Positions 1 to 64,000 of a DNA stretch of 64,000 bases are shown here, piece by piece; positions within the stretch are counted from its first letter, which is position 1, and each line of letters begins with the position of its first letter. This stretch comes from Leclercia adecarboxylata (lineage in GTDB: Bacteria > Pseudomonadota > Gammaproteobacteria > Enterobacterales > Enterobacteriaceae), in assembly GCF_023639785.1 (NCBI RefSeq), contig NZ_CP098325.1, positions 2,170,001 through 2,234,000 of the forward strand, written 5' to 3'. A model generated the notes under the pieces. That model was not told where the DNA came from, did no database searches, and saw nothing but the letters and a program-made list of their open reading frames with translations. The position numbers and the translations under genes are program-made.

Positions 1-2
1 CA

Positions 3-170
3 ACGAATTGGGACGGGATTGGTAAGGCTCATGACGCTGTAGGTTGGGAGCCGGGCATCAAGGTTGATGAATCGCCGTTTTACTCGCCGTGGCGCTTGGG
101 TGATGCAAGCCGCGCCCAGGTTATTTCACACTGCCGCAAACTGGCCGCCGCTGGCGTTACATGGGGATGA
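3..170 (+). CDS. C-terminal end of an unidentified phage protein (partial)
   Basis: An open frame enters from the left edge and gives 55 residues before its stop. The tail is tryptophan- and histidine-containing and ends in AAAGVTWG. The stop codon overlaps a possible start of the next gene (ATGA), which is typical of a translationally coupled phage early operon. I do not recognise the family from this piece. Its position before a phage methyltransferase and the nin-like genes suggests the replication or early accessory region of the prophage. Confidence 0.5.
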   Translation, partial: TNWDGIGKAHDAVGWEPGIKVDESPFYSPWRLGDASRAQVISHCRKLAAAGVTWG

Positions 171-649
171 GGGATATGTCCGAGCTTACTATTTTGGACA
201 TGTGCTGCGGTTCTCGCATGTTCTGGTTCGATAAGCAGGATAAGCGCGCCGTATTCAGCGACATCCGCGCCGAGGAGCACACCCTTTGTGATGGACGCCA
301 TCTGGTCATCAGTCCGGATGTGATCGCCGACTTCCGTGCGCTTCCGTTCGCTGAGAACACTTTCCCTGTGGTGGTGTTCGACCCGCCACATCTTGAACGC
401 GTTGGTGACGATGCCTGGATGGGTAAGAAATACGGGAGGCTGAACAAAGACAGCTGGCGCGACGATCTGCGCGCCGGGTTTGCTGAGGCGTTCCGGGTCT
501 TGCGGCCACACGGCGTTCTCATCTTCAAATGGAACGAAACGCAGATCCCGGTTAGCCAGATTCTGGCGCTTACAGACGTTAAGCCAATCATCGGCCAGCG
601 CACCGGGAAGAATGACAAGACCCACTGGATAATTTTTGTGAAGGACTAA
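161..649 (+). CDS. phage class I SAM-dependent methyltransferase (DNA adenine/cytosine type)
   Basis: A 162-residue protein with a Rossmann methyltransferase layout. A motif-I-like segment, LDMCCGSRMF, lies at residues 12-21, and a catalytic DPPH tetrad (motif IV of the amino-DNA methyltransferases) at 74-77. A VLIFKWNET strand follows towards the C-terminus. These features suggest methylation of an amino group on DNA using S-adenosylmethionine, as in many lambdoid prophages; the target site cannot be read. The start is uncertain: ATGs lie at 161, 167 and 176, and the one at 167 overlaps the upstream stop. A strong hairpin follows the stop. A phage methyltransferase of this kind could protect phage DNA from host restriction (inference). 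Confidence 0.75.
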   Translation: MGMRDMSELTILDMCCGSRMFWFDKQDKRAVFSDIRAEEHTLCDGRHLVISPDVIADFRALPFAENTFPVVVFDPPHLERVGDDAWMGKKYGRLNKDSWRDDLRAGFAEAFRVLRPHGVLIFKWNETQIPVSQILALTDVKPIIGQRTGKNDKTHWIIFVKD

Positions 650-680
650 TGCAGAAGGTTGGCTACATAGCGCGCAAAAA

Positions 681-704
681 AAAGCAGGATAATAATCCTG
701 CTTT
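681..704. terminator. bidirectional rho-independent terminator
   Basis: A perfect 10-bp stem (AAAGCAGGAT with ATCCTGCTTT) has a 4-base loop and A/T-rich flanks on both sides. It lies between the convergent methyltransferase gene and the small leftward membrane-protein gene, so it can end both transcripts. Confidence 0.75.
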
Positions 705-721
705 ATTCTGTGGATTCTTAG

Positions 722-916
722 TTATTTTCCAGACAGCTTTTTCCAGATGCCCTGGCTAATGCCAAAAGCAATAGCTAAGAAAACAAGACCAGACCAACGC
801 TCTATCCCTTGCGCCATCACCAGCATAGCAACTCCGATACATCCTAGAGGAATTGCAGTGATAACAAAAAGAATAATACCCCAAAAAAATTGGCCTGCAG
901 TGGGCTCTTGAGACAT
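722..916 (-). CDS. small two-helix membrane protein, unknown
   Basis: 64 residues with two hydrophobic stretches (about 9-33 and 41-55) and a basic C-terminal end (KKLSGK), so probably an inner-membrane hairpin. AAAGGTG lies 6-9 bases before the ATG. It reads against the prophage late operon and shares the bidirectional terminator with the methyltransferase gene. I know no function for it. Small membrane proteins transcribed from their own signals in this part of lambdoid prophages are often lysogeny-expressed accessory genes, but that is inference. Confidence 0.5.
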   Translation of the reverse strand: MSQEPTAGQFFWGIILFVITAIPLGCIGVAMLVMAQGIERWSGLVFLAIAFGISQGIWKKLSGK

Positions 917-1266
917 AACAACACCTTTAATGAAGGAAACCGTTTACTAACGCGCGAATTTTTTTAGTTATTATGTAGTTCCATGTAGCACTGAGGCTGA
1001 TGTAGTTGCTGTACCTTCCATAGGCGTGTCGTATAATTTTACAAAGGTAACTAATTGTTTCAATCCCCATTTTTAGTAGGAATTTAGTTCCGTCAGGCCA
1101 TGAACAGACCATTAAAGCGATATGGGAATCCCCATATCGACAGGAACGCCCTCTACAAAGGGGCCTTCTTGCACAGTTTGATTCCACATAACCAATAAGT
1201 CATAATATCACCGCCGTCGGATTTGAACGCCCGGCGGTACCCCTGCGCATATAATGGGGACGTTAT
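917..1266. other. 350-bp intergenic stretch with three perfect inverted repeats
   Basis: I see no convincing gene here. An 86-codon leftward frame exists, but its composition and lack of a ribosome site argue against coding. The stretch holds three perfect dyads: CGATATGGG/CCCATATCG at 1118-1139, ACCGCCG/CGGCGGT at 1210-1238 and CGCATATAA/TTATATGCG at 1246-1271. It separates two oppositely oriented small membrane-protein genes and looks like a divergent control region. Confidence 0.45.
1118..1139. repeat. 9-bp perfect inverted repeat, operator-like
   Basis: Arms CGATATGGG and CCCATATCG are separated by four bases. The dyad lies between divergent small genes with no T-run after it, so it looks more like a protein-binding site than a terminator. 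The binding protein is unknown. Confidence 0.4.
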
Positions 1267-1271
1267 ATGCG
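1246..1271 (+). promoter_or_regulatory. inverted repeat enclosing the ribosome-binding site and start codon of the next gene
   Basis: Arms CGCATATAA (1246-1254) and TTATATGCG (1263-1271) are perfect complements around an 8-base loop. The loop carries the Shine-Dalgarno GGGGA, and the start codon at 1267 is inside the 3' arm. In mRNA this hairpin would bury the ATG and show the ribosome site in the loop, so initiation could depend on RNA folding. The same arms could also act as a DNA operator. Confidence 0.45.
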
Positions 1272-1497
1272 TAAAAAAACTTGGGGATTTATCCCCAAAC
1301 TTGTATATGTTTCCGTTACCTGTGTCTTTTGCTTAACCACCATAATAAGTTTTGCACTGTTTGCTTTGCTGGGACTGGGCATTGTTGAATTGAGTGATAC
1401 GGCTATAAGAACACTCGGAGGTATGACTATTGCTCTCGTCACTTTAATGAGAACGATTGTTAAGCTGGCCGGGCAGGTGATGTTACACGGAAGCTAA
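1267..1497 (+). CDS. small membrane protein, unknown, prophage accessory gene
   Basis: 76 residues starting MRKKTW, with a long hydrophobic segment at about 12-40 and a second, weaker one at about 47-66; probably an inner-membrane protein. The Shine-Dalgarno GGGGA is six bases before the ATG. The start lies inside a 9-bp inverted repeat, and a strong intrinsic terminator overlaps the stop, so the gene is a self-contained unit. That is typical of a phage 'moron'. No family is recognised. Roles such as superinfection exclusion are common for such genes, but nothing here proves one. Confidence 0.55.
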   Translation: MRKKTWGFIPKLVYVSVTCVFCLTTIISFALFALLGLGIVELSDTAIRTLGGMTIALVTLMRTIVKLAGQVMLHGS

Positions 1498-1524
1498 AAA
1501 CCTCCTTTGCGGGAGGTTTTTTTT
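1497..1524 (+). terminator. rho-independent terminator
   Basis: A 9-bp stem (AAAACCTCC with GGAGGTTTT) has a six-base loop and ends in a run of eight Ts. It closes the small membrane-protein unit. Confidence 0.85.
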
Positions 1525-1923
1525 CGCCCTTCGCTCAGCCTCTCCTCCATGAGCTCAAGCTTGTTCTGCTTCAAATCTTGTCGGCTCAGGGTCCATGCGA
1601 CACCTGATCGATAATACCGATCGATATCAGAATATTGATCTATGAAATCGATCAGTTAATAACCGTGGCGCGGCAACAAATTACCAACCTGACAGGATAC
1701 GTCACCGCCGCAATATACCCTCAGAGGCTGGCCCGCATACGGTTATACGCTGCTCAGGGTCTTCTAATCAGATATTTACTCCAGCAGTTTCTGCCGCGCG
1801 GAAGTGTTAAAAATAACGGTCAGTTTTTAAAGGTAAGTATCAACAAAATTTATTCAAATCAATCAGATGAATGGACTTGCACAGACATGTATTTCATGTG
1901 CATACTTAAGCGAAACGAATAAA
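1525..1923. other. 400-bp stretch without a confident gene
   Basis: A 95-codon rightward frame from a TTG at 1635 and a 50-codon leftward frame (about 1655 to 1496) are both open. Neither has a ribosome site or a recognisable family. Several overlapping ATCGAT motifs lie at 1607-1655. It may be a decayed early-region gene. The SOS box follows immediately. Confidence 0.35.
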
Positions 1924-1943
1924 TACTGTTTATGCATACAGTA
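1924..1943. promoter_or_regulatory. LexA-binding SOS box
   Basis: TACTGT-N8-ACAGTA matches the E. coli LexA consensus at all twelve outer bases, with an A/T-rich centre. The core CTG-N10-CAG is intact. The next rightward reading frame begins 34 bases downstream, so the box probably places the small ORFs at 1977 and 2098 under SOS control. Confidence 0.8.
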
Positions 1944-1976
1944 TTTTGTTGTATGGTTTAGATGCTACAGAGAAAA

Positions 1977-2087
1977 ATGAATTTTTCTTCCGGCGAACCT
2001 ATTAGGAAATTTGCGTCATTTGTAATTTTGGCTCTGTGGAGTGGAGTTCTCCCCGCCGGGAGAGGGTATTTGTGGATAGCAAAGTGA
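1977..2087 (+). CDS. 36-residue hydrophobic mini-protein downstream of the SOS box
   Basis: The frame starts MNFSSGEPIRKF and continues into one hydrophobic segment (about residues 12-27), ending in YLWIAK. The start lies 34 bases past a near-perfect LexA box and has only a weak ribosome site (AGAG). Its stop is ten bases before the GTG of the next gene, so the two could be one SOS-induced unit. Known SOS-induced mini-proteins include membrane toxins such as TisB. The resemblance here is only in size and hydrophobicity, so function is open. Confidence 0.4.
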   Translation: MNFSSGEPIRKFASFVILALWSGVLPAGRGYLWIAK

Positions 2088-2097
2088 GGGGGTTGAT

Positions 2098-2337
2098 GTG
2101 AGAGAGAGTAAGGCGCAGGGTGACTGGTATGACATTATCAGGCGTTCAGACGGCAAGGTTATTGGTTCTATGCCGTTCGAAAGCCGATGTCTCGTTTATA
2201 CCCGAAATGGGCTTGTATCATGCCGCCCGCTGCTGGAGGATGAAGGGATCTTCAATCTCTCGTCCGGAACTCGTTTTCTTCGCCGTCTCGGCTACCACGT
2301 CAAGCAACCCTCTGATATTATGATATCAACGGACTGA
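2098..2337 (+). CDS. conserved-looking phage hypothetical protein
   Basis: 79 residues with a GTG start preceded by GAGGGGG. The soluble, mixed alpha/beta composition includes WYDIIRRSDGKVIGSMPF. No family function is recognised. It sits between the SOS box and the DUF1367 gene, in the part of the prophage where lambda carries its nin genes. The GTG overlaps a useless ATG in another frame (ATGTGA), which may lower translation. Confidence 0.6.
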   Translation: MRESKAQGDWYDIIRRSDGKVIGSMPFESRCLVYTRNGLVSCRPLLEDEGIFNLSSGTRFLRRLGYHVKQPSDIMISTD

Positions 2338-2371
2338 ACACCCGTTGACCTGATGCGCCACGGAGAACACC

Positions 2372-2971
2372 ATGGCGCAGTTACAACTCATCAAGCAGTC
2401 ATCAGGAATCCTGATCCCGGCCACGCCCGAGACCAGCGATTTTCTGCATTCAAAATGTAAGCTCGGCGCCGTGCTGGTGGCCGACTTTAAACAGGTCCGT
2501 AACCCGGCCTTTCATCGTCGCTTCTTCGCTCTGCTAAACCTCGGCTTCGAATACTGGGAGCCAACCGGCGGTGCTATCTCATCCAACGAACGCAAGCTGG
2601 TGACCGGCTATGCGAAGTTCCTGGCCTCGATCGGTGGTAGCGAAGCTGCACTGCTGGACGCTGCTGAGCAGTATCTCGAGCAGGTGGGCAGCCGCCGCAT
2701 CACCAATGGCATCAGCCTGTGCAAATCCTTCGACGCCTACCGCGCTTGGGTGACCATCGAATCCGGCCACTATGACACCATCCAGCTGCCTGACGGAACC
2801 CTCCGGAAACATCCCCGCAGCATCGCCTTCGCCAATATGGACGAGACCGAGTTTCAGCAACTCTACAGGGCCGCGCTCGATGTACTGTGGCGCTGGATTC
2901 TGTCACGGGCATTCAGGGACCAGCGCGAGGCCGAGAACGCCGCTGCGCAGCTGCTGAGCTTCGGGGGCTGA
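2372..2971 (+). CDS. DUF1367 family phage protein (nin-region)
   Basis: 199 residues beginning MAQLQLIKQSSGILIPATPE. This opening and the FHRRFFALLNLGFEYWEP segment (about residues 48-65) are typical of DUF1367, a family found in the nin region of many enterobacterial prophages. Its molecular role is not established; the position resembles that of lambda ninB. GGAG lies six bases before the ATG. The next gene starts four bases after the stop, so both belong to the rightward early operon that leads to Q. Confidence 0.75.
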   Translation: MAQLQLIKQSSGILIPATPETSDFLHSKCKLGAVLVADFKQVRNPAFHRRFFALLNLGFEYWEPTGGAISSNERKLVTGYAKFLASIGGSEAALLDAAEQYLEQVGSRRITNGISLCKSFDAYRAWVTIESGHYDTIQLPDGTLRKHPRSIAFANMDETEFQQLYRAALDVLWRWILSRAFRDQREAENAAAQLLSFGG

Positions 2972-2975
2972 CCAG

Positions 2976-3176
2976 ATGGCGAAATCATGGTTCCACTACA
3001 CCGAGTGCACAACTGAGCAGGCCGATGAACTTCAGCGGCAGTACCAGCGCCGCGGCGTAGTTGTTAAGCGCAGCCTCAATCCTGATTACCTCACCTGGAC
3101 CGTCAGCGTAGAGCGGCAGGAGGTTACGTACCTCGAGCCCACGCCGCGGACATACCTCCAAAAGGCGTGGAGGTGA
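2976..3176 (+). CDS. small phage hypothetical protein before ninG
   Basis: 66 residues rich in charged and aromatic amino acids (KSWFHYTECTTEQADELQRQ at the N-terminus). It is soluble and has no recognised domain. It lies tightly between DUF1367 and ninG. Its stop lies within the GGAGGTGA that forms the ninG ribosome site, so the two are probably translationally linked. Confidence 0.55.
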   Translation: MAKSWFHYTECTTEQADELQRQYQRRGVVVKRSLNPDYLTWTVSVERQEVTYLEPTPRTYLQKAWR

Positions 3177-3178
3177 GC

Positions 3179-3820
3179 ATGGCTAAACTACCTCGCAAAA
3201 AATGCATCAATAAATCGTGCCGCCAGTGGTTTCACCCGGTGCGCAACGGGCAGGTGGTCTGCTGCTACGAGTGCGCCACCGCCGTTGCCAAAGCGCAGAC
3301 CGCGAAGAATCGGGCCGAGGCTCTGCGTGCTGAGAAGAAACGCCAGCGCGAAGAGGAGAAGGCGGGGCGCCAGCGCCGCAAGGAGCGACTGGCAGAACTA
3401 CGGCCTGCGGGTTACTACAAGGCACAGGCTCAGCAAGCATTCAACGCCTTCATCCGCGCGCGTGATGCTGATTTGCCATGCATCAGCTGTGGAGAGACCA
3501 ATCCTCCCGATCTGCACGGCGGCCAGTGGGATTGCGGTCACTTCAAAACGGTAGGCGCTAACCCTGAGTTGCGATTTGAAGAGCGCAACGCGCATAAGCA
3601 ATGCAAGTCCTGCAATGCCGGCTCCGGTAAGTACACAGCCAAAGAGGCGACTGTGGCTAAGAACTACGAAGACGGGCTGATCGCTCGTTACGGGCAGGAG
3701 TATGTCGACTGGCTGAATGGACCTCACGAAATGACCAATTACCGCCGCGATGACTTCATCCGGATCCGCGACGAGTATCGCGCAAAACTCAAAGAACTTA
3801 AGCAGCAGGTGGCCGCATGA
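3179..3820 (+). CDS. ninG: NinG recombination endonuclease (Rap)
   Basis: 213 residues of the NinG/Rap family, which in lambda is a structure-specific endonuclease that resolves recombination intermediates in the Red pathway. An N-terminal zinc-binding part has C-x4-C (KKCINKSCRQWF) followed by CCYEC. A lysine/arginine-rich helix (about 40-75) comes next, then the catalytic region with CISCG, WDCGHF and CKSCNAGSG, an HNH-like metal site. The ATG at 3179 is chosen because GGAGG lies five bases upstream; a GTG twelve bases earlier is in frame but has no site. Its stop overlaps the next start (ATGA). Confidence 0.9.
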   Translation: MAKLPRKKCINKSCRQWFHPVRNGQVVCCYECATAVAKAQTAKNRAEALRAEKKRQREEEKAGRQRRKERLAELRPAGYYKAQAQQAFNAFIRARDADLPCISCGETNPPDLHGGQWDCGHFKTVGANPELRFEERNAHKQCKSCNAGSGKYTAKEATVAKNYEDGLIARYGQEYVDWLNGPHEMTNYRRDDFIRIRDEYRAKLKELKQQVAA

Positions 3821-3957
3821 AACCAGAACTGATTGAATCGCTTCGCATGCGCTGGCTGCGCCTCCGCATTTATCGCCGCCCGGGTACGGTGCTGGTGGAC
3901 TACCGCATTCTTCGAAACTTTATTCGCATCTACCAGATTGCAGGAGCTGCAGCGTGA
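3817..3957 (+). CDS. ylcG: YlcG family phage protein
   Basis: A 46-residue basic peptide whose centre, RWLRLRIYRRPGTVLVDYRI, matches the YlcG family of lambdoid prophages (E. coli DLP12 ylcG). Function is unknown. Its start overlaps the ninG stop (ATGA) and its stop overlaps the Q start (GTGA), so translation of ninG, ylcG and Q is probably coupled. Confidence 0.75.
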   Translation: MKPELIESLRMRWLRLRIYRRPGTVLVDYRILRNFIRIYQIAGAAA

Positions 3958-4643
3958 ACACTCAATACCTGGAATTTGTACGCCAGCAGCTCATCGTTGC
4001 GACCGCAGATCTGAGCGGGGCGACGAAAGGGCAGTTGATGGCCTGGCTGGAGAACGCCCAGTTTGAAACGAAGACCTTTAAGCGGAAGAAGCCGCGCGTG
4101 AAGGATGAAGTGACTGGGGAGATGATAACGCTGGATAACCCTCCGATCCCCGGCAAACAGTCACACGCGAAGGGCTCACACATCCCTCTGGTTCAGCCGG
4201 TCGAATACTCCACCGCATCGTGGCGCCGGGCGGTCCTGTCGCTTGAGGAGCACCAGAAAGCATGGTTGCTATGGAACTACAGCGAAAACACGCGCTGGGA
4301 GAACCAGGTGGCGATTACCCAATGGGCCTGGGCCGAGTTCATGGCGCAACTGGGCACCAGGAAGATTGCCGGCAAAACCATGGACAGGCTGAAGGCGTTA
4401 ATCTGGTTGGCGGCGCAGGACGTGAAGGAGGTATTGGCGGGGCGTGACCCTTATCAGTATGGGGATCTGGCCGCGCTGGTGGGCGTGAACAAAACCAATT
4501 GGTCTCAGAACTATGTCGAGCATTGGGAGAAGATGACAGGGCTGTTTTGCCGCTTGGATACCAGCTCACTGAAGCAAGTTTCGCGATCACGTTCACAACA
4601 AAAAGCAACAAATTACCAACCAAGTATTGCAGAAATGAACTAA
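3954..4643 (+). CDS. Q: antitermination protein Q (phage 82 type)
   Basis: 229 residues starting (GTG) MNTQYLEFVRQQLIVATADL, the characteristic opening of the phage 82/Qin-type Q proteins. The family binds a DNA site within the late promoter and loads onto paused RNA polymerase, letting it read through the late terminator into lysis and head genes. Motif-rich middle: FKRKKPRVKDEVTGEMITLDNPPIPG-like linker at about 42-68, then a helical domain. The predicted late promoter starts immediately after the stop codon, and a terminator follows at 4713-4742, as expected for this switch. The last 30 residues are polar and may be variable. Confidence 0.88.
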   Translation: MNTQYLEFVRQQLIVATADLSGATKGQLMAWLENAQFETKTFKRKKPRVKDEVTGEMITLDNPPIPGKQSHAKGSHIPLVQPVEYSTASWRRAVLSLEEHQKAWLLWNYSENTRWENQVAITQWAWAEFMAQLGTRKIAGKTMDRLKALIWLAAQDVKEVLAGRDPYQYGDLAALVGVNKTNWSQNYVEHWEKMTGLFCRLDTSSLKQVSRSRSQQKATNYQPSIAEMN

Positions 4644-4672
4644 TTGACGTATATTTCGACTAAATCTGATAT
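4644..4672 (+). promoter_or_regulatory. predicted late promoter pR'
   Basis: TTGACG (4644-4649) and TGATAT (4667-4672) are spaced by 17 bases directly after Q. This is where phage 82 and lambda carry pR' with the Q-binding site between the -35 and -10 boxes. The -10 is weak, as expected for a Q-dependent promoter. The Q site itself cannot be defined by eye. Confidence 0.55.
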
Positions 4673-4712
4673 CGTCGCCATAGCTTTGGTTGTCGACCGA
4701 ATCACACAAAAG

Positions 4713-4742
4713 AGCCCGAGGTTAACGCCTTGGGCTTTTTGT
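4713..4742 (+). terminator. late terminator tR'
   Basis: A 9-bp stem (AGCCCGAGG with CCTTGGGCT, one G-U) is followed by TTTTTGTTTG. It lies about 40 bases past the predicted pR' start, so it should block late transcription unless Q is present. Confidence 0.8.
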
Positions 4743-4821
4743 TTGTGTTGGTAGATCCCTTTGCTTACCGCCCACTCCGTGATATGTAAATACCTTAGAA
4801 ACTAAAGGGAGGGGGAAGGCG

Positions 4822-5001
4822 ATGAGCAATGCGGTTTGCAGCAATGAAAAATGCAAGAAAGAATTTATTTACTGGGAGCACAGCGGTGGTTATCCAGGCG
4901 GTAAAGAAAAAGAAACAATAGTCTGCCCATACTGTGACCACGAGAACGGCTATATAATGACCAGTGGGTTGATTTCAAGTAAGAAACTTGAGGATAAGTA
5001 G
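4822..5001 (+). CDS. small zinc-ribbon protein in the late leader
   Basis: 59 residues with CSNEKC near the N-terminus and CPYCDH about 30 residues later. The C-x4-C and C-x2-C-x-H spacing suggests one structural zinc site. GGAGGGGGAAGG lies just before the ATG. It is the first gene after the late terminator and so should be Q-dependent. Small zinc-ribbon proteins at this position are common in prophages; no function is known to me. Confidence 0.6.
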   Translation: MSNAVCSNEKCKKEFIYWEHSGGYPGGKEKETIVCPYCDHENGYIMTSGLISSKKLEDK

Positions 5002-5041
5002 TTAACAGGTCTCGGCAATCCGCCGGGCTTTTTTCATTTCA

Positions 5042-5068
5042 AAAGGCTGCCGATTGGTGGCCTTTTTC
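5042..5068 (+). terminator. probable terminator before the lysis cassette
   Basis: AAAGGC and GCCTTT arms enclose a smaller CC/GG stem-loop and end in TTTTTCT. It separates the zinc-ribbon gene from the holin; Q-modified polymerase would read through it. Confidence 0.5.
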
Positions 5069-5171
5069 TATTTCAGGCTCCCGGAACCCCCATCACTCGT
5101 CTTGTCGTTAATTCGTCCGGAGAGCCTGATCCTACCTACGCACAGCACCCCGGAACTATCGGAGGTGAGAG

Positions 5172-5396
5172 ATGTTACGAATGGACAAAATAACCACAGG
5201 CGCAGCTTATGGCGCCTCTGCGGGGAGCGTGTTGAACGGCATTCTTAACGCATACAGCCCTGAGCAGTGGAACGCCATCGGCGTGCTGGTGGGCATAGTA
5301 GTTGCTGTTCTTACGTACCTGACAAATTTGTATTTCAAAATCCGCGAAGAAAACCGTCGCAACAGGAGCCGGCATGAACCCGACGTTGAGGAATAA
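5172..5396 (+). CDS. class II holin, phage 21 S (pinholin) type with dual start
   Basis: 74 residues. The stretch [16 protein letters not shown], followed by [28 protein letters not shown], is the S21 family: a weakly hydrophobic first helix that leaves the membrane and a second that forms heptameric pinholes. The gene begins M-L-R-M-D, so two starts (5172 and 5181) are three codons apart, as in phage 21, where the longer product (M-K-S-M-D) is the antiholin. The extra residues again add a positive charge (Arg3). GGAGG lies six bases before the first ATG. Pinholins depolarise the membrane and so activate the SAR endolysin encoded next, whose start overlaps this gene. Confidence 0.88.
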
Positions 5397-5937
5397 GCTG
5401 GTGGCCGCAATCGCTGGCGGCTCGGGAGCTATCACGATTGCAGCAGTAATGCTGGGCAATGCTGATGGGCTGGAAGGGCGACGTTATTACGCTTACCAGG
5501 ATGTCGTTGGCGTCTGGACTGTATGCGATGGGCACACTGGAACTGACGTACGCCGCGGTCACCGCTATACCGACCGGGAATGCGATGCTCTATTGCAGTC
5601 AGACCTGCGCAAGGTGGCAGCAGCCATCGATCCACTGATTAAGATTCGTATCCCTGAAACCACCAGGGCGGCGCTTTACTCGTTCACATATAACGTGGGC
5701 GCTGGCGCATTCGGCAAATCCACGCTGCTGAAAAAGCTGAATACTGGTGATGTAGCTGGTGCCTGCAAAGAGCTTCAGCGCTGGACGTATGCTGGCGGGC
5801 AGCAGTGGAAAGGCCTCATCACCCGGCGCGAGATAGAACGCTCAGTCTGTGAGTGGCAGCAAAAGCCGCAGCTGTTTAACGGTGGCGCCGGGCCGCTTAA
5901 CGCAGGAACTCCACCATCAGCCCCGGGAGTATTCTGA
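5374..5937 (+). CDS. SAR endolysin, glycoside hydrolase 24 lysozyme (R21 type)
   Basis: 187 residues. The N-terminal 10-30 segment is rich in Ala, Gly and Ile (a signal-anchor-release helix rather than a cleavable signal), so the enzyme is exported by Sec, tethered inactive, and released when the pinholin collapses the membrane potential. The T4-lysozyme-like triad is visible as Glu34, Asp43 and Thr49 within [20 protein letters not shown]. Conserved [17 protein letters not shown] and [19 protein letters not shown] follow. It is about 20 residues longer than R21 because of a Pro/Gly-rich C-terminal tail. AGGAG precedes the ATG. Confidence 0.92.
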
Positions 5938-6329
5938 TGAAACTCCATTACCTTATCGCGATCGCCTTATTCATCATCTGCCTGTTCGGCGGGGCGTGCT
6001 GGTCAGCCTGGTATTACAGCGACAAAGCCAGTCGGGAAAAGGTGCGAGCGGATAGCGCAGAACAGCAGGCCGAATCGGCAAACATCATCACCGCCAACGT
6101 CATTCAGGCCGTGAACATCATCGACGCCATTTCAGAGGCTAACCAGGATGCAAAGAACCAGAACGCACTGGAGTCACAGAGAGCCCAGGCAGATATCAAA
6201 GTGGCTGTTGCGAATGATGACTGCGCTAATCGGCCTGTGCCTACTGCAGCTGCTGACCGGCTGCGGCAATTCGCGGACAGTTTACGTGAAGATTCCGGTG
6301 GTGCCGCTTCCGGCAAACCTGACAGCTGA
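5937..6329 (+). CDS. Rz: Rz inner-membrane spanin (i-spanin)
   Basis: 130 residues: one N-terminal membrane anchor (about 4-25), then a charged periplasmic helix rich in Glu, Gln and Ala. This is the Rz layout. Rz pairs with the outer-membrane lipoprotein Rz1 to fuse the two membranes in the last step of lysis. The start overlaps the endolysin stop (TGATG). Rz1 is nested in another frame inside its 3' half. Confidence 0.85.
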   Translation: MKLHYLIAIALFIICLFGGACWSAWYYSDKASREKVRADSAEQQAESANIITANVIQAVNIIDAISEANQDAKNQNALESQRAQADIKVAVANDDCANRPVPTAAADRLRQFADSLREDSGGAASGKPDS

Positions 6330-6471
6330 GACGCAACATCCAGCCATTCCCGACCCGCTGACCTACGGGGCCAGTCTGGATCTGAATGTGAGTCTGCTGT
6401 CGGCGCTGGGCCAGTGCAACATCGATAAGGCCAGTATCAGGAAGGTTGAAGTATCGCGAGCCTCACAATAG
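6214..6471 (+). CDS. Rz1: Rz1 outer-membrane spanin lipoprotein (o-spanin)
   Basis: The protein begins MMTALIGLCLLQLLTGC, a lipoprotein signal with the lipobox LLTGC and lipidated Cys17. The mature part is Pro-rich (VVPLPANLT, HPAIPDPL), as usual for Rz1. It starts inside Rz in the +1 frame and runs 142 bases past the Rz stop, so it is a partly nested (overlapped) spanin pair. In-frame ATGs further upstream exist but would put non-signal sequence before the lipobox. Confidence 0.87.
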   Translation: MMTALIGLCLLQLLTGCGNSRTVYVKIPVVPLPANLTAETQHPAIPDPLTYGASLDLNVSLLSALGQCNIDKASIRKVEVSRASQ

Positions 6472-6500
6472 CGGGGCTTTATAACATCTGAGGAAATCTA

Positions 6501-6737
6501 ATGAGCGAAGCAAAACCGCAGGACGGAAGCACCGTAAAGGGATATCGAACCTTAACGGAAGGTGACATTCAGGTGATGAACCGCCTCAAAGACGTAAGCC
6601 GACATTTTTTGAGCTTGCTGGATACCGCCAAAGAAACCGGCGCTGATCCGCGCTGGGTTGCAATGGCGAAAACTGAGATGCAAAAGGCATGCATGTTCGC
6701 CTGCCGCTCAGTGGCAAAGCCTGACGAAGACTGCTAG
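6501..6737 (+). CDS. probable Acb2/Tad1-hairpin-domain protein (anti-CBASS cyclic-nucleotide sponge)
   Basis: 78 residues fitting the compact two-helix Acb2 (formerly DUF7681) pattern: a GYRTLTEGDIQVMNRLK start, a middle ADPRWVAMAKTEMQKA helix and a RSVAKP end. Family members form hexamers that sequester the cyclic di- and trinucleotides made by CBASS and related defence enzymes, which blocks abortive infection. The call rests on the spaced residues Y-R-x-L-T, N-x-L-K, R-W-x-A, and R-x-V-A-x-P, which I match from memory. It lies directly after the spanins in the Q-dependent operon. If the family call is wrong, it is an unknown phage protein. Confidence 0.62.
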   Translation: MSEAKPQDGSTVKGYRTLTEGDIQVMNRLKDVSRHFLSLLDTAKETGADPRWVAMAKTEMQKACMFACRSVAKPDEDC

Positions 6738-6829
6738 CCATTCCAAAGCGTCCTATCCCGGGCGCTTGATAATGGTGACAAATATCTCAATTTTTATTGT
6801 GGTTGACATAAAATCCTTTATTTTCATTG

Positions 6830-6838
6830 TGATATAAT
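6830..6838 (+). promoter_or_regulatory. extended -10 promoter of a prophage accessory gene
   Basis: TGATATAAT contains a consensus TATAAT preceded by the TGn extension. A TTGACA lies too far upstream (24 bases) to be its ordinary -35 partner. Two ATTGTG repeats flank that TTGACA. The ribosome site AAGGAGG follows, so the gene at 6868 can be expressed independently of Q, for example in the lysogen. Confidence 0.6.
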
Positions 6839-6867
6839 CATCAGGCATCAATGAAAAGGAGGTGCAT

Positions 6868-7146
6868 ATGTTTGAGGTGATAATGTTTGGCGGCGGGGAA
6901 AACGGTAACATTACGCATACAGAAAAGATTGAACGCGTAATTAAATTGTCCGACCCACGCTTTCAACACCACCCGATTGTAAATGGTGTAGCTACCGCTC
7001 CAGAGATCGAATACCGAGTTGTCGAGTTCCAGCTTGATGGCTCAATATATCTGGTTGGCTACCATGGGAATAAGCCAAGCGATGCTGTTATTAGTTCTAA
7101 CATCAGGCATAGCGATCCCAAGCTCAAGCCATACAAAACACTGTAA
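6868..7146 (+). CDS. independently transcribed prophage accessory protein, unknown
   Basis: 92 residues, soluble, starting MFEVIMFGGGENGN and ending KLKPYKTL. AAGGAGG lies five bases before this ATG, so I prefer it to the in-frame GTG two codons earlier. An extended -10 promoter precedes it and an intrinsic terminator overlaps its stop. This promoter-gene-terminator unit within the late operon is the textbook form of a moron. The family is not recognised. Confidence 0.6.
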   Translation: MFEVIMFGGGENGNITHTEKIERVIKLSDPRFQHHPIVNGVATAPEIEYRVVEFQLDGSIYLVGYHGNKPSDAVISSNIRHSDPKLKPYKTL

Positions 7147-7166
7147 CCGCCTCCGGGCGGTTTTTT
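7145..7166 (+). terminator. rho-independent terminator
   Basis: Stem AACCGCC/GGCGGTT with a TCCG tetraloop and a run of six Ts, overlapping the stop codon of the preceding accessory gene. Confidence 0.88.
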
Positions 7167-7249
7167 ATTGTCATCACCATGGGTAGACTCATCGTAATGG
7201 CTATAACGGTTAAATCGTAAATATACCCTACAGGGGGTAAAGAGGTTTT

Positions 7250-7444
7250 ATGGCTGACATTCACCAGATCACGATAACCCTTGATATGAAGGAGCACGTT
7301 GCACGCTCTCAAGAAGTGCTTGAGGAACTGCAGCGAAGGGTGAGTGAGCTTAGTCCGCGTGTCTCAGAAGAGGACGCGCTGCGGATCCTTCTTCTCGACA
7401 TGACATTTGATTACTTGAAGGCTAAGAAATCATTGGCGGATTAA
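7250..7444 (+). CDS. small helical prophage protein, unknown
   Basis: 64 residues, mostly charged helix (HVARSQEVLEELQRRVSELS), with a short hydrophobic patch LRILLLDMTFDYL. The ribosome site AGAGG is close to the ATG. A small dyad, TACCC-N6-GGGTA, lies at 7224-7239, just upstream, and could be an operator. It is convergent with the leftward gene that ends two bases after its stop. The family is not recognised. Confidence 0.5.
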   Translation: MADIHQITITLDMKEHVARSQEVLEELQRRVSELSPRVSEEDALRILLLDMTFDYLKAKKSLAD

Positions 7445-7446
7445 AA

Positions 7447-7782
7447 CTACTGTCTTTGAATGTTTTCCCATTGGCGTCGATGCTCCTCCTTCTCATCCAC
7501 ACAGGAAGGGCACAGTAATCCGCCGTAGTACATGTCATTTTGAATGGCGCTCTCAAGATCATCACCTTCAAGAACGTGCTGGCAGTCATTGTGATACCCG
7601 CCAGGGTCGGTTACTCCATCGCAAGGTTTGGTGAGAAACGGCACTAGTACCGCTTTTTGTCGTGGAGTTAAGCTTTCATAACCATTGTTTACAGCCCTCT
7701 GAGCTATTCCAGCCACCATAGCATCTTGGCCATGGAAGCGATCATGTTCGAGCATGGTATTGAGAAGAGATTCCGTAGACAT
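7447..7782 (-). CDS. reverse-strand phage protein with Cys/His zinc-binding-like segment
   Basis: 111 residues starting MSTESLLNTMLEHDRFHGQD. The C-terminal half carries C-x-(n)-H-x3-C-x-H and later LLCPSCVDEKEEH, which suggests a metal site. The ATG at 7782 has AAAGG eight bases upstream; a longer in-frame start overlaps the terminase start region and has no ribosome site. It reads against the late operon just before the terminase genes, so it is probably expressed from its own promoter during lysogeny. No function is assigned. Confidence 0.55.
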   Translation of the reverse strand: MSTESLLNTMLEHDRFHGQDAMVAGIAQRAVNNGYESLTPRQKAVLVPFLTKPCDGVTDPGGYHNDCQHVLEGDDLESAIQNDMYYGGLLCPSCVDEKEEHRRQWENIQRQ

Positions 7783-7809
7783 AAATAAACCTTTCATTGT
7801 GGAATAAAA

Positions 7810-8382
7810 ATGGCACTCACCGACAAACAAGATATGTTCTGTCGCGAGTACCTCATCGATTTAAACGCCACGCAAGCGGCTATTCGGGCGGGGTACAGCG
7901 TCAAAACTGCCAACCGCATCGCCGCCAAGTTATTGTCAAAAGTTGACATCCAAAACAGAATCGCCGAACTCAAAACGAAGCGCAATGAAGTTGTGGGTAT
8001 TGATGCCGATTATGTGCTCCGGCGCTTGGTTGAGATCGACCAGATGGATGTATTGGACATCCTGAATGACGACGGCAGCCTAAGGCCGATCACCTCATGG
8101 CCTAAAGCCTGGCGAATTTCGCTAACCGGTTTGGACATCAGCACGACCATTCAAAACTTCGACGAAGAGACCGCCGAGACCATCCTTAAAAAGATTAAGT
8201 GGCCTGATAAGGTTAAAAACCTCGAATTGCTCGGCAAGCATGTGCGCGTGCAGGCATTCAAAGAGCAGGTGGAGCAGAAGGTCACCGCAACCCACAGCAT
8301 CATGCCGGTCCCGTCCTGCGATAACGTAGACGACTGGGAAGCAGCAGCGCAGAAGCAACAGAACGAGGTTCTTGGTGGATGA
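7810..8382 (+). CDS. terS: terminase small subunit (Terminase_2 family)
   Basis: 190 residues. The N-terminal MALTDKQDMFCREYLIDLNATQAAIRAGYS, split here into its LTDKQ and ATQAAIRAGYS motifs, is the DNA-binding helix-turn-helix of the terminase_2 small subunits. It recognises the packaging site and recruits the large subunit. The C-terminus is polar and probably forms the contact with TerL. The stop overlaps the TerL start (ATGA). Confidence 0.9.
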   Translation: MALTDKQDMFCREYLIDLNATQAAIRAGYSVKTANRIAAKLLSKVDIQNRIAELKTKRNEVVGIDADYVLRRLVEIDQMDVLDILNDDGSLRPITSWPKAWRISLTGLDISTTIQNFDEETAETILKKIKWPDKVKNLELLGKHVRVQAFKEQVEQKVTATHSIMPVPSCDNVDDWEAAAQKQQNEVLGG

Positions 8383-9950
8383 ATTACAAAGCCGTCTGGA
8401 AACCTTTGCCGGGATCGCAGTCGCTCTCCCTGAGTTGCCCGTGTAACGAAATTCTCTACGAGGGGACGCGCGGACCGGGTAAAACTGCCGCGCAGCTGGC
8501 GCGCTTTCGTCGCCTGGTTGGTCTGGGCTACGGCTCGTTCTGGCGTGGCGTGATATTCGATACCGAGTATAAAAACCTCACCGATATCATCACCCAGTCA
8601 AAGCGCATGTATCGCCTGTTTAATGACGGCGCACGCTATCTGGCGTCAGCGTCTGAACTACGCTGGGTGTGGCCAACTGGCGAAGAGCTGCTGTTCCGCT
8701 TCGGGAAGGAGGAGGGCGACTACTGGGACTATCACGGTCAGGAGTTCCCGTTCATCGGCTTTAACGAGCTGACCAAGCAGCAGTCGGGTGAATTCTACGA
8801 GATGATGTTCTCCTGCCGACGCTCATCGTTCAGGCCGGAGAACTATCCGCGGGATGATGGCTCGTTACTAAAGCCGATCCCGCTGGAGACGTTCAGCACC
8901 ACGAACCCGTTTGGCATCGGCCATACCTGGGTGAAGAAACGCTTCATCGAGCCAGCTCCCCGCGGCACCATCATTCGCGAGACGCAAAAGGTGTTCAACC
9001 CGCAGACCGAGCGAGAAGAGGACGTGACGCTGACGCGCGTTGCGATTCATGGCTCGTTCAAAGAGAACCCATATCTCGACCCGCAGTACATCGCAACACT
9101 GATGGCAATCAAAGATCCCAACCGGCGCAAAGCCTGGGTTGAGGGTTCCTGGGACGTTACCAGCGGCGGACGCTTTGACCATCTGTGGAATGCCTCGCTG
9201 CACGTCATTAAGCCGTTCCGCATTCCGGACAGTTGGACTGTTGACCGCTCCCATGACTGGGGCGAGTCGAAGCCGTTCTCAAACCTGTGGTGGGCACGCG
9301 CCGACGGCACCGCCGCCGAGCTGCCTGATGGTCGCCAGTTCTGCCCGCCTGCCGGGTCGCTGATCCTGATTGGGGAATGGTATGGCTGCCCGCCTGATGA
9401 ACTCAACAAAGGTCTGAATATGTCGTCCACAAACGTCGCCAAAGGTGTGGCGTGGGTGGATAAGCGGCTGGTGGGCGAAGAGCTTGCTGAGCCCGAAGAG
9501 ATAAAACTCAACGGGGTAACTCAGGGGCAACTGAACATCATGCCCGGCATCTGCAAGAAGGTTATACCCGGCCCGGCTGACGGGGCTATCTACAACACCG
9601 GCGATGACGAACTCTCCATTGCCCAGAAGATGGAATCGCAGGGCGTTAAGTGGGTTCCATCCAACAAGAAACCGGGATCGCGCGTGAACGGCGCGGCCCT
9701 GTTTGCTGACATGCTTGAGGCCGTCATTGAAGGTAAGAAGCTGGAATCAGGCATGCCAGAGAAGCCAGCATTCTACGTATTCGACTACTGCAGGGGCTGG
9801 ATAAGCCGTGTTCCGGTGCTCGTGCGCGACAGTAAGAACCCTGACGACGTAGATACCCAGCAGGAAGATCACGACTGGGATGGCACACGCTACGCCGTCC
9901 TCCATTCACCGCCGAAGAAAGTCGGCAAAGTCACCAACCTACGGATCTAA
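8379..9950 (+). CDS. terL: terminase large subunit (packaging ATPase/nuclease)
   Basis: 523 residues. The N-terminal ATPase shows a Walker A variant, EGTRGPGKT (about residues 29-37), and a Walker B-like FPFIGFNEL (about 127-135). The C-terminal half holds the nuclease, with a VDRSHDWGESK start that fits an RNaseH-fold acidic cluster. It translocates DNA into the prohead through the portal and cuts the concatemer. It is coupled to terS by a 4-base overlap. Confidence 0.92.
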   Translation: MNYKAVWKPLPGSQSLSLSCPCNEILYEGTRGPGKTAAQLARFRRLVGLGYGSFWRGVIFDTEYKNLTDIITQSKRMYRLFNDGARYLASASELRWVWPTGEELLFRFGKEEGDYWDYHGQEFPFIGFNELTKQQSGEFYEMMFSCRRSSFRPENYPRDDGSLLKPIPLETFSTTNPFGIGHTWVKKRFIEPAPRGTIIRETQKVFNPQTEREEDVTLTRVAIHGSFKENPYLDPQYIATLMAIKDPNRRKAWVEGSWDVTSGGRFDHLWNASLHVIKPFRIPDSWTVDRSHDWGESKPFSNLWWARADGTAAELPDGRQFCPPAGSLILIGEWYGCPPDELNKGLNMSSTNVAKGVAWVDKRLVGEELAEPEEIKLNGVTQGQLNIMPGICKKVIPGPADGAIYNTGDDELSIAQKMESQGVKWVPSNKKPGSRVNGAALFADMLEAVIEGKKLESGMPEKPAFYVFDYCRGWISRVPVLVRDSKNPDDVDTQQEDHDWDGTRYAVLHSPPKKVGKVTNLRI

Positions 9951-9954
9951 CCCC

Positions 9955-11358
9955 ATGCCTGATATTTCAACCCCCAATCTGGACTATGGGAACATGGTGC
10001 AGGCGTGGGACATTAACGACGCCCTGATGGGCGGTACGCTGTACATGCGCCAGTTGGGTGAGGCTTATCTCCCGCGCTGGCCGAAAGAGGATAAAGAGGA
10101 TTACAAAAAGCGCCTGGCTGTGGCCACGCTCCTCCCGGCATACGAAGAGACGATCAACCAGAACGTCGGACGCGTTTTCGCGGAGCCAATCCAACTGGGC
10201 GAGAACGTCCCGGATGCTCTGCGCGAGTTCGCGAAGAACGTGGATCTTGAAGGCAGTCGCCTCGATGTATGGGCGCAGGCGTTCTTCAGCCTGGCGATGC
10301 AGTACGGTCTGTCCCATGCGCTGGTGGACTACCCTCGTATCGATGCCGAACAGGTGAAGACCAAGGCTGATGAAAAGGCCACCGGCGCACGCCCCTACGT
10401 GACGATGCTGAATCCCCGCCAGGTGATCGGCTGGAAGTCGAAGATGACCGGGGGCAAGGTGGTGCTCACGGCTCTGCGTATCAAAGAGGTGGTGGTCGAA
10501 GACGGTGACGACTTCGGGCAGACGAAAGTAGAACAGATACGCCTGCTCACGCCCGGGCAGGTGCAAATCTACCGCAAGGCCACTGGTGCCGACGGCCAGG
10601 CGAACTGGGCGCTGCACGATGAATGGACAACATCCCGGCAGGACATCACCCTGGTCACGCTCTACACCAAACGCACCGGCTTTATGTGTGGCTCACCGCC
10701 GCTGCTCAATATGGCGCTGCTGAACGTCAAGCACTGGCAGAGCCAGAGCGAGCAGGACAACATCCTCCACGTCGCCCGGGTGCCCATCCTCACCGTGTTC
10801 GGGCTGGAGGAGGGGCAGGAGCTGGTAATTGGTTCTTCATCTGCGGCAAGTTTCAATGATCGGCAGAAACAGGGCCTCGAGTACGTCGAGCACACCGGCT
10901 CCTCCATCGGCGCTGGCAAAGAGTCGCTGGCTGAGCTGGTGGAGCAGATGCGCCAGGCTGGCGCGAAGCTGCTGCGCACCGACAATACCTCGACCAAGTC
11001 CGTAGACCAGACCTCAGAAGAGAAGATGCAGGAGCAGTCCCCGCTCTACACCATGGCAACCAGCCTGGAAGACGCGATCGACAACATCCTGCAAATCATG
11101 GCCGAGTACATCGGGGAGAAAGACGGCGGCAGTGTCGATGTCCGCACTGAACTGGATGTCGAGTCGAAAGAGTTCAACCCTCCGGCGGCGCTGGCTATTC
11201 AGTCCCTGCGTCAGGGTGGTGACCTCCGTCGTATTGATGCCATCAAAGCCCTGCAGAAGCTCAACCTGATTGATGCTGATGCCGACCCTGAGAAGGTCCT
11301 GGATGAACTACTGACTGAATCGGCCTCGCTGACGGAACCGCCACTGGACGAGGTGTGA
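9955..11358 (+). CDS. portal protein (DUF4055 family)
   Basis: 467 residues from MPDIST; an in-frame ATG 75 bases upstream lies inside terL and is unlikely. The sequence matches the DUF4055 portal family: YMRQLGEAYLPRWPKE near the N-terminus, then a long wing/stem region and an acidic helical C-terminal crown. Portal rings form the DNA entry vertex and the packaging motor base. The order terL-portal-minor head protein supports the role. The stop is two bases before the next ATG. Confidence 0.88.
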   Translation: MPDISTPNLDYGNMVQAWDINDALMGGTLYMRQLGEAYLPRWPKEDKEDYKKRLAVATLLPAYEETINQNVGRVFAEPIQLGENVPDALREFAKNVDLEGSRLDVWAQAFFSLAMQYGLSHALVDYPRIDAEQVKTKADEKATGARPYVTMLNPRQVIGWKSKMTGGKVVLTALRIKEVVVEDGDDFGQTKVEQIRLLTPGQVQIYRKATGADGQANWALHDEWTTSRQDITLVTLYTKRTGFMCGSPPLLNMALLNVKHWQSQSEQDNILHVARVPILTVFGLEEGQELVIGSSSAASFNDRQKQGLEYVEHTGSSIGAGKESLAELVEQMRQAGAKLLRTDNTSTKSVDQTSEEKMQEQSPLYTMATSLEDAIDNILQIMAEYIGEKDGGSVDVRTELDVESKEFNPPAALAIQSLRQGGDLRRIDAIKALQKLNLIDADADPEKVLDELLTESASLTEPPLDEV

Positions 11359-11359
11359 T

Positions 11360-12463
11360 ATGGCCCGCTCCGTCAACGATCGCCTGCAGGACGAGACGAT
11401 AGCGCATGGTCTGTATGTGAACCGCTACGGTACGGGCGTCGCCCGGCGCATGGTGTCGCTGCTGAACAAGCTGGACGCCGACCTGGCCGCAAAGTTGCTG
11501 GTGCTGCTGGATGGCAAGCGCGCGGACACCTACAGTGCCCGCCGCCTGGCTTCGCTGCTGGCTGGGGTACGTGACCTCAACCAACAGGCCTATGAGCCAG
11601 TTAACGATGCGCTGGCGAGGGAACTGACGCGCTACGTTGAGTATGAGGTCGGGTACCAGCTGGACCTGTTCAGTAGCATCATTCCGAACCAGATCCTCAA
11701 GCATGTGCCGCTACAGAGCATTGCACCCGAGCAGGTTTACGCCGCAGCAGTGGCGCAGCCTTTCCAGGGGCGCTTGCTGAAAGAGTGGGGCCAGAAGCTT
11801 GAAGCCGATCGGCTGGACAAAATCACCAACGCTGTGCGCTCCGGGTTCCTCCAGGGTGAGACGGTAGAGCAGATTGTCCGGCGCGTTACCGGCACACCGA
11901 AACTCAATCGTGAAGACGGGGTGATTAACGCATCCCGGCGCGACCTGGCGGTGGTGACCCGCACCGCTGTGAATCACATGGCCGCCACGGCGCGTCAGGA
12001 CTTCGCCCAGGCCAACAGCGATATCGTGAAGGCCAAGCAGTGGTCCTCCACGCTGGATACGCATACCAGCCAGTGGTGCATCATCCGCGACCGCAAGCTC
12101 TACACGCTCGACGGCAAGCCGCTGGGGCATGTGGTCCCGTACCTGCGCGGTCCTGGCAAAATCCACTTCTGCTGCCGCTCCGGCGAAATCCTGATTACCA
12201 AATCGTGGGAAGAATTGCAGATAGCCTCTGACGAGCTGAGCAGCGCCACACGTGCTTCTATGGATGGGCAGGTGCCAGCGCATACCAACTACGCCGACTG
12301 GCTCGCCAGGCAGCCATACGCGCGGCAGGAGCAGGTGCTGGGCGTCACCCGGGCGCAGATGCTACGTGACGGCAAAATTACCGTGCCGGAGATGTTCAAC
12401 GATGCCGGGGAATTCCTGACCCTGGACGAACTGCGCCGCGTGGATGCGTCGGCATTTGAATAA
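11360..12463 (+). CDS. minor head protein (SPP1 gp7 / Mu F-like morphogenesis protein)
   Basis: 367 residues. The C-terminal half contains the conserved RTAVNHMAATARQDF and the following WSSTLDTHTSQWCIIRDRK segment with its histidine/cysteine cluster (KIHFCCRSGEIL), the signature of the phage head morphogenesis (Mu gpF/SPP1 gp7) domain. In relatives it binds the portal and is ejected with or guides DNA. The long helical N-terminus is typical. A terminator follows. Confidence 0.85.
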   Translation: MARSVNDRLQDETIAHGLYVNRYGTGVARRMVSLLNKLDADLAAKLLVLLDGKRADTYSARRLASLLAGVRDLNQQAYEPVNDALARELTRYVEYEVGYQLDLFSSIIPNQILKHVPLQSIAPEQVYAAAVAQPFQGRLLKEWGQKLEADRLDKITNAVRSGFLQGETVEQIVRRVTGTPKLNREDGVINASRRDLAVVTRTAVNHMAATARQDFAQANSDIVKAKQWSSTLDTHTSQWCIIRDRKLYTLDGKPLGHVVPYLRGPGKIHFCCRSGEILITKSWEELQIASDELSSATRASMDGQVPAHTNYADWLARQPYARQEQVLGVTRAQMLRDGKITVPEMFNDAGEFLTLDELRRVDASAFE

Positions 12464-12485
12464 CACAATCCTAATCAACATCAAG

Positions 12486-12508
12486 GCTGCCTCCGGGCAG
12501 CTTTTTTT
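12486..12508 (+). terminator. rho-independent terminator
   Basis: GCTGCC/GGCAGC stem, TCCG tetraloop and seven Ts, between the minor head gene and the scaffold. In the late operon it could lower the read-through ratio rather than stop Q-modified polymerase. Confidence 0.85.
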
Positions 12509-12588
12509 ATGCCTGCCGCCGAGCGGATGCGACGCGGTGACCGGGTCGGATGACCCACTACCAATGGCCGGAAGGCTGGAGCAAAACA

Positions 12589-13341
12589 ATGAAACTCAAA
12601 CTCGATGCTAACGGCAATGTGGTCGTTGAAAACGGTATGCCTGTGTACGTCCATGACGACGGCAAAGAGATCCCGTTCGATGCGGTCGCAGCTATGAACA
12701 AAATCACTTCCCTGAATGGCGAGGCGAAAACTCACCGTGAAGCGAAGGAAGCGGCGGAAGCCAGTCTCGCGAAATTCGCTGGCATCTCCGACCCGACCAA
12801 GGCGCTCGAAGCCCTGGAGATGATGACCAAAATCGACCAGAAGAAGCTGATCGACGCTGGCGCCGTTGACCAGGTGAAGGCTGAAATCACCAAGGTATTC
12901 CAGCAGCAACTGGACGAAGCGAACGGCAAGACCAAACAGCTGGAAACCCAGCTCTACGACGAGATGATCGGCGGCCGCTTCGGTGGTTCGAAGTTCATCT
13001 CCGAGAAGATGGCGATCCCGGCTGAGTTCGTGCGTTCCCACTTCGGTCAGAACTTCAAAATCGAAGATGGCAAGGTCGTGGCTTACGACGGGCAGGGCAA
13101 TAAGGTGTTCTCCCGTACCAAACCCGGTGAACTCGCTAGCTTTGACGAAGCGCTGGAATCACTGGTCGAGTTGCATCCGCAGAAAGACTACATCCTCAAA
13201 GCGTCCGGCAACAGCGGCGGTGGCTCTCATCAGTCGCAGTATCAGGCCGGGCAGAAAACCATGAAACGCGCTGCTTTCGACGCCTTACCGCCTGTTGAAC
13301 AACAAACGGTAATTGGCGGCGGCACGAGCATCGTTGATTAA
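12589..13341 (+). CDS. capsid scaffold protein (DUF6651-like)
   Basis: 250 residues from MKLKLDANG; GGAG lies nine bases before this ATG, whereas the earlier in-frame start is in the terminator-proximal leader. The middle is a long charged helix (EAKTHREAKEAAEASLAKF onward, about 45-125), then a small C-terminal domain and a Ser/Gly/Gln linker. This is the usual scaffold architecture directly before the coat gene; the C-terminal basic patch would bind coat protein. Seventeen bases separate it from the coat start. Confidence 0.8.
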   Translation: MKLKLDANGNVVVENGMPVYVHDDGKEIPFDAVAAMNKITSLNGEAKTHREAKEAAEASLAKFAGISDPTKALEALEMMTKIDQKKLIDAGAVDQVKAEITKVFQQQLDEANGKTKQLETQLYDEMIGGRFGGSKFISEKMAIPAEFVRSHFGQNFKIEDGKVVAYDGQGNKVFSRTKPGELASFDEALESLVELHPQKDYILKASGNSGGGSHQSQYQAGQKTMKRAAFDALPPVEQQTVIGGGTSIVD

Positions 13342-13357
13342 CCGAAAGGAAACCTAA

Positions 13358-14494
13358 ATGTCCAACACCCTCACTGGCCTCATCCCAACCATCTTCACCG
13401 CCCTGAATCGCGTATCGCGCGAGCAGGTGGGCTTTATCCCGGCGGTGGCCCGTAACGCCAAAGCCGATGCCGCGGCTAAAGACCAAACCGTGACCGCACC
13501 GGTGGCACCAAAAACCACCACCGTTGATATCACCCCGGCGGCAACCGCGCCAAACGACGGTGATCAGAACATTGGTACTGTGGACGTCAAAATCACCAAA
13601 TCCAAAATGGCCCCGGTCAAATGGAATGGTGAAGAGCAGCTTGCCATCGGACCATCAGGCACCTATGACATTGTCCTGGCTGACCAGTTCTCTCAGGCGT
13701 TCCGCGCACTGAGCAACGAAATGGATGCTGACCTGGCATCGCTGGCTTACAAGTCTTCCCGCGCTGTTGGTGCTCCAAAAGATACACCGTTCAGTGTCAA
13801 AGACGACCTGTCTGATGCGGCGAACGCTCGCCAGGTGCTGACTGATAACGGCGCACCTACCACTGACCTGCGCATGGTACTGGGCGGCGAAGCGATGGCA
13901 TCCATTCGTGGCAAACAGTCCGTACTGTTCAAAGCGAACGAAGCAGGTACCGATCAGCTTCTGCGTGAAGGCATCATTGGTCGTGTGATGGGCTTTAACC
14001 TGCACGAATCCGCCAACATCAAGCGCACTGCGAAAAGCACTGCGGCGGGCTATAAGGTCAACGGCGCGAAGAAAGAGGGCGACATCATTGTTGCTATCTC
14101 TGCTGGCACTGGCGGTATTGCTGCCGGGACTGCAGTGAAGTTCGATGGCGATGACAACCAGTACATGGTCGTAGCGGCAACCTCTTCCACTATCACCATC
14201 GGCGCGCCGGGCCTGCGCCAGGATCTTGCAGACCAGGCAACTGTCACTGTGCTGAGCGAGTTCGCGCCAAACGTTGCTTTTGACCGTAACGCATTCCTGC
14301 TGGCTTGCCGTACCCCGGCCATGCCAAAAGGCGGCGATACCGCTGACGATGTGATGAACGTAACCGATCCTGTCTCTGGTATTACCTTCCAGATCGCGCT
14401 GTACCGCCAGTACCGTCAGGTGCGTTACGAGGTTGGCCTGGCGTGGGGTGTGGCATCCGTTCAGCCTGAACATTCCACCATCATCATGGGTTAA
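13358..14494 (+). CDS. major capsid protein, P22-like coat (HK97 fold with I-domain)
   Basis: 378 residues starting MSNTLTGLIPTIFTALNRVS, typical of the P22 gp5 coat family. The HK97-fold core is interrupted at about residues 225-300 by a beta-rich insert with Gly/Val/Thr repeats (DIIVAISAGTGG, TITIGAPGLRQDL) equivalent to the P22 I-domain. The end, RQVRYEVGLAWGVASVQPEH, is also characteristic. It follows the scaffold gene and has AAAGGAAA before the ATG. A P22-type head with a lambda-type tail makes the phage a module hybrid. Confidence 0.9.
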   Translation: MSNTLTGLIPTIFTALNRVSREQVGFIPAVARNAKADAAAKDQTVTAPVAPKTTTVDITPAATAPNDGDQNIGTVDVKITKSKMAPVKWNGEEQLAIGPSGTYDIVLADQFSQAFRALSNEMDADLASLAYKSSRAVGAPKDTPFSVKDDLSDAANARQVLTDNGAPTTDLRMVLGGEAMASIRGKQSVLFKANEAGTDQLLREGIIGRVMGFNLHESANIKRTAKSTAAGYKVNGAKKEGDIIVAISAGTGGIAAGTAVKFDGDDNQYMVVAATSSTITIGAPGLRQDLADQATVTVLSEFAPNVAFDRNAFLLACRTPAMPKGGDTADDVMNVTDPVSGITFQIALYRQYRQVRYEVGLAWGVASVQPEHSTIIMG

Positions 14495-14499
14495 CCACT

Positions 14500-14520
14500 G
14501 GGGCTTCGGCCCCTTTGTTT
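14500..14520 (+). terminator. rho-independent terminator after the coat gene
   Basis: GGGGC/GCCCC stem with a TTCG loop and TTTGTTTT. Its place directly after the most abundant structural gene would lower expression of the connector genes. Confidence 0.7.
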
Positions 14521-14532
14521 TAAGGAGGCCCA

Positions 14533-14802
14533 ATGGCCGGATTGACCAAAGAGCAGCGCGCACAGCGTGAGGCTGAAAAGCTTGCCGCGCAGAATGGCGC
14601 TGAACAAACTTCTGCCCAGCAGGACCAGCAGCAGGACCAGCAGCAGGACCAGCAGCAGGACCAGCAGCAGGACCAGCAGGGTGTTGAGCTTGTGGTGATG
14701 GTGCGCGATGAGCCTGAATTCCCCGGCGGCCCGCTGAGCGCTGAGGTTCACCCTGACGAGGTGGATAACTGGCTGGCGCTGGACTGGCGTCTGGAGGACT
14801 AA
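14533..14802 (+). CDS. small head protein with Gln/Asp tandem repeat (DUF7210-like)
   Basis: 89 residues: a charged N-terminal helix, five copies of Q-Q-D-Q (residues 29-48), then a compact domain VELVVMVRDEPEFPGG that ends in an acidic tail. The repeat is encoded by a perfect 12-bp tandem array, so the copy number could change without a frameshift. AAGGAGG precedes the ATG. Position between coat and connector genes suggests a head decoration or head-completion role; function is not proven. Confidence 0.6.
   Translation: MAGLTKEQRAQREAEKLAAQNGAEQTSAQQDQQQDQQQDQQQDQQQDQQGVELVVMVRDEPEFPGGPLSAEVHPDEVDNWLALDWRLED
14617..14676 (+). repeat. 12-bp tandem repeat, five perfect copies
   Basis: The unit CAGCAGGACCAG repeats five times without a mismatch inside the coding sequence, followed by one more CAG. 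Perfect identity suggests recent slippage expansion. Twelve bases keep the reading frame, so length variants would all be translated. Confidence 0.95.
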
Positions 14803-14804
14803 CC

Positions 14805-15287
14805 ATGCTGGTTGTCGATCCCCATTCGCCTGACTTCAACAGCTACGCCAGCGTTATGGACCTGCGCACGTTCGCGGCGGGGCGCGGATATGCCGTTCCT
14901 TCGGATGATGGCGAATGTAGCCAGATGCTGATGCAGGCAATGGACTATCTGGAAGGCAAGACATGGCGCGGCGAGCGCTCCAGTGCATCACAGCCGCTAT
15001 CGTGGCCGCGCGCGGGCGTGCGCTTCGACGGCGTTGACCTACCAGATGACACCATCCCACAGCGCCTGGTTGATGCGCAGTGCCGCCTGGCTCTCGAATC
15101 GCAGGAGATTGATCTCACGCCGTCTGTCGCTGGTGGTGGTGCGGTAACGATGGAGCGCGTAGAGGGCGCAGTCACGGTCCAGTACGAACCAGGTACGAAT
15201 AAGGCGGCACCGTCATTCCCCTGGCTCTACTCCTCGTTGCGTGGGCTGGTGGTGGGCGGCAATCAGATCCGCATCGAAAGGGGGTGA
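14805..15287 (+). CDS. head-tail connector (DnaT-like ssDNA-binding domain family, adaptor)
   Basis: 160 residues. MDLRTFAAGRGY, the DYLEGKTWRGER motif and the end GNQIRIERG resemble the phage 'DnaT-like ssDNA binding' annotation group, which in structural terms are head-completion adaptors (lambda W/HK97 gp6-like place). It lies two bases after the preceding stop and is followed one base later by the next connector gene. The assignment is by position and partial motif. Confidence 0.7.
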   Translation: MLVVDPHSPDFNSYASVMDLRTFAAGRGYAVPSDDGECSQMLMQAMDYLEGKTWRGERSSASQPLSWPRAGVRFDGVDLPDDTIPQRLVDAQCRLALESQEIDLTPSVAGGGAVTMERVEGAVTVQYEPGTNKAAPSFPWLYSSLRGLVVGGNQIRIERG

Positions 15288-15288
15288 T

Positions 15289-15642
15289 ATGCCAATCGAC
15301 TACCGCCGCATGCGAAACACCGCAACGCGACTGCTGACCGAGAACGGGAAGGCTTATCCGCTTACCCGCGGTGGCGGCACTACCCGCGATCAGTCCGGCA
15401 AAGAGGTATCCACCCCGGCTATAACTGCGACCGTCACTGGCGTTGTCACTGAATACTCCTCTCGTGAAATAGATGGCTCTCTGATTACTACTGGCGATAA
15501 AAAGCTGGCGGCCACAGCCGAAACGGAAGTGCGTATTGACGACCGCATCGAGATCGACGGCAAAGCATGGCGGGTGGTGCAGCCTAATCCGGTTAAGCCT
15601 GCCGATGTACTCATCTCATATAACATCCAGTTGAGGGCGTGA
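15289..15642 (+). CDS. head-tail stopper/neck protein
   Basis: 117 residues from MPIDYRRMRNTATRL; AAAGGGGG sits before this ATG. A small beta-rich protein (ATVTGVVTEYSS, VRIDDRIEIDGKAWRVVQ), the usual look of stopper proteins that close the connector after packaging. The next gene overlaps its stop. Assigned from position and fold character, not from a strong motif. Confidence 0.65.
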   Translation: MPIDYRRMRNTATRLLTENGKAYPLTRGGGTTRDQSGKEVSTPAITATVTGVVTEYSSREIDGSLITTGDKKLAATAETEVRIDDRIEIDGKAWRVVQPNPVKPADVLISYNIQLRA

Positions 15643-15644
15643 CT

Positions 15645-16244
15645 ATGGCCAGCTCTGTTAATCAGCCGTTCCTGGCTGCCATTCAGTTATTTGTGGATAG
15701 TTCGAAGCAGGAGATGGATCAGGCAGTGCGCCGGACGGGCATTAAAATCCTCGCTCAACTGGTTGAGATGTCCCCGGTGGGCCAGCCGGATATCTGGCAG
15801 GTCAACCAGACCGCGACGGCGTACAACACTGCGGTGCGGGAACATAACGCGACCCTGCGTGATGATCCTGCCAACCTGACCAAATCAGGACGGCTTAAGC
15901 GCGGGCTGCGAGTGAACGACTCGATGGACATCAAAAAGCCTGATGGCTATGTCGGTGGGCGGTTCAAAAACAACTGGTATGTGGGGTTTGATAGCCAACC
16001 GACCCAGACCAATGATACACCGGACGCTTCCGGCCAGGGTTCAAACTCCCGCGGCCTGGCAGTGCTGGAGGTGTTCCGGGTAGGGCAGGTCAGCTCGATC
16101 TACTTCACCAATAACCTGCCGTATGCACAGGCGCTGGAGAACGGGCACTCCGGTCAGGCCCCCGGTGGCATGGTGGGCATCACCGCGCTGGATGCCGCGC
16201 AGCTGTTCCGTCAGGCAATGAGCGAGGTGCGCAATGGCCGGTGA
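15645..16244 (+). CDS. HK97 gp10-like tail completion protein
   Basis: 199 residues from MASSVNQPF; GAGGG is seven bases upstream of this ATG, so I prefer it to the GTG two codons earlier. Motifs include RTGIKILAQLVEMSPVGQPD near the N-terminus and NNLPYAQALENGHSGQAPGG near the C-terminus, the latter diagnostic of the HK97 gp10/lambda Z-type group (YA-x-x-LE-x-G-x-S-x-QAP-x-G). These proteins join tail tube to head. The stop overlaps the next start. Confidence 0.8.
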   Translation: MASSVNQPFLAAIQLFVDSSKQEMDQAVRRTGIKILAQLVEMSPVGQPDIWQVNQTATAYNTAVREHNATLRDDPANLTKSGRLKRGLRVNDSMDIKKPDGYVGGRFKNNWYVGFDSQPTQTNDTPDASGQGSNSRGLAVLEVFRVGQVSSIYFTNNLPYAQALENGHSGQAPGGMVGITALDAAQLFRQAMSEVRNGR

Positions 16245-16683
16245 CCAGTCAATGCGGATCGCGGACCTGCTGGAAGGTCGTGTCGCGGCTATCTGCTCTT
16301 CGCTCGGGCTGCCAGTGGCGTGGCCGAACATCGCGTTTACTCCCCCGGATGATGCGCCTTACGGGCGTGTTTACGTTCTACCGGCGCAAACCGTGGGACA
16401 GGACCTGGAAGGCCAGTTGCGTACGTACCAGGGCATTCTGCAGCTCAATATCGTTGCGCCAGCAGGCAGTGGCGTGAATCAGGCCAGAGAGCTGGCTCAG
16501 TCCATCGCTGACGCCTTCCCCGAAGGGCTGCCGCTGGTGGATGGTGACCTGACTGTTTATATCAACGGCCCGCCGCAGGTGCGTACGCCGATACAGGATC
16601 GCCCGACATCTGCACCAAACGGCAGTAGCGGCTCCATCACCTACACCACCCCCGTCAGCATGCAGTACCGCGCTGATTACTGA
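16234..16683 (+). CDS. tail terminator protein (DUF4128, lambda U-like)
   Basis: 149 residues. PVAWPNIAFTPPDDAPYGRVYVLPA followed by GILQLNIVAPAGSG fits the DUF4128 group that occupies the lambda gpU position and caps the growing tail tube. It overlaps the previous gene by 11 bases and is closed by a strong terminator before the tube gene. Confidence 0.75.
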   Translation: MAGDQSMRIADLLEGRVAAICSSLGLPVAWPNIAFTPPDDAPYGRVYVLPAQTVGQDLEGQLRTYQGILQLNIVAPAGSGVNQARELAQSIADAFPEGLPLVDGDLTVYINGPPQVRTPIQDRPTSAPNGSSGSITYTTPVSMQYRADY

Positions 16684-16706
16684 CCCGCCGCCTGGCGGGT
16701 TTTTTA
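16683..16706 (+). terminator. rho-independent terminator
   Basis: ACCCGCC/GGCGGGT stem with GCCT loop and six Ts, overlapping the end of the tail-terminator gene and preceding the tail tube gene. Confidence 0.85.
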
Positions 16707-16729
16707 TTACCTCAATTCAGGAGAATGCA

Positions 16730-17662
16730 ATGGCATTCGCAATCCCTAACGGGTCACGTGTGAACGTGGCCAGGGCCTATCAGGTCCCCATTACCTTTAC
16801 CGCAGCCTCCAACGCGACGGAATGCGAACTGACCGTTGCCTCGGCTGCCGGGATCCTTGCGGGCGATGTCGTCCAGGTAAACTCTGGCTGGCTCAAGCTC
16901 GATAACATGGTGCTGCGCGTTAAGTCCGTAACCACCACCAAAATTGTGCTGGAAGCCTTCGATACCACCGACACCAAGAAATTCCCGGCGGGCACTGGCG
17001 CGGGTACGCTGCGCAAAGTCGACTCCTGGATCACCATGCCGCAGGTGATGACCCTGTCCACAGAAGGCGGTGACCAGCAGTCCATCTCTATCCAGTTCCT
17101 GGAAGATGATAAGGCTCGCACTATCCCGACGTTCAAAAACGCCGTGGTTCAGGTCTACACCTTCGCGCATGACCCGATGCTGGCGATCTACAAGCGCCTC
17201 ATCGACCTGGACGACTCCAGCGACACCACGGCGGTCTGGTTCCATAACCCGCGCGGTAAAGCGGATCGTTACTACTCCGCCAAAGTGTCGTTCCAGCGCG
17301 TGCCGCGCACCGAAATTAACGCAGTAGAAAGTAACGAAGCGCGTATGAACTTCGAATCGGATATGCAGATTTACCCGATCGCTGATTCATCCGTGCTGCC
17401 GCTGGCATTCCTGACTGACCTGCCGTCCACTAAAGCACTCGCAACTGGCGCTGCGCTGGATCTGGCTGTGGTTATGCAGGGTGGTTCCGCGCCCTACACC
17501 TACGTGTGGAAGAAGGGCAGCACCGCTATCCCTGGCAAAACCGCCTCGACGTTCAACATCCCGTCGGTCGCATCCAGCGATGCTGGTGTCTACACCTGCG
17601 AGGTCACAGACGCCGCAGGCAAAACCATTACCTCAGCTGCGTGCACCGTCACTGTCAGCTAA
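16730..17662 (+). CDS. major tail (tube) protein with C-terminal Ig-like domain
   Basis: 310 residues. Residues 1-220 are the beta-rich tube subunit of the lambda V type. A linker leads to a C-terminal immunoglobulin-like domain (about 225-310) with the VYTCEVTDAAGKT strand and the SSDAG-x-Y-x-C signature of I-set/Ig folds. Lambda V also carries a surface Ig-like (Big) domain that is dispensable but helps adsorption. CAGGAGAA precedes the ATG. Highly expressed structural gene by position. Confidence 0.85.
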   Translation: MAFAIPNGSRVNVARAYQVPITFTAASNATECELTVASAAGILAGDVVQVNSGWLKLDNMVLRVKSVTTTKIVLEAFDTTDTKKFPAGTGAGTLRKVDSWITMPQVMTLSTEGGDQQSISIQFLEDDKARTIPTFKNAVVQVYTFAHDPMLAIYKRLIDLDDSSDTTAVWFHNPRGKADRYYSAKVSFQRVPRTEINAVESNEARMNFESDMQIYPIADSSVLPLAFLTDLPSTKALATGAALDLAVVMQGGSAPYTYVWKKGSTAIPGKTASTFNIPSVASSDAGVYTCEVTDAAGKTITSAACTVTVS

Positions 17663-17703
17663 CCAACAAGGCCCGGTTCGTCGGGCCATTCTGAGATGAA
17701 TCA

Positions 17704-18042
17704 ATGACCCAATTCTCCCTGATCCCAAATCCTACCTTTTCCGTCACTGCCAGCATCCCGCGCGCTGGCGCTGAAGACGGCAAACTCACCTTCACCTTCC
17801 GCCACAAGACGCTGCAGGAACTCCGCGCAATGGACGAGAAGCTGCAAAAAGCAACTGAAGGCAAAAAGGCAGCAGTAGAGCCGCAGGCCGATTACCTCAT
17901 GGAAATCGTCGAAGGCTGGGCGCTGCCGGACGAATTTACCCGCGATAACGTGATCGTCCTCCTGCAGAACTACCCTCGCGCGTTCGACAGCATCGGTCTG
18001 GCCTACACCAAAGAGCTGATGGGCATCCGCGAAAAAAACTGA
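17704..18042 (+). CDS. tail assembly chaperone gpG-like
   Basis: 112 residues starting MTQFSLIPNPTFSVTASIPR and ending GIREKN. It lies between the tube gene and the tape measure, the place of lambda G, whose product coats the tape measure during tail assembly. The last codons before the stop are GAA AAA AAC TGA, which form an in-frame A AAA AAC slippery heptamer, so a fraction of ribosomes should shift -1 and make the longer GT-like fusion (17704-18347). Confidence 0.82.
   Translation: MTQFSLIPNPTFSVTASIPRAGAEDGKLTFTFRHKTLQELRAMDEKLQKATEGKKAAVEPQADYLMEIVEGWALPDEFTRDNVIVLLQNYPRAFDSIGLAYTKELMGIREKN
18033..18039 (+). other. -1 programmed frameshift slippery site (A AAA AAC)
   Basis: The heptamer A AAA AAC is in the right phase (X XXY YYZ) and ends immediately before the TGA of the G-like gene. 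After a one-base slip, translation continues CTG AGG CAG GTC and enters the downstream frame with no stop before its ATG at 18060. This is equivalent to the lambda GGGAAAG site that makes gpGT. Confidence 0.85.
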
Positions 18043-18059
18043 GGCAGGTCGCCGCAGCG

Positions 18060-18347
18060 ATGTATACACCGGGACCGACTCTCGCGGAATTAGCCGCTTT
18101 TGGTTTAACGCCTGAGGACGTGGAGGAAGAGGTGGGGATCCTGCCATCCATATGGGAGGCCTTTACCGTCTTCTCCGCCCTGGCGACCCAATGGCGCGTC
18201 GGTGCGAGCGGTGCGACCGGTCTTGATTACAACGTTCTCCCTTGGCTGTTTCAGTTGCACGGGGTTGAGGATGCGGCGGCCTGCATGGCTGATATTCGAA
18301 TCATGGAAAGCGAGGCTCTCAAAGTGATGCATAAGGAGACGGCCTGA
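18060..18347 (+). CDS. T-like part of the GT tail assembly chaperone (DUF1799)
   Basis: 95 residues from its first ATG, DUF1799-like: MYTPGPTLAELAAFGLTPEDVEEE, then WRVGASGATGLDYNVLP. In the same frame the reading is open back through the slippery site at 18033, so the main product is probably the -1 fusion to the upstream chaperone. The T domain recruits the tube protein to the chaperone-coated tape measure. The stop overlaps the tape-measure start (ATGA overlap). Confidence 0.8.
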   Translation: MYTPGPTLAELAAFGLTPEDVEEEVGILPSIWEAFTVFSALATQWRVGASGATGLDYNVLPWLFQLHGVEDAAACMADIRIMESEALKVMHKETA

Positions 18348-21300
18348 TGAGTGATCAAATCGCCTCGATCACATTGCGTGCTGACGTATCCGATCTGAAA
18401 ACGGCCAGCAATGAACTGGATAAACTCGGTGAAGCCGCGGCGGGTGCCGTAGGTAAAGCCGACGACCTTAACAGCGTATTTCGCGCTGGCGCTGAGTCTG
18501 CAAAGCAGGGCAGCGAAGGTCTCAAAGAGCAACAGACCGCGCTCAAAGGCCTGCTGGAGAACATCGACCCGGTCACTAAGGCGCTGAACCGCCTGGACGA
18601 ACAGCAGGCCGCGCTGCGTAACTTCCAGACCAGGGGCTTTCTGGATACCGATACCTTCCAGGCCTATAACAAGATCCTGGATGACACCCGGCTGAAGCTG
18701 ACCGACACCGCCGAGGCAGCGGCGCGGGCGCAGGCAGAACTGGCCGCCACCCAGGCGGCAGAGAAGCAGTCCGCCGCGCTGAAAAACCTGCTGGGTTCTA
18801 TCGACCCGACTATCCGCGCCTTCCACTCACTGGATGAGCAGCATGCTCAGCTGGTGGCGCACTTCGAAGCTGGCCGCATCAATGGCGCTCAATTCGAGCA
18901 CTTCAACAGCATCCTCAATCAGACACGTGAGCGGCTCTCTAATGTGGCTGACGTGCTGCCCGAGGCGTTATCCCGGCAGGAGCTGGCCGCCCGCCGTGCT
19001 GGTATCTCTGTGGGCCAGTACAGCGCGGCCATGCGCACGTTGCCAGCCCAGTTCACTGATATCGCCACGCAGCTGGCTGGTGGGCAGTCACCGTTCCTTA
19101 TCCTGCTCCAGCAGGGCGGCCAGATTAAGGACCAGTTTGGCTCAGTGCAGGGGGCGCTGTCCGGCGTCGGCGAATACATCCGCAGCATGGCCGGGATGAT
19201 TAACCCAACCACGATTGCCCTGGGCGGCCTGGTGGGCACCATCGGCCTGCTGGCAGCAGCCGCTTACAATTCGTCTGAACAGTTCGATCAGGTGGCCCGC
19301 TCTGTCATTATGATGGGCGGTGCCGGTTTCGCCTCAATGCAGCAGCTCAACCAGGCCGCTGAAGAGGTGGCGGGTAAGACAAACACCTCGGTCAGTTCCA
19401 CCGTCGATACCCTGGTTGCGCTGAATGACACTGGCAAGTACACCGCCAGCCAGATGAAGCAGATCGCCACGTCCATTACCCTGATGGGCAAGGCAGGCAG
19501 CGACACCATAACGGCAATGTCCGACTTTGGCAAGATCGTCAGCGACCCGGTAAAAGGGCTGGCCAGCCTGAATGAGCAATATGGCTTTGTCGATGAAGCC
19601 ATGATGAAGCACATCATCCAGTTGCGTAAGCAGAAGGGGGAACAGGCGGCGGTTACCGAAGCCATTGATCTGTTTGCTGGCGTGATGGCAAAACGAGCAG
19701 AAGAGACCAATAAGGCCACTGATAATATCGGGCAGACATGGCAGTGGCTGAAGAAAACAGCATCTGACACCTTCGATGATATCGGGATTACTGTCCGTGC
19801 CTGGGGAAATCAGGTGATCGATATTTTCAACCTGTTTGAAGCTTCGATAAAGGATCTATTCCTCAATATCACCTCACTGGATGCCAAGTTTACGGGAACC
19901 ATAGCTGGCTGGGCAGAAAAAATCCCGGGCGGCGGGGCGCTGGCTAATTTCCTCGGCATGGACGTTGAGTCCATGAAAAAGGCCGGGGTCGAAGCTGACA
20001 AAGAGATCGCTGCAAACAAAAAACGCTACGAAGAGCTCTGGAAACGGGTCAAAGCGCCTAACGCGCAGGCGAACTATGAAGCCGAGGCGCGAGGGGCCAG
20101 TGTTAAAGGGGAAGGGGGCTCGAGCCGCGAATCGAGGGATGCGGTATCAAAACTTGCTGAAGATTCTGCCAAAAAGACCAAAGAGGCCAAGTCCACGCTG
20201 GATGCTGGCGATCGCACCCTGGAGAATTACCGCGCCCAGGCAAGAACTCTAACGGAAACCCTCGAAACCCTGCGGCAGACCGGAGAAACCCACGCCAAAA
20301 ATACCGAGTTCAGTAAACAGCAATCCCACTTTGCTGAGCTGGATGAGGCCGCCAAAACCCGCGCGCTGACCGCTCAGGAGAAGTCCCTCCTGTCGAGCCG
20401 CGAGGCCATTCTGAACGCCGCTAAGGTGGTGGATCAGAAGAATAAGGAAGTCGAAGTCCAGCAGAAGATTAATGGTCTGGCGCAGCAGGCTAATAAGTAC
20501 GTCACCCAAATGTCGGAGAAGACCGATGCTTTGCGCGATAGTGCAGGCCTCAGCAGTCGTCAGACGCAGCGCTTGATGGAGGAGGCGCAACTTCGTCAGG
20601 GCTGGCTGAACGGAGGCGGCAAGCTTGAAGACGCTGGATATGAGAAGGAGCTAGCAGCGCTTCGAAAATATTATGCTGAAGAAGATAAGCTGCGCGGCGA
20701 CTGGAAATCAGGCGCTATTAGCGGCTGGAATGAGTATCTGGACGCTGCCACCAATACTTATGACACCGTTAAAAATGTAGCCAGTTCAACCCTGACAGGT
20801 CTTAGCGACATGCTGACCGAACTCATGACCACCGGCAAAGCATCAGTTAAAGAGTTCGGCAAATCGATGCTCAAGATGATCCTGGATGTAACCAATCGTC
20901 TCATGGTTGCCTATGCGGTACAGGCGGCTATGGGGTGGGTTAGTGGCAGTGCTGGCGGCGGTTCAACACCCGGCGTGGCTTATGCCAATGCTGCTGCAGG
21001 TGTAACGTTCAATGCTAAAGGCAGTGTGTACGAGTCATCCGGTCTCAGTAAGTATGTGAATGGGGTCTATGACTCTCCTCAGTACTTCACTTTCCAGGGC
21101 GCGTCGAAGTTTGCTAAAGGGGGCGTGTTTGCCGAGGCCGGGCCGGAGGCGATCATGCCACTTACTCGTGACTCTGCTGGTCGGCTTGGTGTTAGAGCGC
21201 AAGGTGGGGTTGGGGCGCAGCCGCAGGTTAACATTGATATCTACGTCGATAACAAGGGTAACGCATCATCAAACACGTCTGGAGATGGAAGTGCTGCGGC

Positions 21301-21400
21301 GCGGGCTTTAGGGAGGGAAATCGAAGCCAAGGTGACCGAGATCCTTATGAGGGCGGCTAGAAGCGATGGCCTACTTGGTAGGCAGTTCCAGTCCAAGTAA
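18347..21400 (+). CDS. tail tape measure protein (lambda H-like)
   Basis: 1017 residues, mostly helical with repeated Gln/Ala/Glu-rich coiled-coil stretches in the first 230 and at 560-800. Hydrophobic segments at about 280-310 (TTIALGGLVGTIGLLAAAAY) may insert in the host membrane during DNA entry. The C-terminal region has the lambda H-type FAKGGVFAEAGPEAIMPLTR motif. With the usual 0.15 nm per residue the tail would be about 150 nm (inference). It begins at the stop of the T-like gene. Confidence 0.9.
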   Translation: MSDQIASITLRADVSDLKTASNELDKLGEAAAGAVGKADDLNSVFRAGAESAKQGSEGLKEQQTALKGLLENIDPVTKALNRLDEQQAALRNFQTRGFLDTDTFQAYNKILDDTRLKLTDTAEAAARAQAELAATQAAEKQSAALKNLLGSIDPTIRAFHSLDEQHAQLVAHFEAGRINGAQFEHFNSILNQTRERLSNVADVLPEALSRQELAARRAGISVGQYSAAMRTLPAQFTDIATQLAGGQSPFLILLQQGGQIKDQFGSVQGALSGVGEYIRSMAGMINPTTIALGGLVGTIGLLAAAAYNSSEQFDQVARSVIMMGGAGFASMQQLNQAAEEVAGKTNTSVSSTVDTLVALNDTGKYTASQMKQIATSITLMGKAGSDTITAMSDFGKIVSDPVKGLASLNEQYGFVDEAMMKHIIQLRKQKGEQAAVTEAIDLFAGVMAKRAEETNKATDNIGQTWQWLKKTASDTFDDIGITVRAWGNQVIDIFNLFEASIKDLFLNITSLDAKFTGTIAGWAEKIPGGGALANFLGMDVESMKKAGVEADKEIAANKKRYEELWKRVKAPNAQANYEAEARGASVKGEGGSSRESRDAVSKLAEDSAKKTKEAKSTLDAGDRTLENYRAQARTLTETLETLRQTGETHAKNTEFSKQQSHFAELDEAAKTRALTAQEKSLLSSREAILNAAKVVDQKNKEVEVQQKINGLAQQANKYVTQMSEKTDALRDSAGLSSRQTQRLMEEAQLRQGWLNGGGKLEDAGYEKELAALRKYYAEEDKLRGDWKSGAISGWNEYLDAATNTYDTVKNVASSTLTGLSDMLTELMTTGKASVKEFGKSMLKMILDVTNRLMVAYAVQAAMGWVSGSAGGGSTPGVAYANAAAGVTFNAKGSVYESSGLSKYVNGVYDSPQYFTFQGASKFAKGGVFAEAGPEAIMPLTRDSAGRLGVRAQGGVGAQPQVNIDIYVDNKGNASSNTSGDGSAAARALGREIEAKVTEILMRAARSDGLLGRQFQSK

Positions 21401-21499
21401 TAATCTCCTGGCTTTGGTTTTGAGATAGTAATATCAGCCGTGCCTGGTTACACCTATGCACACCCTAGTTATCATGTTCATAAACATACTAATCAGGGG

Positions 21500-21892
21500 A
21501 TGATAGTGCTTAAAAAAATACTCATGAAGATTCTCAAGACCATTGGGCTGCTCATTCTTCTTATCATTGTGATCGGTATTGCTGCAGTACTTAACAAGCC
21601 TTCCGAAGCAGAAAAAAAGCAAAAGGAAGCCAAAGAACTATCCGATACAAAAATGGATGAGCTTCGGGGAGCGTGTGAGGCTTATGTGAAAAAGTCGGTC
21701 ATTAACAAAAGCACCTTGGATATGTCGACGTTCGACTCGAAGAGGTGGCAGGGGAATGATGGAAAGTTTTATGCAACGCAGGAGTTTAGCGCCAAGAACA
21801 AATTCGGCCTTGAGCAAAAATTCAGGGCCGTTTGCATCGAAGATAAATATGGTAAAAGTGATTATCGACTTGAAGAAGTGACCGGAAGTTAA
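21500..21892 (+). CDS. small membrane-anchored accessory protein inside the tail module
   Basis: About 130 residues. MIVLKKILMKILKTIG is followed by a strong hydrophobic stretch (about residues 13-33) and then a charged, lysine-rich external domain with two cysteines. Probably anchored in the inner membrane with the bulk in the periplasm. GGGG lies just before; an in-frame GTG two codons later has better spacing, so the start is uncertain by a few codons. The lower GC and lysine-rich codons differ from the flanking tail genes, which suggests separate acquisition. No family recognised. Confidence 0.55.
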   Translation: MIVLKKILMKILKTIGLLILLIIVIGIAAVLNKPSEAEKKQKEAKELSDTKMDELRGACEAYVKKSVINKSTLDMSTFDSKRWQGNDGKFYATQEFSAKNKFGLEQKFRAVCIEDKYGKSDYRLEEVTGS

Positions 21893-21942
21893 GTCGAAGT
21901 GAGTACTTAACCTAGCCCACCCGGGCCACCCAACCGACCTCG

Positions 21943-21966
21943 AGCCTCGCTAACGCGGGGCTTTTA
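21943..21966 (+). terminator. rho-independent terminator
   Basis: AGCCTCGC/GCGGGGCT stem (one G-U), TAAC loop and a TTTT run. It ends the membrane-anchored accessory gene. Confidence 0.65.
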
Positions 21967-22066
21967 GGTCTATAGTCGATTGAGATCAATGAATCAGCAT
22001 TTGCCGTTGCGCCTGTGCTATCCCCTGATAGGATTAATCTTATCTTTAACTGATGGGGATAGGGAT

Positions 22067-22234
22067 GTGGAGAAAATTCTTGTTGTTCTATTGGTGTCAC
22101 TTTTCTCGCTAACAGCAACGGCTGCAAACAAACCATGCTCAGGTAAGAAAGGTGGAATATCGCATTGCTCAGGTGAAAAGTTTGTTTGTAATGATGGAAC
22201 TATCAGCAAGTCTAAGAAGGTTTGCCAGAAATAG
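22067..22234 (+). CDS. small secreted cysteine-rich protein
   Basis: 55 residues from a GTG preceded by GGGGATAGGGAT. The first 20 (EKILVVLLVSLFSLTATAAN) are a signal peptide with an ATAA-type cleavage site. The mature 35 residues contain four cysteines (KPCSGKKGG, HCSGEKF, VCNDG, VCQK), likely two disulfides in the periplasm. A longer in-frame start 87 bases upstream would spoil the signal peptide. It is flanked by terminators, so it is an independent unit between tape measure and gpM. Function is unknown to me. Confidence 0.6.
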   Translation: MEKILVVLLVSLFSLTATAANKPCSGKKGGISHCSGEKFVCNDGTISKSKKVCQK

Positions 22235-22265
22235 CTGTTTATAAATGGCTCCCACTATCTAATTC

Positions 22266-22292
22266 AAACCCAGCTCCGGCTGGGTTTTTTTA
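22266..22292 (+). terminator. rho-independent terminator
   Basis: AAACCCAGC/GCTGGGTTT stem, TCCG loop, seven Ts. It closes the secreted-protein unit; the tail gene M begins ten bases further on. Confidence 0.9.
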
Positions 22293-22302
22293 TGGAGTAA
22301 AT

Positions 22303-22653
22303 ATGGTAGTTGAAACCTACGGCTGGCGCTCACAGCTGGGCGCTGGCCCTGTTGAATATGACCAGACGGTGCGCGTTGCGCAGTTTGGCGATGGCTATGA
22401 ACAGGTGGCCGAGAACGGCATCAACTCCACAGCCATTCAGGTGCCGATGAAGCACACCGGCACAGAGGCCGAGGTAAACGCGATCCGCGACTTTCTGCTG
22501 GCCCATACCGTAAAGGCTTTCATCATCACGCCGCCAGGCGAAGAGAAGGGGCTTTACCGGACTGTCGCTAACTCGGTGCGCAAGAACCAGATCAGCAGCA
22601 AATTCTCTGAGCTGACCTTCACCATCAAACGGGCCTACGGGGTATACGCATAA
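22303..22653 (+). CDS. minor tail protein M
   Basis: 116 residues from MVVETYGWRSQ; the longer in-frame start runs through the upstream terminator and is not used. The beta-rich sequence with FGDGYEQVAENGINS is the phage minor tail protein M family, which forms part of the tail tip (distal tail ring in lambda). TTATGGAGTAA precedes the start. The next gene overlaps its stop by one base. Confidence 0.87.
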   Translation: MVVETYGWRSQLGAGPVEYDQTVRVAQFGDGYEQVAENGINSTAIQVPMKHTGTEAEVNAIRDFLLAHTVKAFIITPPGEEKGLYRTVANSVRKNQISSKFSELTFTIKRAYGVYA

Positions 22654-23423
22654 TGGCACTTGTTGATCAGGCGGCAAAGCTGGCACCGGGCGGCAGGGTC
22701 CGCCTGGTCGAAGTGGATGCCTCAGAATTCAGCGGCGGGATCCACCGCTTCCATTACGCACCATTCCCCCATACGCCAGCAGAAATTGATGCGGCGAACG
22801 ACGACGAGTCGAAGCTGGGGCCGAAGCCAATAATCTGGGCTGGCAACGCATACGAGTTCTGGCCCTTCCAGATGGCCGGGCTGGAGCTGTCAACGGATCA
22901 GGCCGCAGAGCCGACGCTCAGTGTTTCCAATCTTGATGGTCATATCACCGCGCTGTGCCTTCAGTTTAAAGACATGGTTAACGCGAAGGTGAGCATCATC
23001 GACACCTACGCCGTATATCTCGATGCGGTGAACTTCCCGGGCGGCGTTAACCCGTCAGCAGATCCAACCGCCTTCTCCCTGCAAACCTTCTGGCTGGATA
23101 CCAAAACGGCTGAAGACGATGAGGTCGTTTCGTGGTCGCTGAGCAGCCCGGCAGACCTGCAGGGGCAGGTGATCCCGACCCGGCAGATAACCTCGCTCTG
23201 CGAGTGGGCGCTGCGCGGGCAATACCGCAGCGGTGACGGCTGCACCTACAACGGCACGGCGTATTTCGATGCCAAGGGTAATGCAGTGGCCGACCCTGCA
23301 TTTGATGTATGCGGCGGCTGCCTGAGCGACTGCCGTAAGCGTTTCGGTGCCGGGCTGGCAGAGCCTAACGCGGCAAACCTCGATTTTGGCGGCTTCCCGG
23401 CAACCGTTCTCTTCTCCCGATAA
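22653..23423 (+). CDS. minor tail protein L (iron-sulfur)
   Basis: 256 residues. The N-terminal domain (PAEIDAANDDESKLGPKPIIWAG split by the conserved PIIW) is lambda L-like. The C-terminal part holds four spaced cysteines (LCEWALRGQYRSGDGC, DVCGGCLSDCRKRFG), which in lambda gpL bind a 4Fe-4S cluster in the tail tip. Position between M and K confirms it. Confidence 0.9.
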   Translation: MALVDQAAKLAPGGRVRLVEVDASEFSGGIHRFHYAPFPHTPAEIDAANDDESKLGPKPIIWAGNAYEFWPFQMAGLELSTDQAAEPTLSVSNLDGHITALCLQFKDMVNAKVSIIDTYAVYLDAVNFPGGVNPSADPTAFSLQTFWLDTKTAEDDEVVSWSLSSPADLQGQVIPTRQITSLCEWALRGQYRSGDGCTYNGTAYFDAKGNAVADPAFDVCGGCLSDCRKRFGAGLAEPNAANLDFGGFPATVLFSR

Positions 23424-23435
23424 CCGGACATCAAA

Positions 23436-24167
23436 ATGAACAAAACCATTATGGCGGCGATCCGCGCGCATGCGCTGGAGGAATCCCCACGCGAGTGCTG
23501 CGGCTTCGTCATCCAGTCGGGGCGACGCCAGCGTTACATCCCGGTGCCGAACAGCCACGAAAACCCGACGGAGCATTTCCGCATTGACGGCGAGCACTGG
23601 GCGAATGCTGAGGATGCCGGAACCATTATCCGGGTCATTCACTCCCACCCGGGCGACGGCGCACGGCCTATCCCGTCAGACCTCGACCGCCAGCAGTGCA
23701 ATAACTCCGGCGTGGTCTGGGGCATCTATGCGTCGGACTGTGATGAATACGCAGAAATAACGCCGGACGCCATACCGCTGATTGGCCGACCGTTCATTCT
23801 GGGCTCGCACGACTGCTGGGGGCTGGTCATGGACTGGCACGCCACCCAGGGCGTGATACTTAACGATTTCCGCGTTGATTACCCATGGTGGGAAAGCCAG
23901 TACCCGGACAACCTCTATTTCGAGAACTGGGAGCGGGAAGGGTTTGTCGAATGCGACCCGGCACCCGGCTGCATGGTCATCATGCAGGTGGAGTCTGCCA
24001 AGTGGAACCACGCGGGGATCATCACCGAAGAAGGCGAACTGCTTCACCACCTCTACGGGCAGCCATCCTGCATCACGCCGTATGCCCGGGGTTACTTCAA
24101 AGACCGGACCATGATCTGCGTTCGCCACAAAGACTTGCCGCAGGAGATACAGCCATGGCGCGTTTGA
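23436..24167 (+). CDS. tail tip assembly protein K (MPN/JAB1 plus NlpC/P60)
   Basis: 243 residues with two domains. Residues 1-115 are an MPN (JAMM) fold, ESPRECCGFVI and HSHPGDGARPIPSDLD; the loop between HSHP and SxxD is two residues longer than usual. Residues 125-243 are an NlpC/P60 cysteine peptidase with SHDCWGLVMDW (Cys) and WNHAGII (His). It is required for tail tip assembly and may cut peptidoglycan during DNA entry. Its stop lies inside the gene I start. Confidence 0.9.
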   Translation: MNKTIMAAIRAHALEESPRECCGFVIQSGRRQRYIPVPNSHENPTEHFRIDGEHWANAEDAGTIIRVIHSHPGDGARPIPSDLDRQQCNNSGVVWGIYASDCDEYAEITPDAIPLIGRPFILGSHDCWGLVMDWHATQGVILNDFRVDYPWWESQYPDNLYFENWEREGFVECDPAPGCMVIMQVESAKWNHAGIITEEGELLHHLYGQPSCITPYARGYFKDRTMICVRHKDLPQEIQPWRV

Positions 24168-24748
24168 CCACGATTCGATTGTATGGGGTCCTGGGGGCCC
24201 GGTTTGGCCGCGTTCACCGGCTGGCGGTTCAGACTTCAGCAGAAGCTGTAAAGGCGCTATGCATCAATCTCGACGGGCTGGAAAGCTACCTCCTGGACGC
24301 CAAAAAGAATGGCATGACGTTCGCAGTGTTTCGCGGTAAACGCAACATCGGCGTTGATGACTTTAAGGCGCTGTCAGGGGACACCGATATCCGCATCGCA
24401 CCAGTGATGGAGGGGGCCAAAAAAGCCGGCATTTTTCAAACCATCCTTGGTGCCGTGATGGTGGTTGCGGGCATTGTAGTGTCTGGCCTTTCTGCAGGCT
24501 GGGCCAGTCCTGTTGGTGGGGCGATGATATCCGCTGGTATCGGCATGATGGCTGGCGGCATTTACCAGATGCTCTCACCACAGCCCAAAGGCCTGCAGGG
24601 GCGCGATGACCCGGACAACAAACCCAGCTATGCCTTCGGCGGTGCAGTGAATACCCTGGCAATGGGTAACCCGGTCGCATTGCTGTATGGCGAGCGCGAG
24701 ATCGGTGGCGCGATTATCAGTGCGGGGATCTTGGCCGAGGACATCTGA
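24155..24748 (+). CDS. tail assembly protein I
   Basis: 197 residues from MARLTTIRLYGVLGARFGRVH, the standard lambda I opening. A hydrophobic glycine-rich hairpin (about 95-140) follows, and the end GNPVALLYGEREIGGAIISAGI is also typical. In lambda it helps K and J assemble the tail tip and is not in the virion. It starts 13 bases before the K stop. Confidence 0.88.
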   Translation: MARLTTIRLYGVLGARFGRVHRLAVQTSAEAVKALCINLDGLESYLLDAKKNGMTFAVFRGKRNIGVDDFKALSGDTDIRIAPVMEGAKKAGIFQTILGAVMVVAGIVVSGLSAGWASPVGGAMISAGIGMMAGGIYQMLSPQPKGLQGRDDPDNKPSYAFGGAVNTLAMGNPVALLYGEREIGGAIISAGILAEDI

Positions 24749-24768
24749 CAACTTCTTTCTCTTCAATT

Positions 24769-24793
24769 AGCACTCAATCGGGTGCTTTTTTTA
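24769..24793 (+). terminator. weak terminator between I and J
   Basis: AGCAC and GTGCT arms around an eight-base loop, followed by seven Ts. It may tune expression of the fibre gene. Confidence 0.5.
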
Positions 24794-24803
24794 TGGATGC
24801 AAT

Positions 24804-27800
24804 ATGGCAACGATTACTGGTGCAAAGGGCGGCAGCCAGAAGCAGCACACGCCTGTAGAACAGCCTGATTCAGCCCAATCCATGGCGCGTTGCCGCATGC
24901 TGCTGGCGCTTGGCGAAGGTGAATTTGCTGGTGGGCTGGATGCGACCCGGATCTTCCTGGATGGCACGCCGCTGGGCAACGCCGACGGCTCAATGAACTT
25001 TGAGAACGTCTCCTGGGATTTTCGCCCCGGAACGCAGACGCAGACGCCGATCCCCGGTTTTCCCGCCGTGGAGAACGAGACAAGCATCGGCGTATCGCTG
25101 ACGAAGGCAACTCCCTGGACCCGCGCTATCAGCAATACCCAGATTGATGCGGTGCTGGTGCGCATCGGTATCACCGGTCTGCAACTGCAGGAGAACGACG
25201 GCGATATCGTCGGAACGACCGTCGCATACCACATTGACGTTGCGGTCGATGGCGGGGCTTACCAGACAGTGCTCACCAAAACGGTAACGGAAAAGCTCAG
25301 TTCACTGTACGAACTGACGCACCGCATTAATCTGCCTAAAGCTACTACTGGCTGGCAGATCCGCGTGGTCCGCGATACTGCCGACAGCGCCAGCCAGATG
25401 CTGCAGAACAAAACGCAGGTGCAGGCCATCACCGAGGTCATCGACGCCCGCCTGCGCTACCCGCATACCGCGCTGCTGTATGTGTCGTTTAACGCTAAAG
25501 CATTCAGCAACATCCCGAAGATATCCTGCAAGCCGAAAGGCCGGGTGATCCGCATCCCGCAGAACTACGATCCAGACACGCGGACGTACATCGGCACATG
25601 GGACGGTACATTCAAGTGGGGCTGGACCAATAACCCGGCGTGGATCTGGTTTGACGTGCTAACTGAGCCGCGCTTTGGCCTTGGCCGCCGGGTCACGGTG
25701 GATATGCTCGATAAATGGGAACTCTACCGCATCGCTCAGCGCTGCGATCAGCAGGTGCCGGACGGGAAGGGCGGTACCGGCACAGAGCCGCGTTTCATGT
25801 TTGACGTCTATATCCAGTCGCAGGCCGACGCCTGGCAGGTGATCAAGGATATCGCTGCTGGATTCAACGGCATGACGTTCTGGGGCAACAACATGTTCAA
25901 TGTTGTCTCTGATATGCCGGCAGATACCTCGAAACTGCAGATCCTCACCCGCGCATCAGTGGTGGGCAAGCCGACCTATTCCAGCGGCAGCGAAAAGACG
26001 CGATTCTCGAGCGCGCTGATTAACTTCAGCGACCCGGATAACCATTATCAGGACCGCACCACCGCAGTAATGTTTCCTGAGTTGGTGAAGCAGTTCAAAT
26101 TTAAGCAGACTCAGCTTACGGCCATCGGCTGTACGCGGGAGAGCGAGGCGCAGCGCCGTGGCGGATGGGCGGTTTATTCTAACTCGCTGGACCGCATCAT
26201 TACATTGCAGACCGGGCTGGACGGCTTCGCCTATGTACCGGGCACGGTGTTTGCCTTTGCTGATGAGCGCGTCTCAGGGCGGGTTTATGGCGGGCGCGTC
26301 ATGGACTATAACGCCGGGCTTAAAGCGGTAACAACTGACCGCGGTACCAGCGCAGTGGCGGGCGATACACTGATGATCCGCACCCTGGGCGGTATTGTTG
26401 AAAGCCGGGTGATCCAGGCGGTCAACGGTACGCAGTTGATTGTGGACAAAGCATTCACGGCAGCGCCAGCGCCAAATGCCGTCTTCGTTATTGATGCCGG
26501 TCAGTTGCGCCTCCAGTATTTCCGCGTTACGAACCTGGCTTTTAACGACGAGGAGAACACCTATTCGATCACCGGCGCAGAATACAACGCATCTAAATAT
26601 GATGCTGTGGACCACAATGCCCGGCTGGATATTCCGCCGATCAGCCTCATCCCCACGGGGGTTGTATCACAGCCCGGCAATATCGTGGTGTCGAGTTACG
26701 AGTCGGTGCGCCAGGGCCAGCGCATAGCGACGCTGACCGCATCCTGGGATGTTCCGCTGGATAAAGCAGGTAAGCCTCAGGCCGATGTGATCGCCTATCA
26801 GGCTCAGTGGCGCCGGAACGACAGCGAGTGGATAAACGTCCCTCAGACAGGCCTTCGCAATATTGAGGTACCCGGCATTTTTGAAGGTGATTACCTGGTG
26901 CGGGTCCGGGCGATAAACTCAGGCGGGGCGTCCAGCCTGTGGGCAACGTCAACGCTGACACACCTCAAAGGCCGGGTGGGTGATGTTCCAAAGCCAGTGA
27001 ATTTCCGCACTACGCCATTGCTCTGGGGCGTGCAACTGGATTGGGATTTCCCTGCGGGCACCGGCGATACGCTGCAGACAGAAATTCAGTATTCCACGGC
27101 ATCAACCGGTGCGAATCCCATGCTGCTGGCTGGCGTGCCGTATCCCCAGCAAATATACCAGCAGTTGGGCCTGAAAGCCGGGGTAGGGTTCTGGTACCGG
27201 GCGCGGCTGGTCGATCGCACCGGCAACAAGTCTGCCTGGACTGACTTCATTCAGGGCAGCAGCAGCTCGGTTGCCGCTGATTACCTGGTGGATATCGATA
27301 ACCAGATCAAACAGACCGACGCCTATAAGAACCTTGTTTCGGACATCACGGATCTGGGTGATGATCTAAAGTCTGCGCATGACGACATCAAGACGGTTAC
27401 GACGGAATCGGCGACGACGAAAGCAGGTCTGGCGCAGGAAGTCACGGACCGAAAGAAAGCCATCACCGACGAGGCCGCCGCGCGCGGGCAGGCGCTGCTG
27501 ACCGAGAAGAACGAGCGTCTGGCGGATATCAGCAACGTCAACCAGACGATTCAGACCAGCACCGAATCGCTGGCGCAGCAGATCGCCCAGGTATCAGCTG
27601 GCACCGGCTCGCAGTTCGATCCGGCCAAAATCTGGTATTTCGATACATCAGTCGAGGGCTGGTCCGGGAACGGGACACCGACCATTGTCGATGGCTGGCT
27701 TCGTCCTGCTAACCATGCATCTGATCCTTGGGTGTCATCACCGGGCTCGCTGGGCATAACAGCTGCTGCTTATCGCTTTCTGAAGCTGCGCATCAAGAAA

Positions 27801-29735
27801 GTGGGTACTCCCGCCTGGGTGGGGGAAATTCGCTGGCGCAACACGGCTGGTTTCAACGACACTAACCGGTTCACCGTGGCGGAGCCCGCTTATAACTCTG
27901 ACGGCGTCGCCACACTTGAGTGTGACGATATCCCCTGGCTGGCCGACACGACGATCAACCAGATTCGACTGGACCTGTCCACGAAACAGGACGCGACGAA
28001 CTACTTTCTGATTGACTGGGTGGCAGTCGGGCGGCCAACGCCGGGAGCCGGGATGGCGGCGCTGCAGCAGGAAACGGCGGCGCGCGTATCAGGTGACCAG
28101 GCGGAAGCCACGGCGCGCGAGACACTGGCGACGCAGATCCGGGGCGGCTATACCGGTGACGACCCGTCAAAACTGGCATCGGGGCTGCTGTATACCGAAC
28201 GCCAGGCGCGCATCACCGCGCAGGAAGCAGAGGTGACAGAGCGGAAGAAGCTGGAGTCGACCGTCAACGCTAACCAAGCTTCCGTTACACAGGAGCTGGC
28301 GACGCTGACAACTGAGCAGGATGCTCAGGCCACTACGCTTTCGGGACTGCAGGTTACCGTCGGCAAAAACACCGCTGATATCACTACGGTCACCAAAGCC
28401 GTTGCTGATAACAATAAGGCGCAGACCACCGCGCTGGCTGCGGTTAAGGCCACGACTGACCAGAATAAGACGGATATCAGCACGGAAACCACGGCCCGCA
28501 CGGATAGTGACAGCGCGCTGGGCCGCCGTATTGACAGTCTGAAAGTTGATGTGGACGGCAACACGGCCAGCCGGGACGCCGGGATTATCGGCAACGTCAC
28601 CAATGCGCTCGCCAACTTCACAGCGTTCTCGGATCAGCGCGTCACGTTCGCTGTTGGCGAAACGAAAACGATGGCCGAGATCACCGACGTCAGGAAGACC
28701 TCTGCAGACGCCACAAGCGCCGTTGCGGAGCAGGTCACCTCGCTTAAGGCCACGGTTGAGCAGAACGGCCAGACCAACGCTGCCGCCATTACGCGCATTG
28801 ATAAAGCCGTTACGGATCTGGAGAGCGCCACGGCGACCAGCATTCAGCAGGTCACGGCATCGATTGGGCAAACCAACGCCAACGTCCAGACGACAAGTCA
28901 GGCTGTTGCTGATATCAACGGTAAGCTGAGTGCTCAGTGGGGCGTAAAAGTCCAGGTCGAAGCGAACGGCATCAAACGTATCGCGGGTATCCAGTTGGGC
29001 ATTGATGCCTCGGGCTCTTCTAACTTCCTCGTCAGCGCCGACACGTTCGCGGTGTATAACCCGACGACTACCGGACAGGAACTGGTGTTTGCGGCGACCG
29101 GCGGGCAGATGTTTTTGCGATCGGTGTTCATCCAGGATGGTTCTATGGATAACGCCAAGATCGGCAATTACATCCAGTCCAGTAACTGGGACGGGACCGG
29201 CAACGTTGGCTGGCATATCAATAAATCCGGGTATGCCACGTTCAACGGCGTGACCGTTCGCGGGACGATCTATGCCACTGACGGGAGTTTTAAAGGCAGA
29301 GTTGAGGCGACCAGCGGGAGCTTCAGGGGCACGGTTGAAGCGACATCTTTCATTGGAGATGTAGCCAACACTGGGGTATTCCCCGACGCCACCGGCAGAT
29401 CAAACGGCATCGCAACTGCGACCGTGAACATGTATTACACCGATTCCAGCAATAACGGACTCGGCAAAAACGCCGTTGTGGAGGCGATGATCTACGTGCG
29501 GGGGATTACAGGTGCGGTCACGGCCACCGTGCAGATGGTCATTGCAGGCAACATCCGCACGATTAACTACGATGTCCCCATTGGTGGGGTATGGCTCACC
29601 GCCCGACATGCGGCGTCCGGCATGGGCGGCCAGCGTATCGACGCCAGCATCACCGTTACTTCCAGTAATGCGTCGGTCGGTGTTACTGCCCCGACAATGA
29701 CGGTAACGCGCGGCACCGGCTCTTTCTCCTCCTGA
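24804..29735 (+). CDS. J: tip attachment protein J (host specificity)
   Basis: 1643 residues, larger than lambda J (1132). The N-terminal 1-600 is the conserved tail-hub part. Fibronectin-III-like domains follow (about 620-800, for example IATLTASWDVPLDKAG and YLVRVRAINSGGASS). A long Ala/Thr/Gln coiled-coil at about 830-1370 with many TVxxNxAxITT-like heptads comes next. The C-terminal about 200 residues are the receptor-binding tip, including the WGVKVQVEANGIKRIAGIQL motif of the central-straight-fibre (DUF1983) family. It recognises the outer-membrane receptor. The C-terminus is the part expected to set host range. Confidence 0.92.
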   Translation: MATITGAKGGSQKQHTPVEQPDSAQSMARCRMLLALGEGEFAGGLDATRIFLDGTPLGNADGSMNFENVSWDFRPGTQTQTPIPGFPAVENETSIGVSLTKATPWTRAISNTQIDAVLVRIGITGLQLQENDGDIVGTTVAYHIDVAVDGGAYQTVLTKTVTEKLSSLYELTHRINLPKATTGWQIRVVRDTADSASQMLQNKTQVQAITEVIDARLRYPHTALLYVSFNAKAFSNIPKISCKPKGRVIRIPQNYDPDTRTYIGTWDGTFKWGWTNNPAWIWFDVLTEPRFGLGRRVTVDMLDKWELYRIAQRCDQQVPDGKGGTGTEPRFMFDVYIQSQADAWQVIKDIAAGFNGMTFWGNNMFNVVSDMPADTSKLQILTRASVVGKPTYSSGSEKTRFSSALINFSDPDNHYQDRTTAVMFPELVKQFKFKQTQLTAIGCTRESEAQRRGGWAVYSNSLDRIITLQTGLDGFAYVPGTVFAFADERVSGRVYGGRVMDYNAGLKAVTTDRGTSAVAGDTLMIRTLGGIVESRVIQAVNGTQLIVDKAFTAAPAPNAVFVIDAGQLRLQYFRVTNLAFNDEENTYSITGAEYNASKYDAVDHNARLDIPPISLIPTGVVSQPGNIVVSSYESVRQGQRIATLTASWDVPLDKAGKPQADVIAYQAQWRRNDSEWINVPQTGLRNIEVPGIFEGDYLVRVRAINSGGASSLWATSTLTHLKGRVGDVPKPVNFRTTPLLWGVQLDWDFPAGTGDTLQTEIQYSTASTGANPMLLAGVPYPQQIYQQLGLKAGVGFWYRARLVDRTGNKSAWTDFIQGSSSSVAADYLVDIDNQIKQTDAYKNLVSDITDLGDDLKSAHDDIKTVTTESATTKAGLAQEVTDRKKAITDEAAARGQALLTEKNERLADISNVNQTIQTSTESLAQQIAQVSAGTGSQFDPAKIWYFDTSVEGWSGNGTPTIVDGWLRPANHASDPWVSSPGSLGITAAAYRFLKLRIKKVGTPAWVGEIRWRNTAGFNDTNRFTVAEPAYNSDGVATLECDDIPWLADTTINQIRLDLSTKQDATNYFLIDWVAVGRPTPGAGMAALQQETAARVSGDQAEATARETLATQIRGGYTGDDPSKLASGLLYTERQARITAQEAEVTERKKLESTVNANQASVTQELATLTTEQDAQATTLSGLQVTVGKNTADITTVTKAVADNNKAQTTALAAVKATTDQNKTDISTETTARTDSDSALGRRIDSLKVDVDGNTASRDAGIIGNVTNALANFTAFSDQRVTFAVGETKTMAEITDVRKTSADATSAVAEQVTSLKATVEQNGQTNAAAITRIDKAVTDLESATATSIQQVTASIGQTNANVQTTSQAVADINGKLSAQWGVKVQVEANGIKRIAGIQLGIDASGSSNFLVSADTFAVYNPTTTGQELVFAATGGQMFLRSVFIQDGSMDNAKIGNYIQSSNWDGTGNVGWHINKSGYATFNGVTVRGTIYATDGSFKGRVEATSGSFRGTVEATSFIGDVANTGVFPDATGRSNGIATATVNMYYTDSSNNGLGKNAVVEAMIYVRGITGAVTATVQMVIAGNIRTINYDVPIGGVWLTARHAASGMGGQRIDASITVTSSNASVGVTAPTMTVTRGTGSFSS

Positions 29736-29754
29736 TCCTCATAACTTCACCTCA

Positions 29755-29777
29755 ATAACCCGGCTCCGGCTGGGTTT
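29755..29777 (+). terminator. rho-independent terminator after J
   Basis: AACCCGGC/GCTGGGTT stem with TCCG loop and five Ts, nearly the same hairpin as the one before gene M. Confidence 0.8.
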
Positions 29778-29798
29778 TTCATTTTAAGGACATCACGA

Positions 29799-31472
29799 AT
29801 GGCAACGATTGATGACGATTTAGCGAAATCCGTCACGGAAGGATTTCGCCAGGCGCAAATTGATATCGTCAACCAGGACCTGATTTTATCGGGTACCGGT
29901 GACGTCACAGTAACGCTGGCTGACGGTTCGAAAAAGACCGGCCCGAGCTGGTCCAGGCTGATCACCGCAGCTAACGCGGCAGGAACCAGCGCCGCTGCAG
30001 CCAAAACCAGTGAAACGAATGCTCTGGCGTCAAAAAATGCAGCAGCACAAAGCGCCACGAACGCGGCAACGTCTGAGGGTAACGCACTCGCATCGAAGAA
30101 TGCCGCCAAAACCTCAGAAACCAATGCGAAAACGTCTGAGACGAATGCCAAAACGTCGGAGACTAACGCAACAGCCAGTGCCAGCAGTGCCGCATCCTCC
30201 CTGGCCGCCGCCCAGCTGCTGACGTCTGTGCCCTATGAGGCCGCGCCGCACCCGGATGTGTGGGTGCCGTTCAACGATAGTATGAAAATGGAAGGTATTG
30301 CACCTTACGATACTTTGACTATTTCCGGAAAGATGGTGGAATTACCATCAAAGTCTGCAACATTCACCCGGTCAACTGTCGCAACTTATATCGAGAAATC
30401 CGGGATAATGCGAAACGCGGATATTAATGAACCTCGTTTCGAGAAAGAGGGACTATTAATTGAGCCACAAATCACGAACCTGTATACCTATTCTGAGCAA
30501 TGGGGGACAGGTTCAAGAGTCGTTACGACCAATAATAGCGGCGACTCGCCTCGCGCCGATAAGACAATGGCGCTGGTAGTTGAAGATACAGCAACCGCGG
30601 AACACTACGCGCAAGACCGTAACATCACCTTAACTGCCGGCACGATATACTGTTATTCAGTATTTGTTAAAGCTCATACAAACTCTCGTCTTTTATATTT
30701 ACGCGTCGCAACGGGAACCACAGCGGGCGTGTTCTTTGACCCCGTTGCAGGGGCCTTCGTTGGTGGCGCTGTCGGTGCTCAATACCTTGATCGTGGTTTT
30801 GAAGACCTCGGAAATGGTGTTTACCGTGTCTGGATGGCAGTTACAGCCGGGGCTACTCAGAGTAGCGTTTTCCGTCTGCAATTAGCGAAAGATGGTGTGA
30901 CCGCAAGCTATGCCGGTGACGGTGTATCTGGTTTATATGTCTGGGGCGCACAGGTAGAAGATGGACCATTCCCGACATCATACATTCAGACCGGAGCATC
31001 AGCAGCTACAAGAGGTGCGGATCTCTGGCAAATCCCCAAAGAAAACTGCGGATACCCGTCTCTCGCAAGTTTATTTAACAGGACTTTGGCGTTTGAGTTT
31101 TACCCTAAATATTTGCAAAGCGCCGCGGGTTATGTCGAGGTTGTTAAAGTGCAGGGTCCAAGCAATGACATTATTTGCAGGTGGGCTAACGACAATACTA
31201 TAAGGTCATACCGTGACGGCGGAGGTATAAGTGTGCCCTGCCCTCAGGGTGGAAGCGGTGTATTTGTCCACACGACGGAAGGAAATAAAATATCCAGTTA
31301 TTACAGCGGTGCAACCAATTCAAAAACCAGCCCTCCAAACGGCACGACTCAGGGCATTTCTTACATAGGAAATATAAACCAATCGCTATCTGTGAGATTT
31401 GTTTACCACATTCGCAACTTCCGTATCTGGCATCGCCTGTTAACCCCTAACCAAATTAATGGACTCCGCTAA
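29799..31472 (+). CDS. side tail fibre protein
   Basis: 557 residues. A short N-terminal attachment part (1-60) is followed by an Ala/Ser/Thr/Asn-rich shaft (about 65-145) with heptads of the type KTSETNA. From about 150 there is a beta-rich head (FEKEGLLIEPQITNLYTYSE, then a LamG/concanavalin-like fold to FRIWHRLLTPNQINGLR), as in fibre or head-spike domains that bind polysaccharide. The head has lower GC than the shaft, typical of exchanged receptor-binding domains. The next gene overlaps the stop by one base. Confidence 0.82.
   Translation: MATIDDDLAKSVTEGFRQAQIDIVNQDLILSGTGDVTVTLADGSKKTGPSWSRLITAANAAGTSAAAAKTSETNALASKNAAAQSATNAATSEGNALASKNAAKTSETNAKTSETNAKTSETNATASASSAASSLAAAQLLTSVPYEAAPHPDVWVPFNDSMKMEGIAPYDTLTISGKMVELPSKSATFTRSTVATYIEKSGIMRNADINEPRFEKEGLLIEPQITNLYTYSEQWGTGSRVVTTNNSGDSPRADKTMALVVEDTATAEHYAQDRNITLTAGTIYCYSVFVKAHTNSRLLYLRVATGTTAGVFFDPVAGAFVGGAVGAQYLDRGFEDLGNGVYRVWMAVTAGATQSSVFRLQLAKDGVTASYAGDGVSGLYVWGAQVEDGPFPTSYIQTGASAATRGADLWQIPKENCGYPSLASLFNRTLAFEFYPKYLQSAAGYVEVVKVQGPSNDIICRWANDNTIRSYRDGGGISVPCPQGGSGVFVHTTEGNKISSYYSGATNSKTSPPNGTTQGISYIGNINQSLSVRFVYHIRNFRIWHRLLTPNQINGLR
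30106..30168 (+). repeat. three 21-bp coding repeats in the fibre shaft
   Basis: Three consecutive 21-base units encode KTSETNA with silent third-position differences (for example TCAGAA, TCTGAG, TCGGAG). Further degenerate units lie upstream. Such arrays lengthen or shorten fibre shafts by recombination. Confidence 0.8.
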
Positions 31473-31774
31473 TGAGAGACTTATATCTGCGTTTTAACGA
31501 CGCTGCTGAAATGCGCATGCAATTAATCGCGGCTGGGTTTGTGGATGATGATGAGCAGGGTGGTCTATCTCACCCGGATATCAGCCTGGATGTGGTCGGC
31601 GTGATTATCGTACCCGGAGAAATTATTAATCCCGGTGAGGAAAACGAAACTATTAAATACACCACTGAACCCGGCTATCACGTCAATTTGCGTGTCACTG
31701 ACGACTCACTGGAACTGGCATCATTAGACCCGTTCAACGTATTCCCTGCCACCCCATACCGGGTCTGGGCATAA
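31472..31774 (+). CDS. small acidic protein between fibre genes (possible fibre chaperone)
   Basis: 100 residues, acidic, starting MRDLYLRFNDAAEMRMQLIAAGF and ending PFNVFPATPYRVWA. The one-base overlap with the fibre gene indicates coupled translation, the usual setting of tail-fibre assembly chaperones. I recognise no diagnostic chaperone motif, so the role is inferred from position only. Confidence 0.6.
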   Translation: MRDLYLRFNDAAEMRMQLIAAGFVDDDEQGGLSHPDISLDVVGVIIVPGEIINPGEENETIKYTTEPGYHVNLRVTDDSLELASLDPFNVFPATPYRVWA

Positions 31775-31784
31775 GGAGCACAAC

Positions 31785-32639
31785 ATGGCAAACAGAAAAG
31801 ATACTATTAGCCTTGCCGCTGCGGACATCTCTGGGCTGAAGTCAGCTGCACAGCGGGATGTCGGAACATCCTCAGGAAACGTGATGGAGGTCGGTGCTTT
31901 TGGACTGGGCAGCAGTAATTTGGCGAGCATCAACCAGGGTGATCGTAAAGGATTTGGGGCTTATAACGCCAAGATGCTGCTGGGCGGCATCGACAACAAT
32001 ACTGCAGTGCTGGGCATGCCCTTTGATGCCTCAACCGCATTTCAGTTTTGCTTCCCGGCACGCCTTGATGTGCCGCCTGAGTTATACCTGCGGCTGCTCA
32101 GTTCATCTCCAACGTATGACGGGAAAATCTGTAAGGTATATACCGATTCCAATACCACCAAAGCAGCCGATGGCACGTTAAAGTCAGCATCCCCAATCGT
32201 CAAAGTTTATGCCGATGGCTCTTCGGAAACGAACTATGAATCTGAAGGCGTGACCGTAACGCGCCAGGGGGAAGGCGTTTATCTCATCACGGGCTGTCTC
32301 GGGCTGAATGCTGATGCAGCGTGGGGTGGTATCGATGGCGGGTTTGATATCCCCAAAGACCGCAATCGCCAGCCGCTGATCTGGCTGGATTACAAAGTGA
32401 ACCCGGACGGTTCAGTGCTGGTGAAAACGTATCATCGGACTCACCCGGGCGCGCCGGAGTTCGCCCGTAACGAACGGGAAGGTTTTAACGAAGGTGACCC
32501 AATCGACATTCCAGCGGATCAGTATGTCTCCATCCGCGTGGAGATGCCGGTGGACAGCATCTGGAATGAGCGCCAGCTGGAGGCCGCGGCTGCTATGGCT
32601 GAAACAGTCCCAGAAGAACAGCCGGATGTTCAGCCATAA
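31785..32639 (+). CDS. phage tail protein, probable second fibre/receptor-binding component
   Basis: 284 residues beginning MANRKDTISLAAADISGLKS; beta-rich with a Gly/Asn-rich N-terminal third and an acidic tail (EEQPDVQP). AAGGAG precedes the ATG. It is the last rightward structural gene. I recognise it only as a protein often found at the end of the tail operon in Enterobacter and Salmonella prophages. It could be a tip or a fibre cap. Confidence 0.6.
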   Translation: MANRKDTISLAAADISGLKSAAQRDVGTSSGNVMEVGAFGLGSSNLASINQGDRKGFGAYNAKMLLGGIDNNTAVLGMPFDASTAFQFCFPARLDVPPELYLRLLSSSPTYDGKICKVYTDSNTTKAADGTLKSASPIVKVYADGSSETNYESEGVTVTRQGEGVYLITGCLGLNADAAWGGIDGGFDIPKDRNRQPLIWLDYKVNPDGSVLVKTYHRTHPGAPEFARNEREGFNEGDPIDIPADQYVSIRVEMPVDSIWNERQLEAAAAMAETVPEEQPDVQP

Positions 32640-32675
32640 TTATCATCAGCCGTATCTGCGAACAACTCAAGATAG

Positions 32676-32700
32676 AAAAAAAGCCCGCACGGGAGCGGGC
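32676..32700 (-). terminator. leftward intrinsic terminator at the end of the tail operon
   Basis: GCCCGC/GCGGGC stem with a six-base loop. The A-run precedes it on the + strand (AAAAAAA), so the U-run belongs to the minus-strand transcript. It implies a leftward transcript coming from the 32.7-33.0 kb region, or arises as a bidirectional stop for the tail operon. Confidence 0.65.
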
Positions 32701-33018
32701 GTAACTCCCTAAGTGTTGTTATCAATCCCGCGTTCAGGGCGCAGGTTATTAACGTATCGGCAGCATAAGCCATTACTTTAGGTAGATAGCATTAGCGCTT
32801 CGTTTAAAATCATCTAAATTTAATGAAGTTGAATCCCCCTGTGCGGCGGGGCAATCCAGTTAACTGCTGAATGCAGATATGCTTGCGGCTCGTGTGACTG
32901 ATAACGAGTCACCGGGAGACACCCGGCACCTGTATCAGGGTAAGCTATATGTTTGTGCTGATTTCATTTGCCTGCTTAATCGGCAGGCATTTTTTACAAC
33001 TTTGAGAAGGAATCTCTG
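32701..33018. ncRNA. structured, probably non-coding region at the end of the prophage late operon
   Basis: No gene longer than 18 codons is present. The + strand can fold into consecutive hairpins: CCCC/GGGG near 32840, TGACT-N6-AGTCA at 32896-32911, CCGGG-AGACA-CCCGG at 32912-32926 and a T-tailed TGCCTGC/GGCAGGCA hairpin that ends near 32997. This looks like an RNA of about 150-200 nt with its own terminator, directly before a 35-residue hydrophobic ORF. It could be an sRNA or a leader. Strand and start are not proven, and I cannot name an RNA family. Confidence 0.4.
32971..32997 (+). terminator. rho-independent terminator
   Basis: TGCCTGC/GGCAGGCA stem with a TTAATC loop and six Ts. It would end a rightward transcript from the structured region before it reaches the 35-residue ORF. 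Confidence 0.8.
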
Positions 33019-33126
33019 ATGGCGGGAGTTGTTTTGTTAGCCGTTTTGTTTGTGCTTATCGTGTCGGGTCTTATCGGTCTTTCCCGGGCATTATTAAATA
33101 TCTGGTGCGGTCCGGAGCAACATTAA
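33019..33126 (+). CDS. 35-residue hydrophobic peptide (possible small membrane protein)
   Basis: MAGVVLLAVLFVLIVSGL opens a single transmembrane helix (about residues 2-22), then SRALLNIWCGPEQH. GAGAAGGAA precedes the ATG at normal spacing. Size and topology resemble type I toxin peptides and small membrane regulators, and a structured RNA-like region with a terminator lies just upstream. No homologue comes to mind, so coding is plausible but unproven. Confidence 0.45.
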   Translation: MAGVVLLAVLFVLIVSGLIGLSRALLNIWCGPEQH

Positions 33127-33319
33127 CTCGTTCAGGATGACGCGTGGCTCTACCCTAAACTGCGAGCGCTGCTGGTTCATTGCATTTGGTCATGTTTGTT
33201 AGTCAGTGCTTTTAAGCCTGGCTACAAAAACATTAAGAAATGTTAATCATTGCACCTTTATTTATAACGAAACTATGTATGATGTCAGTTCAGCCAGCGC
33301 CGTGAGGGTCATACCTGTT

Positions 33320-33490
33320 ATGAAATTTCTCTGTCCTGTATGCAGAAGTAACCGGTTCTTTTTCACATCCTTCGATCCCATACAAAATCTGCCACACGGT
33401 GCGTTATGTTCTGTATGCGGAACCCGGCTTACTACGCGCTCCATCCTTCCAGCGTCGCGCAAAAGGCGCTGGCCTAAACAAGTGGTTTAG
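33320..33490 (+). CDS. small zinc-ribbon protein
   Basis: 56 residues from MKFLCPVCRSNRFFF, with a second knuckle GALCSVCGTRL about 27 residues later. Two C-x2-C pairs make a classical four-cysteine zinc ribbon. The C-terminal tail is basic (RKRRWPKQVV), which suggests nucleic-acid binding. A 38-codon upstream extension without ribosome site is unlikely. A hairpin (GCCTAAAC/GTTTAGGC, 33472-33492) overlaps its end. It lies between the prophage tail operon and the ars genes. Confidence 0.5.
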   Translation: MKFLCPVCRSNRFFFTSFDPIQNLPHGALCSVCGTRLTTRSILPASRKRRWPKQVV

Positions 33491-33542
33491 GCTTCTTGTG
33501 ATACAAAGCTGACCACCTGAAGCGTCGCGAGGTCTGCTAAGA

Positions 33543-33581
33543 GCGAAAAGCGGACGCCCGCATAGCGTAAACAGGCGTCCG
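33543..33581 (-). terminator. ars operon terminator
   Basis: CGGACGCC/GGCGTCCG stem with a 15-base loop; on the minus strand it is followed by CTTTTCGC. It lies just past the arsC stop. Confidence 0.75.
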
Positions 33582-33600
33582 ATATTTTGAAGTGGGCAGA

Positions 33601-34026
33601 TTACTTAACCCGCTTCCCCGTTTCGTCAATGACCTTCTCGCCATCCTCTTTGGTAAACACTCCTTTCTGGCCTTCCGGTAGAATATCCAGCACTATTTCT
33701 GAAGGACGGCAAAGACGAGTGCCAAGCGGCGTAACGACAATCGGCCGATTAATCAGGATCGGATGTTGAAGCATGAAATCAATCAACTGCTCATCACTAA
33801 ATTTCTCTTCATCAAGTCCCAGTTGTTCATAAGGCTCAACATTCTTACGCAGCAATGCACGTACCGTAATTCCCATATCTGAAATAAGTTTAATCAACTC
33901 ATCGTGGGTCGGGGGCGTATCGAGATAATAAATTATCGTCGGTTCGTTGCCGCTGTTACGGATCATCTCCAGCGTGTTGCGTGAGGTGCCACAGGCTGGG
34001 TTGTGATAGATGGTAATGTTGCTCAT
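33601..34026 (-). CDS. arsC: arsenate reductase ArsC (glutaredoxin-dependent)
   Basis: 141 residues, the length of the E. coli/R773 enzyme. HNPACGTSRNTLEMI carries the catalytic Cys12; conserved LGTRLCRPSEIVLDIL holds arginines of the arsenate-binding site. It reduces arsenate to arsenite with glutathione and glutaredoxin in the cytoplasm, giving the ArsB substrate. It is the last gene of the arsR-arsB-arsC unit, 12 bases after arsB. Confidence 0.96.
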   Translation of the reverse strand: MSNITIYHNPACGTSRNTLEMIRNSGNEPTIIYYLDTPPTHDELIKLISDMGITVRALLRKNVEPYEQLGLDEEKFSDEQLIDFMLQHPILINRPIVVTPLGTRLCRPSEIVLDILPEGQKGVFTKEDGEKVIDETGKRVK

Positions 34027-34038
34027 ATCAGTATCTCA

Positions 34039-35328
34039 TTACAAAGTGACAGAGAGCCGCCACGCCAGCGCGGCCAAGGTGACAAACAGCACCGGCACAG
34101 TCATGACAATGCCGGTACGGAAGTAATATCCCCAGGTAATCTTTATATTTTTCTGGGCAAGCACATGCAGCCACAGCAGGGTTGCCAGACTGCCAATCGG
34201 GGTGATTTTCGGGCCTAAATCGCAGCCAATCACATTGGCATAAACCATTGCCTCTTTGACGACGCCGGTCGCCGTACTCCCGTCAATCGAGAGCGCGCCA
34301 ATCAGTACCGTCGGCATATTGTTCATCACAGACGACAGAAACGCAGTCATAAAACCGGTACCAAACGTGGCAGCCCATAAACCTTTGTCTGCCAACATAT
34401 TGAGTACGGCAGAAAGATATTCAGTTAGTCCTGCGTTACGCATACCGTAGACGACCAGATACATGCCCAGCGAGAAAATAACGATCTGCCATGGCGCACC
34501 GCGCAGGACTTTCCCGGTGTTGATGGCATGGCCTCGTTTCGCCACCACAAACAACACTGCTGCGCCAGCCGCCGCTATCGCACTGACCGGGATCCCCAGC
34601 GGCTCCAGAACAAAGAAACCGACAAGCAGCAATAACAGGACAATCCAGCCCGCCCTGAAGGTTGCCGGATCCTTGATTGCACTGGCAGGCTTCTTCAGCA
34701 GCGAAACGTCATACGTTGCCGGAATATCCCTGCGGAAGAAGAGATGCAGCATGACCAGTGTGGCCGCAATCGCTGCCGCATCCACGGGGATCATCACGGA
34801 GGCGTACTGCGTAAAGCCCAGACCGAAGAAGTCTGCCGAGACGATATTCACAAGGTTAGAAACAATGAGCGGCAGGCTGGCCGTATCTGCAATAAATCCT
34901 GCGGCCATGACAAAGGCCAGTGTCGTGCCCTGGCTGAATCCCAGTGCGAGCAGCATCGCAATTACAATCGGCGTCAGGATTAGTGCGGCGCCGTCATTGG
35001 CAAATAACGCAGCAACAGCAGCCCCGAGCAAGACTATCCAGGTAAACAAAAGGCGGCCACGTCCGTTACCCCAGCGGGAGACGTGCAGTGCGGCCCATTC
35101 AAAGAAGCCGGACTCATCGAGCAACAGGCTGATGATGATGACCGCAATAAATGCCGCTGTCGCGTTCCAGACGATATTCCAGACAACGGGAATATCAGCG
35201 ATATGGATGACTCCAGTACCCAGCGCCAGCGCAGCTCCGATACTCGCGCTCCAGCCAATACTCAGGCCTCTGGGTTGCCAGATCACCAGTACCAGCGTCA
35301 GTAAAAATATACTCCCTGCCAGAAGCAT
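34039..35328 (-). CDS. arsB: arsenite efflux transporter ArsB
   Basis: 429 residues from [19 protein letters not shown], equal in length to E. coli ArsB; an in-frame ATG five codons earlier is possible. Twelve hydrophobic segments, with hallmark [14 protein letters not shown] and [17 protein letters not shown]. It exports arsenite and antimonite in exchange for protons at the inner membrane. No arsA or arsD lies next to it, so the system is the simple chromosomal three-gene type. Confidence 0.96.
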
Positions 35329-35372
35329 CTCAGACTCCATCATATATGGTTATGTATATGTATTTTCCTGCC

Positions 35373-35693
35373 TCAGCAGGAGGTGCAGGCTGATTTATCC
35401 AGCCATTCACGCACATCCTCGCGCATACACTGCCAGGACGTTGTGATTGTCTCAGCTGCCCACGCCGGTATGTGGGGTGACAGACGATAGTGGATCCATT
35501 TGCCTTCACGACGGTCAAGAACCAGCCCAGCATCGCGAAGGATAGCCATATGTCGCGAGATTTTGGGCTGCGATTCGGAGGTGGCCGCGCAGATATCGCA
35601 GACGCACAGTTCACCGGTCTCCCGGAGAAGCATGATGATGGCGAGCCGGGTTTCATCCGACAGGATTTTGAAAAGCTGAACAGGTTGTAGCAT
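35373..35693 (-). CDS. arsR: arsenical-responsive repressor ArsR
   Basis: 106 residues of the ArsR/SmtB family. The metalloid site ELCVCDIC (cysteines about 30, 32 and 35) precedes the recognition helix SQPKISRHMAILRDAGLV; GKWIHYRLSPHIPAW follows. As(III) binding releases it from the ars operator. It is the first gene of the operon and is divergent from arsH. The C-terminal tail with CTSC adds two further cysteines. Confidence 0.95.
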   Translation of the reverse strand: MLQPVQLFKILSDETRLAIIMLLRETGELCVCDICAATSESQPKISRHMAILRDAGLVLDRREGKWIHYRLSPHIPAWAAETITTSWQCMREDVREWLDKSACTSC

Positions 35694-35721
35694 TTTTCAC
35701 TCCGTTCCCTTTAGAATATAC

Positions 35722-35737
35722 ATATGATAAATCATAT
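35722..35737. promoter_or_regulatory. predicted ArsR operator in the arsR-arsH divergent region
   Basis: ATATGAT-AA-ATCATAT is a perfect 7-bp inverted repeat, flanked by further A/T-rich partial symmetry, and lies between the divergent arsR and arsH starts. ArsR-family operators are A/T-rich dyads of this kind. One site could control both directions. Confidence 0.65.
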
Positions 35738-35778
35738 ATGTTAACTTTGAAATCATCTGCTCTCTCTGGAGGAGAAAA

Positions 35779-36477
35779 ATGGAACAATTTCCTGCCCTGA
35801 ACACCGAATGCTTTGATCAACACATCGCTGAACGCCTGCACCTGCAGGAGCCGCCACGGATTCTGATCCTGTATGGCTCAGTAAGAGAGCGCTCCTACAG
35901 CCGCTTTGCCGCGGAAGAAGCCGGTCGCCTGCTGACGGCAATGGGCGCGGAGGTAAAACTCTTTAACCCCTCCGGTTTACCCCTGCCGGATGATGCTCCG
36001 GACACGAATCCTAAAGTCACAGAGCTACGCGGTCTGGTCAGATGGTGTGACGGGATGGTGTGGAGTTCTCCGGAACGGCACGGGGCTATGAGCGCAGTTA
36101 TGAAGGCGCAGATCGACTGGATACCCTTAAGTGAAGGCGCGGTTCGTCCTTCACAGGGCAAAACACTGGCAGTAATGCAGGTTTGCGGCGGCTCCCAGTC
36201 CTTCAATGCAGTAAACCAGATGCGTATTCTGGGCCGCTGGATGCGGATGTTTACGATCCCCAACCAGTCTTCTGTGGCTAAAGCCTGGCAGGAATTCGAT
36301 GAAAATGGACGTATGAAACCTTCGTCATGGTATGACCGCATCGTCGATGTAGCCGAGGAGCTGTTTAAAATCACGCTGCTGCTTAAGGGACAAACCGGCT
36401 ATCTTGCGGATCGTTACAGCGAGCGAAAAGAGAGCCATCAGGAGCTTTCATCCCGTGTCAATCAGGACAAAATATAA
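35779..36477 (+). CDS. arsH: ArsH, NADPH:FMN oxidoreductase (organoarsenical oxidase)
   Basis: 232 residues of the NADPH-dependent FMN reductase fold. [21 protein letters not shown] (residues about 28-48) is the FMN phosphate loop; [20 protein letters not shown] is diagnostic of ArsH. The family oxidises trivalent methylated and aromatic arsenicals to less toxic pentavalent forms. GGAGGAG sits before the ATG. Transcribed away from arsR under the shared operator. Confidence 0.95.
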
Positions 36478-36891
36478 TGCCTTTTCTTCGTTAATCCATA
36501 CTGCATGAGCTTAACAACGTCCGCTATTGGCACACAGCGGACGAAGTGTACGAAGCGGTGCGTACCTTCAAATCTTACAAACGGATTGATGGCAATTTTG
36601 CCAAGGTGGGTGTCGTTGTAGAGCGGCGGGTGTGATTTCTGGAAGCGGTTACGCAAAGTTTCAATGGTATGGTTTTTATGTCTCCTAGCGGTTTTTAGGT
36701 ATTAATTGTGTGAAATGTGAGCATTATGAGTGGGTGTATGGTGTTTCTGTGAGAAATTCTTCCCCAAAACGATATGCAACCTACTGAATAGCATGGAGTT
36801 GTATTGGTAGCGGAAATGGTGCAAATCAACACTTCAATTGCAACTTATCCCTTTGTTTTCAATTAATAAAAATGCCATTTGAATAGTATGC
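36478..36891. other. 414-bp A/T-rich junction without a confident gene
   Basis: Right end of the inferred integrated element. A 45-codon stretch without start (36501-36635: HELNNVRYWHTADEVYEAV onward) reads like a remnant of a gene, and it contains a GTCCGCT/AGCGGAC hairpin at 36519-36542. The last 250 bases are A/T-rich with no visible coding. The dcp homology begins sharply at about 36892. Confidence 0.45.
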
Positions 36892-37140
36892 TTCGCCCAT
36901 ATCTTCGGGGGCGGCTACGCAGCCGGCTATTACGCCTATCTGTGGACCCAAATGCTGGCCGACGACGGCTATCAGTGGTTCGTAGAAGAGGGCGGACTGA
37001 CCCGCGAAAACGGCCAGAAATTCCGCGAGGCGATTTTGTCCCGCGGGAACAGCACTGATTTAGCTGAACTTTATCGCCAGTGGCGCGGGCACGATCCGCA
37101 GATCGAGCCGATGCTGGTGAATCGCGGCTTGAGCGCGTAA
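36892..37140 (+). pseudogene. dcp: C-terminal stub of dcp (peptidyl-dipeptidase Dcp)
   Basis: 82 codons read FAHIFGGGYAAGYYAYLW onward to the stop, matching the C-terminal end of the M3-family zinc peptidase Dcp (about 680 residues in full). The HExxH site and all upstream parts are missing; a stop codon lies 9 bases before the homology. In E. coli dcp is close to ydeE in the same relative orientation, so this is the native 3' end left after an element integrated into dcp. The rest of dcp, possibly with a replacement 3' end from the element, should lie left of the window. Confidence 0.8.
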
Positions 37141-37164
37141 GGGCTTTTTCAGGCTGGAAACAGA

Positions 37165-37188
37165 ACCGGGCGCAATGCCCGGTTTTTT
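37165..37188 (+). terminator. dcp terminator (copy A)
   Basis: ACCGGGC/GCCCGGT stem, GCAAT loop, six Ts. It lies 25 bases after the dcp stop. A second copy with nearly the same flank lies at 38210-38233. Confidence 0.88.
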
Positions 37189-37334
37189 GTTCGCTTTTTT
37201 CTTGCCCAAAATGAATCCTTAAATTCTGCGAAATTTGCAGGGGGATACGGCCCGATTATTCACGTAGCCACATCTTCACATTTCCGCTTGAGATTACATG
37301 ATAAAGAAGCCAGGGGCTAAAGACCCATCCGGAC

Positions 37335-37350
37335 ATTCCGCGAGGCGATT
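37335..37350 (+). repeat. 16-bp direct repeat of a dcp segment
   Basis: Identical to 37020-37035 in the dcp stub, 315 bases apart, with no similarity either side. Length and location fit an att-core or a short recombination scar. Confidence 0.6.
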
Positions 37351-37683
37351 GCCGCCAACGCAGCAAAAAATATCCCTTCCTAATCGAAATCCTACGCTTC
37401 AGAAGGGAGACCAAATGGTCATCGTTTCAAGGAGACGTGAATGTAATTGAATTGTTAGGAAAAGTCTCAGTTATAAGAATTTATATCTGATAATTTAGGT
37501 TTAGGGTTTCATCTAATACTGGAGCGCGACAACCACTAAAGAGATTAATCACGCCTTGGACACAACAGATGATTAGGTTTGGGGAGGAACGGGAATGGGT
37601 GTCGTCCTTGACATTGTCTCCAGCCGGTAACGCCAGGCGTAACCGTAAAGTTATCTTCTACATCGTTCCCGGCCGGAGCCGGA

Positions 37684-38055
37684 CTACATTTCGGAGTATC
37701 TGATCTTTTCGTCGTTCAGGCCCAATATCGTCTTAATATAAGGCACGGACACTACATCTCTTTCGGTGGCCTGAATAAGCCAGTTTCTGGTCTCAGAAAT
37801 TGAATAAATACGCTCCTCGCTTATGCTTCCCTCAGCCATGCGGGTGAGTTCTCTGATAATAGATGGAACAGTAATATCCAGATCTTTGAGTGCGAGTGAG
37901 AGTGCCGCTTCTCCGATTATGACATAGCCTTTTTCGTCGTATAGATTAGACAATAAAACCTCCAGTTTGTTGATGATAACTTCATAATCAATGCTAGCCA
38001 AAGTTAGAGGAACTGCATTCAGAATGCTCTTCACTTTAACTATTGCGGTTGCCAC
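37684..38055 (-). CDS. hypothetical protein of the inter-dcp segment
   Basis: 123 residues from a GTG, mainly helical (VIIGEAALSLALKDLDITV, then SISEERIYSISETRNWLIQ). Soluble, lower GC than the host genes. An AGAAGG is eleven bases upstream of the GTG, so initiation is weak or the start is elsewhere. I recognise no family. It is the only gene in the about 1-kb segment between the two dcp tails. Confidence 0.45.
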   Translation of the reverse strand: MATAIVKVKSILNAVPLTLASIDYEVIINKLEVLLSNLYDEKGYVIIGEAALSLALKDLDITVPSIIRELTRMAEGSISEERIYSISETRNWLIQATERDVVSVPYIKTILGLNDEKIRYSEM

Positions 38056-38389
38056 TATGACGTTGGCCTTCTCTTTATGAGCAAGTTGTATGTTGTACCG
38101 GATAATTATTCTGAATTGCCCGCCAAAGATAAAAAAATGAAATGTAAAAGCGCCTGCACAGCAGTCCAGAGGCTGAGGGTCTGTTGGGCATTTTCAGACG
38201 GGAGACAGAACCGGGCGCGATGCCCGGTTTTTTTCATTTTTGGTTAAGTTTTGCGAGCTAACGCTTTGAGCATTCAATAAATAAAATAATTGCTTACGTC
38301 TTTATGCTCTCGCCTCGCTCGATATAACCATAAGCATGTCTTATATTTTAAGAGCGGCAGGTTGCCGCATACACCCACAGGAGTTCAAA
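38056..38389. other. 334-bp stretch with a decayed dcp tail and a promoter region
   Basis: The first 110 bases show no gene. From 38171 to 38236 lies a degenerate copy of the dcp end and its terminator. The A/T-rich part after it (38240-38350) probably carries the promoter for the small ORFs at 38390 and 38521. Confidence 0.5.
38171..38236 (+). repeat. second, degenerate copy of the dcp 3' end and terminator
   Basis: GGC-TGAG, GGGCATTTTCAG and GACAGAACCGGGCGCGATGC align with the dcp stub end at about 37127-37188 (GGGCTTTTTCAG, AACAGAACCGGGCGCAATGC), ending in the same ACCGGGC/GCCCGGT terminator. The stop codon of dcp is lost. It marks an older displaced dcp tail. Confidence 0.7.
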
Positions 38390-38491
38390 ATGAAATCCAA
38401 CGATCAAGGTGCTAACAAAGATCAGTCTAAGCAGTCTCAAAAGAACCCGAAAGACGATCAGTCCCAACAGAAACCGGGTAAAGCTAAGTAG
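38390..38491 (+). CDS. 33-residue Lys/Gln/Asp-rich peptide
   Basis: MKSNDQGANKDQSKQSQKNP is followed by KDDQSQQKPGKAK. No hydrophobic residues of note; intrinsically disordered. CAGGAG lies before the ATG at good spacing. It looks like small hydrophilic stress peptides of enterobacteria, but I cannot assign it. The next small ORF follows 29 bases later, probably on the same transcript. Confidence 0.5.
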   Translation: MKSNDQGANKDQSKQSQKNPKDDQSQQKPGKAK

Positions 38492-38520
38492 TCCCTCATA
38501 CCATGTTTGACGGAGGTTTT

Positions 38521-38655
38521 ATGACCGATCGTCCCGATTACGTTGATCCTCTTCCTGATGATGAACCGCTTCCTGATGATGACATTCCTGACGTACCCGA
38601 TGTGAATGACCCGCCGGTCGTTGACGATCCTGACGTAACCAGGAAACCGCTCTAA
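38521..38655 (+). CDS. 44-residue acidic Asp/Pro repeat peptide
   Basis: MTDRPDYVDPLPDDEPLPDD and more D-x-P/D-P-x repeats, ending TRKPL. About one third Asp/Glu, one quarter Pro, no Cys or Trp; certainly disordered. GGAGG precedes the ATG and a terminator follows, so the gene unit is convincing. Function unknown. It may pair electrostatically with the basic 33-residue peptide before it (speculation). Confidence 0.55.
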   Translation: MTDRPDYVDPLPDDEPLPDDDIPDVPDVNDPPVVDDPDVTRKPL

Positions 38656-38664
38656 AAACATTTT

Positions 38665-38686
38665 AACCGCCTTCGGGCGGTTTTTT
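38665..38686 (+). terminator. rho-independent terminator
   Basis: AACCGCC/GGCGGTT stem with a TTCG tetraloop and six Ts. It closes the two-small-ORF unit. Confidence 0.9.
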
Positions 38687-38791
38687 ACGTTCTGAACAAA
38701 TGCCCTGCTAAGGCCCGGAAATCTTTCTTTCATATTCCTGCGCAGTCTTATTATGATGGCGCGTTTAACGTTGCCTGTTTAAAGGATGATG

Positions 38792-39115
38792 ATGGATTTT
38801 TCCCCTGTACTACATGCCTTAGCGGCCGTCACTGTTCAGTGTTTATGTGGCCTGAAAGGGGGCCGGTGGGGCGTCGGCGGGGCGCTGGGTGCGCTGTGGT
38901 TTATCGCCCGGGAGCAGACCCAGGCTGAATACCGCTGGATTGCGCTCTTTGGGCACGGCAAGCGGGCCAACATGCCGTGGTGGGGCGGGTTTGACTGGCA
39001 GGTATGGAATGTGGCCAGCCTGCTCGACTGGCTGGTGCCGGTGGTGGCCTGCACCCTGGTGTGGCTGTTGTCCCGGGCCTTGCGCCAGAAAAGTGCCAGC
39101 AGACAGGGGGCGTAG
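38792..39115 (+). CDS. small inner-membrane protein, unknown
   Basis: 107 residues. Hydrophobic segments at about 5-30 and 75-97 flank a soluble, Trp-rich loop (HGKRANMPWWGGFDWQVWN). Three consecutive ATGs occur; the third has AAAGGA at best spacing. The basic end (RALRQKSASRQ) suggests the C-terminus is cytoplasmic. No known family. Confidence 0.55.
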   Translation: MDFSPVLHALAAVTVQCLCGLKGGRWGVGGALGALWFIAREQTQAEYRWIALFGHGKRANMPWWGGFDWQVWNVASLLDWLVPVVACTLVWLLSRALRQKSASRQGA

Positions 39116-39233
39116 AGCAAGGTTGTTTAGTCTTCATTTATCTTCACCATGCTAGCTTGTTCAGGATCCGCAGCCCGGTATGGATTGCCGGGTCCGTAGA
39201 TATCAAAATACAAATCTATCCATGCAAGCATTT

Positions 39234-39259
39234 ACCGCCAGTCTCTGGCGGTTTTTTTT
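39234..39259 (+). terminator. rho-independent terminator
   Basis: ACCGCCAG/CTGGCGGT stem with a three-base loop and eight Ts, ending the preceding membrane-protein transcript. Confidence 0.9.
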
Positions 39260-39341
39260 GCCCTTTCGCTGGATCATGAATTTTTTTCAACACCGATGAA
39301 TTTTTCTCGTTTGCTCCCGAGCCCGCGCTGTGACATCTTTT

Positions 39342-39365
39342 GGACATATAGCCATCCAGAAGTCT
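39342..39365 (+). promoter_or_regulatory. possible MetJ box array
   Basis: Three adjacent octamers, GGACATAT, AGCCATCC and AGAAGTCT, match the MetJ box AGACGTCT at 5, 5 and 7 of 8 bases. MetJ needs at least two neighbouring boxes. The next gene belongs to the methionine synthase family, which makes methionine control plausible. Confidence 0.35.
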
Positions 39366-39428
39366 AAATATTCAAATAATGAATTATCACTGTCGGCAAT
39401 TACCTGGCGGCAGTTAAAGGAGATAAGC

Positions 39429-40532
39429 ATGCAGCGACAACACGCCCCGTACCGTGCCGATGTGGTAGGTAGCTTTTTACGTCCCGACGCCATCAAACAG
39501 GCGCGAGTGAAATTTGCCAGCGGTGAGATCGATGCCCAGCAGCTGCGTGCCGTAGAAGATGAAGCGATTCGTCATGTGGTTGAACAGCAGTGCGCCTGCG
39601 GTCTTCATGTAGTAACGGACGGCGAGTTTCGTCGCGCCTGGTGGCACTTTGATTTCTTCGACGGCCTGCAGGGCGTGGAGCGTTACGAATCCGAGCAGGG
39701 GATCCAGTTCAACGGCGTGCAGACCAAAGCCCACGGGGTGCGCGTCACCGGTAAGCTGGGCTTTGGCAGCCATCCGATGCTCGACGACTTCCGCTATCTG
39801 CAAAGCGTCAGCGGCAATGCTCAGCCGAAGATGACCATCCCGAGCCCGAGCGTGCTGCATTTCCGCGGCGGGCGTAAGGTCATCGACGCCACAGTTTATC
39901 CGGATCTGGAGGTCTACTTCGATGACCTGGCCCGGACCTGGCGCGATGCAATCCATGCCTTCTATGCCGCGGGCTGCCGCAACCTGCAGCTGGACGACAC
40001 CGTCTGGGCCTACCTTTGCTCGGACGATCAGCGCCGTCAGATTCTGGAGCGTGGCGACGACCCGGACCAGCTGGCGCGTACCTATGCTCGCGTATTAAAC
40101 AAGGCGCTGGAAGGCAAACCGGACGATCTGACCATCGGGCTGCACGTCTGCCGGGGTAACTTCCGCTCGACCTGGATCTCTGAAGGGGGCTACGAGCCGG
40201 TGGCGGAGATCCTGTTCGGCACCGTCAACGTCGATGCATTCTTCCTGGAATACGATAACGATCGCAGCGGCGACTTTGCCCCGTTACGCTTTATTCGTCC
40301 CGGCAAGCAGCAGGTAGTCCTGGGACTTATCACCACCAAAAGCGGCGAGCTGGAGAACCCGGAAGGGGTGAAAGCGCGTCTGGAAGAGGCGGCGAAATAT
40401 GTGGCGAAAGACCAGATCTGCCTTAGCCCGCAGTGCGGCTTTGCCTCTACCGAAGAGGGTAACGCCCTGACCGAAGCCCAGCAGTGGGACAAGGTTCGCC
40501 TGGTCACGCAAATCGCCAGCGAAGTCTGGTAA
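39429..40532 (+). CDS. cobalamin-independent methionine synthase II family protein (YxjG/MetE C-terminal type)
   Basis: 367 residues from MQRQHAPYRADVVGSFLRPD; AAAGGAG lies seven bases upstream, and an earlier in-frame start is inside the possible MetJ region. The protein has only the catalytic barrel of MetE. LHVCRGNFRS and the late CLSPQCGFAST hold the zinc-ligand His and Cys, and DGEFRR occurs in the first third. It should move a methyl group to homocysteine from a methyl donor still to be defined. Closest in type to Bacillus YxjG/YxjH. Ends 9 bases before a long hairpin. Confidence 0.82.
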   Translation: MQRQHAPYRADVVGSFLRPDAIKQARVKFASGEIDAQQLRAVEDEAIRHVVEQQCACGLHVVTDGEFRRAWWHFDFFDGLQGVERYESEQGIQFNGVQTKAHGVRVTGKLGFGSHPMLDDFRYLQSVSGNAQPKMTIPSPSVLHFRGGRKVIDATVYPDLEVYFDDLARTWRDAIHAFYAAGCRNLQLDDTVWAYLCSDDQRRQILERGDDPDQLARTYARVLNKALEGKPDDLTIGLHVCRGNFRSTWISEGGYEPVAEILFGTVNVDAFFLEYDNDRSGDFAPLRFIRPGKQQVVLGLITTKSGELENPEGVKARLEEAAKYVAKDQICLSPQCGFASTEEGNALTEAQQWDKVRLVTQIASEVW

Positions 40533-40541
40533 TCCCTTATC

Positions 40542-40574
40542 CACAGCGTTGCATTAATAAAGTGCAACGCTGTG
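40542..40574. repeat. 12-bp perfect hairpin between the MetE-like and urt genes
   Basis: CACAGCGTTGCA and TGCAACGCTGTG are separated by nine A/T-rich bases. There is no clear T-run, so it may stabilise the 3' end of the upstream mRNA or act as a bidirectional stop. Confidence 0.6.
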
Positions 40575-40735
40575 CCATCCTGATCCGCGCCTGCCTGTCA
40601 AATCCTCTCCAGCCTCCTGAACTCGCTGAATTTTCGTTCTGGCATCCTTTTTGCTCTGTCTGATCCTGAATGCTTTTTCTGCGTCCACGCCGTAACGGAC
40701 GATTTCGCACAGCTTTCTTTTCAGGAGTGAAAATT

Positions 40736-42007
40736 ATGCATCGTCGTACCTTGTTAAAAGCCTTTGCTTTATCGGCCTCCGTGGTGGCCATGGGGATGAG
40801 TTTTAGCGTGCAGGCCGCCGACACCATAAAAATTGGCATCATGCATTCGCTCTCCGGGACGATGGCCATCTCCGAAACGCCGCTGAAAGACGTGGCGCTG
40901 ATGACCATCGATGAAATCAACGCCAAAGGCGGCGTACTGGGCAAAAAACTGGAGCCGGTGGTGGTCGACCCGGCCTCTAACTGGCCGCTGTTTGCCGAGA
41001 AAGCCCGCCAGCTGTTAAGCCAGGATAAGGTGGCTGCGGTGTTTGGCTGCTGGACCTCGGTGTCGCGCAAATCGGTCCTGCCGGTGTTTGAGGAGCTGAA
41101 CGGCCTGCTGTTCTATCCGGTGCAGTACGAAGGGGAAGAGATGTCCCCGAACGTTTTCTACACCGGGGCTGCGCCTAACCAGCAGGCTATTCCGGCGGTG
41201 GAATACCTGATGAGCGAGGACGGCGGGGCGGCGAAGCGCTTCTTCCTGCTGGGCACCGACTACGTCTACCCACGCACCACCAACAAGATCCTGCGCGCCT
41301 TCCTGCACTCGAAAGGGGTACAGGATAAAGACATCGAAGAGGTCTACACCCCGTTCGGCCACAGCGATTACCAGACCATCGTTGCCAGCATTAAGAAGTT
41401 CTCCGCTGGCGGCAAAACTGCGGTGGTCTCTACCATCAACGGCGACTCCAACGTGCCGTTCTACAAAGAGCTGGCGAACCAGGGGGTGAAAGCCACCGAC
41501 GTGCCGGTCGTTGCCTTCTCCGTGGGTGAAGAGGAGCTGCGCGGTATCGATACCAAACCGCTGGTGGGTAACCTGGCGGCGTGGAACTACTTCGAATCGG
41601 TGGATAACCCGGCCAACCAGACCTTCGTGGCGGCGTACAAAAACTGGGCGAAAACGCAGAAGCTGCCGAACGCCGATACGGTCGTGACCAACGACCCGAT
41701 GGAAGCCACCTACGTGGGGATCCATATGTGGGCCCAGGCGGTGGAAAAAGCCGGTACTACCGACGTGGATAAGGTGCGTGCCGCCATGGCGGGCCAGTCC
41801 TTCAAAGCCCCGTCGGGCTTCACCCTGACCATGGATGCCACCAACCACCATCTGCATAAACCGGTGATGATTGGCGAAATCGAAGGCAACGGCCAGTTCA
41901 ACGTGGTGTGGCAGACCGAAGAGCCGGTACGCGCCCAGCCGTGGAGCCCATACATCGCCGGGAATGACAAAAAGCCCGACACGCCGATTAAAACAGCCAG
42001 CAACTGA
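40736..42007 (+). CDS. urtA: urea ABC transporter substrate-binding protein UrtA
   Basis: 423 residues from MHRRTLLKAFALSASVV. The signal has an RR-x-L-L-K motif, close to a twin-arginine signal, and the cleavage site VQA/ADTI. The mature part is a periplasmic binding protein of the amide/urea family: GIMHSLSGTMAISETPLKD binds the ligand, then PVVVDPASNWPLFAEKAR. CAGGAG precedes this ATG. First gene of an intact urtABCDE operon for high-affinity urea uptake. Confidence 0.92.
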   Translation: MHRRTLLKAFALSASVVAMGMSFSVQAADTIKIGIMHSLSGTMAISETPLKDVALMTIDEINAKGGVLGKKLEPVVVDPASNWPLFAEKARQLLSQDKVAAVFGCWTSVSRKSVLPVFEELNGLLFYPVQYEGEEMSPNVFYTGAAPNQQAIPAVEYLMSEDGGAAKRFFLLGTDYVYPRTTNKILRAFLHSKGVQDKDIEEVYTPFGHSDYQTIVASIKKFSAGGKTAVVSTINGDSNVPFYKELANQGVKATDVPVVAFSVGEEELRGIDTKPLVGNLAAWNYFESVDNPANQTFVAAYKNWAKTQKLPNADTVVTNDPMEATYVGIHMWAQAVEKAGTTDVDKVRAAMAGQSFKAPSGFTLTMDATNHHLHKPVMIGEIEGNGQFNVVWQTEEPVRAQPWSPYIAGNDKKPDTPIKTASN

Positions 42008-42032
42008 TTACGGATCATAAAGGGGTAAAGCC

Positions 42033-43607
42033 ATGAACGTCATGCGCATGATCTTCGCTCTCGTATGGCTTGCCGGGCTGCTGCCAGGGATGGCACAGGC
42101 AACGGACGCCGATAATTTTGTTGCCGCCAGCCGCAGCCAGCAGGCCGTACTGCTGGAGCAGTGGGCCGCCGCGCCGGATCCGGCCCGGCTGCCGCTCCTG
42201 CGCGCGCTGAAGCAAGAGAACCTCGTTGTCGACGACAACAAACATGCCTTTACCCGCCAGGACGGCGGGGTTATTGCCCTGGGGGAAGCCGCTCGGGCAC
42301 AGGGCTCCACGAAGGCGGTGCGTCTCACTAACCGCCTCAGGGTGCTGGCCGCCACGGCACTCGCCACCCATCAACTTACAGGTGACAGTGTCACTGAAAG
42401 GCTGGCGGCCGCACGTCAACTGCAGCGCGACCCGCAGCCGCAGATGCTGCCCTTTTTACAACGCCAGCTGGTGGGCGAAAAAGACGATGCCGTGCGCCAG
42501 GTACTGAGCCTTGCCGTCGCCAGCCTGCAACTGACCAGCCCGCAACCTGCGGTGCGCAAGCAGGCCGTGACGCTGCTGGGTGAGTCGAGCGATCCGGAAG
42601 TGCAGGCCCGTCTGTTGCCCTATACCCGCGCGCAGACGGAGCCAGATGCCGGCGTGCGTGAAGCCGCCGCGGAAAGCCTGCGCCAGATCCAGCATCGCCA
42701 GACGATCGGCGACCTGCTGGGCCAGGCCTTTATGGGCCTCTCGCTGGGTTCCATTCTGCTGCTGGCGGCGCTCGGGCTGGCGATCACCTACGGCCTGCTG
42801 GGCGTGATTAATATGGCCCACGGGGAGATGCTGATGCTCGGGGCCTATGCCACCTGGCTGGTGCAGCAGGCGATGGCGCAGTTTACCCCGCAGTGGCTCA
42901 CCTTTTACCCGCTGGTGGCGCTGCCGGTCGCCTTTATGCTGACGGCGACGGTGGGGATGGCCCTTGAGCGCACGGTGATCCGCCACCTGTATGGCCGACC
43001 GCTGGAGACGCTGCTCGCAACATGGGGCATCAGCCTGATGCTGATCCAGCTGGTGCGGATGCTGTTTGGCGCCCAAAACCTCGAAGTGGCCAACCCGGCG
43101 TGGCTCTCCGGGGGCGTGCAGGTGTATGCCAGCCTGATCCTGCCGTGGAACCGGCTGGTGGTGCTCGGCTTTGTCCTGCTGGTGCTGTTCTTCACCTGGC
43201 TCATCCTCAATAAAACCCGTCTGGGGCTGAACGTGCGGGCGGTGACGCAGAACCGCAGCATGGCGGCCTGTTGCGGGGTGCCCACCGGGCGCGTGGACAT
43301 GCTCGCCTTCGGGCTGGGTTCCGGAATTGCTGGGCTCGGCGGGGTGGCGCTGTCGCAGCTGGGCAACGTCGGGCCGGAGCTGGGCCAGGGCTACATTATC
43401 GATTCCTTCCTGGTGGTCGTGCTTGGCGGCGTCGGGCAACTGGCCGGGAGCGTGGCGGCCGCCTTCGGGCTTGGGATTTTCAATAAAATCCTCGAGCCGC
43501 AGATGGGCGCCGTGCTCGGCAAAATCGTGATTCTGGTGGCGATCGTTCTGTTTATTCAGAAACGTCCGCAGGGGTTATTTGCACTGAAAGGGAGGGTAAT
43601 CGACTGA
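42033..43607 (+). CDS. urtB: urea ABC transporter permease UrtB
   Basis: 524 residues. An N-terminal signal (MAQA cleavage region) leads to a helical HEAT-like domain of about 190 residues (TLLGESSDPEVQARLLPY), then the LivH-type permease with about eight membrane segments from 225 to the end (LGSILLLAALGLAITYGLLG). Such an extension is normal for UrtB and distinguishes it from LivH. The stop overlaps the urtC start region. Confidence 0.93.
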   Translation: MNVMRMIFALVWLAGLLPGMAQATDADNFVAASRSQQAVLLEQWAAAPDPARLPLLRALKQENLVVDDNKHAFTRQDGGVIALGEAARAQGSTKAVRLTNRLRVLAATALATHQLTGDSVTERLAAARQLQRDPQPQMLPFLQRQLVGEKDDAVRQVLSLAVASLQLTSPQPAVRKQAVTLLGESSDPEVQARLLPYTRAQTEPDAGVREAAAESLRQIQHRQTIGDLLGQAFMGLSLGSILLLAALGLAITYGLLGVINMAHGEMLMLGAYATWLVQQAMAQFTPQWLTFYPLVALPVAFMLTATVGMALERTVIRHLYGRPLETLLATWGISLMLIQLVRMLFGAQNLEVANPAWLSGGVQVYASLILPWNRLVVLGFVLLVLFFTWLILNKTRLGLNVRAVTQNRSMAACCGVPTGRVDMLAFGLGSGIAGLGGVALSQLGNVGPELGQGYIIDSFLVVVLGGVGQLAGSVAAAFGLGIFNKILEPQMGAVLGKIVILVAIVLFIQKRPQGLFALKGRVID

Positions 43608-44680
43608 TGAGCCAGCCAATGACCTTAACGCTGGCGCGCAAGGCGCCGCGCAGCGTATCGATACTCGGCGCCCTGATCCTGACGGCACTGCTGGTGCTGC
43701 CGTTTCTGGCCCTGCTGCCCGCCAGCCATCCGCTTGCCGTATCCACCTGGATGCTGACGCTGGTGGGTAAAATTCTCTGCTACGCCATTGTCGCGGTGGC
43801 GCTCGATCTGGTGTGGGGCTACGCCGGGATGCTGTCTCTCGGCCACGGCCTGTTTTTTGCCCTTGGCGGCTATGCCATGGGGATGTACCTGATGCGCCAG
43901 GCCGCAGGCGACGGTTTACCGGCCTTTATGTCGTTCCTCTCCTGGAGCGAGCTGCCCTGGTACTGGTGGGGTACCCAGCATTTTGCCTGGGCGCTGGCGC
44001 TGATTGTCCTGGTGCCGGGCCTGCTGGCGCTGTTGTTCGGCTGGTTTGCCTTCCGCTCAAAAATCAAAGGGGTCTATTTCTCCATCATGACCCAGGCGCT
44101 GACCTTCGCCGGAATGCTGCTGTTCTTTCGCAATGAAACCGGCTTTGGCGGCAACAACGGTTTTACCGGCTTCACCACGCTGCTGGGCTTCCCGGTTACG
44201 GCCACCACAACGCGTATCGGGCTCTTTATTGCCACCGTGCTGCTGCTGGCCGTGTCGCTGGCGGTGGGCTATGCGCTGGCGAAAAGCAAATTTGGCCGCA
44301 TTCTGACCGCGGTGCGCGATGCGGAAAACCGCCTGACCTTCTGCGGCTACGATCCTCGCGGCTTTAAGTTGCTGGTCTGGACATTATCCGCCGTGCTGTG
44401 CGGGCTGGCCGGGGCGCTCTATGTTCCGCAGGTGGGGATCATCAACCCCGGCGAGATGTCGCCCACCAACTCCATTGAAGCGGCGATCTGGGTGGCCCTT
44501 GGCGGGCGCGGAACCCTGATTGGCCCGGTGGTAGGCGCTGCCCTGGTTAACGGGGCGAAAAGCCTCTTTACGGTGGTGATGCCGGAGTACTGGCAGCTGT
44601 TTCTGGGGCTGATCTTTATTGCCGTCACGCTGTTTTTACCGCACGGGGTCATGGGCCTGTTGCGCAAAGGGGATAAATGA
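43607..44680 (+). CDS. urtC: urea ABC transporter permease UrtC
   Basis: 357 residues of LivM-type permease: about nine hydrophobic helices, with GYAGMLSLGHGLFFALGGYAMG as the family signature, and GGRGTLIGPVVGAALVNG near the end. It forms the channel with UrtB. The gene shares one base with the urtB stop, and urtD starts before its end. Confidence 0.94.
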   Translation: MSQPMTLTLARKAPRSVSILGALILTALLVLPFLALLPASHPLAVSTWMLTLVGKILCYAIVAVALDLVWGYAGMLSLGHGLFFALGGYAMGMYLMRQAAGDGLPAFMSFLSWSELPWYWWGTQHFAWALALIVLVPGLLALLFGWFAFRSKIKGVYFSIMTQALTFAGMLLFFRNETGFGGNNGFTGFTTLLGFPVTATTTRIGLFIATVLLLAVSLAVGYALAKSKFGRILTAVRDAENRLTFCGYDPRGFKLLVWTLSAVLCGLAGALYVPQVGIINPGEMSPTNSIEAAIWVALGGRGTLIGPVVGAALVNGAKSLFTVVMPEYWQLFLGLIFIAVTLFLPHGVMGLLRKGDK

Positions 44681-45477
44681 TGCAGCCAGCCGAAGCGTTA
44701 TTCACCCGCCAGCTTCCCGGGGATCGCTATCGCGACCAGACCGACCCGGTGTTGCAGCTGGAGGGGATCAACGTCAGCTTTGACGGTTTTAAGGCCCTTA
44801 CCGACCTGTCGCTGAACATCGGCGTGGGGGAACTGCGCTGCGTGATCGGCCCCAACGGCGCGGGCAAAACCACGCTGATGGACGTCATCACCGGTAAAAC
44901 GCGCCCCCAGAGCGGGCGGGCGATTTACGATCAGTCCACGGATCTCACCAGTCTCGATTCGATAGCCATTGCCCGCCAGGGCATCGGGCGCAAGTTCCAG
45001 AAGCCGACCGTGTTTGAGGCGCTGACGGTATGGGAAAACCTCGAGCTGGCGATGAAGGGCGATAAATCGGTGTGGGCCAGCCTGCGCGCCCGGCTGAACA
45101 GCGAGCAGGGCGACCGCATCAATGAGATGCTGGGCCTGCTGCGGCTGGGGGCGGAGCGTCATCGCCGGGCGGGGCTGCTGTCCCACGGTCAAAAGCAGTT
45201 TCTGGAGATCGGCATGCTGCTGGTGCAGGAGCCGCATCTGCTGCTGCTCGATGAACCGGCCGCGGGGATGACCGACGCCGAAACCGAGTACACCGCGGAG
45301 CTGTTTCGCACTCTGGCGGGCAAACATTCGCTGATGGTGGTGGAGCATGACATGGGCTTTGTCGAAACCATTGCCGATCGCGTGACGGTTCTCCATCAGG
45401 GCCGGGTGCTGGCGGAGGGCTCGCTGCGCGAGGTGCAGGCCAACGAGCAGGTGATTGAAGTCTATCTTGGACGCTAA
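44677..45477 (+). CDS. urtD: urea ABC transporter ATPase UrtD
   Basis: 266 residues. Walker A GPNGAGKTT at 58-66, signature LSHGQKQ (a variant of LSGGQ, usual in UrtD), Walker B LLLLDEPAAGMTD and a switch histidine in VVEHDMGF. LivG-like. One of two nucleotide-binding subunits; it overlaps urtC by four bases. Confidence 0.94.
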   Translation: MMQPAEALFTRQLPGDRYRDQTDPVLQLEGINVSFDGFKALTDLSLNIGVGELRCVIGPNGAGKTTLMDVITGKTRPQSGRAIYDQSTDLTSLDSIAIARQGIGRKFQKPTVFEALTVWENLELAMKGDKSVWASLRARLNSEQGDRINEMLGLLRLGAERHRRAGLLSHGQKQFLEIGMLLVQEPHLLLLDEPAAGMTDAETEYTAELFRTLAGKHSLMVVEHDMGFVETIADRVTVLHQGRVLAEGSLREVQANEQVIEVYLGR

Positions 45478-45486
45478 GGAGCGCGG

Positions 45487-46185
45487 ATGCTTAAGGTTAA
45501 CGAACTGAATCAGTATTACGGCGGGAGCCACATCCTGCGCGGGGTCAGTTTTGAGGCGCTGCCCGGCGAAGTCACCTGCCTGCTCGGGCGCAACGGGGTG
45601 GGTAAAACCACGCTGCTGAAGTGCCTGATGGGGCTGATCCCGGCGCGCAACGGCGAGATCCTCTGGCAGGGCAAAAACATCACTCAGGCCCGACCGCACC
45701 AGCGGGTGCAGGCGGGGGTGGCTTACGTGCCCCAGGGGCGGGATATTTTCCCCCGCCTCACGGTGGAGGAAAACCTGCTGCTGGGGCTGTCGCGATTCCC
45801 CGCCAAAGAGGCCAGGCAGGTCCCCGACGAAATCTGGCGGCTGTTTCCGGTTTTACAGGAGATGAAGCAGCGCCGGGGCGGCGATCTCTCGGGCGGCCAG
45901 CAACAGCAGCTGGCGATTGGCCGGGCGCTGGCCAGCCGTCCGCAGTTGCTCATTCTGGACGAACCGACGGAGGGCATTCAGCCGTCGGTGATCAAGGAGA
46001 TTGGGCAGGTGATCCGCCAGCTCGCGAACCGGGGCGACATGGCGATCCTGCTGGTGGAGCAGTTCTATGACTTTGCCGCCGAACTGGCCGACAGCTATCT
46101 GCTCATGTCCAGGGGAAGCATCATCCAGCGCGGACGCGGCGAGAATATGGAGCAGGAGGGCGTTCGCGGCCTGGTGGCGATTTAA
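45487..46185 (+). CDS. urtE: urea ABC transporter ATPase UrtE
   Basis: 232 residues. Walker A GRNGVGKTT at 34-42, canonical LSGGQQQQ signature, Walker B LLILDEPTEGIQPS, switch LLVEQFYDF. LivF-like partner of UrtD. Last gene of the operon. Urease and accessory genes are not in the window. Confidence 0.94.
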   Translation: MLKVNELNQYYGGSHILRGVSFEALPGEVTCLLGRNGVGKTTLLKCLMGLIPARNGEILWQGKNITQARPHQRVQAGVAYVPQGRDIFPRLTVEENLLLGLSRFPAKEARQVPDEIWRLFPVLQEMKQRRGGDLSGGQQQQLAIGRALASRPQLLILDEPTEGIQPSVIKEIGQVIRQLANRGDMAILLVEQFYDFAAELADSYLLMSRGSIIQRGRGENMEQEGVRGLVAI

Positions 46186-46201
46186 CAGGGTTGTCTTGTG
46201 A

Positions 46202-46220
46202 GATGTTATACTATAACATC
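46202..46220. promoter_or_regulatory. Zur box upstream of zinT
   Basis: GATGTTATA-C-TATAACATC is a perfect 9-bp palindrome around one base and fits the enterobacterial Zur operator core (TGTTATA-N-TATAACA). It lies 32 bases before the zinT start. Zinc-loaded Zur should repress the gene; zinc starvation should open it. Confidence 0.88.
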
Positions 46221-46251
46221 CTCACTCTCTAAACGGAGTGAGGACATCATC

Positions 46252-46893
46252 TTGGCAGGACATATTGGTAAATTTGCAATGACTCTGGGGGCGCTGCTGG
46301 TCAGCGGCCAGCTTTATGCCCATTCGCATGGACATCAGATGACCGAGGCGGAACAAAAAGCGGCAAACGGCGTATTCGACGATAAAGACGTCAAGGATCG
46401 CCCGCTCTCCAACTGGGACGGCGTCTGGCAGTCGGTTTATCCGTTTTTGCTGAGCGGCGATCTCGACCCGGTGTTTAAAAAGAAAGCCGAAAAAGACAAG
46501 AGTAAAACCTTTGAGCAGGTGAAAGCCTATTACCGTACCGGTTATGCCACCGACGTCGAGACCATCGGTATCGAAAATAACGTGATGGAATTTCATCGCG
46601 GGAAAAACGTCGCCAGCTGTGAATATGTCTCTAACGGCTACAAAATTCTGACCTACGCGTCCGGTAAAAAGGGTGTGCGCTATTTGTTTGAATGTAAGGA
46701 CGCCAGCAGCCAGGCACCGAAGTTTGTCCAGTTCAGCGACCATACTATCGGCCCGCGCCAGTCCAGCCATTTCCATATCTTTATGGGCAACACTTCCCAC
46801 GAGGCGTTATTAAAAGAGATGGATAACTGGCCAACCTATTATCCGAACGAAATGTATAAAGAGCAGGTGGTTGAGGAGATGTTGCACCATTAA
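46252..46893 (+). CDS. zinT: periplasmic zinc-binding protein ZinT (YodA)
   Basis: 213 residues from a TTG start ([15 protein letters not shown]) with GAGGA seven bases upstream; no ATG lies in frame before the signal peptide except at the very 5' end within the Zur box. The signal is cleaved after LYA, leaving [21 protein letters not shown]. The conserved C-terminal [10 protein letters not shown] holds zinc-ligand histidines. ZinT scavenges zinc for ZnuA under zinc limitation. Confidence 0.92.
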
Positions 46894-46911
46894 TTTGAGT
46901 GCGACCTGCGT

Positions 46912-46986
46912 GCCGGGTGGCGCATCGCTTACCCGGCCTACGGTTTGTTGACTTTGTAGGCCCGTGCAAGCGGAGCGCCGCCGGGC
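46912..46986. repeat. REP/BIME element between convergent zinT and ydeE
   Basis: Two REP-like units face each other: GCCGGGTGGCGC...TACCCGGCCTACG and GTAGGCCCGTGCAAGCGGAGCGCC. Lies between convergent genes, the usual place for 3'-end mRNA protection. Confidence 0.75.
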
Positions 46987-46988
46987 AA

Positions 46989-48188
46989 TTACCGCGATAC
47001 TAAATTGGGCATTTCAACCCACGCCTTCACCTGCATTCCGCGCAGAATCATCAGCCACGCCAGCACGATGGCAACCATCATGATCGCAAACAGTGACCAG
47101 TGCGGGAGATGGGTCAGGATCAGCCCGGTGATCATCGGGTTGAACGCCGCGCCGAGCCAGCCGAGCGCCTGGGCGGAGAAGTAGCTGGCTTTCATACCCG
47201 GAGGAGCGATGTTGTCGATCAGCATATATTCACCCGGAGCATAGATGATTTCACCGATGGTAAACACTGCCGCGGCGATCCCCCAGTAAACCAGGTTCTC
47301 ACCGGAGAGCATAAACCCAGCCAGACCGAGGACAAAAAACAGGGTGCCGAGGGTCATTAGCGGGCGGATATTACGCGCCGACAGCTTGCGGCCAATGATG
47401 TACTGCAGCGAGACCACCATCGCGGCGTTCACCGGCAGCACTACGGCCACCACGTTCTGGGCAAAATCACTGTCATAATCCGCCGCCAGCACGTACTGCG
47501 AAATACAGCTGGCGAACGAGCCGCCCACGTAGGAGGCCAGCAGCCCGGAGAGCGTGTACCAGAGCAGCGCCCGGTCGCGCAGCAGTACCGACGGCTGCCA
47601 CGGCACCGGGGCCTGTTCAGCGTCCGCCGCCACGCTTTTCTTTACATAGCGCTGAATCAAAACCAGCGGCAGCGCAGCGCAGAAGGCCGCGACCCAGAAC
47701 GGCAGTTGCAGGCTGTACATTACCAGCAGGGTGCTGAGCGGCGGCCCGATGGTCCAGCCGATATTCAGAAAGCTGTAGTTAAGGGAGAATACCCGCGCCT
47801 TTTCCGCCGGGTTCAGCACGTCGGAAAACCAGGCTTTCAGCACCGTGGAAAAGACCGAATAGGCACAGTTGATCAGCGAAAAGGCCAGCACCACCAGCAC
47901 CACGTTATTCACCAGCGGGATCGCGAGGAAACCCAGCGCCACCGCGATAATGGCGATCAGCATGTAGCGGTTTTTATCGAACTTATCGGCCAGAATGCCA
48001 AAACCCAGGCTGAACACCACCCCAATCGTCAGGGCTACCGTCAGGGCATAACCAATATTCTCCACGCTCATGTTATAGACGCGGGTCAGATAGATGGTCA
48101 TAAACGGCAGCGTGGCACCGCGGCCAATGGTGAGGAGTAGCGATGACGCCAGCAGCGCTGCGGTTGAACGCCTGAGAGAGTGCTTCAT
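46989..48188 (-). CDS. ydeE: MFS efflux transporter YdeE
   Basis: 399 residues from MKHSLRRSTAALLASSLLLT, which matches E. coli YdeE (dipeptide exporter). Twelve hydrophobic segments; GFGILADKFDKNRYM is the conserved MFS loop 2-3 motif. An in-frame ATG five codons earlier is possible. In E. coli it lies next to eamA and the mar operon, as here. Confidence 0.9.
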   Translation of the reverse strand: MKHSLRRSTAALLASSLLLTIGRGATLPFMTIYLTRVYNMSVENIGYALTVALTIGVVFSLGFGILADKFDKNRYMLIAIIAVALGFLAIPLVNNVVLVVLAFSLINCAYSVFSTVLKAWFSDVLNPAEKARVFSLNYSFLNIGWTIGPPLSTLLVMYSLQLPFWVAAFCAALPLVLIQRYVKKSVAADAEQAPVPWQPSVLLRDRALLWYTLSGLLASYVGGSFASCISQYVLAADYDSDFAQNVVAVVLPVNAAMVVSLQYIIGRKLSARNIRPLMTLGTLFFVLGLAGFMLSGENLVYWGIAAAVFTIGEIIYAPGEYMLIDNIAPPGMKASYFSAQALGWLGAAFNPMITGLILTHLPHWSLFAIMMVAIVLAWLMILRGMQVKAWVEMPNLVSR

Positions 48189-48380
48189 TTGTATGCCCGA
48201 CAATTGCGTGTAAATTTTTGTAATGTGTTATCAGGATTAACACGCCATAAGCGTCTTGTATAGCGCCTAATTTATCCGTAAGTGCTTCGCCTGCCTGTCA
48301 GAAATAATGATCTGTTCCTTCCCGGATTTTTTCGTTACTTTGGTAAGTGTTTACAAAAATTTAATAAACAGGGGCAGGGT

Positions 48381-49280
48381 ATGACGCGCAAAGACGGGCT
48401 GCTGGCATTGCTGGTGGTGGTGGTTTGGGGGCTGAATTTTGTGGTGATCAAGGTCGGGTTGCACAATATGCCTCCGCTGATGCTGGCCGGTTTACGCTTT
48501 ATGCTGGTGGCCTTCCCGGCGCTGTTCTTTGTTGCCCGTCCGAAGATCCCGTTTCGTCTGCTGCTGGGCTACGGCCTGACCATCAGCTTCGGCCAGTTCG
48601 CCTTCCTGTTTTGCGCCATTAACTTCGGCATGCCCGCCGGGCTGGCTTCGCTGGTGCTGCAGGCCCAGGCATTCTTTACCATCATTCTGGGGGCGGTGGT
48701 GTTTGGCGAGCGGTTGCAGAGCAAACAGCTGGCGGGTATCGCCCTGGCGGTAGTGGGCGTGCTGGTGCTGGCCGAAGCCAGCCTCAACGGGCAGCATGTT
48801 GCGCTGCTGGGCTTCTTGCTGACCCTGGCGGCCGCCTTCAGCTGGGCGTGCGGCAATATCTTCAACAAAAAGATCATGCAGCTCGAGGCGCGCCCGGCGG
48901 TCATGTCGCTGGTGGTGTGGAGCGCCCTGATCCCGATCGTGCCGTTTATGCTGGCGTCGTATCTGCTGGATGGCCCGACGGTGATGCTCAACAGTCTCGT
49001 AACCATTGACGTGACCACCATTCTGTCGCTGGTCTATCTGGCGTTTGTTGCCACCATCATCGGCTACGGTATCTGGGGCACGCTGCTCGGGCGCTATGAA
49101 ACCTGGCGGGTGGCACCGCTGTCGCTGCTCGTCCCGGTTGTCGGGATCGCCAGTGCGGCGCTGCTGCTGGATGAAAAACTCGGTGCGTTGCAGCTGGTCG
49201 GGGCCGTTCTGGTGATGGCAGGACTCTATATTAATGTCTTTGGCTTTCGCGTACGCCGGACGGCGCGGGTGAGAGGCTAA
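48381..49280 (+). CDS. eamA: EamA (YdeD) O-acetylserine/cysteine exporter
   Basis: 299 residues from MTRKDGLLALLVVVVWGLNF with CAGGGGCAGGG upstream; the earlier in-frame ATG has no site. Ten membrane segments in two EamA repeats. E. coli EamA exports cysteine-pathway metabolites. Convergent with marB, separated by the mar terminator. Confidence 0.92.
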   Translation: MTRKDGLLALLVVVVWGLNFVVIKVGLHNMPPLMLAGLRFMLVAFPALFFVARPKIPFRLLLGYGLTISFGQFAFLFCAINFGMPAGLASLVLQAQAFFTIILGAVVFGERLQSKQLAGIALAVVGVLVLAEASLNGQHVALLGFLLTLAAAFSWACGNIFNKKIMQLEARPAVMSLVVWSALIPIVPFMLASYLLDGPTVMLNSLVTIDVTTILSLVYLAFVATIIGYGIWGTLLGRYETWRVAPLSLLVPVVGIASAALLLDEKLGALQLVGAVLVMAGLYINVFGFRVRRTARVRG

Positions 49281-49303
49281 AAAAAGCCCCGCGCGGGCGG
49301 GGC
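49279..49303 (-). terminator. marRAB terminator
   Basis: GCCCCGC/GCGGGGC stem with a four-base loop. On the minus strand it is followed by a run of Us (seven As on the + strand), so it ends the mar transcript and lies just past the eamA stop. Confidence 0.85.
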
Positions 49304-49311
49304 AAAACGAA

Positions 49312-49527
49312 TTAATTGTGCTGATTGTAATACGGCACCCCTAACTCGTCGGATTTGTCGCTGCCTGCGCCCATATGGTTAAAATCGTGGGGCGACTGAC
49401 CGTTTGCGGTCGGCAGGATCATGGTGTCGCGGCTGTGTGGCTGCGGCACAGAAGGCGTTTGCTCCGCAAAACTCTGAGCAGAGACCAGCACCAGGGCGGT
49501 GAAGGCGGCGGATGCGAATAATTTCAT
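49312..49527 (-). CDS. marB: MarB, periplasmic repressor of mar expression
   Basis: 71 residues from MKLFASAAFTALVLVSAQSF; signal peptide cleaved at about SFA/EQ. The end, HMGAGSDKSDELGVPYYNQH, is very close to E. coli MarB. MarB lowers marA transcript through an unknown step. It is separated from marA by 176 bases, against about 30 in E. coli, because of an inserted palindromic element. Confidence 0.93.
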   Translation of the reverse strand: MKLFASAAFTALVLVSAQSFAEQTPSVPQPHSRDTMILPTANGQSPHDFNHMGAGSDKSDELGVPYYNQHN

Positions 49528-49549
49528 AAATTCCTCGATACGTCTTAAA

Positions 49550-49689
49550 GCCTGGCCCATTAGGCTATTTTATTTGCCATTTTGAACCTGGGCAGTGCTC
49601 ACAATCCTCACGTACTTCAAGTACGCTCCGGTTGTTCCGCGCTGGCCATGTTCAAACTGGCTGCAACAATTACGCCTACTGGGCCAGGC
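49550..49689. mobile_element. 140-bp palindromic element between marA and marB (MITE/ERIC-like)
   Basis: The ends GCCTGGCCCATTAGGC and GCCTACTGGGCCAGGC are inverted copies with one mismatch in 16. Inner parts are also symmetrical (TTTGAAC/GTTCAAA) and the centre is CGTACTTcaAGTACG. The whole can fold into a single long hairpin. It contains no ORF and sits within the marRAB operon. A non-autonomous repeat or an enterobacterial intergenic palindrome fits best; the family is not named. Confidence 0.6.
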
Positions 49690-49703
49690 TCTTTTACAGG
49701 CGA

Positions 49704-50093
49704 TTAGCAGTTACAGTGATTGATCGGAAGCAGATACCGGGATTCCCCGTGCATGTTGGTAATACGGTATTTATGCGGTGGCACATCGAAGTAGTTCTTG
49801 AACGTGCGGGTCAGCGTCTGCTGCGATTCAAACCCGTAACGCTCAGCCAGATAGAGGATCGGCTCGTTACTTTCCTTCAGTTTCTGTGCGATTTCCGTTA
49901 ATTTGCGGCTGCGGATGTACTGGCCTAATGAGTGGCCGGTCTCTTTTTTAAACATCCGTTGCAGGTGCCATTTTGAGTAACCTGAACGCTCAGACACTTT
50001 CTCAAGCGAGAGCGGCGACTCCAGGTTATCTTCGATCCAGCCCAAAATGCTATGAATAGTGATGGCGTCAGTATTGCGTCTGGACATCGTCAT
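49704..50093 (-). CDS. marA: MarA, AraC/XylS-family transcription activator
   Basis: 129 residues, nearly identical in order to E. coli MarA: two helix-turn-helix units, [20 protein letters not shown] and [20 protein letters not shown]. No ligand domain; activity is set by its amount. It activates efflux (acrAB, tolC) and micF from marbox sites. Follows marR by 12 bases. Confidence 0.97.
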
Positions 50094-50105
50094 ACCTCTT
50101 TCTGT

Positions 50106-50540
50106 TTACGGCAGGATTTTCTTAAGCAAAAGCTCAAGAGTTGCCACTTCATCTGCCGTTAAGTTTTTTGTTAGTTCCTGGTGCAGTTCTTGTCCTACTA
50201 ATTGATGACATTGTTCACACATTGCCGCGCCGTCGCTGGTCAGTTGCAACAGCACGCCGCGTTTGTCATTCGGATTAGGGCGGCGCTCAATCCAGCCCTT
50301 GCAGACCAGCCTGTCGATCATTCGCGTCAACGCGCCAAGGTCGACGGATAAGATTTTCTTAAGCTCAACCGGCGTAATACACACTTCGCAGCGCACGGAG
50401 CAGAGCACCTTAAATTGCGTTGCGGTGATATCCAGCGGTGACAGATAGTCATTGAGCAGGCGATCTTTCTTCTGGTTAACCATATAGATAAGGCGACCCA
50501 GCGGAATGATTTCGTTAAAGAGGTCACTGGTGCTTTTCAC
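50106..50540 (-). CDS. marR: MarR, repressor of the mar operon
   Basis: 144 residues from a GTG (VKSTSDLFNEIIPLGRL), the same start codon as E. coli marR, directly after MarR site II. Winged helix with KKILSVDLGALTRMIDRL as recognition region and DKRGVLLQLT wing. Three cysteines of the copper/salicylate-sensing region (SVRCEVC, EQCHQ) are kept. Inactivation raises marA and multidrug tolerance. Confidence 0.96.
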   Translation of the reverse strand: MKSTSDLFNEIIPLGRLIYMVNQKKDRLLNDYLSPLDITATQFKVLCSVRCEVCITPVELKKILSVDLGALTRMIDRLVCKGWIERRPNPNDKRGVLLQLTSDGAAMCEQCHQLVGQELHQELTKNLTADEVATLELLLKKILP

Positions 50541-50542
50541 AA

Positions 50543-50640
50543 TGGTTGCCCTGGCAAGTAGTTTAATCACGGCAGATATTATTGCTCAGGCAACTATAAG
50601 TCAACTGAATGCATTTGCTTATGACACGATTTGCTAAAGC
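50543..50640 (-). promoter_or_regulatory. marO operator/promoter of marRAB
   Basis: On the minus strand: marbox-like GCTTTAGCAAATCGTGTCAT (50621-50640), -35 TTGACT (50599-50604), MarR site I TTATAGTTGCCTGAGCAAT, -10 TAATAT (50576-50581) and MarR site II ACTACTTGCCAGGGCAACC (50544-50562), then the GTG of marR. The order is that of E. coli marO, so MarR repression and MarA/SoxS/Rob activation should be conserved. Confidence 0.88.
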
Positions 50641-50797
50641 GATTCAGATCACTTTTTTGCCCGGTTTGCCGAACGACATATAAATGGGGTGAATTGATTT
50701 CGGAGAGAAAATATTACTTACGCTACGCGCATAGTCTAAACCGGGGTTTTCACCTTATACTTGCCAGGATAATTTTTGATAAGGACAACTCCGTAAA

Positions 50798-51466
50798 ATG
50801 GTTGATTTAATTAAAGCAATTGGCCTTGGGCTGGTGGTTCTGCTGCCGCTGGCTAACCCATTGACCACCGTTGCGCTGTTCCTGGGCCTGGCGGGGGATA
50901 TGAACCGTACTGAGCGTAATCATCAGTCGCTCATGGCGTCTGTTTACGTCTTCGCGATCATGATGGTGGCCTATTACGCCGGACAGCTGGTGATGAATAC
51001 CTTCGGGATCTCTATTCCCGGTCTGCGTATCGCGGGTGGTCTGATCGTTGCCTTTATCGGTTTCAGAATGCTTTTCCCGGCGCAGAAAGCGACGGATACC
51101 ACTGACGCGCAGGAGGCGCTTGAAGACAGACCGGGTAGACAGGCGCCAAATATCGCCTTTGTCCCGCTGGCGATGCCAAGCACCGCAGGCCCGGGTACCA
51201 TCGCCATGATCATCAGCTCCGCCTCAACGGTGCGCAGCGGCACGGACTTCCCGGACTGGGTCGTGACGGTTGCGCCGCCGCTGATCTTCGCCCTTATCGG
51301 GGTGATCCTGTGGGGTTGTCTGCGTAGCTCAGGGGCGATTATGCGCTGGGTAGGCAAAGACGGTATCGAAGCGATCTCGCGTCTGATGGGCTTTTTGCTG
51401 GTCTGTATGGGCGTGCAGTTTATTATCAACGGCGTGCTGGAAATTATTAAAAACTATCCGGCATAA
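50798..51466 (+). CDS. marC: MarC family inner-membrane protein
   Basis: 222 residues, six hydrophobic segments, with the [17 protein letters not shown] opening and [18 protein letters not shown] motif of MarC (UPF0056). Divergent from marRAB. Despite its name it is not needed for multidrug resistance; function is unknown. Confidence 0.95.
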
Positions 51467-51499
51467 CCTGACCGGGTGGCGTCCTGCCACCCGCAATTT

Positions 51500-52696
51500 T
51501 TATCCGTGATGCGGCTGCTCTTCCAGAGTAACGGGCCATTTGCGGAAGATCAGCACTGACCAGATCAACGCCGCCAGGGCCGGTATCGCCCCCAGATAGC
51601 CAACCGACGCCATCGACAGATGCAGGCTGATTTGATTCCCAACCAGCGCTCCTGCGCCAATCCCCAGATTGAAAATCCCGGAAAAGAGCGCCATCGCCAC
51701 GTCGGTGGCATCCGGCGCCAGCGCCAGCACCTTAACCTGCATCCCGAGACCGATAATCATGATCGCCACACCCCAGACAATGCTCAGCAGCGCCAGGTTC
51801 ATCTCGCTTCCCGAGGCGGGCAGCAGAAGCAGCAGACACGCCATCAGCAGGCCTATCGCGCTGCTTACCAGCAGGGAGGCGTGACGGTTGCCGAGCTTGC
51901 CAAACAGCACGCTGCCGATAATGCCTGCGCCCCCCAGCAGCAACAGCAGGATAGTGGCGAAACGGGCGCTAAACCCGGCGACCGACTGCACAAAAGGCTC
52001 GATATAGCTGTAGGCGGTGTAGTGCGCCGTCACCACAACGACCGTCAGCAGATAAATACTCATCAGCGCCGGACGGCGCACCAGCAGAGGCAGGCTTTTC
52101 AGCGAACCGGAGTGCTCGCTCGGCAGTTTCGGCAGCAGTTTAATCAGGCACAGCAGGGTGAACAGCGCCCCGAGACCGATAACGAAAAAGGTGGTGCGCC
52201 AGCCAAACATCTGCCCGACGATGCGTCCGAGCGGCAGGCCAAGCACCATCGCCAGGGCTGTACCGGTCGCCAGCAGGCTCAGCGCCTGGGCACGCTTTCC
52301 GGCCGGGGCCAGCCGGATAGCCAGCGAGGCAGTTATCGACCAGAAAATCGCGTGGGCGAAGGCAATGCCGATCCGGCTTATCACCAGCACCCTGAAGTCC
52401 CACGCCAGGAACGACAGCACATGGCTGGCGATGAACAGCACGAAGAGCCCGATCAGCAGTTTGCGGCGTTCAATCTGGCTGGTGAGCAGCATAAAGGGCA
52501 ACGACATCAGCGCCACGACCCAGGCGTAAATGGTGAGCATGATCCCCACCTGGGCGGTCTCCATGCCGAAGCTGCTGGCGATATCCGAGAGCAGGCCGAC
52601 AGGAACAAATTCCGTGGTGTTGAAGATAAACGCGGCAACGGCGAGCGTCACCACCCGTAGCCATGCGACCCGGCGGGAGACTGTGTGAGTTGTCAT
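51500..52696 (-). CDS. sotB: SotB (YdeA) MFS sugar efflux transporter
   Basis: 398 residues, twelve segments, [20 protein letters not shown] near the N-terminus, typical of the DHA1 12 sugar exporter SotB. E. coli SotB exports arabinose and IPTG-like sugars. Convergent with marC, as in E. coli. Confidence 0.92.
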
Positions 52697-52871
52697 AGGG
52701 ATGTCTGGGATGGGTTACGTAAATGTGGTGTAACGATCTTAAAACCATCCCTGATGAAAATACAATCATTTTGTGATCAAGATCTCACTATGGCGCCGCA
52801 GTATTCGCTGGTGAAATCGGTTATTTTCCATGAATATAGGATGCAACATAACGTTAACAACAGGTAAAGCG

Positions 52872-53660
52872 ATGCAGGATATCGAGTTTTTTCTGGTCGA
52901 TGCGTTCAGCGATGACGCATTTGGCGGTAACCCGGCGGCGGTGTGCCCGCTGCCGGAATGGTTGCCCGACGACACGCTGCTGAAGATGACGCAAGAGCAT
53001 AACCAGTCGGAGACCGCCTTTTTCGTGCGCCACAAAGGCGGCATTGAACTGCGCTGGTTTACCACCTACGGCGAGGTTAATCTCTGCGGCCATGCGACCC
53101 TGGCCACCGCCTGGGTGTTGTTCAACGAGATGGACTATCCCGATGCCCGGATCCATTTTGATACGGCATCCGGCAGGCTTACCGTTACCCGCGACGGCGA
53201 CTGGTTAACGCTCGATTTTCCGGCCTGTCCGACGCAACCAGAGACCCCACCACCAGAGATGCTCCGCGCGCTGGGGTTAAGCCATTACCTTGAAGCCCGC
53301 AAGGGGCGCGCCTGGGTGCTGGTGCTGGAAAACCGCCAGCAGGTTGAGGCGGTAGTGCCGGATATCCACGCCATGACGCCGGGCGAGCACAAAGTGTCGA
53401 TCACCGCCCGGGGCGAAGGCGAATACGATTTTGTGAGCCGCTTTTTCTCGCCAGGCGTGGCGCTGTGGGAAGACCCGGTCACTGGCTCGGCGCACACGAT
53501 GCTGATCCCGTACTGGAGTGAAAAACTCAACAAAACGGCGCTCTTTGCCCGGCAGGTCTCTGCCCGGGGCGGCGACGTCCGTTGTGAACTGAAGGGCGAC
53601 CGGGTGCTAATGAGCGGCAAGGCATCGCTGTATATGAAAGGTCATCTGTTTTTGCGCTAA
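52872..53660 (+). CDS. PhzF family isomerase (copy 1)
   Basis: 262 residues from MQDIEFFLVDAFSDDAFGGNPA; the upstream in-frame start is in the A/T-rich leader. Family marks: GGNPAAVCPL, NQSETAFF with the catalytic Glu, CGHATLAT and ARGGDVRCEL. PhzF-type proteins are diaminopimelate-epimerase-like isomerases with often unknown substrates. It is followed 15 bases later by a paralogue. Confidence 0.85.
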   Translation: MQDIEFFLVDAFSDDAFGGNPAAVCPLPEWLPDDTLLKMTQEHNQSETAFFVRHKGGIELRWFTTYGEVNLCGHATLATAWVLFNEMDYPDARIHFDTASGRLTVTRDGDWLTLDFPACPTQPETPPPEMLRALGLSHYLEARKGRAWVLVLENRQQVEAVVPDIHAMTPGEHKVSITARGEGEYDFVSRFFSPGVALWEDPVTGSAHTMLIPYWSEKLNKTALFARQVSARGGDVRCELKGDRVLMSGKASLYMKGHLFLR

Positions 53661-53675
53661 ATAAGGGTTAACCCA

Positions 53676-54467
53676 ATGAAAGAAATAGAATTCTATCTGG
53701 TCGATGCGTTTAGTGACCGCGCGTTTGGTGGAAATCCCGCAGCCGTTTGCCCGCTGGAGGCCTGGCTGCCGGATGACGTGCTGTTGAAAATGGCACAGCA
53801 GCATAACCAGTCGGAAACCGCGTTTTTCGTGCGCAACGACACCGGCTTTGAGCTGCGCTGGTTTACCACGCAGTATGAAATCAACCTTTGCGGTCACGCC
53901 ACGCTTGCCAGCGCGCACGTGATTTTTGAGTATCTCGACTATCCGCAGACCGAGATTGTCTTCTCCACCCGCTTCGTGGGCGACCTCAGGGTCAAGCGCA
54001 GCGGCGACTGGCTGACGCTCGACTTCCCGGCATGGGGCTGCGATCCGGTCGCCAACCCGCCTGAACTGCTGTTCAAAACGCTGGGCATCCGCGAGGCGAA
54101 GGAGGTGCGGGTAGGGCGCGATTACCTGGTGGTGCTGGAAAACCAGCAGCAGGTAGAGGCCTTAACCCCGGATATCGACGGCATGATGCCGCTGGACAAG
54201 ATGGTCTGCGTGACCGCGCCGGGGGACGAGTATGATTTTGTCAGCCGCTTTTTCTGCCCGGGGGAAGGTGTGGCGGAAGATCCGGTCACCGGCTCTGCTC
54301 ACAGCATGCTGATCCCCTACTGGAGCGAGAAGCTGGGTAAAACCACGATGCTGGCCCGCCAGGTTTCCGCCCGCGGCGGGGATCTGCGCTGCGAGCTGAA
54401 GGGCGACCGGGTGTTGATCGGCGGGCAGGCGGCGCTTTATCTCAAAGGCACCGTGTTCCTGCGTTAG
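53676..54467 (+). CDS. PhzF family isomerase (copy 2)
   Basis: 263 residues starting MKEIEFYLVDAFSDRAFGGNPA. All family motifs of copy 1 are kept (NQSETAFF, CGHATLA, ARGGDLRCEL), and most of the rest is alike, so the pair arose by tandem duplication. Differences cluster in the middle (residues 90-150), where substrate specificity may lie. Ends two bases before the convergent DUF924 gene. Confidence 0.85.
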   Translation: MKEIEFYLVDAFSDRAFGGNPAAVCPLEAWLPDDVLLKMAQQHNQSETAFFVRNDTGFELRWFTTQYEINLCGHATLASAHVIFEYLDYPQTEIVFSTRFVGDLRVKRSGDWLTLDFPAWGCDPVANPPELLFKTLGIREAKEVRVGRDYLVVLENQQQVEALTPDIDGMMPLDKMVCVTAPGDEYDFVSRFFCPGEGVAEDPVTGSAHSMLIPYWSEKLGKTTMLARQVSARGGDLRCELKGDRVLIGGQAALYLKGTVFLR

Positions 54468-54469
54468 CA

Positions 54470-55006
54470 TCAAAAGCCTTTGTTGTGTTTAAGCCACTCC
54501 ACCTCTTGAGGGGTGGAGTGGCGATTTAGCAGGCTGTTGCGGTGCGGATAGCGGCCAAAGCGCTCAATGATGGCCCGGTGTTTAATCTCCGCCTTCAAAA
54601 AGCCCGGCTCGTTCAGGGCGATAAACAGCCGCTCGGCCTCCTGATGAATGACCCTCGATTCCGCATGCATCATTGGCAGCAGCGATACCCCTTTTTCATT
54701 GTTGTTGAGTTCATTCCACATCGGTTGATACACCAGCTCCTGGGAGAGGATCAGCGCCATGCCGTCCTGCTGCCAGGCCTTGCCATCGTTGCGGTTAAGG
54801 TTGCGGGATAACTGATCCAGAAGAATGATTTCAGCCAGCCGCCCGTGGGCCGTGGCGCGCCAGTGAAACAGCTCACCCCGGCAGGCGGCCTGCCATAGCG
54901 GGGCGAAGCGATATTTGCACTTGGCGTCAAACGCGTCGTTGCGGGTAAACCAAAGGGGTTGATGCTGGTCGTGAAACCAGAATTCAAGCAGAGGGGTGTA
55001 TTCCAT
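54470..55006 (-). CDS. DUF924 family protein
   Basis: 178 residues from MEYTPLLEFWFHDQHQPLWF; all-helical, with LDQLSRNLNRNDGKAW and RFGRYPHRNSLLNRHSTPQE, the two signatures of DUF924 (TPR-like fold). Function is unknown. Convergent with the second phzF. Confidence 0.88.
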   Translation of the reverse strand: MEYTPLLEFWFHDQHQPLWFTRNDAFDAKCKYRFAPLWQAACRGELFHWRATAHGRLAEIILLDQLSRNLNRNDGKAWQQDGMALILSQELVYQPMWNELNNNEKGVSLLPMMHAESRVIHQEAERLFIALNEPGFLKAEIKHRAIIERFGRYPHRNSLLNRHSTPQEVEWLKHNKGF

Positions 55007-55054
55007 AAGGTGTCCGGGGTTGAGTTTTTGGTGGTTACACCGTAGCACAACTCC

Positions 55055-55257
55055 GCCCGGCAGCGCTGCGCTTGCACGGGCCTACGAACACCCCTCCCGA
55101 AAAGTAGGCCGGGTAAGGCGCAGCCGCCACCCGGCAAACAGGCCGCACCTTACCCCTCTGCATCGCCCGGCGGCGCTGCGCTTGCACGGGTCTGCGAACA
55201 CTACCCCGAAAAGTAGGCCGGGTAAGGCGTAGCCGCCACCCGGCAAACAGGCCGCAC
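55055..55257. repeat. tandem BIME (REP) array, two 93-94 bp units
   Basis: Units at 55055-55148 and 55165-55257 differ at about eight positions and by one base in length. Each holds facing REP palindromes (GCCCGGCRGCGCTGCGC and TAGGCCGGGTAAGGCG). Located between a start and a stop of leftward genes, which could stabilise mRNA or bind gyrase/IHF. Confidence 0.9.
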
Positions 55258-55260
55258 AAA

Positions 55261-55938
55261 TCACCCCAAAGACGCCCCGCCGCACAGCACCAGTTCCTGC
55301 CCGGTGACGGGGGCGGCATCATCGCTCAGCAGATAACTTACCATCGCTGCCACCTCGTCCGGGGTGATTAATCTCCCCATCGGCGGCACTTTTGGCGGCG
55401 ACGTCTGGCGTCCCGGCGCGCTTAGCATTGGGGTCTGGGTCGCGCCCGGGGCTACAACGTTGGCGGTGATCCCGCGCGGAGCCAGCTCTGCTGCCCAGCT
55501 GCGCATCATCCCCACCAGCGCCGCTTTGGTCGCCACGTACTGCGAACGCCCGGCGGCACCCCGGGAGGTGCGGCTGCCGATGGCGACCAGCCGTCCACCC
55601 GCGCTCATTCGTGGTGCAAAGTGGTTAAACAAAACCTCGGCGGCGTGAATATGCAGCCCCCAAAGACGGGCGCTGACCGCATGTTCAAGCTCCCCGAGCG
55701 GGGCGGCGGCCATCATTCCTGCGGCGTGAACAATCGCCTGCGGCACCGGAAGAGGCTCCAGCGCGGCCGCAAGCGTGACAGTGTCACTTAAGTCCAGGCT
55801 CAGGCTGGTGAAACCGGGATGGGCATTATCCACTCTACGGCGGCTTAAACCCGTGACCTGCCACCCCTCGTCGAGCAGGCGCTTCACGATGGCTTCGCCG
55901 ATACCCGAACTGGCACCCGTGACGATCGCAGTACGCAT
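55261..55938 (-). CDS. short-chain dehydrogenase/reductase
   Basis: 225 residues. VTGASSGIGEAI (6-17) binds NAD(P); HAAGMM replaces the usual NAG; the catalytic SQYVATKAAL provides Tyr and Lys, and a Ser lies upstream in AIGSRTSRG. Classical SDR with no membrane part. Last gene of the leftward sugar-acid cluster; probably oxidises or reduces the cluster's substrate or its aldehyde product (inference). One base separates it from the YhcH-family gene. Confidence 0.85.
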   Translation of the reverse strand: MRTAIVTGASSGIGEAIVKRLLDEGWQVTGLSRRRVDNAHPGFTSLSLDLSDTVTLAAALEPLPVPQAIVHAAGMMAAAPLGELEHAVSARLWGLHIHAAEVLFNHFAPRMSAGGRLVAIGSRTSRGAAGRSQYVATKAALVGMMRSWAAELAPRGITANVVAPGATQTPMLSAPGRQTSPPKVPPMGRLITPDEVAAMVSYLLSDDAAPVTGQELVLCGGASLG

Positions 55939-55939
55939 A

Positions 55940-56410
55940 TCACCCCTCCAGCAGTGCGCGCGGCACTTTGAATACCGCCTTGCGCACGGTCATCGGAGCA
56001 TCGACCGCACACAGCGCCTGATGCGGCTCGCCGGGGAGAAACACCGCGAAATCCCCGCGCTTAAGCCGGATGCTCACCGGATGCACCGCCCCGGGGGCGA
56101 TGTACAGATCCGGCTTGCGCTCTTCGTCGCCCTCCTGCGCCAGCGACTGCATCCCGGCGTTGATGATTTCCACCCCCGACAACACCACCTGAATATCCGC
56201 CCACTGATGATGATATTCCGTATGGCGCCGGGCCTGGGGCTGAGTCTGCGCCGGGCCAATATGGCAGAACCACGGGCAGCCTTCCGGCTGCCAGCGTCCG
56301 TCATCCCGGGCGGTCAGCGCCGCCAGAGTACAGTCCGTGCGATCGAGGATCTCACGCAGCACCGAGGGTAGCCCTGCCAGCGGCAGGGCGTTGAGGTGAC
56401 CGATAATCAC
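55940..56410 (-). CDS. YhcH/YjgK/YiaL family protein
   Basis: 156 residues from a GTG whose codon overlaps the upstream stop (GTGA). Motifs: HTEYHHQWADIQVVLSG with metal-ligand His and Glu, then FAVFLPGEPHQAL. This cupin-like family includes YhcH, linked to sialic acid catabolism, and is often proposed as a sugar-acid isomerase or anomer epimerase. Coupled to the Asp-box protein gene. Confidence 0.85.
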   Translation of the reverse strand: MIIGHLNALPLAGLPSVLREILDRTDCTLAALTARDDGRWQPEGCPWFCHIGPAQTQPQARRHTEYHHQWADIQVVLSGVEIINAGMQSLAQEGDEERKPDLYIAPGAVHPVSIRLKRGDFAVFLPGEPHQALCAVDAPMTVRKAVFKVPRALLEG

Positions 56411-57576
56411 TGTTGCGGCTCCTTCACCCATTCCGGGGAGACACGCACGTATTTGATCGCCTGACGGAAGTACGTATAGGCGATATGCAAGGTGCCATCC
56501 GCGCTCTGCTTGATGCTCGGGTAAGAGAACTCCCGGTTGAGCTTCTCCAGCGAGTTGTTGGTCATGCAGTAGCCGTCGCCTTCGTCGAGATTGCGCTGCC
56601 AGGCCCAGCTTTTCCCGCCGTCGGCGGAAATGGCCACGGTCATTGGCGCGCGCGGTGCGCCCCAGAACGCCGCGCGGCCGTTGGTCACTTCCGGCTCCTT
56701 ACGTCCGTCGCCGTCGTCAATCTCGTCGTACAGCGAGGCGCGACGCTCCAGCGCTCCCGCCGCACTCATGTGGTTGAACACCAGCGCCAGTTCGCCGCTT
56801 GCCAGCGTGGTGACCTGAATCGACGAGTTGTTATTCGGCAGCTCAGTCGGCTCCGGCACAGACCAGCTTTCGCCGCTATCCAGCGACTGGCTGATGTAGA
56901 TATTGTCCGCCCAGCGGCTGCGGTACAGCGCCACCAGGGTGCCATTGTTTAGCGCGGTGATGTTCATATGCACGCAGCCCAGACTCTGTGGCACCTCGAC
57001 ATCGCGCCAGCTCTGGCCCCGATCTTCCGAGATTTTCACCGCGCTGATGTCGTCATTGCCCACCCATTTTTCCCCTGGCCGGGTACGGCAGTAGAAGACC
57101 GGCAGCAGCCAGTTGCCGTTATCCAGCACCACAATCGGCTGGCGGATGAAGGTGCCGGGCTTATCCAGCAGGGTGGCGATCTCGCCCCAGGTCTGGCCCA
57201 GATCCTGCGACTTCCGGTAGCGCACGATAGCGGTATCCTGGTTGCCGGAGAGCTGGGCGGTCCACAGCAGCCACAGCACGTTGTCCGGGGCCAGGAACAG
57301 CACCGGGTTCTGCTCCGAGCGGCTGGCGTCGTCGGAGAGCTTCACCGCGTCGCTCCACTGGTCGCTGCCGGGGGCCAGGCGCGAACCCCACACCGAAATA
57401 TCCGCTATCCCTTCCTGGGTGCCGCCGAACCAGACGCACATCAGGGTGCCATCCGGCAGCGGCAGCAGGTTTGCTGCGTGATTTTGCGGGCAGGAAGAGG
57501 GCAGCATCGCCGTCTCCACGCGGCCATCCTCTGGCTGCGGGCGAACAATCCCGTCACGGGTTACGGTTACAGACAT
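56407..57576 (-). CDS. Asp-box (BNR) sialidase-superfamily protein, cytoplasmic
   Basis: 389 residues from MSVTVTRDGI. Four Asp-boxes of S-x-D-x-G-x-x-W are visible: SQDLGQTW, SEDRGQSW, SLDSGESW and SADGGKSW, giving a six-bladed propeller of the COG4692 predicted neuraminidase group. There is no signal peptide, so it acts in the cytosol on an imported glycoside or acts as a lyase or isomerase, not as a secreted sialidase. It starts one base after the symporter stop. Confidence 0.85.
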   Translation of the reverse strand: MSVTVTRDGIVRPQPEDGRVETAMLPSSCPQNHAANLLPLPDGTLMCVWFGGTQEGIADISVWGSRLAPGSDQWSDAVKLSDDASRSEQNPVLFLAPDNVLWLLWTAQLSGNQDTAIVRYRKSQDLGQTWGEIATLLDKPGTFIRQPIVVLDNGNWLLPVFYCRTRPGEKWVGNDDISAVKISEDRGQSWRDVEVPQSLGCVHMNITALNNGTLVALYRSRWADNIYISQSLDSGESWSVPEPTELPNNNSSIQVTTLASGELALVFNHMSAAGALERRASLYDEIDDGDGRKEPEVTNGRAAFWGAPRAPMTVAISADGGKSWAWQRNLDEGDGYCMTNNSLEKLNREFSYPSIKQSADGTLHIAYTYFRQAIKYVRVSPEWVKEPQQ

Positions 57577-57577
57577 A

Positions 57578-58990
57578 TCAGACTCCATTATGTTGAACAG
57601 GGGCAGGCGCTTTGCGATCCGCTTTATTGGGGATCAGACGGTCAAGGACCATAATCACCGCCGGGGTGATCAGCGCGATATACATATTGTTGATGCCAAA
57701 CGGGTCACCCAGCAGATACCACAGCGATGTCACCACGCAGGCACCAATCAGGCCGGCATTCGCCCCGCGGGTGCTCCTGAAGAACGGCGCATAGAAGGCA
57801 ATGACCGCCACCACCGTAATCGACAGACGAATGGCGCGGGTGAAGAATGACAGCTTCAGCACCTCCGGCACCAGCAGGACGAAAATCAGCGGCAGGAAGC
57901 CAATCAGCAGCGACATCCAGCGGGTGGCCTTAAACTCCTGCTCCGGGGTGGGGTTGCGGTACGGCACGTAGAAATCTTTCACCACCAGCGAGGCGATAGC
58001 CAGCGCCACGGTACTTACGCTGACGAAAATCGAGGCTACAAGTGACGTTGTCACGAGTCCGGCCAGCCACGGGTTCATGTCCTGCAGGAAGATCGGCATG
58101 GCGTACAGGCTGTCGATCTCAGGGTGGAGATACTTGGCTGCAACGCCAATCACCGCAATCGCCAGGGCAATCGGCAGGCAGAAGAAGAAGGCGACCCAGG
58201 TAGAGCGTTTGGCTGATTTCACGTCTTTGGTGGACGAGATGGCCTGAATCACAAACTGGGTGCAGAAGATTGAGCCGATGGTGCCAATCAGCCAGGCAAA
58301 GATGGTGCTGGCCCCGATGTTGCCGTCCCAGGTCCAGTAGTAAGAAGGCATCTGCTCAATCATGGGCGTGAAGCCGCCGGTTTTAGAGAGCGCAAAGCCC
58401 ATGATCACCAGAATACCGAAATACTTCAGGGCGCTGTGCAGCAGCGTCACCCAGGCCACGCCCTTCATGCCGCCAAAGGCGAAGTAGAAGGTACTGACGA
58501 TAGCCGTAATAAAGGCGGCAACGGGGAGGTTGACCTTGAGGACGGTGGAGATCGCCGCCGCGCCTGAGACGTAGTTGCCGACGTTCACCAGCAGCAGGGC
58601 GTAGATCATGATAACTGAGATGATGTTTTTGGTGCTGGTGCCGTACTTCTCGGCAATTGCCCCGGAGATGGTGATTTTGCCGGTATTATAGATGCGTTTC
58701 ACCAGCAGCAGGCCAAACAGCGGGAAGCCGATGGCCGCGCCAATGACCGACCAGGACGCAGCAAAGCCATCCTCGAACGCCGCCTGGGCAGTACCGATGG
58801 TGGATTTGGCGCCGATGTATTCAGACATCAGCAGGATCCCGACGATAAACGCCGGCATTGCCCGGGAGCCCTCCATAAAATCACCGGTGTTTTTACTGCG
58901 CAACCGGAAGGTCAGCCAGGTGGTAAACAGGATGTAGGCAATCACAATGCCTACGATGATCAGGGTATCTTCAGCGGTAAAATTGTTCAT
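57578..58990 (-). CDS. sodium:solute symporter (SSS family)
   Basis: 470 residues with about 13 membrane helices; MNNFTAEDTLIIVGIVIAYI opening, GSRAMPAFIVGILLMSEYIGAKSTIG in helix 1-2, and a conserved sodium-site region near YVSGAAAIS. SSS members include the sialate transporter SiaT, and its neighbours here favour an acidic sugar as substrate. Directly upstream of the Asp-box gene in one transcript. Confidence 0.88.
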   Translation of the reverse strand: MNNFTAEDTLIIVGIVIAYILFTTWLTFRLRSKNTGDFMEGSRAMPAFIVGILLMSEYIGAKSTIGTAQAAFEDGFAASWSVIGAAIGFPLFGLLLVKRIYNTGKITISGAIAEKYGTSTKNIISVIMIYALLLVNVGNYVSGAAAISTVLKVNLPVAAFITAIVSTFYFAFGGMKGVAWVTLLHSALKYFGILVIMGFALSKTGGFTPMIEQMPSYYWTWDGNIGASTIFAWLIGTIGSIFCTQFVIQAISSTKDVKSAKRSTWVAFFFCLPIALAIAVIGVAAKYLHPEIDSLYAMPIFLQDMNPWLAGLVTTSLVASIFVSVSTVALAIASLVVKDFYVPYRNPTPEQEFKATRWMSLLIGFLPLIFVLLVPEVLKLSFFTRAIRLSITVVAVIAFYAPFFRSTRGANAGLIGACVVTSLWYLLGDPFGINNMYIALITPAVIMVLDRLIPNKADRKAPAPVQHNGV

Positions 58991-59067
58991 CTTTGCCTCT
59001 CTTCAGGGCGTAGGAAACCTGGGCACCCGCGGTGCCCGGTATTCTTATGGACGAAATCAAACGCCGG

Positions 59068-59952
59068 TTACTGCAGTGACTTTGTCACTATCTGGCGGAT
59101 CTGTTCAGTCTGTTGCGCATCGAAAGCCACCGCGTAGCGGCTTTCACCCACCTCTTCGCCCATCACCTGCAGCGCTTTTTTCACCGCCGCCGGAGAGAAG
59201 GCCACGTTATACAGATTCGTGCGCAGTTCAGTCACCCCCTCCTGCGCCCGACGCGAGCCGTCGATATCGCCCGCATGGAAACGGGTCCAGATGGCGTTGA
59301 TTGCCTCCGGCGCGACGTTCGCCAGCCCGGAAATACAGGCCGAACAGCCCTCGACAAAGCCCCGGTGGATCAGCGAGTCCGGGCCGTTCAATACGTCAAA
59401 ATCATCGATACCCTCGGCGGCTTTCAGGAAACCGCTCAGGCTCTCAAAGCTGCCCGCGCTGTCCTTAATGCCGATGATATTCGGGTGCGAGGCCAGCACC
59501 CTTGCGGTGTGCGGCTCAATGGTGTTGCCGGTACGCGCCGGGATGTTGTAGAGAAATACCGGCACGCTCAGGGCATCGGCGATGGCGGTGTAATGGGTGA
59601 TCAATCCCGCCTGGGTCAGCGGCACGAACCACGGGGTGATCACCGACACGGCATCCACGCCCAGGCTTTCAATCTGCTTACCGAGACGGATGGTGGCCCG
59701 GGTGGAGATCTCCCCGATATGCGCCACCACCGGTGCGCGCCCGGCGACCTCTTCCACGCAGGTGCGGGTGACGGCCACCTTTTCCTCTTCGGTCAGGACG
59801 AAAAATTCACCGTTGGTGCCGCCGCAGAAGATCCCATTACCCGCTGCCAGCTGCCGCTGGATCTGACGCTTCAGCCCCGGCAAGTGCAGGGCGCCGTCAT
59901 CGGTAAAGGGGGTGACGATCGCCGTCAGCACGCCTTCAATCTTGTTACGCAT
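59068..59952 (-). CDS. DapA/NanA-family aldolase or dehydratase
   Basis: 294 residues, a TIM barrel. Schiff-base Lys163 in GIKDSAG, Tyr135 in LYNIPARTG, and CGGTNGEFF at 43-51 for carboxylate binding. This last motif differs from DapA (GTTGE) and NanA (GSTGE) and is closer to the keto-deoxy-sugar-acid members. It probably cleaves a 2-keto-3-deoxy acid to pyruvate plus an aldehyde. The gap to the symporter gene is 77 bases. Confidence 0.85.
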   Translation of the reverse strand: MRNKIEGVLTAIVTPFTDDGALHLPGLKRQIQRQLAAGNGIFCGGTNGEFFVLTEEEKVAVTRTCVEEVAGRAPVVAHIGEISTRATIRLGKQIESLGVDAVSVITPWFVPLTQAGLITHYTAIADALSVPVFLYNIPARTGNTIEPHTARVLASHPNIIGIKDSAGSFESLSGFLKAAEGIDDFDVLNGPDSLIHRGFVEGCSACISGLANVAPEAINAIWTRFHAGDIDGSRRAQEGVTELRTNLYNVAFSPAAVKKALQVMGEEVGESRYAVAFDAQQTEQIRQIVTKSLQ

Positions 59953-59969
59953 TGTTCACTCCTTCGAGT

Positions 59970-61115
59970 TTAATTTTCGGGGAACAGGGTCTGGTAAATG
60001 CCCTGTACCTCGGCATGGCTGACCTGACGCGGGGCATTGTTCATCAGGCGTTTTACGTTCAGCGCGGCATCGCTCAGCGAAGCGATATCATCCCGCGGTA
60101 CGCCCAGCGTCTCGAGGTTGTCCGGTAAATTAAGGCGGCGCACCAGCGCGGCGAACCACGCCACCAGCGCGTGGGATTTCTCCTCCGCCGACAGGGATGT
60201 ATCGGCACCGGGCACCAGATCCCACACCTGGGCAAATTTTTCTACCGCGTCCGGGCGCACCACGCGCATACAGGGCGCCAGCAGAATGGCGTTCGCCACG
60301 CCGTGCGGCAGGTGATATTTGCCGCCAAGGGGATAGGAAAGGGCATGCACCAGATGGGTCCCGGCATGGGCAATCGCCACGCCGCCATAGTAAGAGGCCC
60401 ACAGCATTTCGAGCTTCGCCGTCAGGTTGTGCGGCTCGGCGCAGGCGGTTTCGATGTTATTCACCAGCTTGCGCAGGCCAATCAGCGCCGCGTTATCGCT
60501 CACCGGGTTGGCGACGGTGGCGGTAAAGCACTCAATCAGGTGGCAGAGGGCGTCAATCCCGGTAGAAGAGGCAATATGCGGCGGCATGCTGGTGGTCAGT
60601 TCCGGCAGCAGGGCCACATAATCCGGGAGCAGAACCGGGGAGATAATGCCGATTTTGGTGCTCTGCTCAGGAATGGCGAGGATGGCGTTCGGCGTGGCTT
60701 CAGAGCCGGTACCGGCGCTGGCCGGGATCAGCAGCGACGCGAGGCGTTCGGTCGGTTTTTCGCCCGCCAGCAGGGCGTCCAGCCCGGGGGACGCCGGATG
60801 GCACAGCACGGAGAGCAGCTTCGCCACATCCAGTACGCTGCCGCCGCCCACCCCCACCACCAGATCAAAGGCGGTATCGTCGATCCCCGCCAGCAGGGCG
60901 TGAACGTCGTGATGCGTTGGCTCCGGCGGCACGCTCTCAATCACGCTGAGGCTCCGGTTGTCGGCTTCCAGCAGGGTGCGGATGGCACGGGCGGCGTCCA
61001 GACGGGCAATATTGCCGTCGGTGACCAGTAAAAGACGCGTCTTGCCTGCCAGCAGTGGCGCAAGGGCCGGAATCGCACCCGCACCGCTGATAATCGTACT
61101 GTTAATGGTTAACAC
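59970..61115 (-). CDS. iron-containing alcohol dehydrogenase
   Basis: 381 residues from a GTG (VLTINSTIISGAGAIPALAP) with AGGAGA six bases upstream. VGVGGGSVLDVAKLLS binds NAD(P); Fe(II) ligands in DALCHLIECF and GVAIAHAGTHLVHALSYPLGG, split around the conserved His. Longer in-frame starts run into the promoter dyads. First gene of the leftward unit; could reduce the aldehyde released by the aldolase, or oxidise a hydroxy acid. Confidence 0.86.
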   Translation of the reverse strand: MLTINSTIISGAGAIPALAPLLAGKTRLLLVTDGNIARLDAARAIRTLLEADNRSLSVIESVPPEPTHHDVHALLAGIDDTAFDLVVGVGGGSVLDVAKLLSVLCHPASPGLDALLAGEKPTERLASLLIPASAGTGSEATPNAILAIPEQSTKIGIISPVLLPDYVALLPELTTSMPPHIASSTGIDALCHLIECFTATVANPVSDNAALIGLRKLVNNIETACAEPHNLTAKLEMLWASYYGGVAIAHAGTHLVHALSYPLGGKYHLPHGVANAILLAPCMRVVRPDAVEKFAQVWDLVPGADTSLSAEEKSHALVAWFAALVRRLNLPDNLETLGVPRDDIASLSDAALNVKRLMNNAPRQVSHAEVQGIYQTLFPEN

Positions 61116-61166
61116 ATTGCTCTCCTGTTGCTGTGTCCGTGATTGATTTCGCTCAACGCAGACAAT

Positions 61167-61249
61167 CACACTCATCGTGTGTCTAAATTTATAATTTATT
61201 CGCAAACCGAATAACTTGATCTTGCTCACATATAATCAATCATGATTGA
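61167..61249. promoter_or_regulatory. divergent control region with three dyads (probable DeoR-family operators)
   Basis: Between the divergent dehydrogenase and kinase genes: CACAC-N5-GTGTG (61167-61181), TTATTCG-N5-CGAATAA (61196-61214) and the perfect 14-bp palindrome TCAATCATGATTGA (61236-61249). TATAATCA also repeats directly at 61231 and 61251. A DeoR-family regulator is encoded at the right end of the cluster and is the likely binder. Confidence 0.55.
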
Positions 61250-61284
61250 ATATAATCATTAACAGGAAATGCGAACCTTTGGGG

Positions 61285-62505
61285 ATGAGAGTGAACAACC
61301 TGAACAGAGACGTCGTAGTCATTGCCGACGACTTTACCGGTGCCAACGATGCCGGTGTGAGCCTGGCGCTAAGCGGCAAGAAAGTCAGCGTGGCCTTTAA
61401 GACGCCTTTCACCGACACCACCGATGCGCTGGTTATTAATAGCGACAGCCGGGCGATGAAGGCATCAGAGGCGGCTGAAAAACTGGCCCAGTATGCCACC
61501 GACGTTCACGCCGCACGCTGGCTGATTAAGAAAATTGACTCGACGCTTCGCGGCAACCCGGGAGCCGAAGTTGAGGCGCTGCTCAGGCTCAGCGGTAAAC
61601 GTCAGGCGATTATCGCCCCGACGTTCCCGGCTGCCGGGCGCACGACAGAAAACGGCCTCTGCCTCGTAAAGGGCGTGCCGGTGACCGAAACCGAATTTGC
61701 CAGCGACCCGAAAACCCCGGTGCGCCATGCGCACATCGCGGCGGTGCTGGCGGAACAAACCGCGCTTGCCAGCGTGGTGGTCAAGCCTGAGCAGCTCGCG
61801 GCGGCCTTAGCGAGTGAGGCCCGTTTAGTGATTGTGGATGCCCGCAGTGATGAGGAGCTGGATGAGATTATCGCCGCGGCTTTTAGCTGCAGTACGCGTC
61901 CGCTGCTGGTGGGCTCGGCCGGGCTGTGTGATGCCCTGGCGCGCCGACTTGCCACCCCGCGCCAGCTGCTGGCAGTCATTGGTTCGATGAGTGAAATTGC
62001 TCAGCAGCAGATCCGGTATGTGCGCGGTGAGGACAATGTCAGCACGGTGTTAATAGATATCAATGATGTGTTTAACGGGGCGATGGCGGGATACCAGCAG
62101 CAGATTGCTGCCGCGCTGGCGAAAGGCCAGCACTGCCTGGTGCATACCTGCGCCGACACCGGGGCCCGCCATCAGATAGACAGGCTGTGCGAACAGCGCG
62201 GGTTAAGCCGCGCCGCGCTAGGGGAGACCATCAGCGCGTTTCTCGGGGAGCTTACGCGCAACGTGCTGGAAACCAGCCGCCCGGCGGCGCTGTATGTCTC
62301 CGGCGGCGACGTGGCGATGGCGGTGGCCAGCGCGCTTAACGCGCAAGGTTTTGCCATAACCGGACAGGTGGCCCAGTGCGTGCCGTTCGGTCGATTTTTG
62401 GGTTGTCGCTGGCAGGGGCCAGTCATGACCAAAGCGGGCGGTTTTGGTACTGAAACCACGCTGCTTGAGGTTCTGCATTTTATCGAGGAGAAGATGAGTG
62501 ACTAA
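61285..62505 (+). CDS. DUF1537 four-carbon acid sugar kinase
   Basis: 406 residues from MRVNNLNRDVVVIADDFTGAND; GTG 61291 with GGGG six bases upstream is an alternative. IADDFTGANDAG and KKIDSTLRGNPG are the N-terminal substrate-domain signatures; YVSGGDVAMAVA and TKAGGFG the C-terminal ATP-domain ones. Family members (OtnK, DtnK) phosphorylate threonate, erythronate or related acids at O-4. The next gene overlaps by eight bases. Confidence 0.9.
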   Translation: MRVNNLNRDVVVIADDFTGANDAGVSLALSGKKVSVAFKTPFTDTTDALVINSDSRAMKASEAAEKLAQYATDVHAARWLIKKIDSTLRGNPGAEVEALLRLSGKRQAIIAPTFPAAGRTTENGLCLVKGVPVTETEFASDPKTPVRHAHIAAVLAEQTALASVVVKPEQLAAALASEARLVIVDARSDEELDEIIAAAFSCSTRPLLVGSAGLCDALARRLATPRQLLAVIGSMSEIAQQQIRYVRGEDNVSTVLIDINDVFNGAMAGYQQQIAAALAKGQHCLVHTCADTGARHQIDRLCEQRGLSRAALGETISAFLGELTRNVLETSRPAALYVSGGDVAMAVASALNAQGFAITGQVAQCVPFGRFLGCRWQGPVMTKAGGFGTETTLLEVLHFIEEKMSD

Positions 62506-63484
62506 TATCATTGCTGTAACGATGGGTGACCCGGCGGGCATCGGCCCGGAAATTATTATTAAATCTCTGACCGAGGGCGAGCTCTCCGGCGCGCCGGTTG
62601 TGGTGGTGGGCTGTGCCAGAACCCTGCAACGGGTGCTGGAGAAGGGCATTACCGCGCCGGCGGAGTTACGCGTGATTACCCGCGTCAGCGATGCGCAGTT
62701 CGGCCCGGCAATCATCAACGTGCTGGATGAACCGCTGGCCGATCCTGAGGCGTTACAGCCTGGCGTGGTGCAGGCCCAGGCGGGCGATCTGGCCTACCGC
62801 TGCGTGCGTCGCGCGACAGAGCTGGCGATGGCGGGCGAGGTGAAAGCCATTGCTACCGCGCCGCTCAACAAAGAGGCGCTGCACCTGGCGGGCCATCACT
62901 ACCCGGGCCATACCGAGTTGCTGGCGCACCTGACCGACAGCAAAGATTACGCGATGGTGCTCTATACCGATCGGCTGAAGGTGATTCACATCACCACCCA
63001 TATCGCGTTGCGCAAATTCCTTGATACCCTTAACCAGGATCGGGTAAAAACCGTGATTGGCATTGCAGATACCTTCCTGAGGCGCGTGGGCTATGACAAT
63101 CCGCGCATCGCCGTGGCCGGGGTTAACCCGCACGCTGGCGAGAACGGCCTGTTTGGTGACGAAGAGATCAGGATAGTCGGCCCGGCCGTTGACGCAATGA
63201 AGGCGAAGGGGCTGAACGTCTTTGGGCCATGCCCTCCGGATACGGTGTTTATGCAGTGTCACGAAGGCATGTACGACATGGTGGTGGCGATGTATCACGA
63301 TCAGGGGCATATTCCGTTAAAACTACTCGGTTTTTACGACGGGGTGAACATCACCGCCGGGCTGCCGTTTATCCGGACTTCCGCCGACCATGGCACCGCG
63401 TTCGACATTGCGTGGACAGGTAAAGCGAAGTCTGAGAGCATGACGGTTTCTATCCAGTTAGCGATGCAAATCACACGGGAATAA
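62498..63484 (+). CDS. pdxA2: PdxA2-type 4-phospho-acid dehydrogenase
   Basis: 328 residues (GTG start). [38 protein letters not shown] and [14 protein letters not shown] hold the metal-ligand His and Asp residues of the PdxA family. Next to a DUF1537 kinase such genes encode decarboxylating 4-phosphothreonate/erythronate dehydrogenases (PdxA2), which make dihydroxyacetone phosphate, rather than vitamin B6 enzymes. Confidence 0.85.
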
Positions 63485-63485
63485 T

Positions 63486-64000
63486 ATGAAGGGATATAGC
63501 CGGTTAGAACAGATAATGGACTACCTGAAAGGGCACAATCTGGTGACGGTCGATCAGCTGGTGGCGGCAACGGATGCCTCTCCCGCGACCATTCGCCGCG
63601 ACCTGATTAAGCTCGATCAGGAGGGCGTCATCAGCCGTACCCACGGCGGCGTCACCCTGAACCGGTTCATCCCTTCTCAGCCCACCACCAGTGAAAAGCT
63701 GCACCGCAGCCTGGCGGAAAAACATGACATCGCCTGCGCGGCGGCCCGTTTTGTTAAAGCCGGTGACGCGGTGGTGCTCGATGCGGGCACCACGATGATT
63801 GAACTCGCGCGTCAGCTGACCCATCTGCCACTGCGCGTGATCACCAGCGATCTGCATATCGCCCTGTTTTTATCGGAGTTTAAGCAGATCGAGGTGACGA
63901 TCATCGGCGGGCGCATCGACGATACCAGCCAGTCCTGTATCGGCGAGCATGGCCGCCGGATGCTGCAAAATATCTGGCCGGATATCGCCTTTGTCAGCTG
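63486..64000 (+). CDS. DeoR-family transcriptional regulator (partial, cut by the window end)
   Basis: 171 residues visible. N-terminal DeoR helix-turn-helix ([21 protein letters not shown], recognition helix SPATIRRDL), then [12 protein letters not shown] and the sugar-phosphate-binding domain with [15 protein letters not shown]. The ATG lies two bases after the pdxA2 stop. Likely senses a phosphorylated intermediate and controls the divergent promoter at 61.2 kb. Confidence 0.92.

Follow-up and report, generated by a model that had tools for sequence, protein, structure and literature searches.

We report that the nine genes at the right-hand end of the window (the whole stretch of 64,000 nucleotides of Leclercia adecarboxylata that was analysed) form one unit, and we think, with a little more confidence than doubt, that this unit encodes a single DeoR-controlled pathway for a cyclic C7 3-deoxy-2-ulosaric acid, most likely Dha (3-deoxy-D-lyxo-hept-2-ulosaric acid), a component of rhamnogalacturonan-II (RG-II). 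An earlier reading made from the letters alone (the sequence-only reading) had already proposed that an ulosonate-type upper part and a lower part for four-carbon acid phosphates make a single catabolic unit, and this idea has stood. All nine open frames are present in positions 55261..64000, and Pfam bears out the family names; the two halves are arranged divergently, as had been read from the sequence. As also claimed, nanE, nanK and nagA/B are absent from the nine genes, judged by frames and Pfam. The features are the following.

55261..55938, minus strand: SDR-family oxidoreductase (PF13561, 118.6 bits); optional, mostly alongside the SSS transporter
55940..56431, minus strand: YhcH/NanQ-family protein, putative ring-opening anomerase (PF04074; TIGR00022, 95.9 > 45.5); optional
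56407..57588, minus strand: Asp-box (BNR_2) protein (PF13088, 223.5 bits), with four Asp-boxes
57578..58990, minus strand: SSS-family symporter (PF00474)
59068..59952, minus strand: DHDPS-family class I aldolase (PF00701; alignments)
59970..61115, minus strand: iron-containing alcohol dehydrogenase, Fe-ADH (PF00465/PF25137), likely start GTG 61115
61230..61259, no strand: operator-like palindrome, presumed DeoR site, ATATAATCAATCATGATTGAATATAATCAT, core TCAATCATGATTGA
61285..62505, plus strand: DUF1537 protein, putative D-threonate kinase, DtnK (PF07005 and PF17042; NF047819, 522.4 > 450, scanned from 61246)
62498..63484, plus strand: PdxA2, putative D-threonate 4-phosphate dehydrogenase (PF04166; NF002891, 675.3 > 583)
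63486..64000, plus strand: DeoR-family regulator (PF00455/PF08220), whose frame ends at 64247, beyond the window

The most likely start of the Fe-ADH is GTG 61115 rather than the listed 61229, because the Met of the E. coli LF82 homologue aligns there and an AGGAG lies just upstream. For the kinase, ATG 61285 or GTG 61291 is likelier than TTG 61246, since the latter would fall within the operator.

The evidence for one unit comes from other genomes. The closest 80 loci that were kept include 51 that have the Asp-box protein, aldolase, Fe-ADH, kinase and PdxA2 all together, in Pseudomonadota and Bacillota, and these five core genes co-occur in the two phyla with rearranged gene order. The sequence-only reading had suggested a search for the nine genes across Enterobacteriaceae; a core of five genes holds, in a unit much wider than that family, and the SSS, YhcH and SDR genes are optional. 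Relatives of the cluster are found in plant- and gut-associated bacteria. The co-occurrence of the halves, which the sequence-only reading had itself set as a test, is borne out by 295 sampled genomes of the family (counts uncorrected for relatedness, with some very small genomes among them): the kinase is present wherever the aldolase is (42/42), the aldolase accompanies the Asp-box protein in 31/32 genomes (the sole miss being a genome 49% complete), and the two halves have a common operator in Pantoea (see below).

An Fe-ADH is present in all 54 of the 80 loci with a kinase or PdxA. The set is not full in 29 loci, and a whole-genome search covered 19 of these (all except L053, L061, L076, L087, L089, L091, L098, L102, L104 and also L081). 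With the window Fe-ADH as query, an Fe-ADH was found elsewhere in the genome for 8 of the 19, and with a Bradyrhizobium query in 9 of the remaining 11 genomes; a kinase, PdxA or aldolase adjoins the distant Fe-ADH in 8/8 and 8/9 cases, respectively (neighbour counts in Bradyrhizobium being lower bounds, as gene calling errs on high-GC DNA). The Fe-ADH-dtnK-pdxA2 part occurs in 1044 of 5426 complete E. coli genomes (about a fifth), and an Asp-box relative in 315 records of a plasmid collection. At 1e-50, the Asp-box protein is found in 5 of 398 Bacilli genomes, which is too few for statistics. One Bacilli genome has subunits of the fumarase/tartrate-dehydratase type, with no Fe-ADH, kinase or PdxA in the stretch examined, a layout that counts against the proposed pathway.

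The palindrome at 61230-61259 lies between the two halves and recurs, with 0-6 mismatches, in 36 of 37 divergent intergenic regions. It had no match in 100 shuffles of the window; a degenerate form of the pattern has a single match in the whole window genome, and its reversed control has none. In 41 other genomes, exactly one site is present in 33 and an exact match is lacking in 8. Some Pantoea genomes carry the two halves apart, and in 7/7 of these the degenerate pattern (itself partly fitted to Pantoea sites) occurs exactly twice, once per half. In addition, a matrix trained on the intergenic regions between Fe-ADH and kinase finds its best match upstream of the SSS gene in 9/9 split Pantoea loci, at 13.5-34.4 bits, whereas the next-best site never exceeds 3.8. 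Three Bradyrhizobium loci gave no site with this matrix, and neither did L061, whose contig begins within the SSS gene; we therefore limit the claim of a regulon to Enterobacterales, where both halves appear to be under one DeoR-type operator to which the DeoR protein would bind. Scanning the intergenic region for sigma-70 promoters gave no match.

The lower part is of the D-threonate type, as far as putative activities can be read from curated profiles: the kinase and PdxA2 score above the equivalog cut-offs given in the list, and the E. coli LF82 kinase reaches 531.4. The kinases of four other loci fall below the DtnK cut-off (115-323 bits < 450), and we count these four against the proposed pathway. 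DtnK and PdxA2 make up a D-threonate pathway (PMC10971088). The Fe-ADH has D226, H230, H295 and H309 (numbering of the longer frame) invariant in 12 sequences. The sequence-only reading had supposed that the aldehyde released upstream is oxidised, and here we depart from it: there is no aldehyde dehydrogenase among the nine genes, an SDR is not constant (see below) and the Fe-ADH is. Because the cluster lacks an aldehyde dehydrogenase, the reduction of a carboxylate-bearing aldehyde by the Fe-ADH fits better than oxidation, and the substrate would therefore have to be a diacid.

The aldolase itself suggests that the aldehyde bears a carboxylate. Alignments give Lys163, Tyr135 and a DapA-like Arg140, with Phe109 where DapA has Tyr107. 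Arg140 aligns with the Arg of the DapA-like protein of the genome, at the position of DapA Arg138, which we take to bind the carboxylate of aspartate-semialdehyde; the NanA-like and YagE-like proteins of the same genome have Leu there. A basic residue (Arg/Lys) occupies this position in 68 of 80 aldolase sequences, a count that dropped matches of at most 240 bits in Asp-box loci and at most 300 in a second layout (among them the weak matches of L087, L089, L091 and L092, the smaller broken piece of L017 and the second one of L142). The 12 sequences without it, mostly alphaproteobacterial, we count against the proposed pathway. The motif GGTNGEFF, which had been singled out in the sequence-only reading, is indeed there and differs from the GTTGES, GSTGEA and GSGGEF of the DapA-like, NanA-like and YagE-like proteins, respectively (names that we assume from motifs and neighbouring genes). 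The DapA-like and NanA-like genes sit elsewhere in the genome.

Concerning the upper part, the Asp-box protein has four SxDxGxxW boxes and no signal peptide evident by eye. Its profile matches GH33 sialidases (best 4fj6, 8e-12), while a single-sequence search gives none at 0.01; in a single weak domain, R149 pairs with the FRIP Arg of 4fj6, and R223, R225, R313 and Y356 are invariant in 49 sequences. We suppose that the protein either hydrolyses a cyclic ulosaric acid derivative or opens it. The YhcH protein belongs to its family, TIGR00022, and scores below the Neu5Ac anomerase equivalog (NF040884, 90.1 < 160); in sialate use, YhcH opens the ring of Neu5Ac so that its aldolase can act (PMC8141875). 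In other loci, the SSS transporter is replaced by SLC13 plus TerC, by an Opp-type ABC system or by TTT.

The pathway that we favour would thus run as follows. The substrate, free or as a small derivative, would be taken up by the SSS symporter (elsewhere by SLC13, Opp-type ABC or TTT), and the Asp-box and YhcH proteins would release it or open its ring to give the linear 2-keto acid; the DHDPS-type aldolase would cleave this by retro-aldol reaction to pyruvate and 2,3-dihydroxy-4-oxobutanoate (tartrate semialdehyde, D-threo), the aldehyde of which the Fe-ADH would reduce to D-threonate. DtnK would then phosphorylate D-threonate, and PdxA2 would oxidise and decarboxylate the product to dihydroxyacetone phosphate and CO2. 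The scheme leaves the SDR without a role, which counts against it. Two of the eight stereoisomeric C7 3-deoxy-2-ulosaric acids would yield D-threonate, and one of them, D-lyxo, is Dha. In plants, Dha is known from RG-II only (PMC12168206), and an enzyme that frees it is GH143 of B. thetaiotaomicron (PMC6811678). Two Asp-box relatives point to RG-II, both distant (44% and 25% identity): one in Streptomyces adjoins an apiosidase-like gene and has two GH28 genes no more than 10 kb away, and one in Bacteroides finegoldii carries a GH78 fusion and immediately follows a GH140 gene. No RG-II enzymes are annotated in the enterobacterial stretches examined, and this, like the distance of the two relatives, counts against Dha from RG-II. 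Among the literature matches listed, seen in part, we found no catabolic route for Dha.

What other readings would explain the same genes? It is rather unlikely, in our opinion, that the lower part stays the same but the starting compound is 3-deoxy-D-lyxo-heptulosonate, a monoacid. This would be split into pyruvate and D-threose; the SDR or Fe-ADH would then oxidise D-threose to D-threonate, with lactone opening by the Asp-box protein, as the oxidation scheme of the sequence-only reading implies. SDRs can oxidise aldoses to lactones, and 63 of the 80 loci have an SDR that scores above 200 bits (68 if any SDR match is counted), but 15 of the 51 full loci have none above this threshold, which a divergent SDR might fail to reach, and the annotation of the E. 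coli LF82 and R. etli stretches lists none. On these 15 full loci, tetrose oxidation by the SDR was rejected as a general rule; the missing aldehyde dehydrogenase and the DapA-like Arg also speak against a monoacid. We likewise consider it unlikely that a conjugate of D-threonate and another acid is imported and split by the Asp-box protein, D-threonate going to DtnK and PdxA2 and the other part to the aldolase and Fe-ADH. The best score of the Fe-ADH is with lactaldehyde reductase (211.3 bits, short of the cut-off of 523.15), and the enzyme could discard an aldehyde as the alcohol; however, in a second layout, in which the same lower part is fed via a D-2-hydroxyacid dehydrogenase and an MFS carrier and no Asp-box or YhcH protein is labelled, the aldolase and Fe-ADH are kept with the kinase and PdxA in most stretches (kinase in 9 of 12, the remaining three being split or cut). 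This second layout counts against the proposed pathway.

Two independent pathways that merely adjoin, an ulosonate route on the left and plain use of D-threonate on the right, seem very improbable. The kinase does serve without the aldolase, since 31 of the 73 sampled genomes with the kinase lack the latter, yet in the same sample the aldolase never occurs without the kinase, both modules carry one operator when apart, and the association persists across two phyla despite the rearrangements; on co-occurrence and operator, we rejected the idea of two unrelated neighbours. There is hardly more to be said for a divergent Nan system that would break down sialic acid, Kdn or Kdo. The SSS, aldolase, YhcH and Asp-box proteins have the family likeness, but the aldolase falls far below the NanA equivalogs (TIGR00683, 112.6 < 382; NF003164, 141.9 < 281), the NanQ equivalog is missed too, and a NanA-like gene is already present elsewhere. 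Moreover, aldol cleavage of Neu5Ac, Kdn and Kdo gives hexoses or D-arabinose, which leaves DtnK and PdxA2 unexplained. Sialate catabolism was rejected on these equivalog scores.

A broader reading can be put forward tentatively, one to which we give a little less than an even chance: the cluster would be the missing Dha pathway. It would occur in roughly one in five complete E. coli genomes, as well as in Bacillota and in Alpha-, Beta- and Gammaproteobacteria, and would be entered through either of two exchangeable modules, Asp-box/YhcH where the acid is cyclic and D-2-hydroxyacid dehydrogenase where it is a reduced one. A defined pathway would close the gap after the enzymatic release of Dha from RG-II, provide a role for proteins that frequently carry the label exo-alpha-sialidase, and make the Fe-ADH-dtnK-pdxA2 region of E. 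coli a trait that may allow cross-feeding on plant fibre.

Several known systems resemble the cluster. GR6 of E. coli BEN2908 has the same gene families, with homologues noted in S. meliloti; in the part of that source seen, DUF1537/PdxA2 are tied to pyridoxal phosphate and the pathway and substrate are not named (PMC12928451). The Dha hydrolase GH143 is, like the Asp-box protein, sialidase-related, but acts on polysaccharide and is described as having a five-fold fold, a comparison by description only (PMC6811678, in part). Sialate catabolism (transporter, NanA, NanQ/YhcH) has in common with the cluster an ulosonate-type transporter, a DHDPS-family aldolase and a YhcH-type protein; here, in contrast, the aldolase is not NanA, nanE/K and nagA/B are lacking and the product would enter the threonate route. 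DapA is of the same family, with the Arg at the carboxylate-binding position, and the proposed aldehyde is the dihydroxy analogue of aspartate-semialdehyde; the cluster aldolase nevertheless misses the DapA equivalog cut-off (TIGR00674, 192.5 < 206.15) and has Phe for Tyr107. The glucarate/galactarate route, GarL-GarR-GarK, also has a diacid 2-keto-3-deoxy intermediate, which an aldolase splits into pyruvate and a semialdehyde before a reduction and a kinase step; the likeness is one of reaction order only. The proposed route is one carbon longer, ends in the PdxA2 decarboxylation and uses other enzyme families. Finally, the D-threonate pathway of DtnK and PdxA2, reportedly the work of Zhang et al. 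in 2016, is the one whose curated equivalogs the kinase and dehydrogenase of the cluster match, with the difference that here a larger acid would be turned into D-threonate within the cell by an aldolase and a reductase.

The last 8.7 kb of the window (bases 2170001-2234000 of a 4.7-Mb genome) carry two divergent groups of genes. Those for an iron-containing alcohol dehydrogenase (Fe-ADH), an aldolase, an SSS symporter, an Asp-box protein, YhcH and an SDR run leftward; those for a DUF1537 kinase, PdxA2 and a DeoR protein run rightward.

55261..55938, minus strand, SDR
55940..56431, minus strand, YhcH
56407..57588, minus strand, Asp-box protein
57578..58990, minus strand, SSS symporter
59068..59952, minus strand, aldolase (DHDPS family)
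59970..61115, minus strand, Fe-ADH
61285..62505, plus strand, DUF1537 kinase (DtnK)
62498..63484, plus strand, PdxA2
from 63486, plus strand, DeoR

The sequence-only reading had joined the two halves in one catabolic pathway, and the co-occurrence search bears this out. Named genomes were scanned with a 13-member Asp-box alignment and the best 80 of at least 581 relatives kept, a sample ordered by similarity to the window, not a census; Asp-box, aldolase, Fe-ADH, kinase and PdxA genes occur together, inside the fetched flanks, in 51 of these 80 loci (full loci). Contig ends interrupt some of the other 29. Enterobacterales, Necropsobacter, Gilliamella, Azospirillum, Bradyrhizobium, Burkholderia, Bacillus, Priestia and Lucifera are all represented among the 51, and Fe-ADH is kept in all 54 loci of the 80 that have kinase or PdxA. 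Among 295 genomes of the window's family (E-value limits 1e-60 for Asp-box, 1e-70 for aldolase, 1e-60 for kinase), 32 have the Asp-box protein, 42 the aldolase and 73 the kinase; the aldolase is present in 31 of the 32 Asp-box genomes and the kinase in 42 of the 42 aldolase genomes, an association (Fisher, ~1e-31) inflated by kinship being ignored and by very small genomes in the sample. The Fe-ADH-dtnK-pdxA2 piece is found in 1044 of 5426 complete E. coli genomes, and the window's stretch is matched in 1040 E. coli genomes, spanning Asp-box to Fe-ADH among the matches listed. We are almost certain that both halves form one co-regulated catabolic unit. PMC12928451 lists this stretch of E. coli under the name GR6, notes homologues in S. 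meliloti and connects DUF1537/PdxA2 with pyridoxal phosphate; no description of the pathway came up among the open-licence papers listed on the catabolism of Dha (3-deoxy-D-lyxo-hept-2-ulosaric acid) or on these gene names together.

The unit sits at different chromosomal sites: here the flanking genes, PhzF at one end and lactate dehydrogenase, GNAT, LysR and sad at the other, are arranged and sized much as in K. pneumoniae (comparing annotation for K. pneumoniae with open frames for the window), whereas the homologous cluster of E. coli LF82 is annotated between nagE and glnS. Two Silvania species have Asp-box proteins 93-95% identical to the window's. At 52830-54467, where K. pneumoniae has an annotated PhzF, two adjoining similar frames look like PhzF-family duplicates, and a GC-rich, REP-like unit of 109 bp with inverted repeats is tandemly duplicated directly downstream of the SDR gene (55054-55257). 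Rfam matches in the window are STnc100 (32799-33000), STnc560 (39131-39296) and isrJ (4659-4738) small RNAs. In K. pneumoniae CP125156 (locus L006), a 5.37-Mb record listed as a plasmid and bearing mar genes, the SDR, Asp-box and Fe-ADH genes are each in two pieces, either because they are pseudogenes or through errors in the sequence.

Transport and accessory functions are interchangeable. In place of SSS, E. coli and the Klebsiella oxytoca group have SLC13 plus TerC, and Rhizobium, Sinorhizobium, Agrobacterium and Shinella an Opp-type ABC system; a third replacement is a TTT binding protein. TerC lies between aldolase and Asp-box in five of the six SLC13 loci of the 80 (at L008, a TerC-family gene at 7430-8188) and also in E. 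coli LF82, which is missing SSS and SDR. YhcH exceeds 100 bits in 34 of the 80 loci and SDR 200 bits in 63; at that threshold 15 of the 51 full loci, including all six SLC13 loci, lack SDR. A Caballeronia PdxA is annotated as a single 2307-bp frame, long enough to contain the kinase too. Identity to the window's aldolase varies across 13 loci (21-78%), which suggests that this step was recruited from different DHDPS subfamilies. When whole genomes of 19 of the 29 non-full loci were searched, Fe-ADH was found elsewhere in eight (seven Pantoea, one Bacillus), and a Bradyrhizobium Fe-ADH query found it in nine of the remaining 11, the two misses being metagenome-assembled genomes; kinase, PdxA or aldolase lies alongside in 8/8 and 8/9 cases, respectively. 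In Bacilli, L069 (11311-13110) and L159 (1626-3410) have a PrpR-type sigma-54 activator, with no window-type DeoR labelled in those stretches. In another Bacilli locus, L160 (6712-10298, genome G408), an Arg-type aldolase and an Asp-box gene flank alpha and beta subunits of class I fumarase/TtdAB type, and the C4 product may have a different fate there. None of Fe-ADH, kinase and PdxA is labelled in that stretch, and upstream is a further, short Asp-box-like frame.

Eleven of the 295 family genomes have the aldolase without the Asp-box protein. In a second layout (12 stretches from these genomes, families assigned to examples with Pfam or NCBIfam and to the others by clustering), aldolase and Fe-ADH lie beside a D-2-hydroxyacid dehydrogenase (11/12), one or two MFS carriers (12/12), a PF04199 cyclase-family protein (3/12) and the kinase (9/12; the stretches without it are split or cut). 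Both layouts occur within one Lucifera locus, and in three Pantoea genomes read at length the second lies away from the SSS/Asp-box module. The two layouts would be two entries to one 2-keto acid, Asp-box and YhcH admitting a cyclic ulosonate-type acid and the dehydrogenase converting a 2-hydroxy acid directly to the linear keto form.

A 30-bp palindromic element occurs in 37 divergent Fe-ADH/kinase intergenic regions; the window copy (61230-61259) is matched with 0-6 mismatches in 36 of them, the window's own included, and with nine in Gilliamella. For each of the nine Pantoea loci with the SSS/Asp-box module only, a weight matrix from 17 distinct sites of this kind scores highest upstream of SSS (13.5-34.4 bits; best other site ≤3.8; 60 first-order simulated sequences per locus ≤7.9), these loci being fewer than nine independent cases as several are close relatives and two are of one species. 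A degenerate pattern, partly fitted to the Pantoea sites, gives exactly two matches, one per module, in 7/7 Pantoea genomes, one in the window genome and none in a reversed control. Another 41 genomes with the aldolase comprise 33 that have a single match (32 beside the kinase, one upstream of Fe-ADH with the kinase on another contig) and eight that have no exact match. We infer that the DeoR protein binds this operator-like site. Two adjoining 20-bp direct repeats, 75% alike and ending in ATATAATCA, span 61219-61258, and a TTGCTCACA element next to the operator resembles a CRP half-site.

As to the chemistry, the window's kinase (522.4 against 450) and PdxA2 (675.3 against 583) exceed the curated cut-offs for D-threonate kinase and D-threonate 4-phosphate dehydrogenase, and DtnK has been characterised as a D-threonate kinase (PMC10971088), so that the C4 acid of this branch is most likely D-threonate. 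Kinases of four other loci (two Rhizobiaceae, Azospirillum, Bacillus) fall below the kinase cut-off. The aldolase would release pyruvate and an aldehyde; as the cluster has no aldehyde dehydrogenase and always keeps Fe-ADH, the simplest route would be reduction by Fe-ADH of an aldehyde already bearing a carboxylate, 2,3-dihydroxy-4-oxobutanoate, whose parent would be a 3-deoxy-hept-2-ulosaric acid. We consider this reductive route from a C7 ulosaric acid via D-threonate rather probable. Among the eight stereoisomers enumerated, D-lyxo, which is Dha, and D-xylo yield D-threonate; in plants Dha is reported only from rhamnogalacturonan-II (RG-II), according to a passage of PMC12168206, and we tentatively propose Dha of RG-II as a possible natural substrate.

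A single-sequence search with the Asp-box protein found no solved relative; a 49-member profile matches GH33 sialidases (best 8e-12). Of the 51 columns invariant among these members, 38 are kept in a B. finegoldii Asp-box domain fused to a GH78 rhamnosidase, including H37, R223, R225, R313 and Y356, with R149 and R282 replaced by Lys. This fused gene lies directly 3' of a GH140 gene, the family to which we take the apiosidase BT1012 to belong. A Streptomyces relative adjoins an apiosidase-like gene, and two GH28 genes are no more than 10 kb away. BT1012 acts on RG-II (PMC7939467), and both neighbourhoods hint at this polymer.

In DapA, Arg138 binds the carboxylate of aspartate semialdehyde. 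When 80 cluster aldolase sequences (a set distinct from the 80 loci, weak matches being dropped) are aligned with the window genome's DapA-like, NanA-like and YagE-like proteins, position 140 is Arg in 62, Lys in six and Met, Val, Phe or Leu in 12; its equivalent is Arg in the DapA-like protein and Leu in the other two. Arg140 may have been inherited from a DapA-like ancestor without a carboxylate-binding function. The same 68 Arg/Lys aldolases have Phe at the position of DapA Tyr107, so the proton relay must differ from that of DapA. The proposed aldehyde is the dihydroxy analogue of DapA's aspartate semialdehyde, and for an opener beside an aldolase the sialate system of E. coli, where YhcH opens cyclic Neu5Ac for NanA (PMC8141875), is a precedent.
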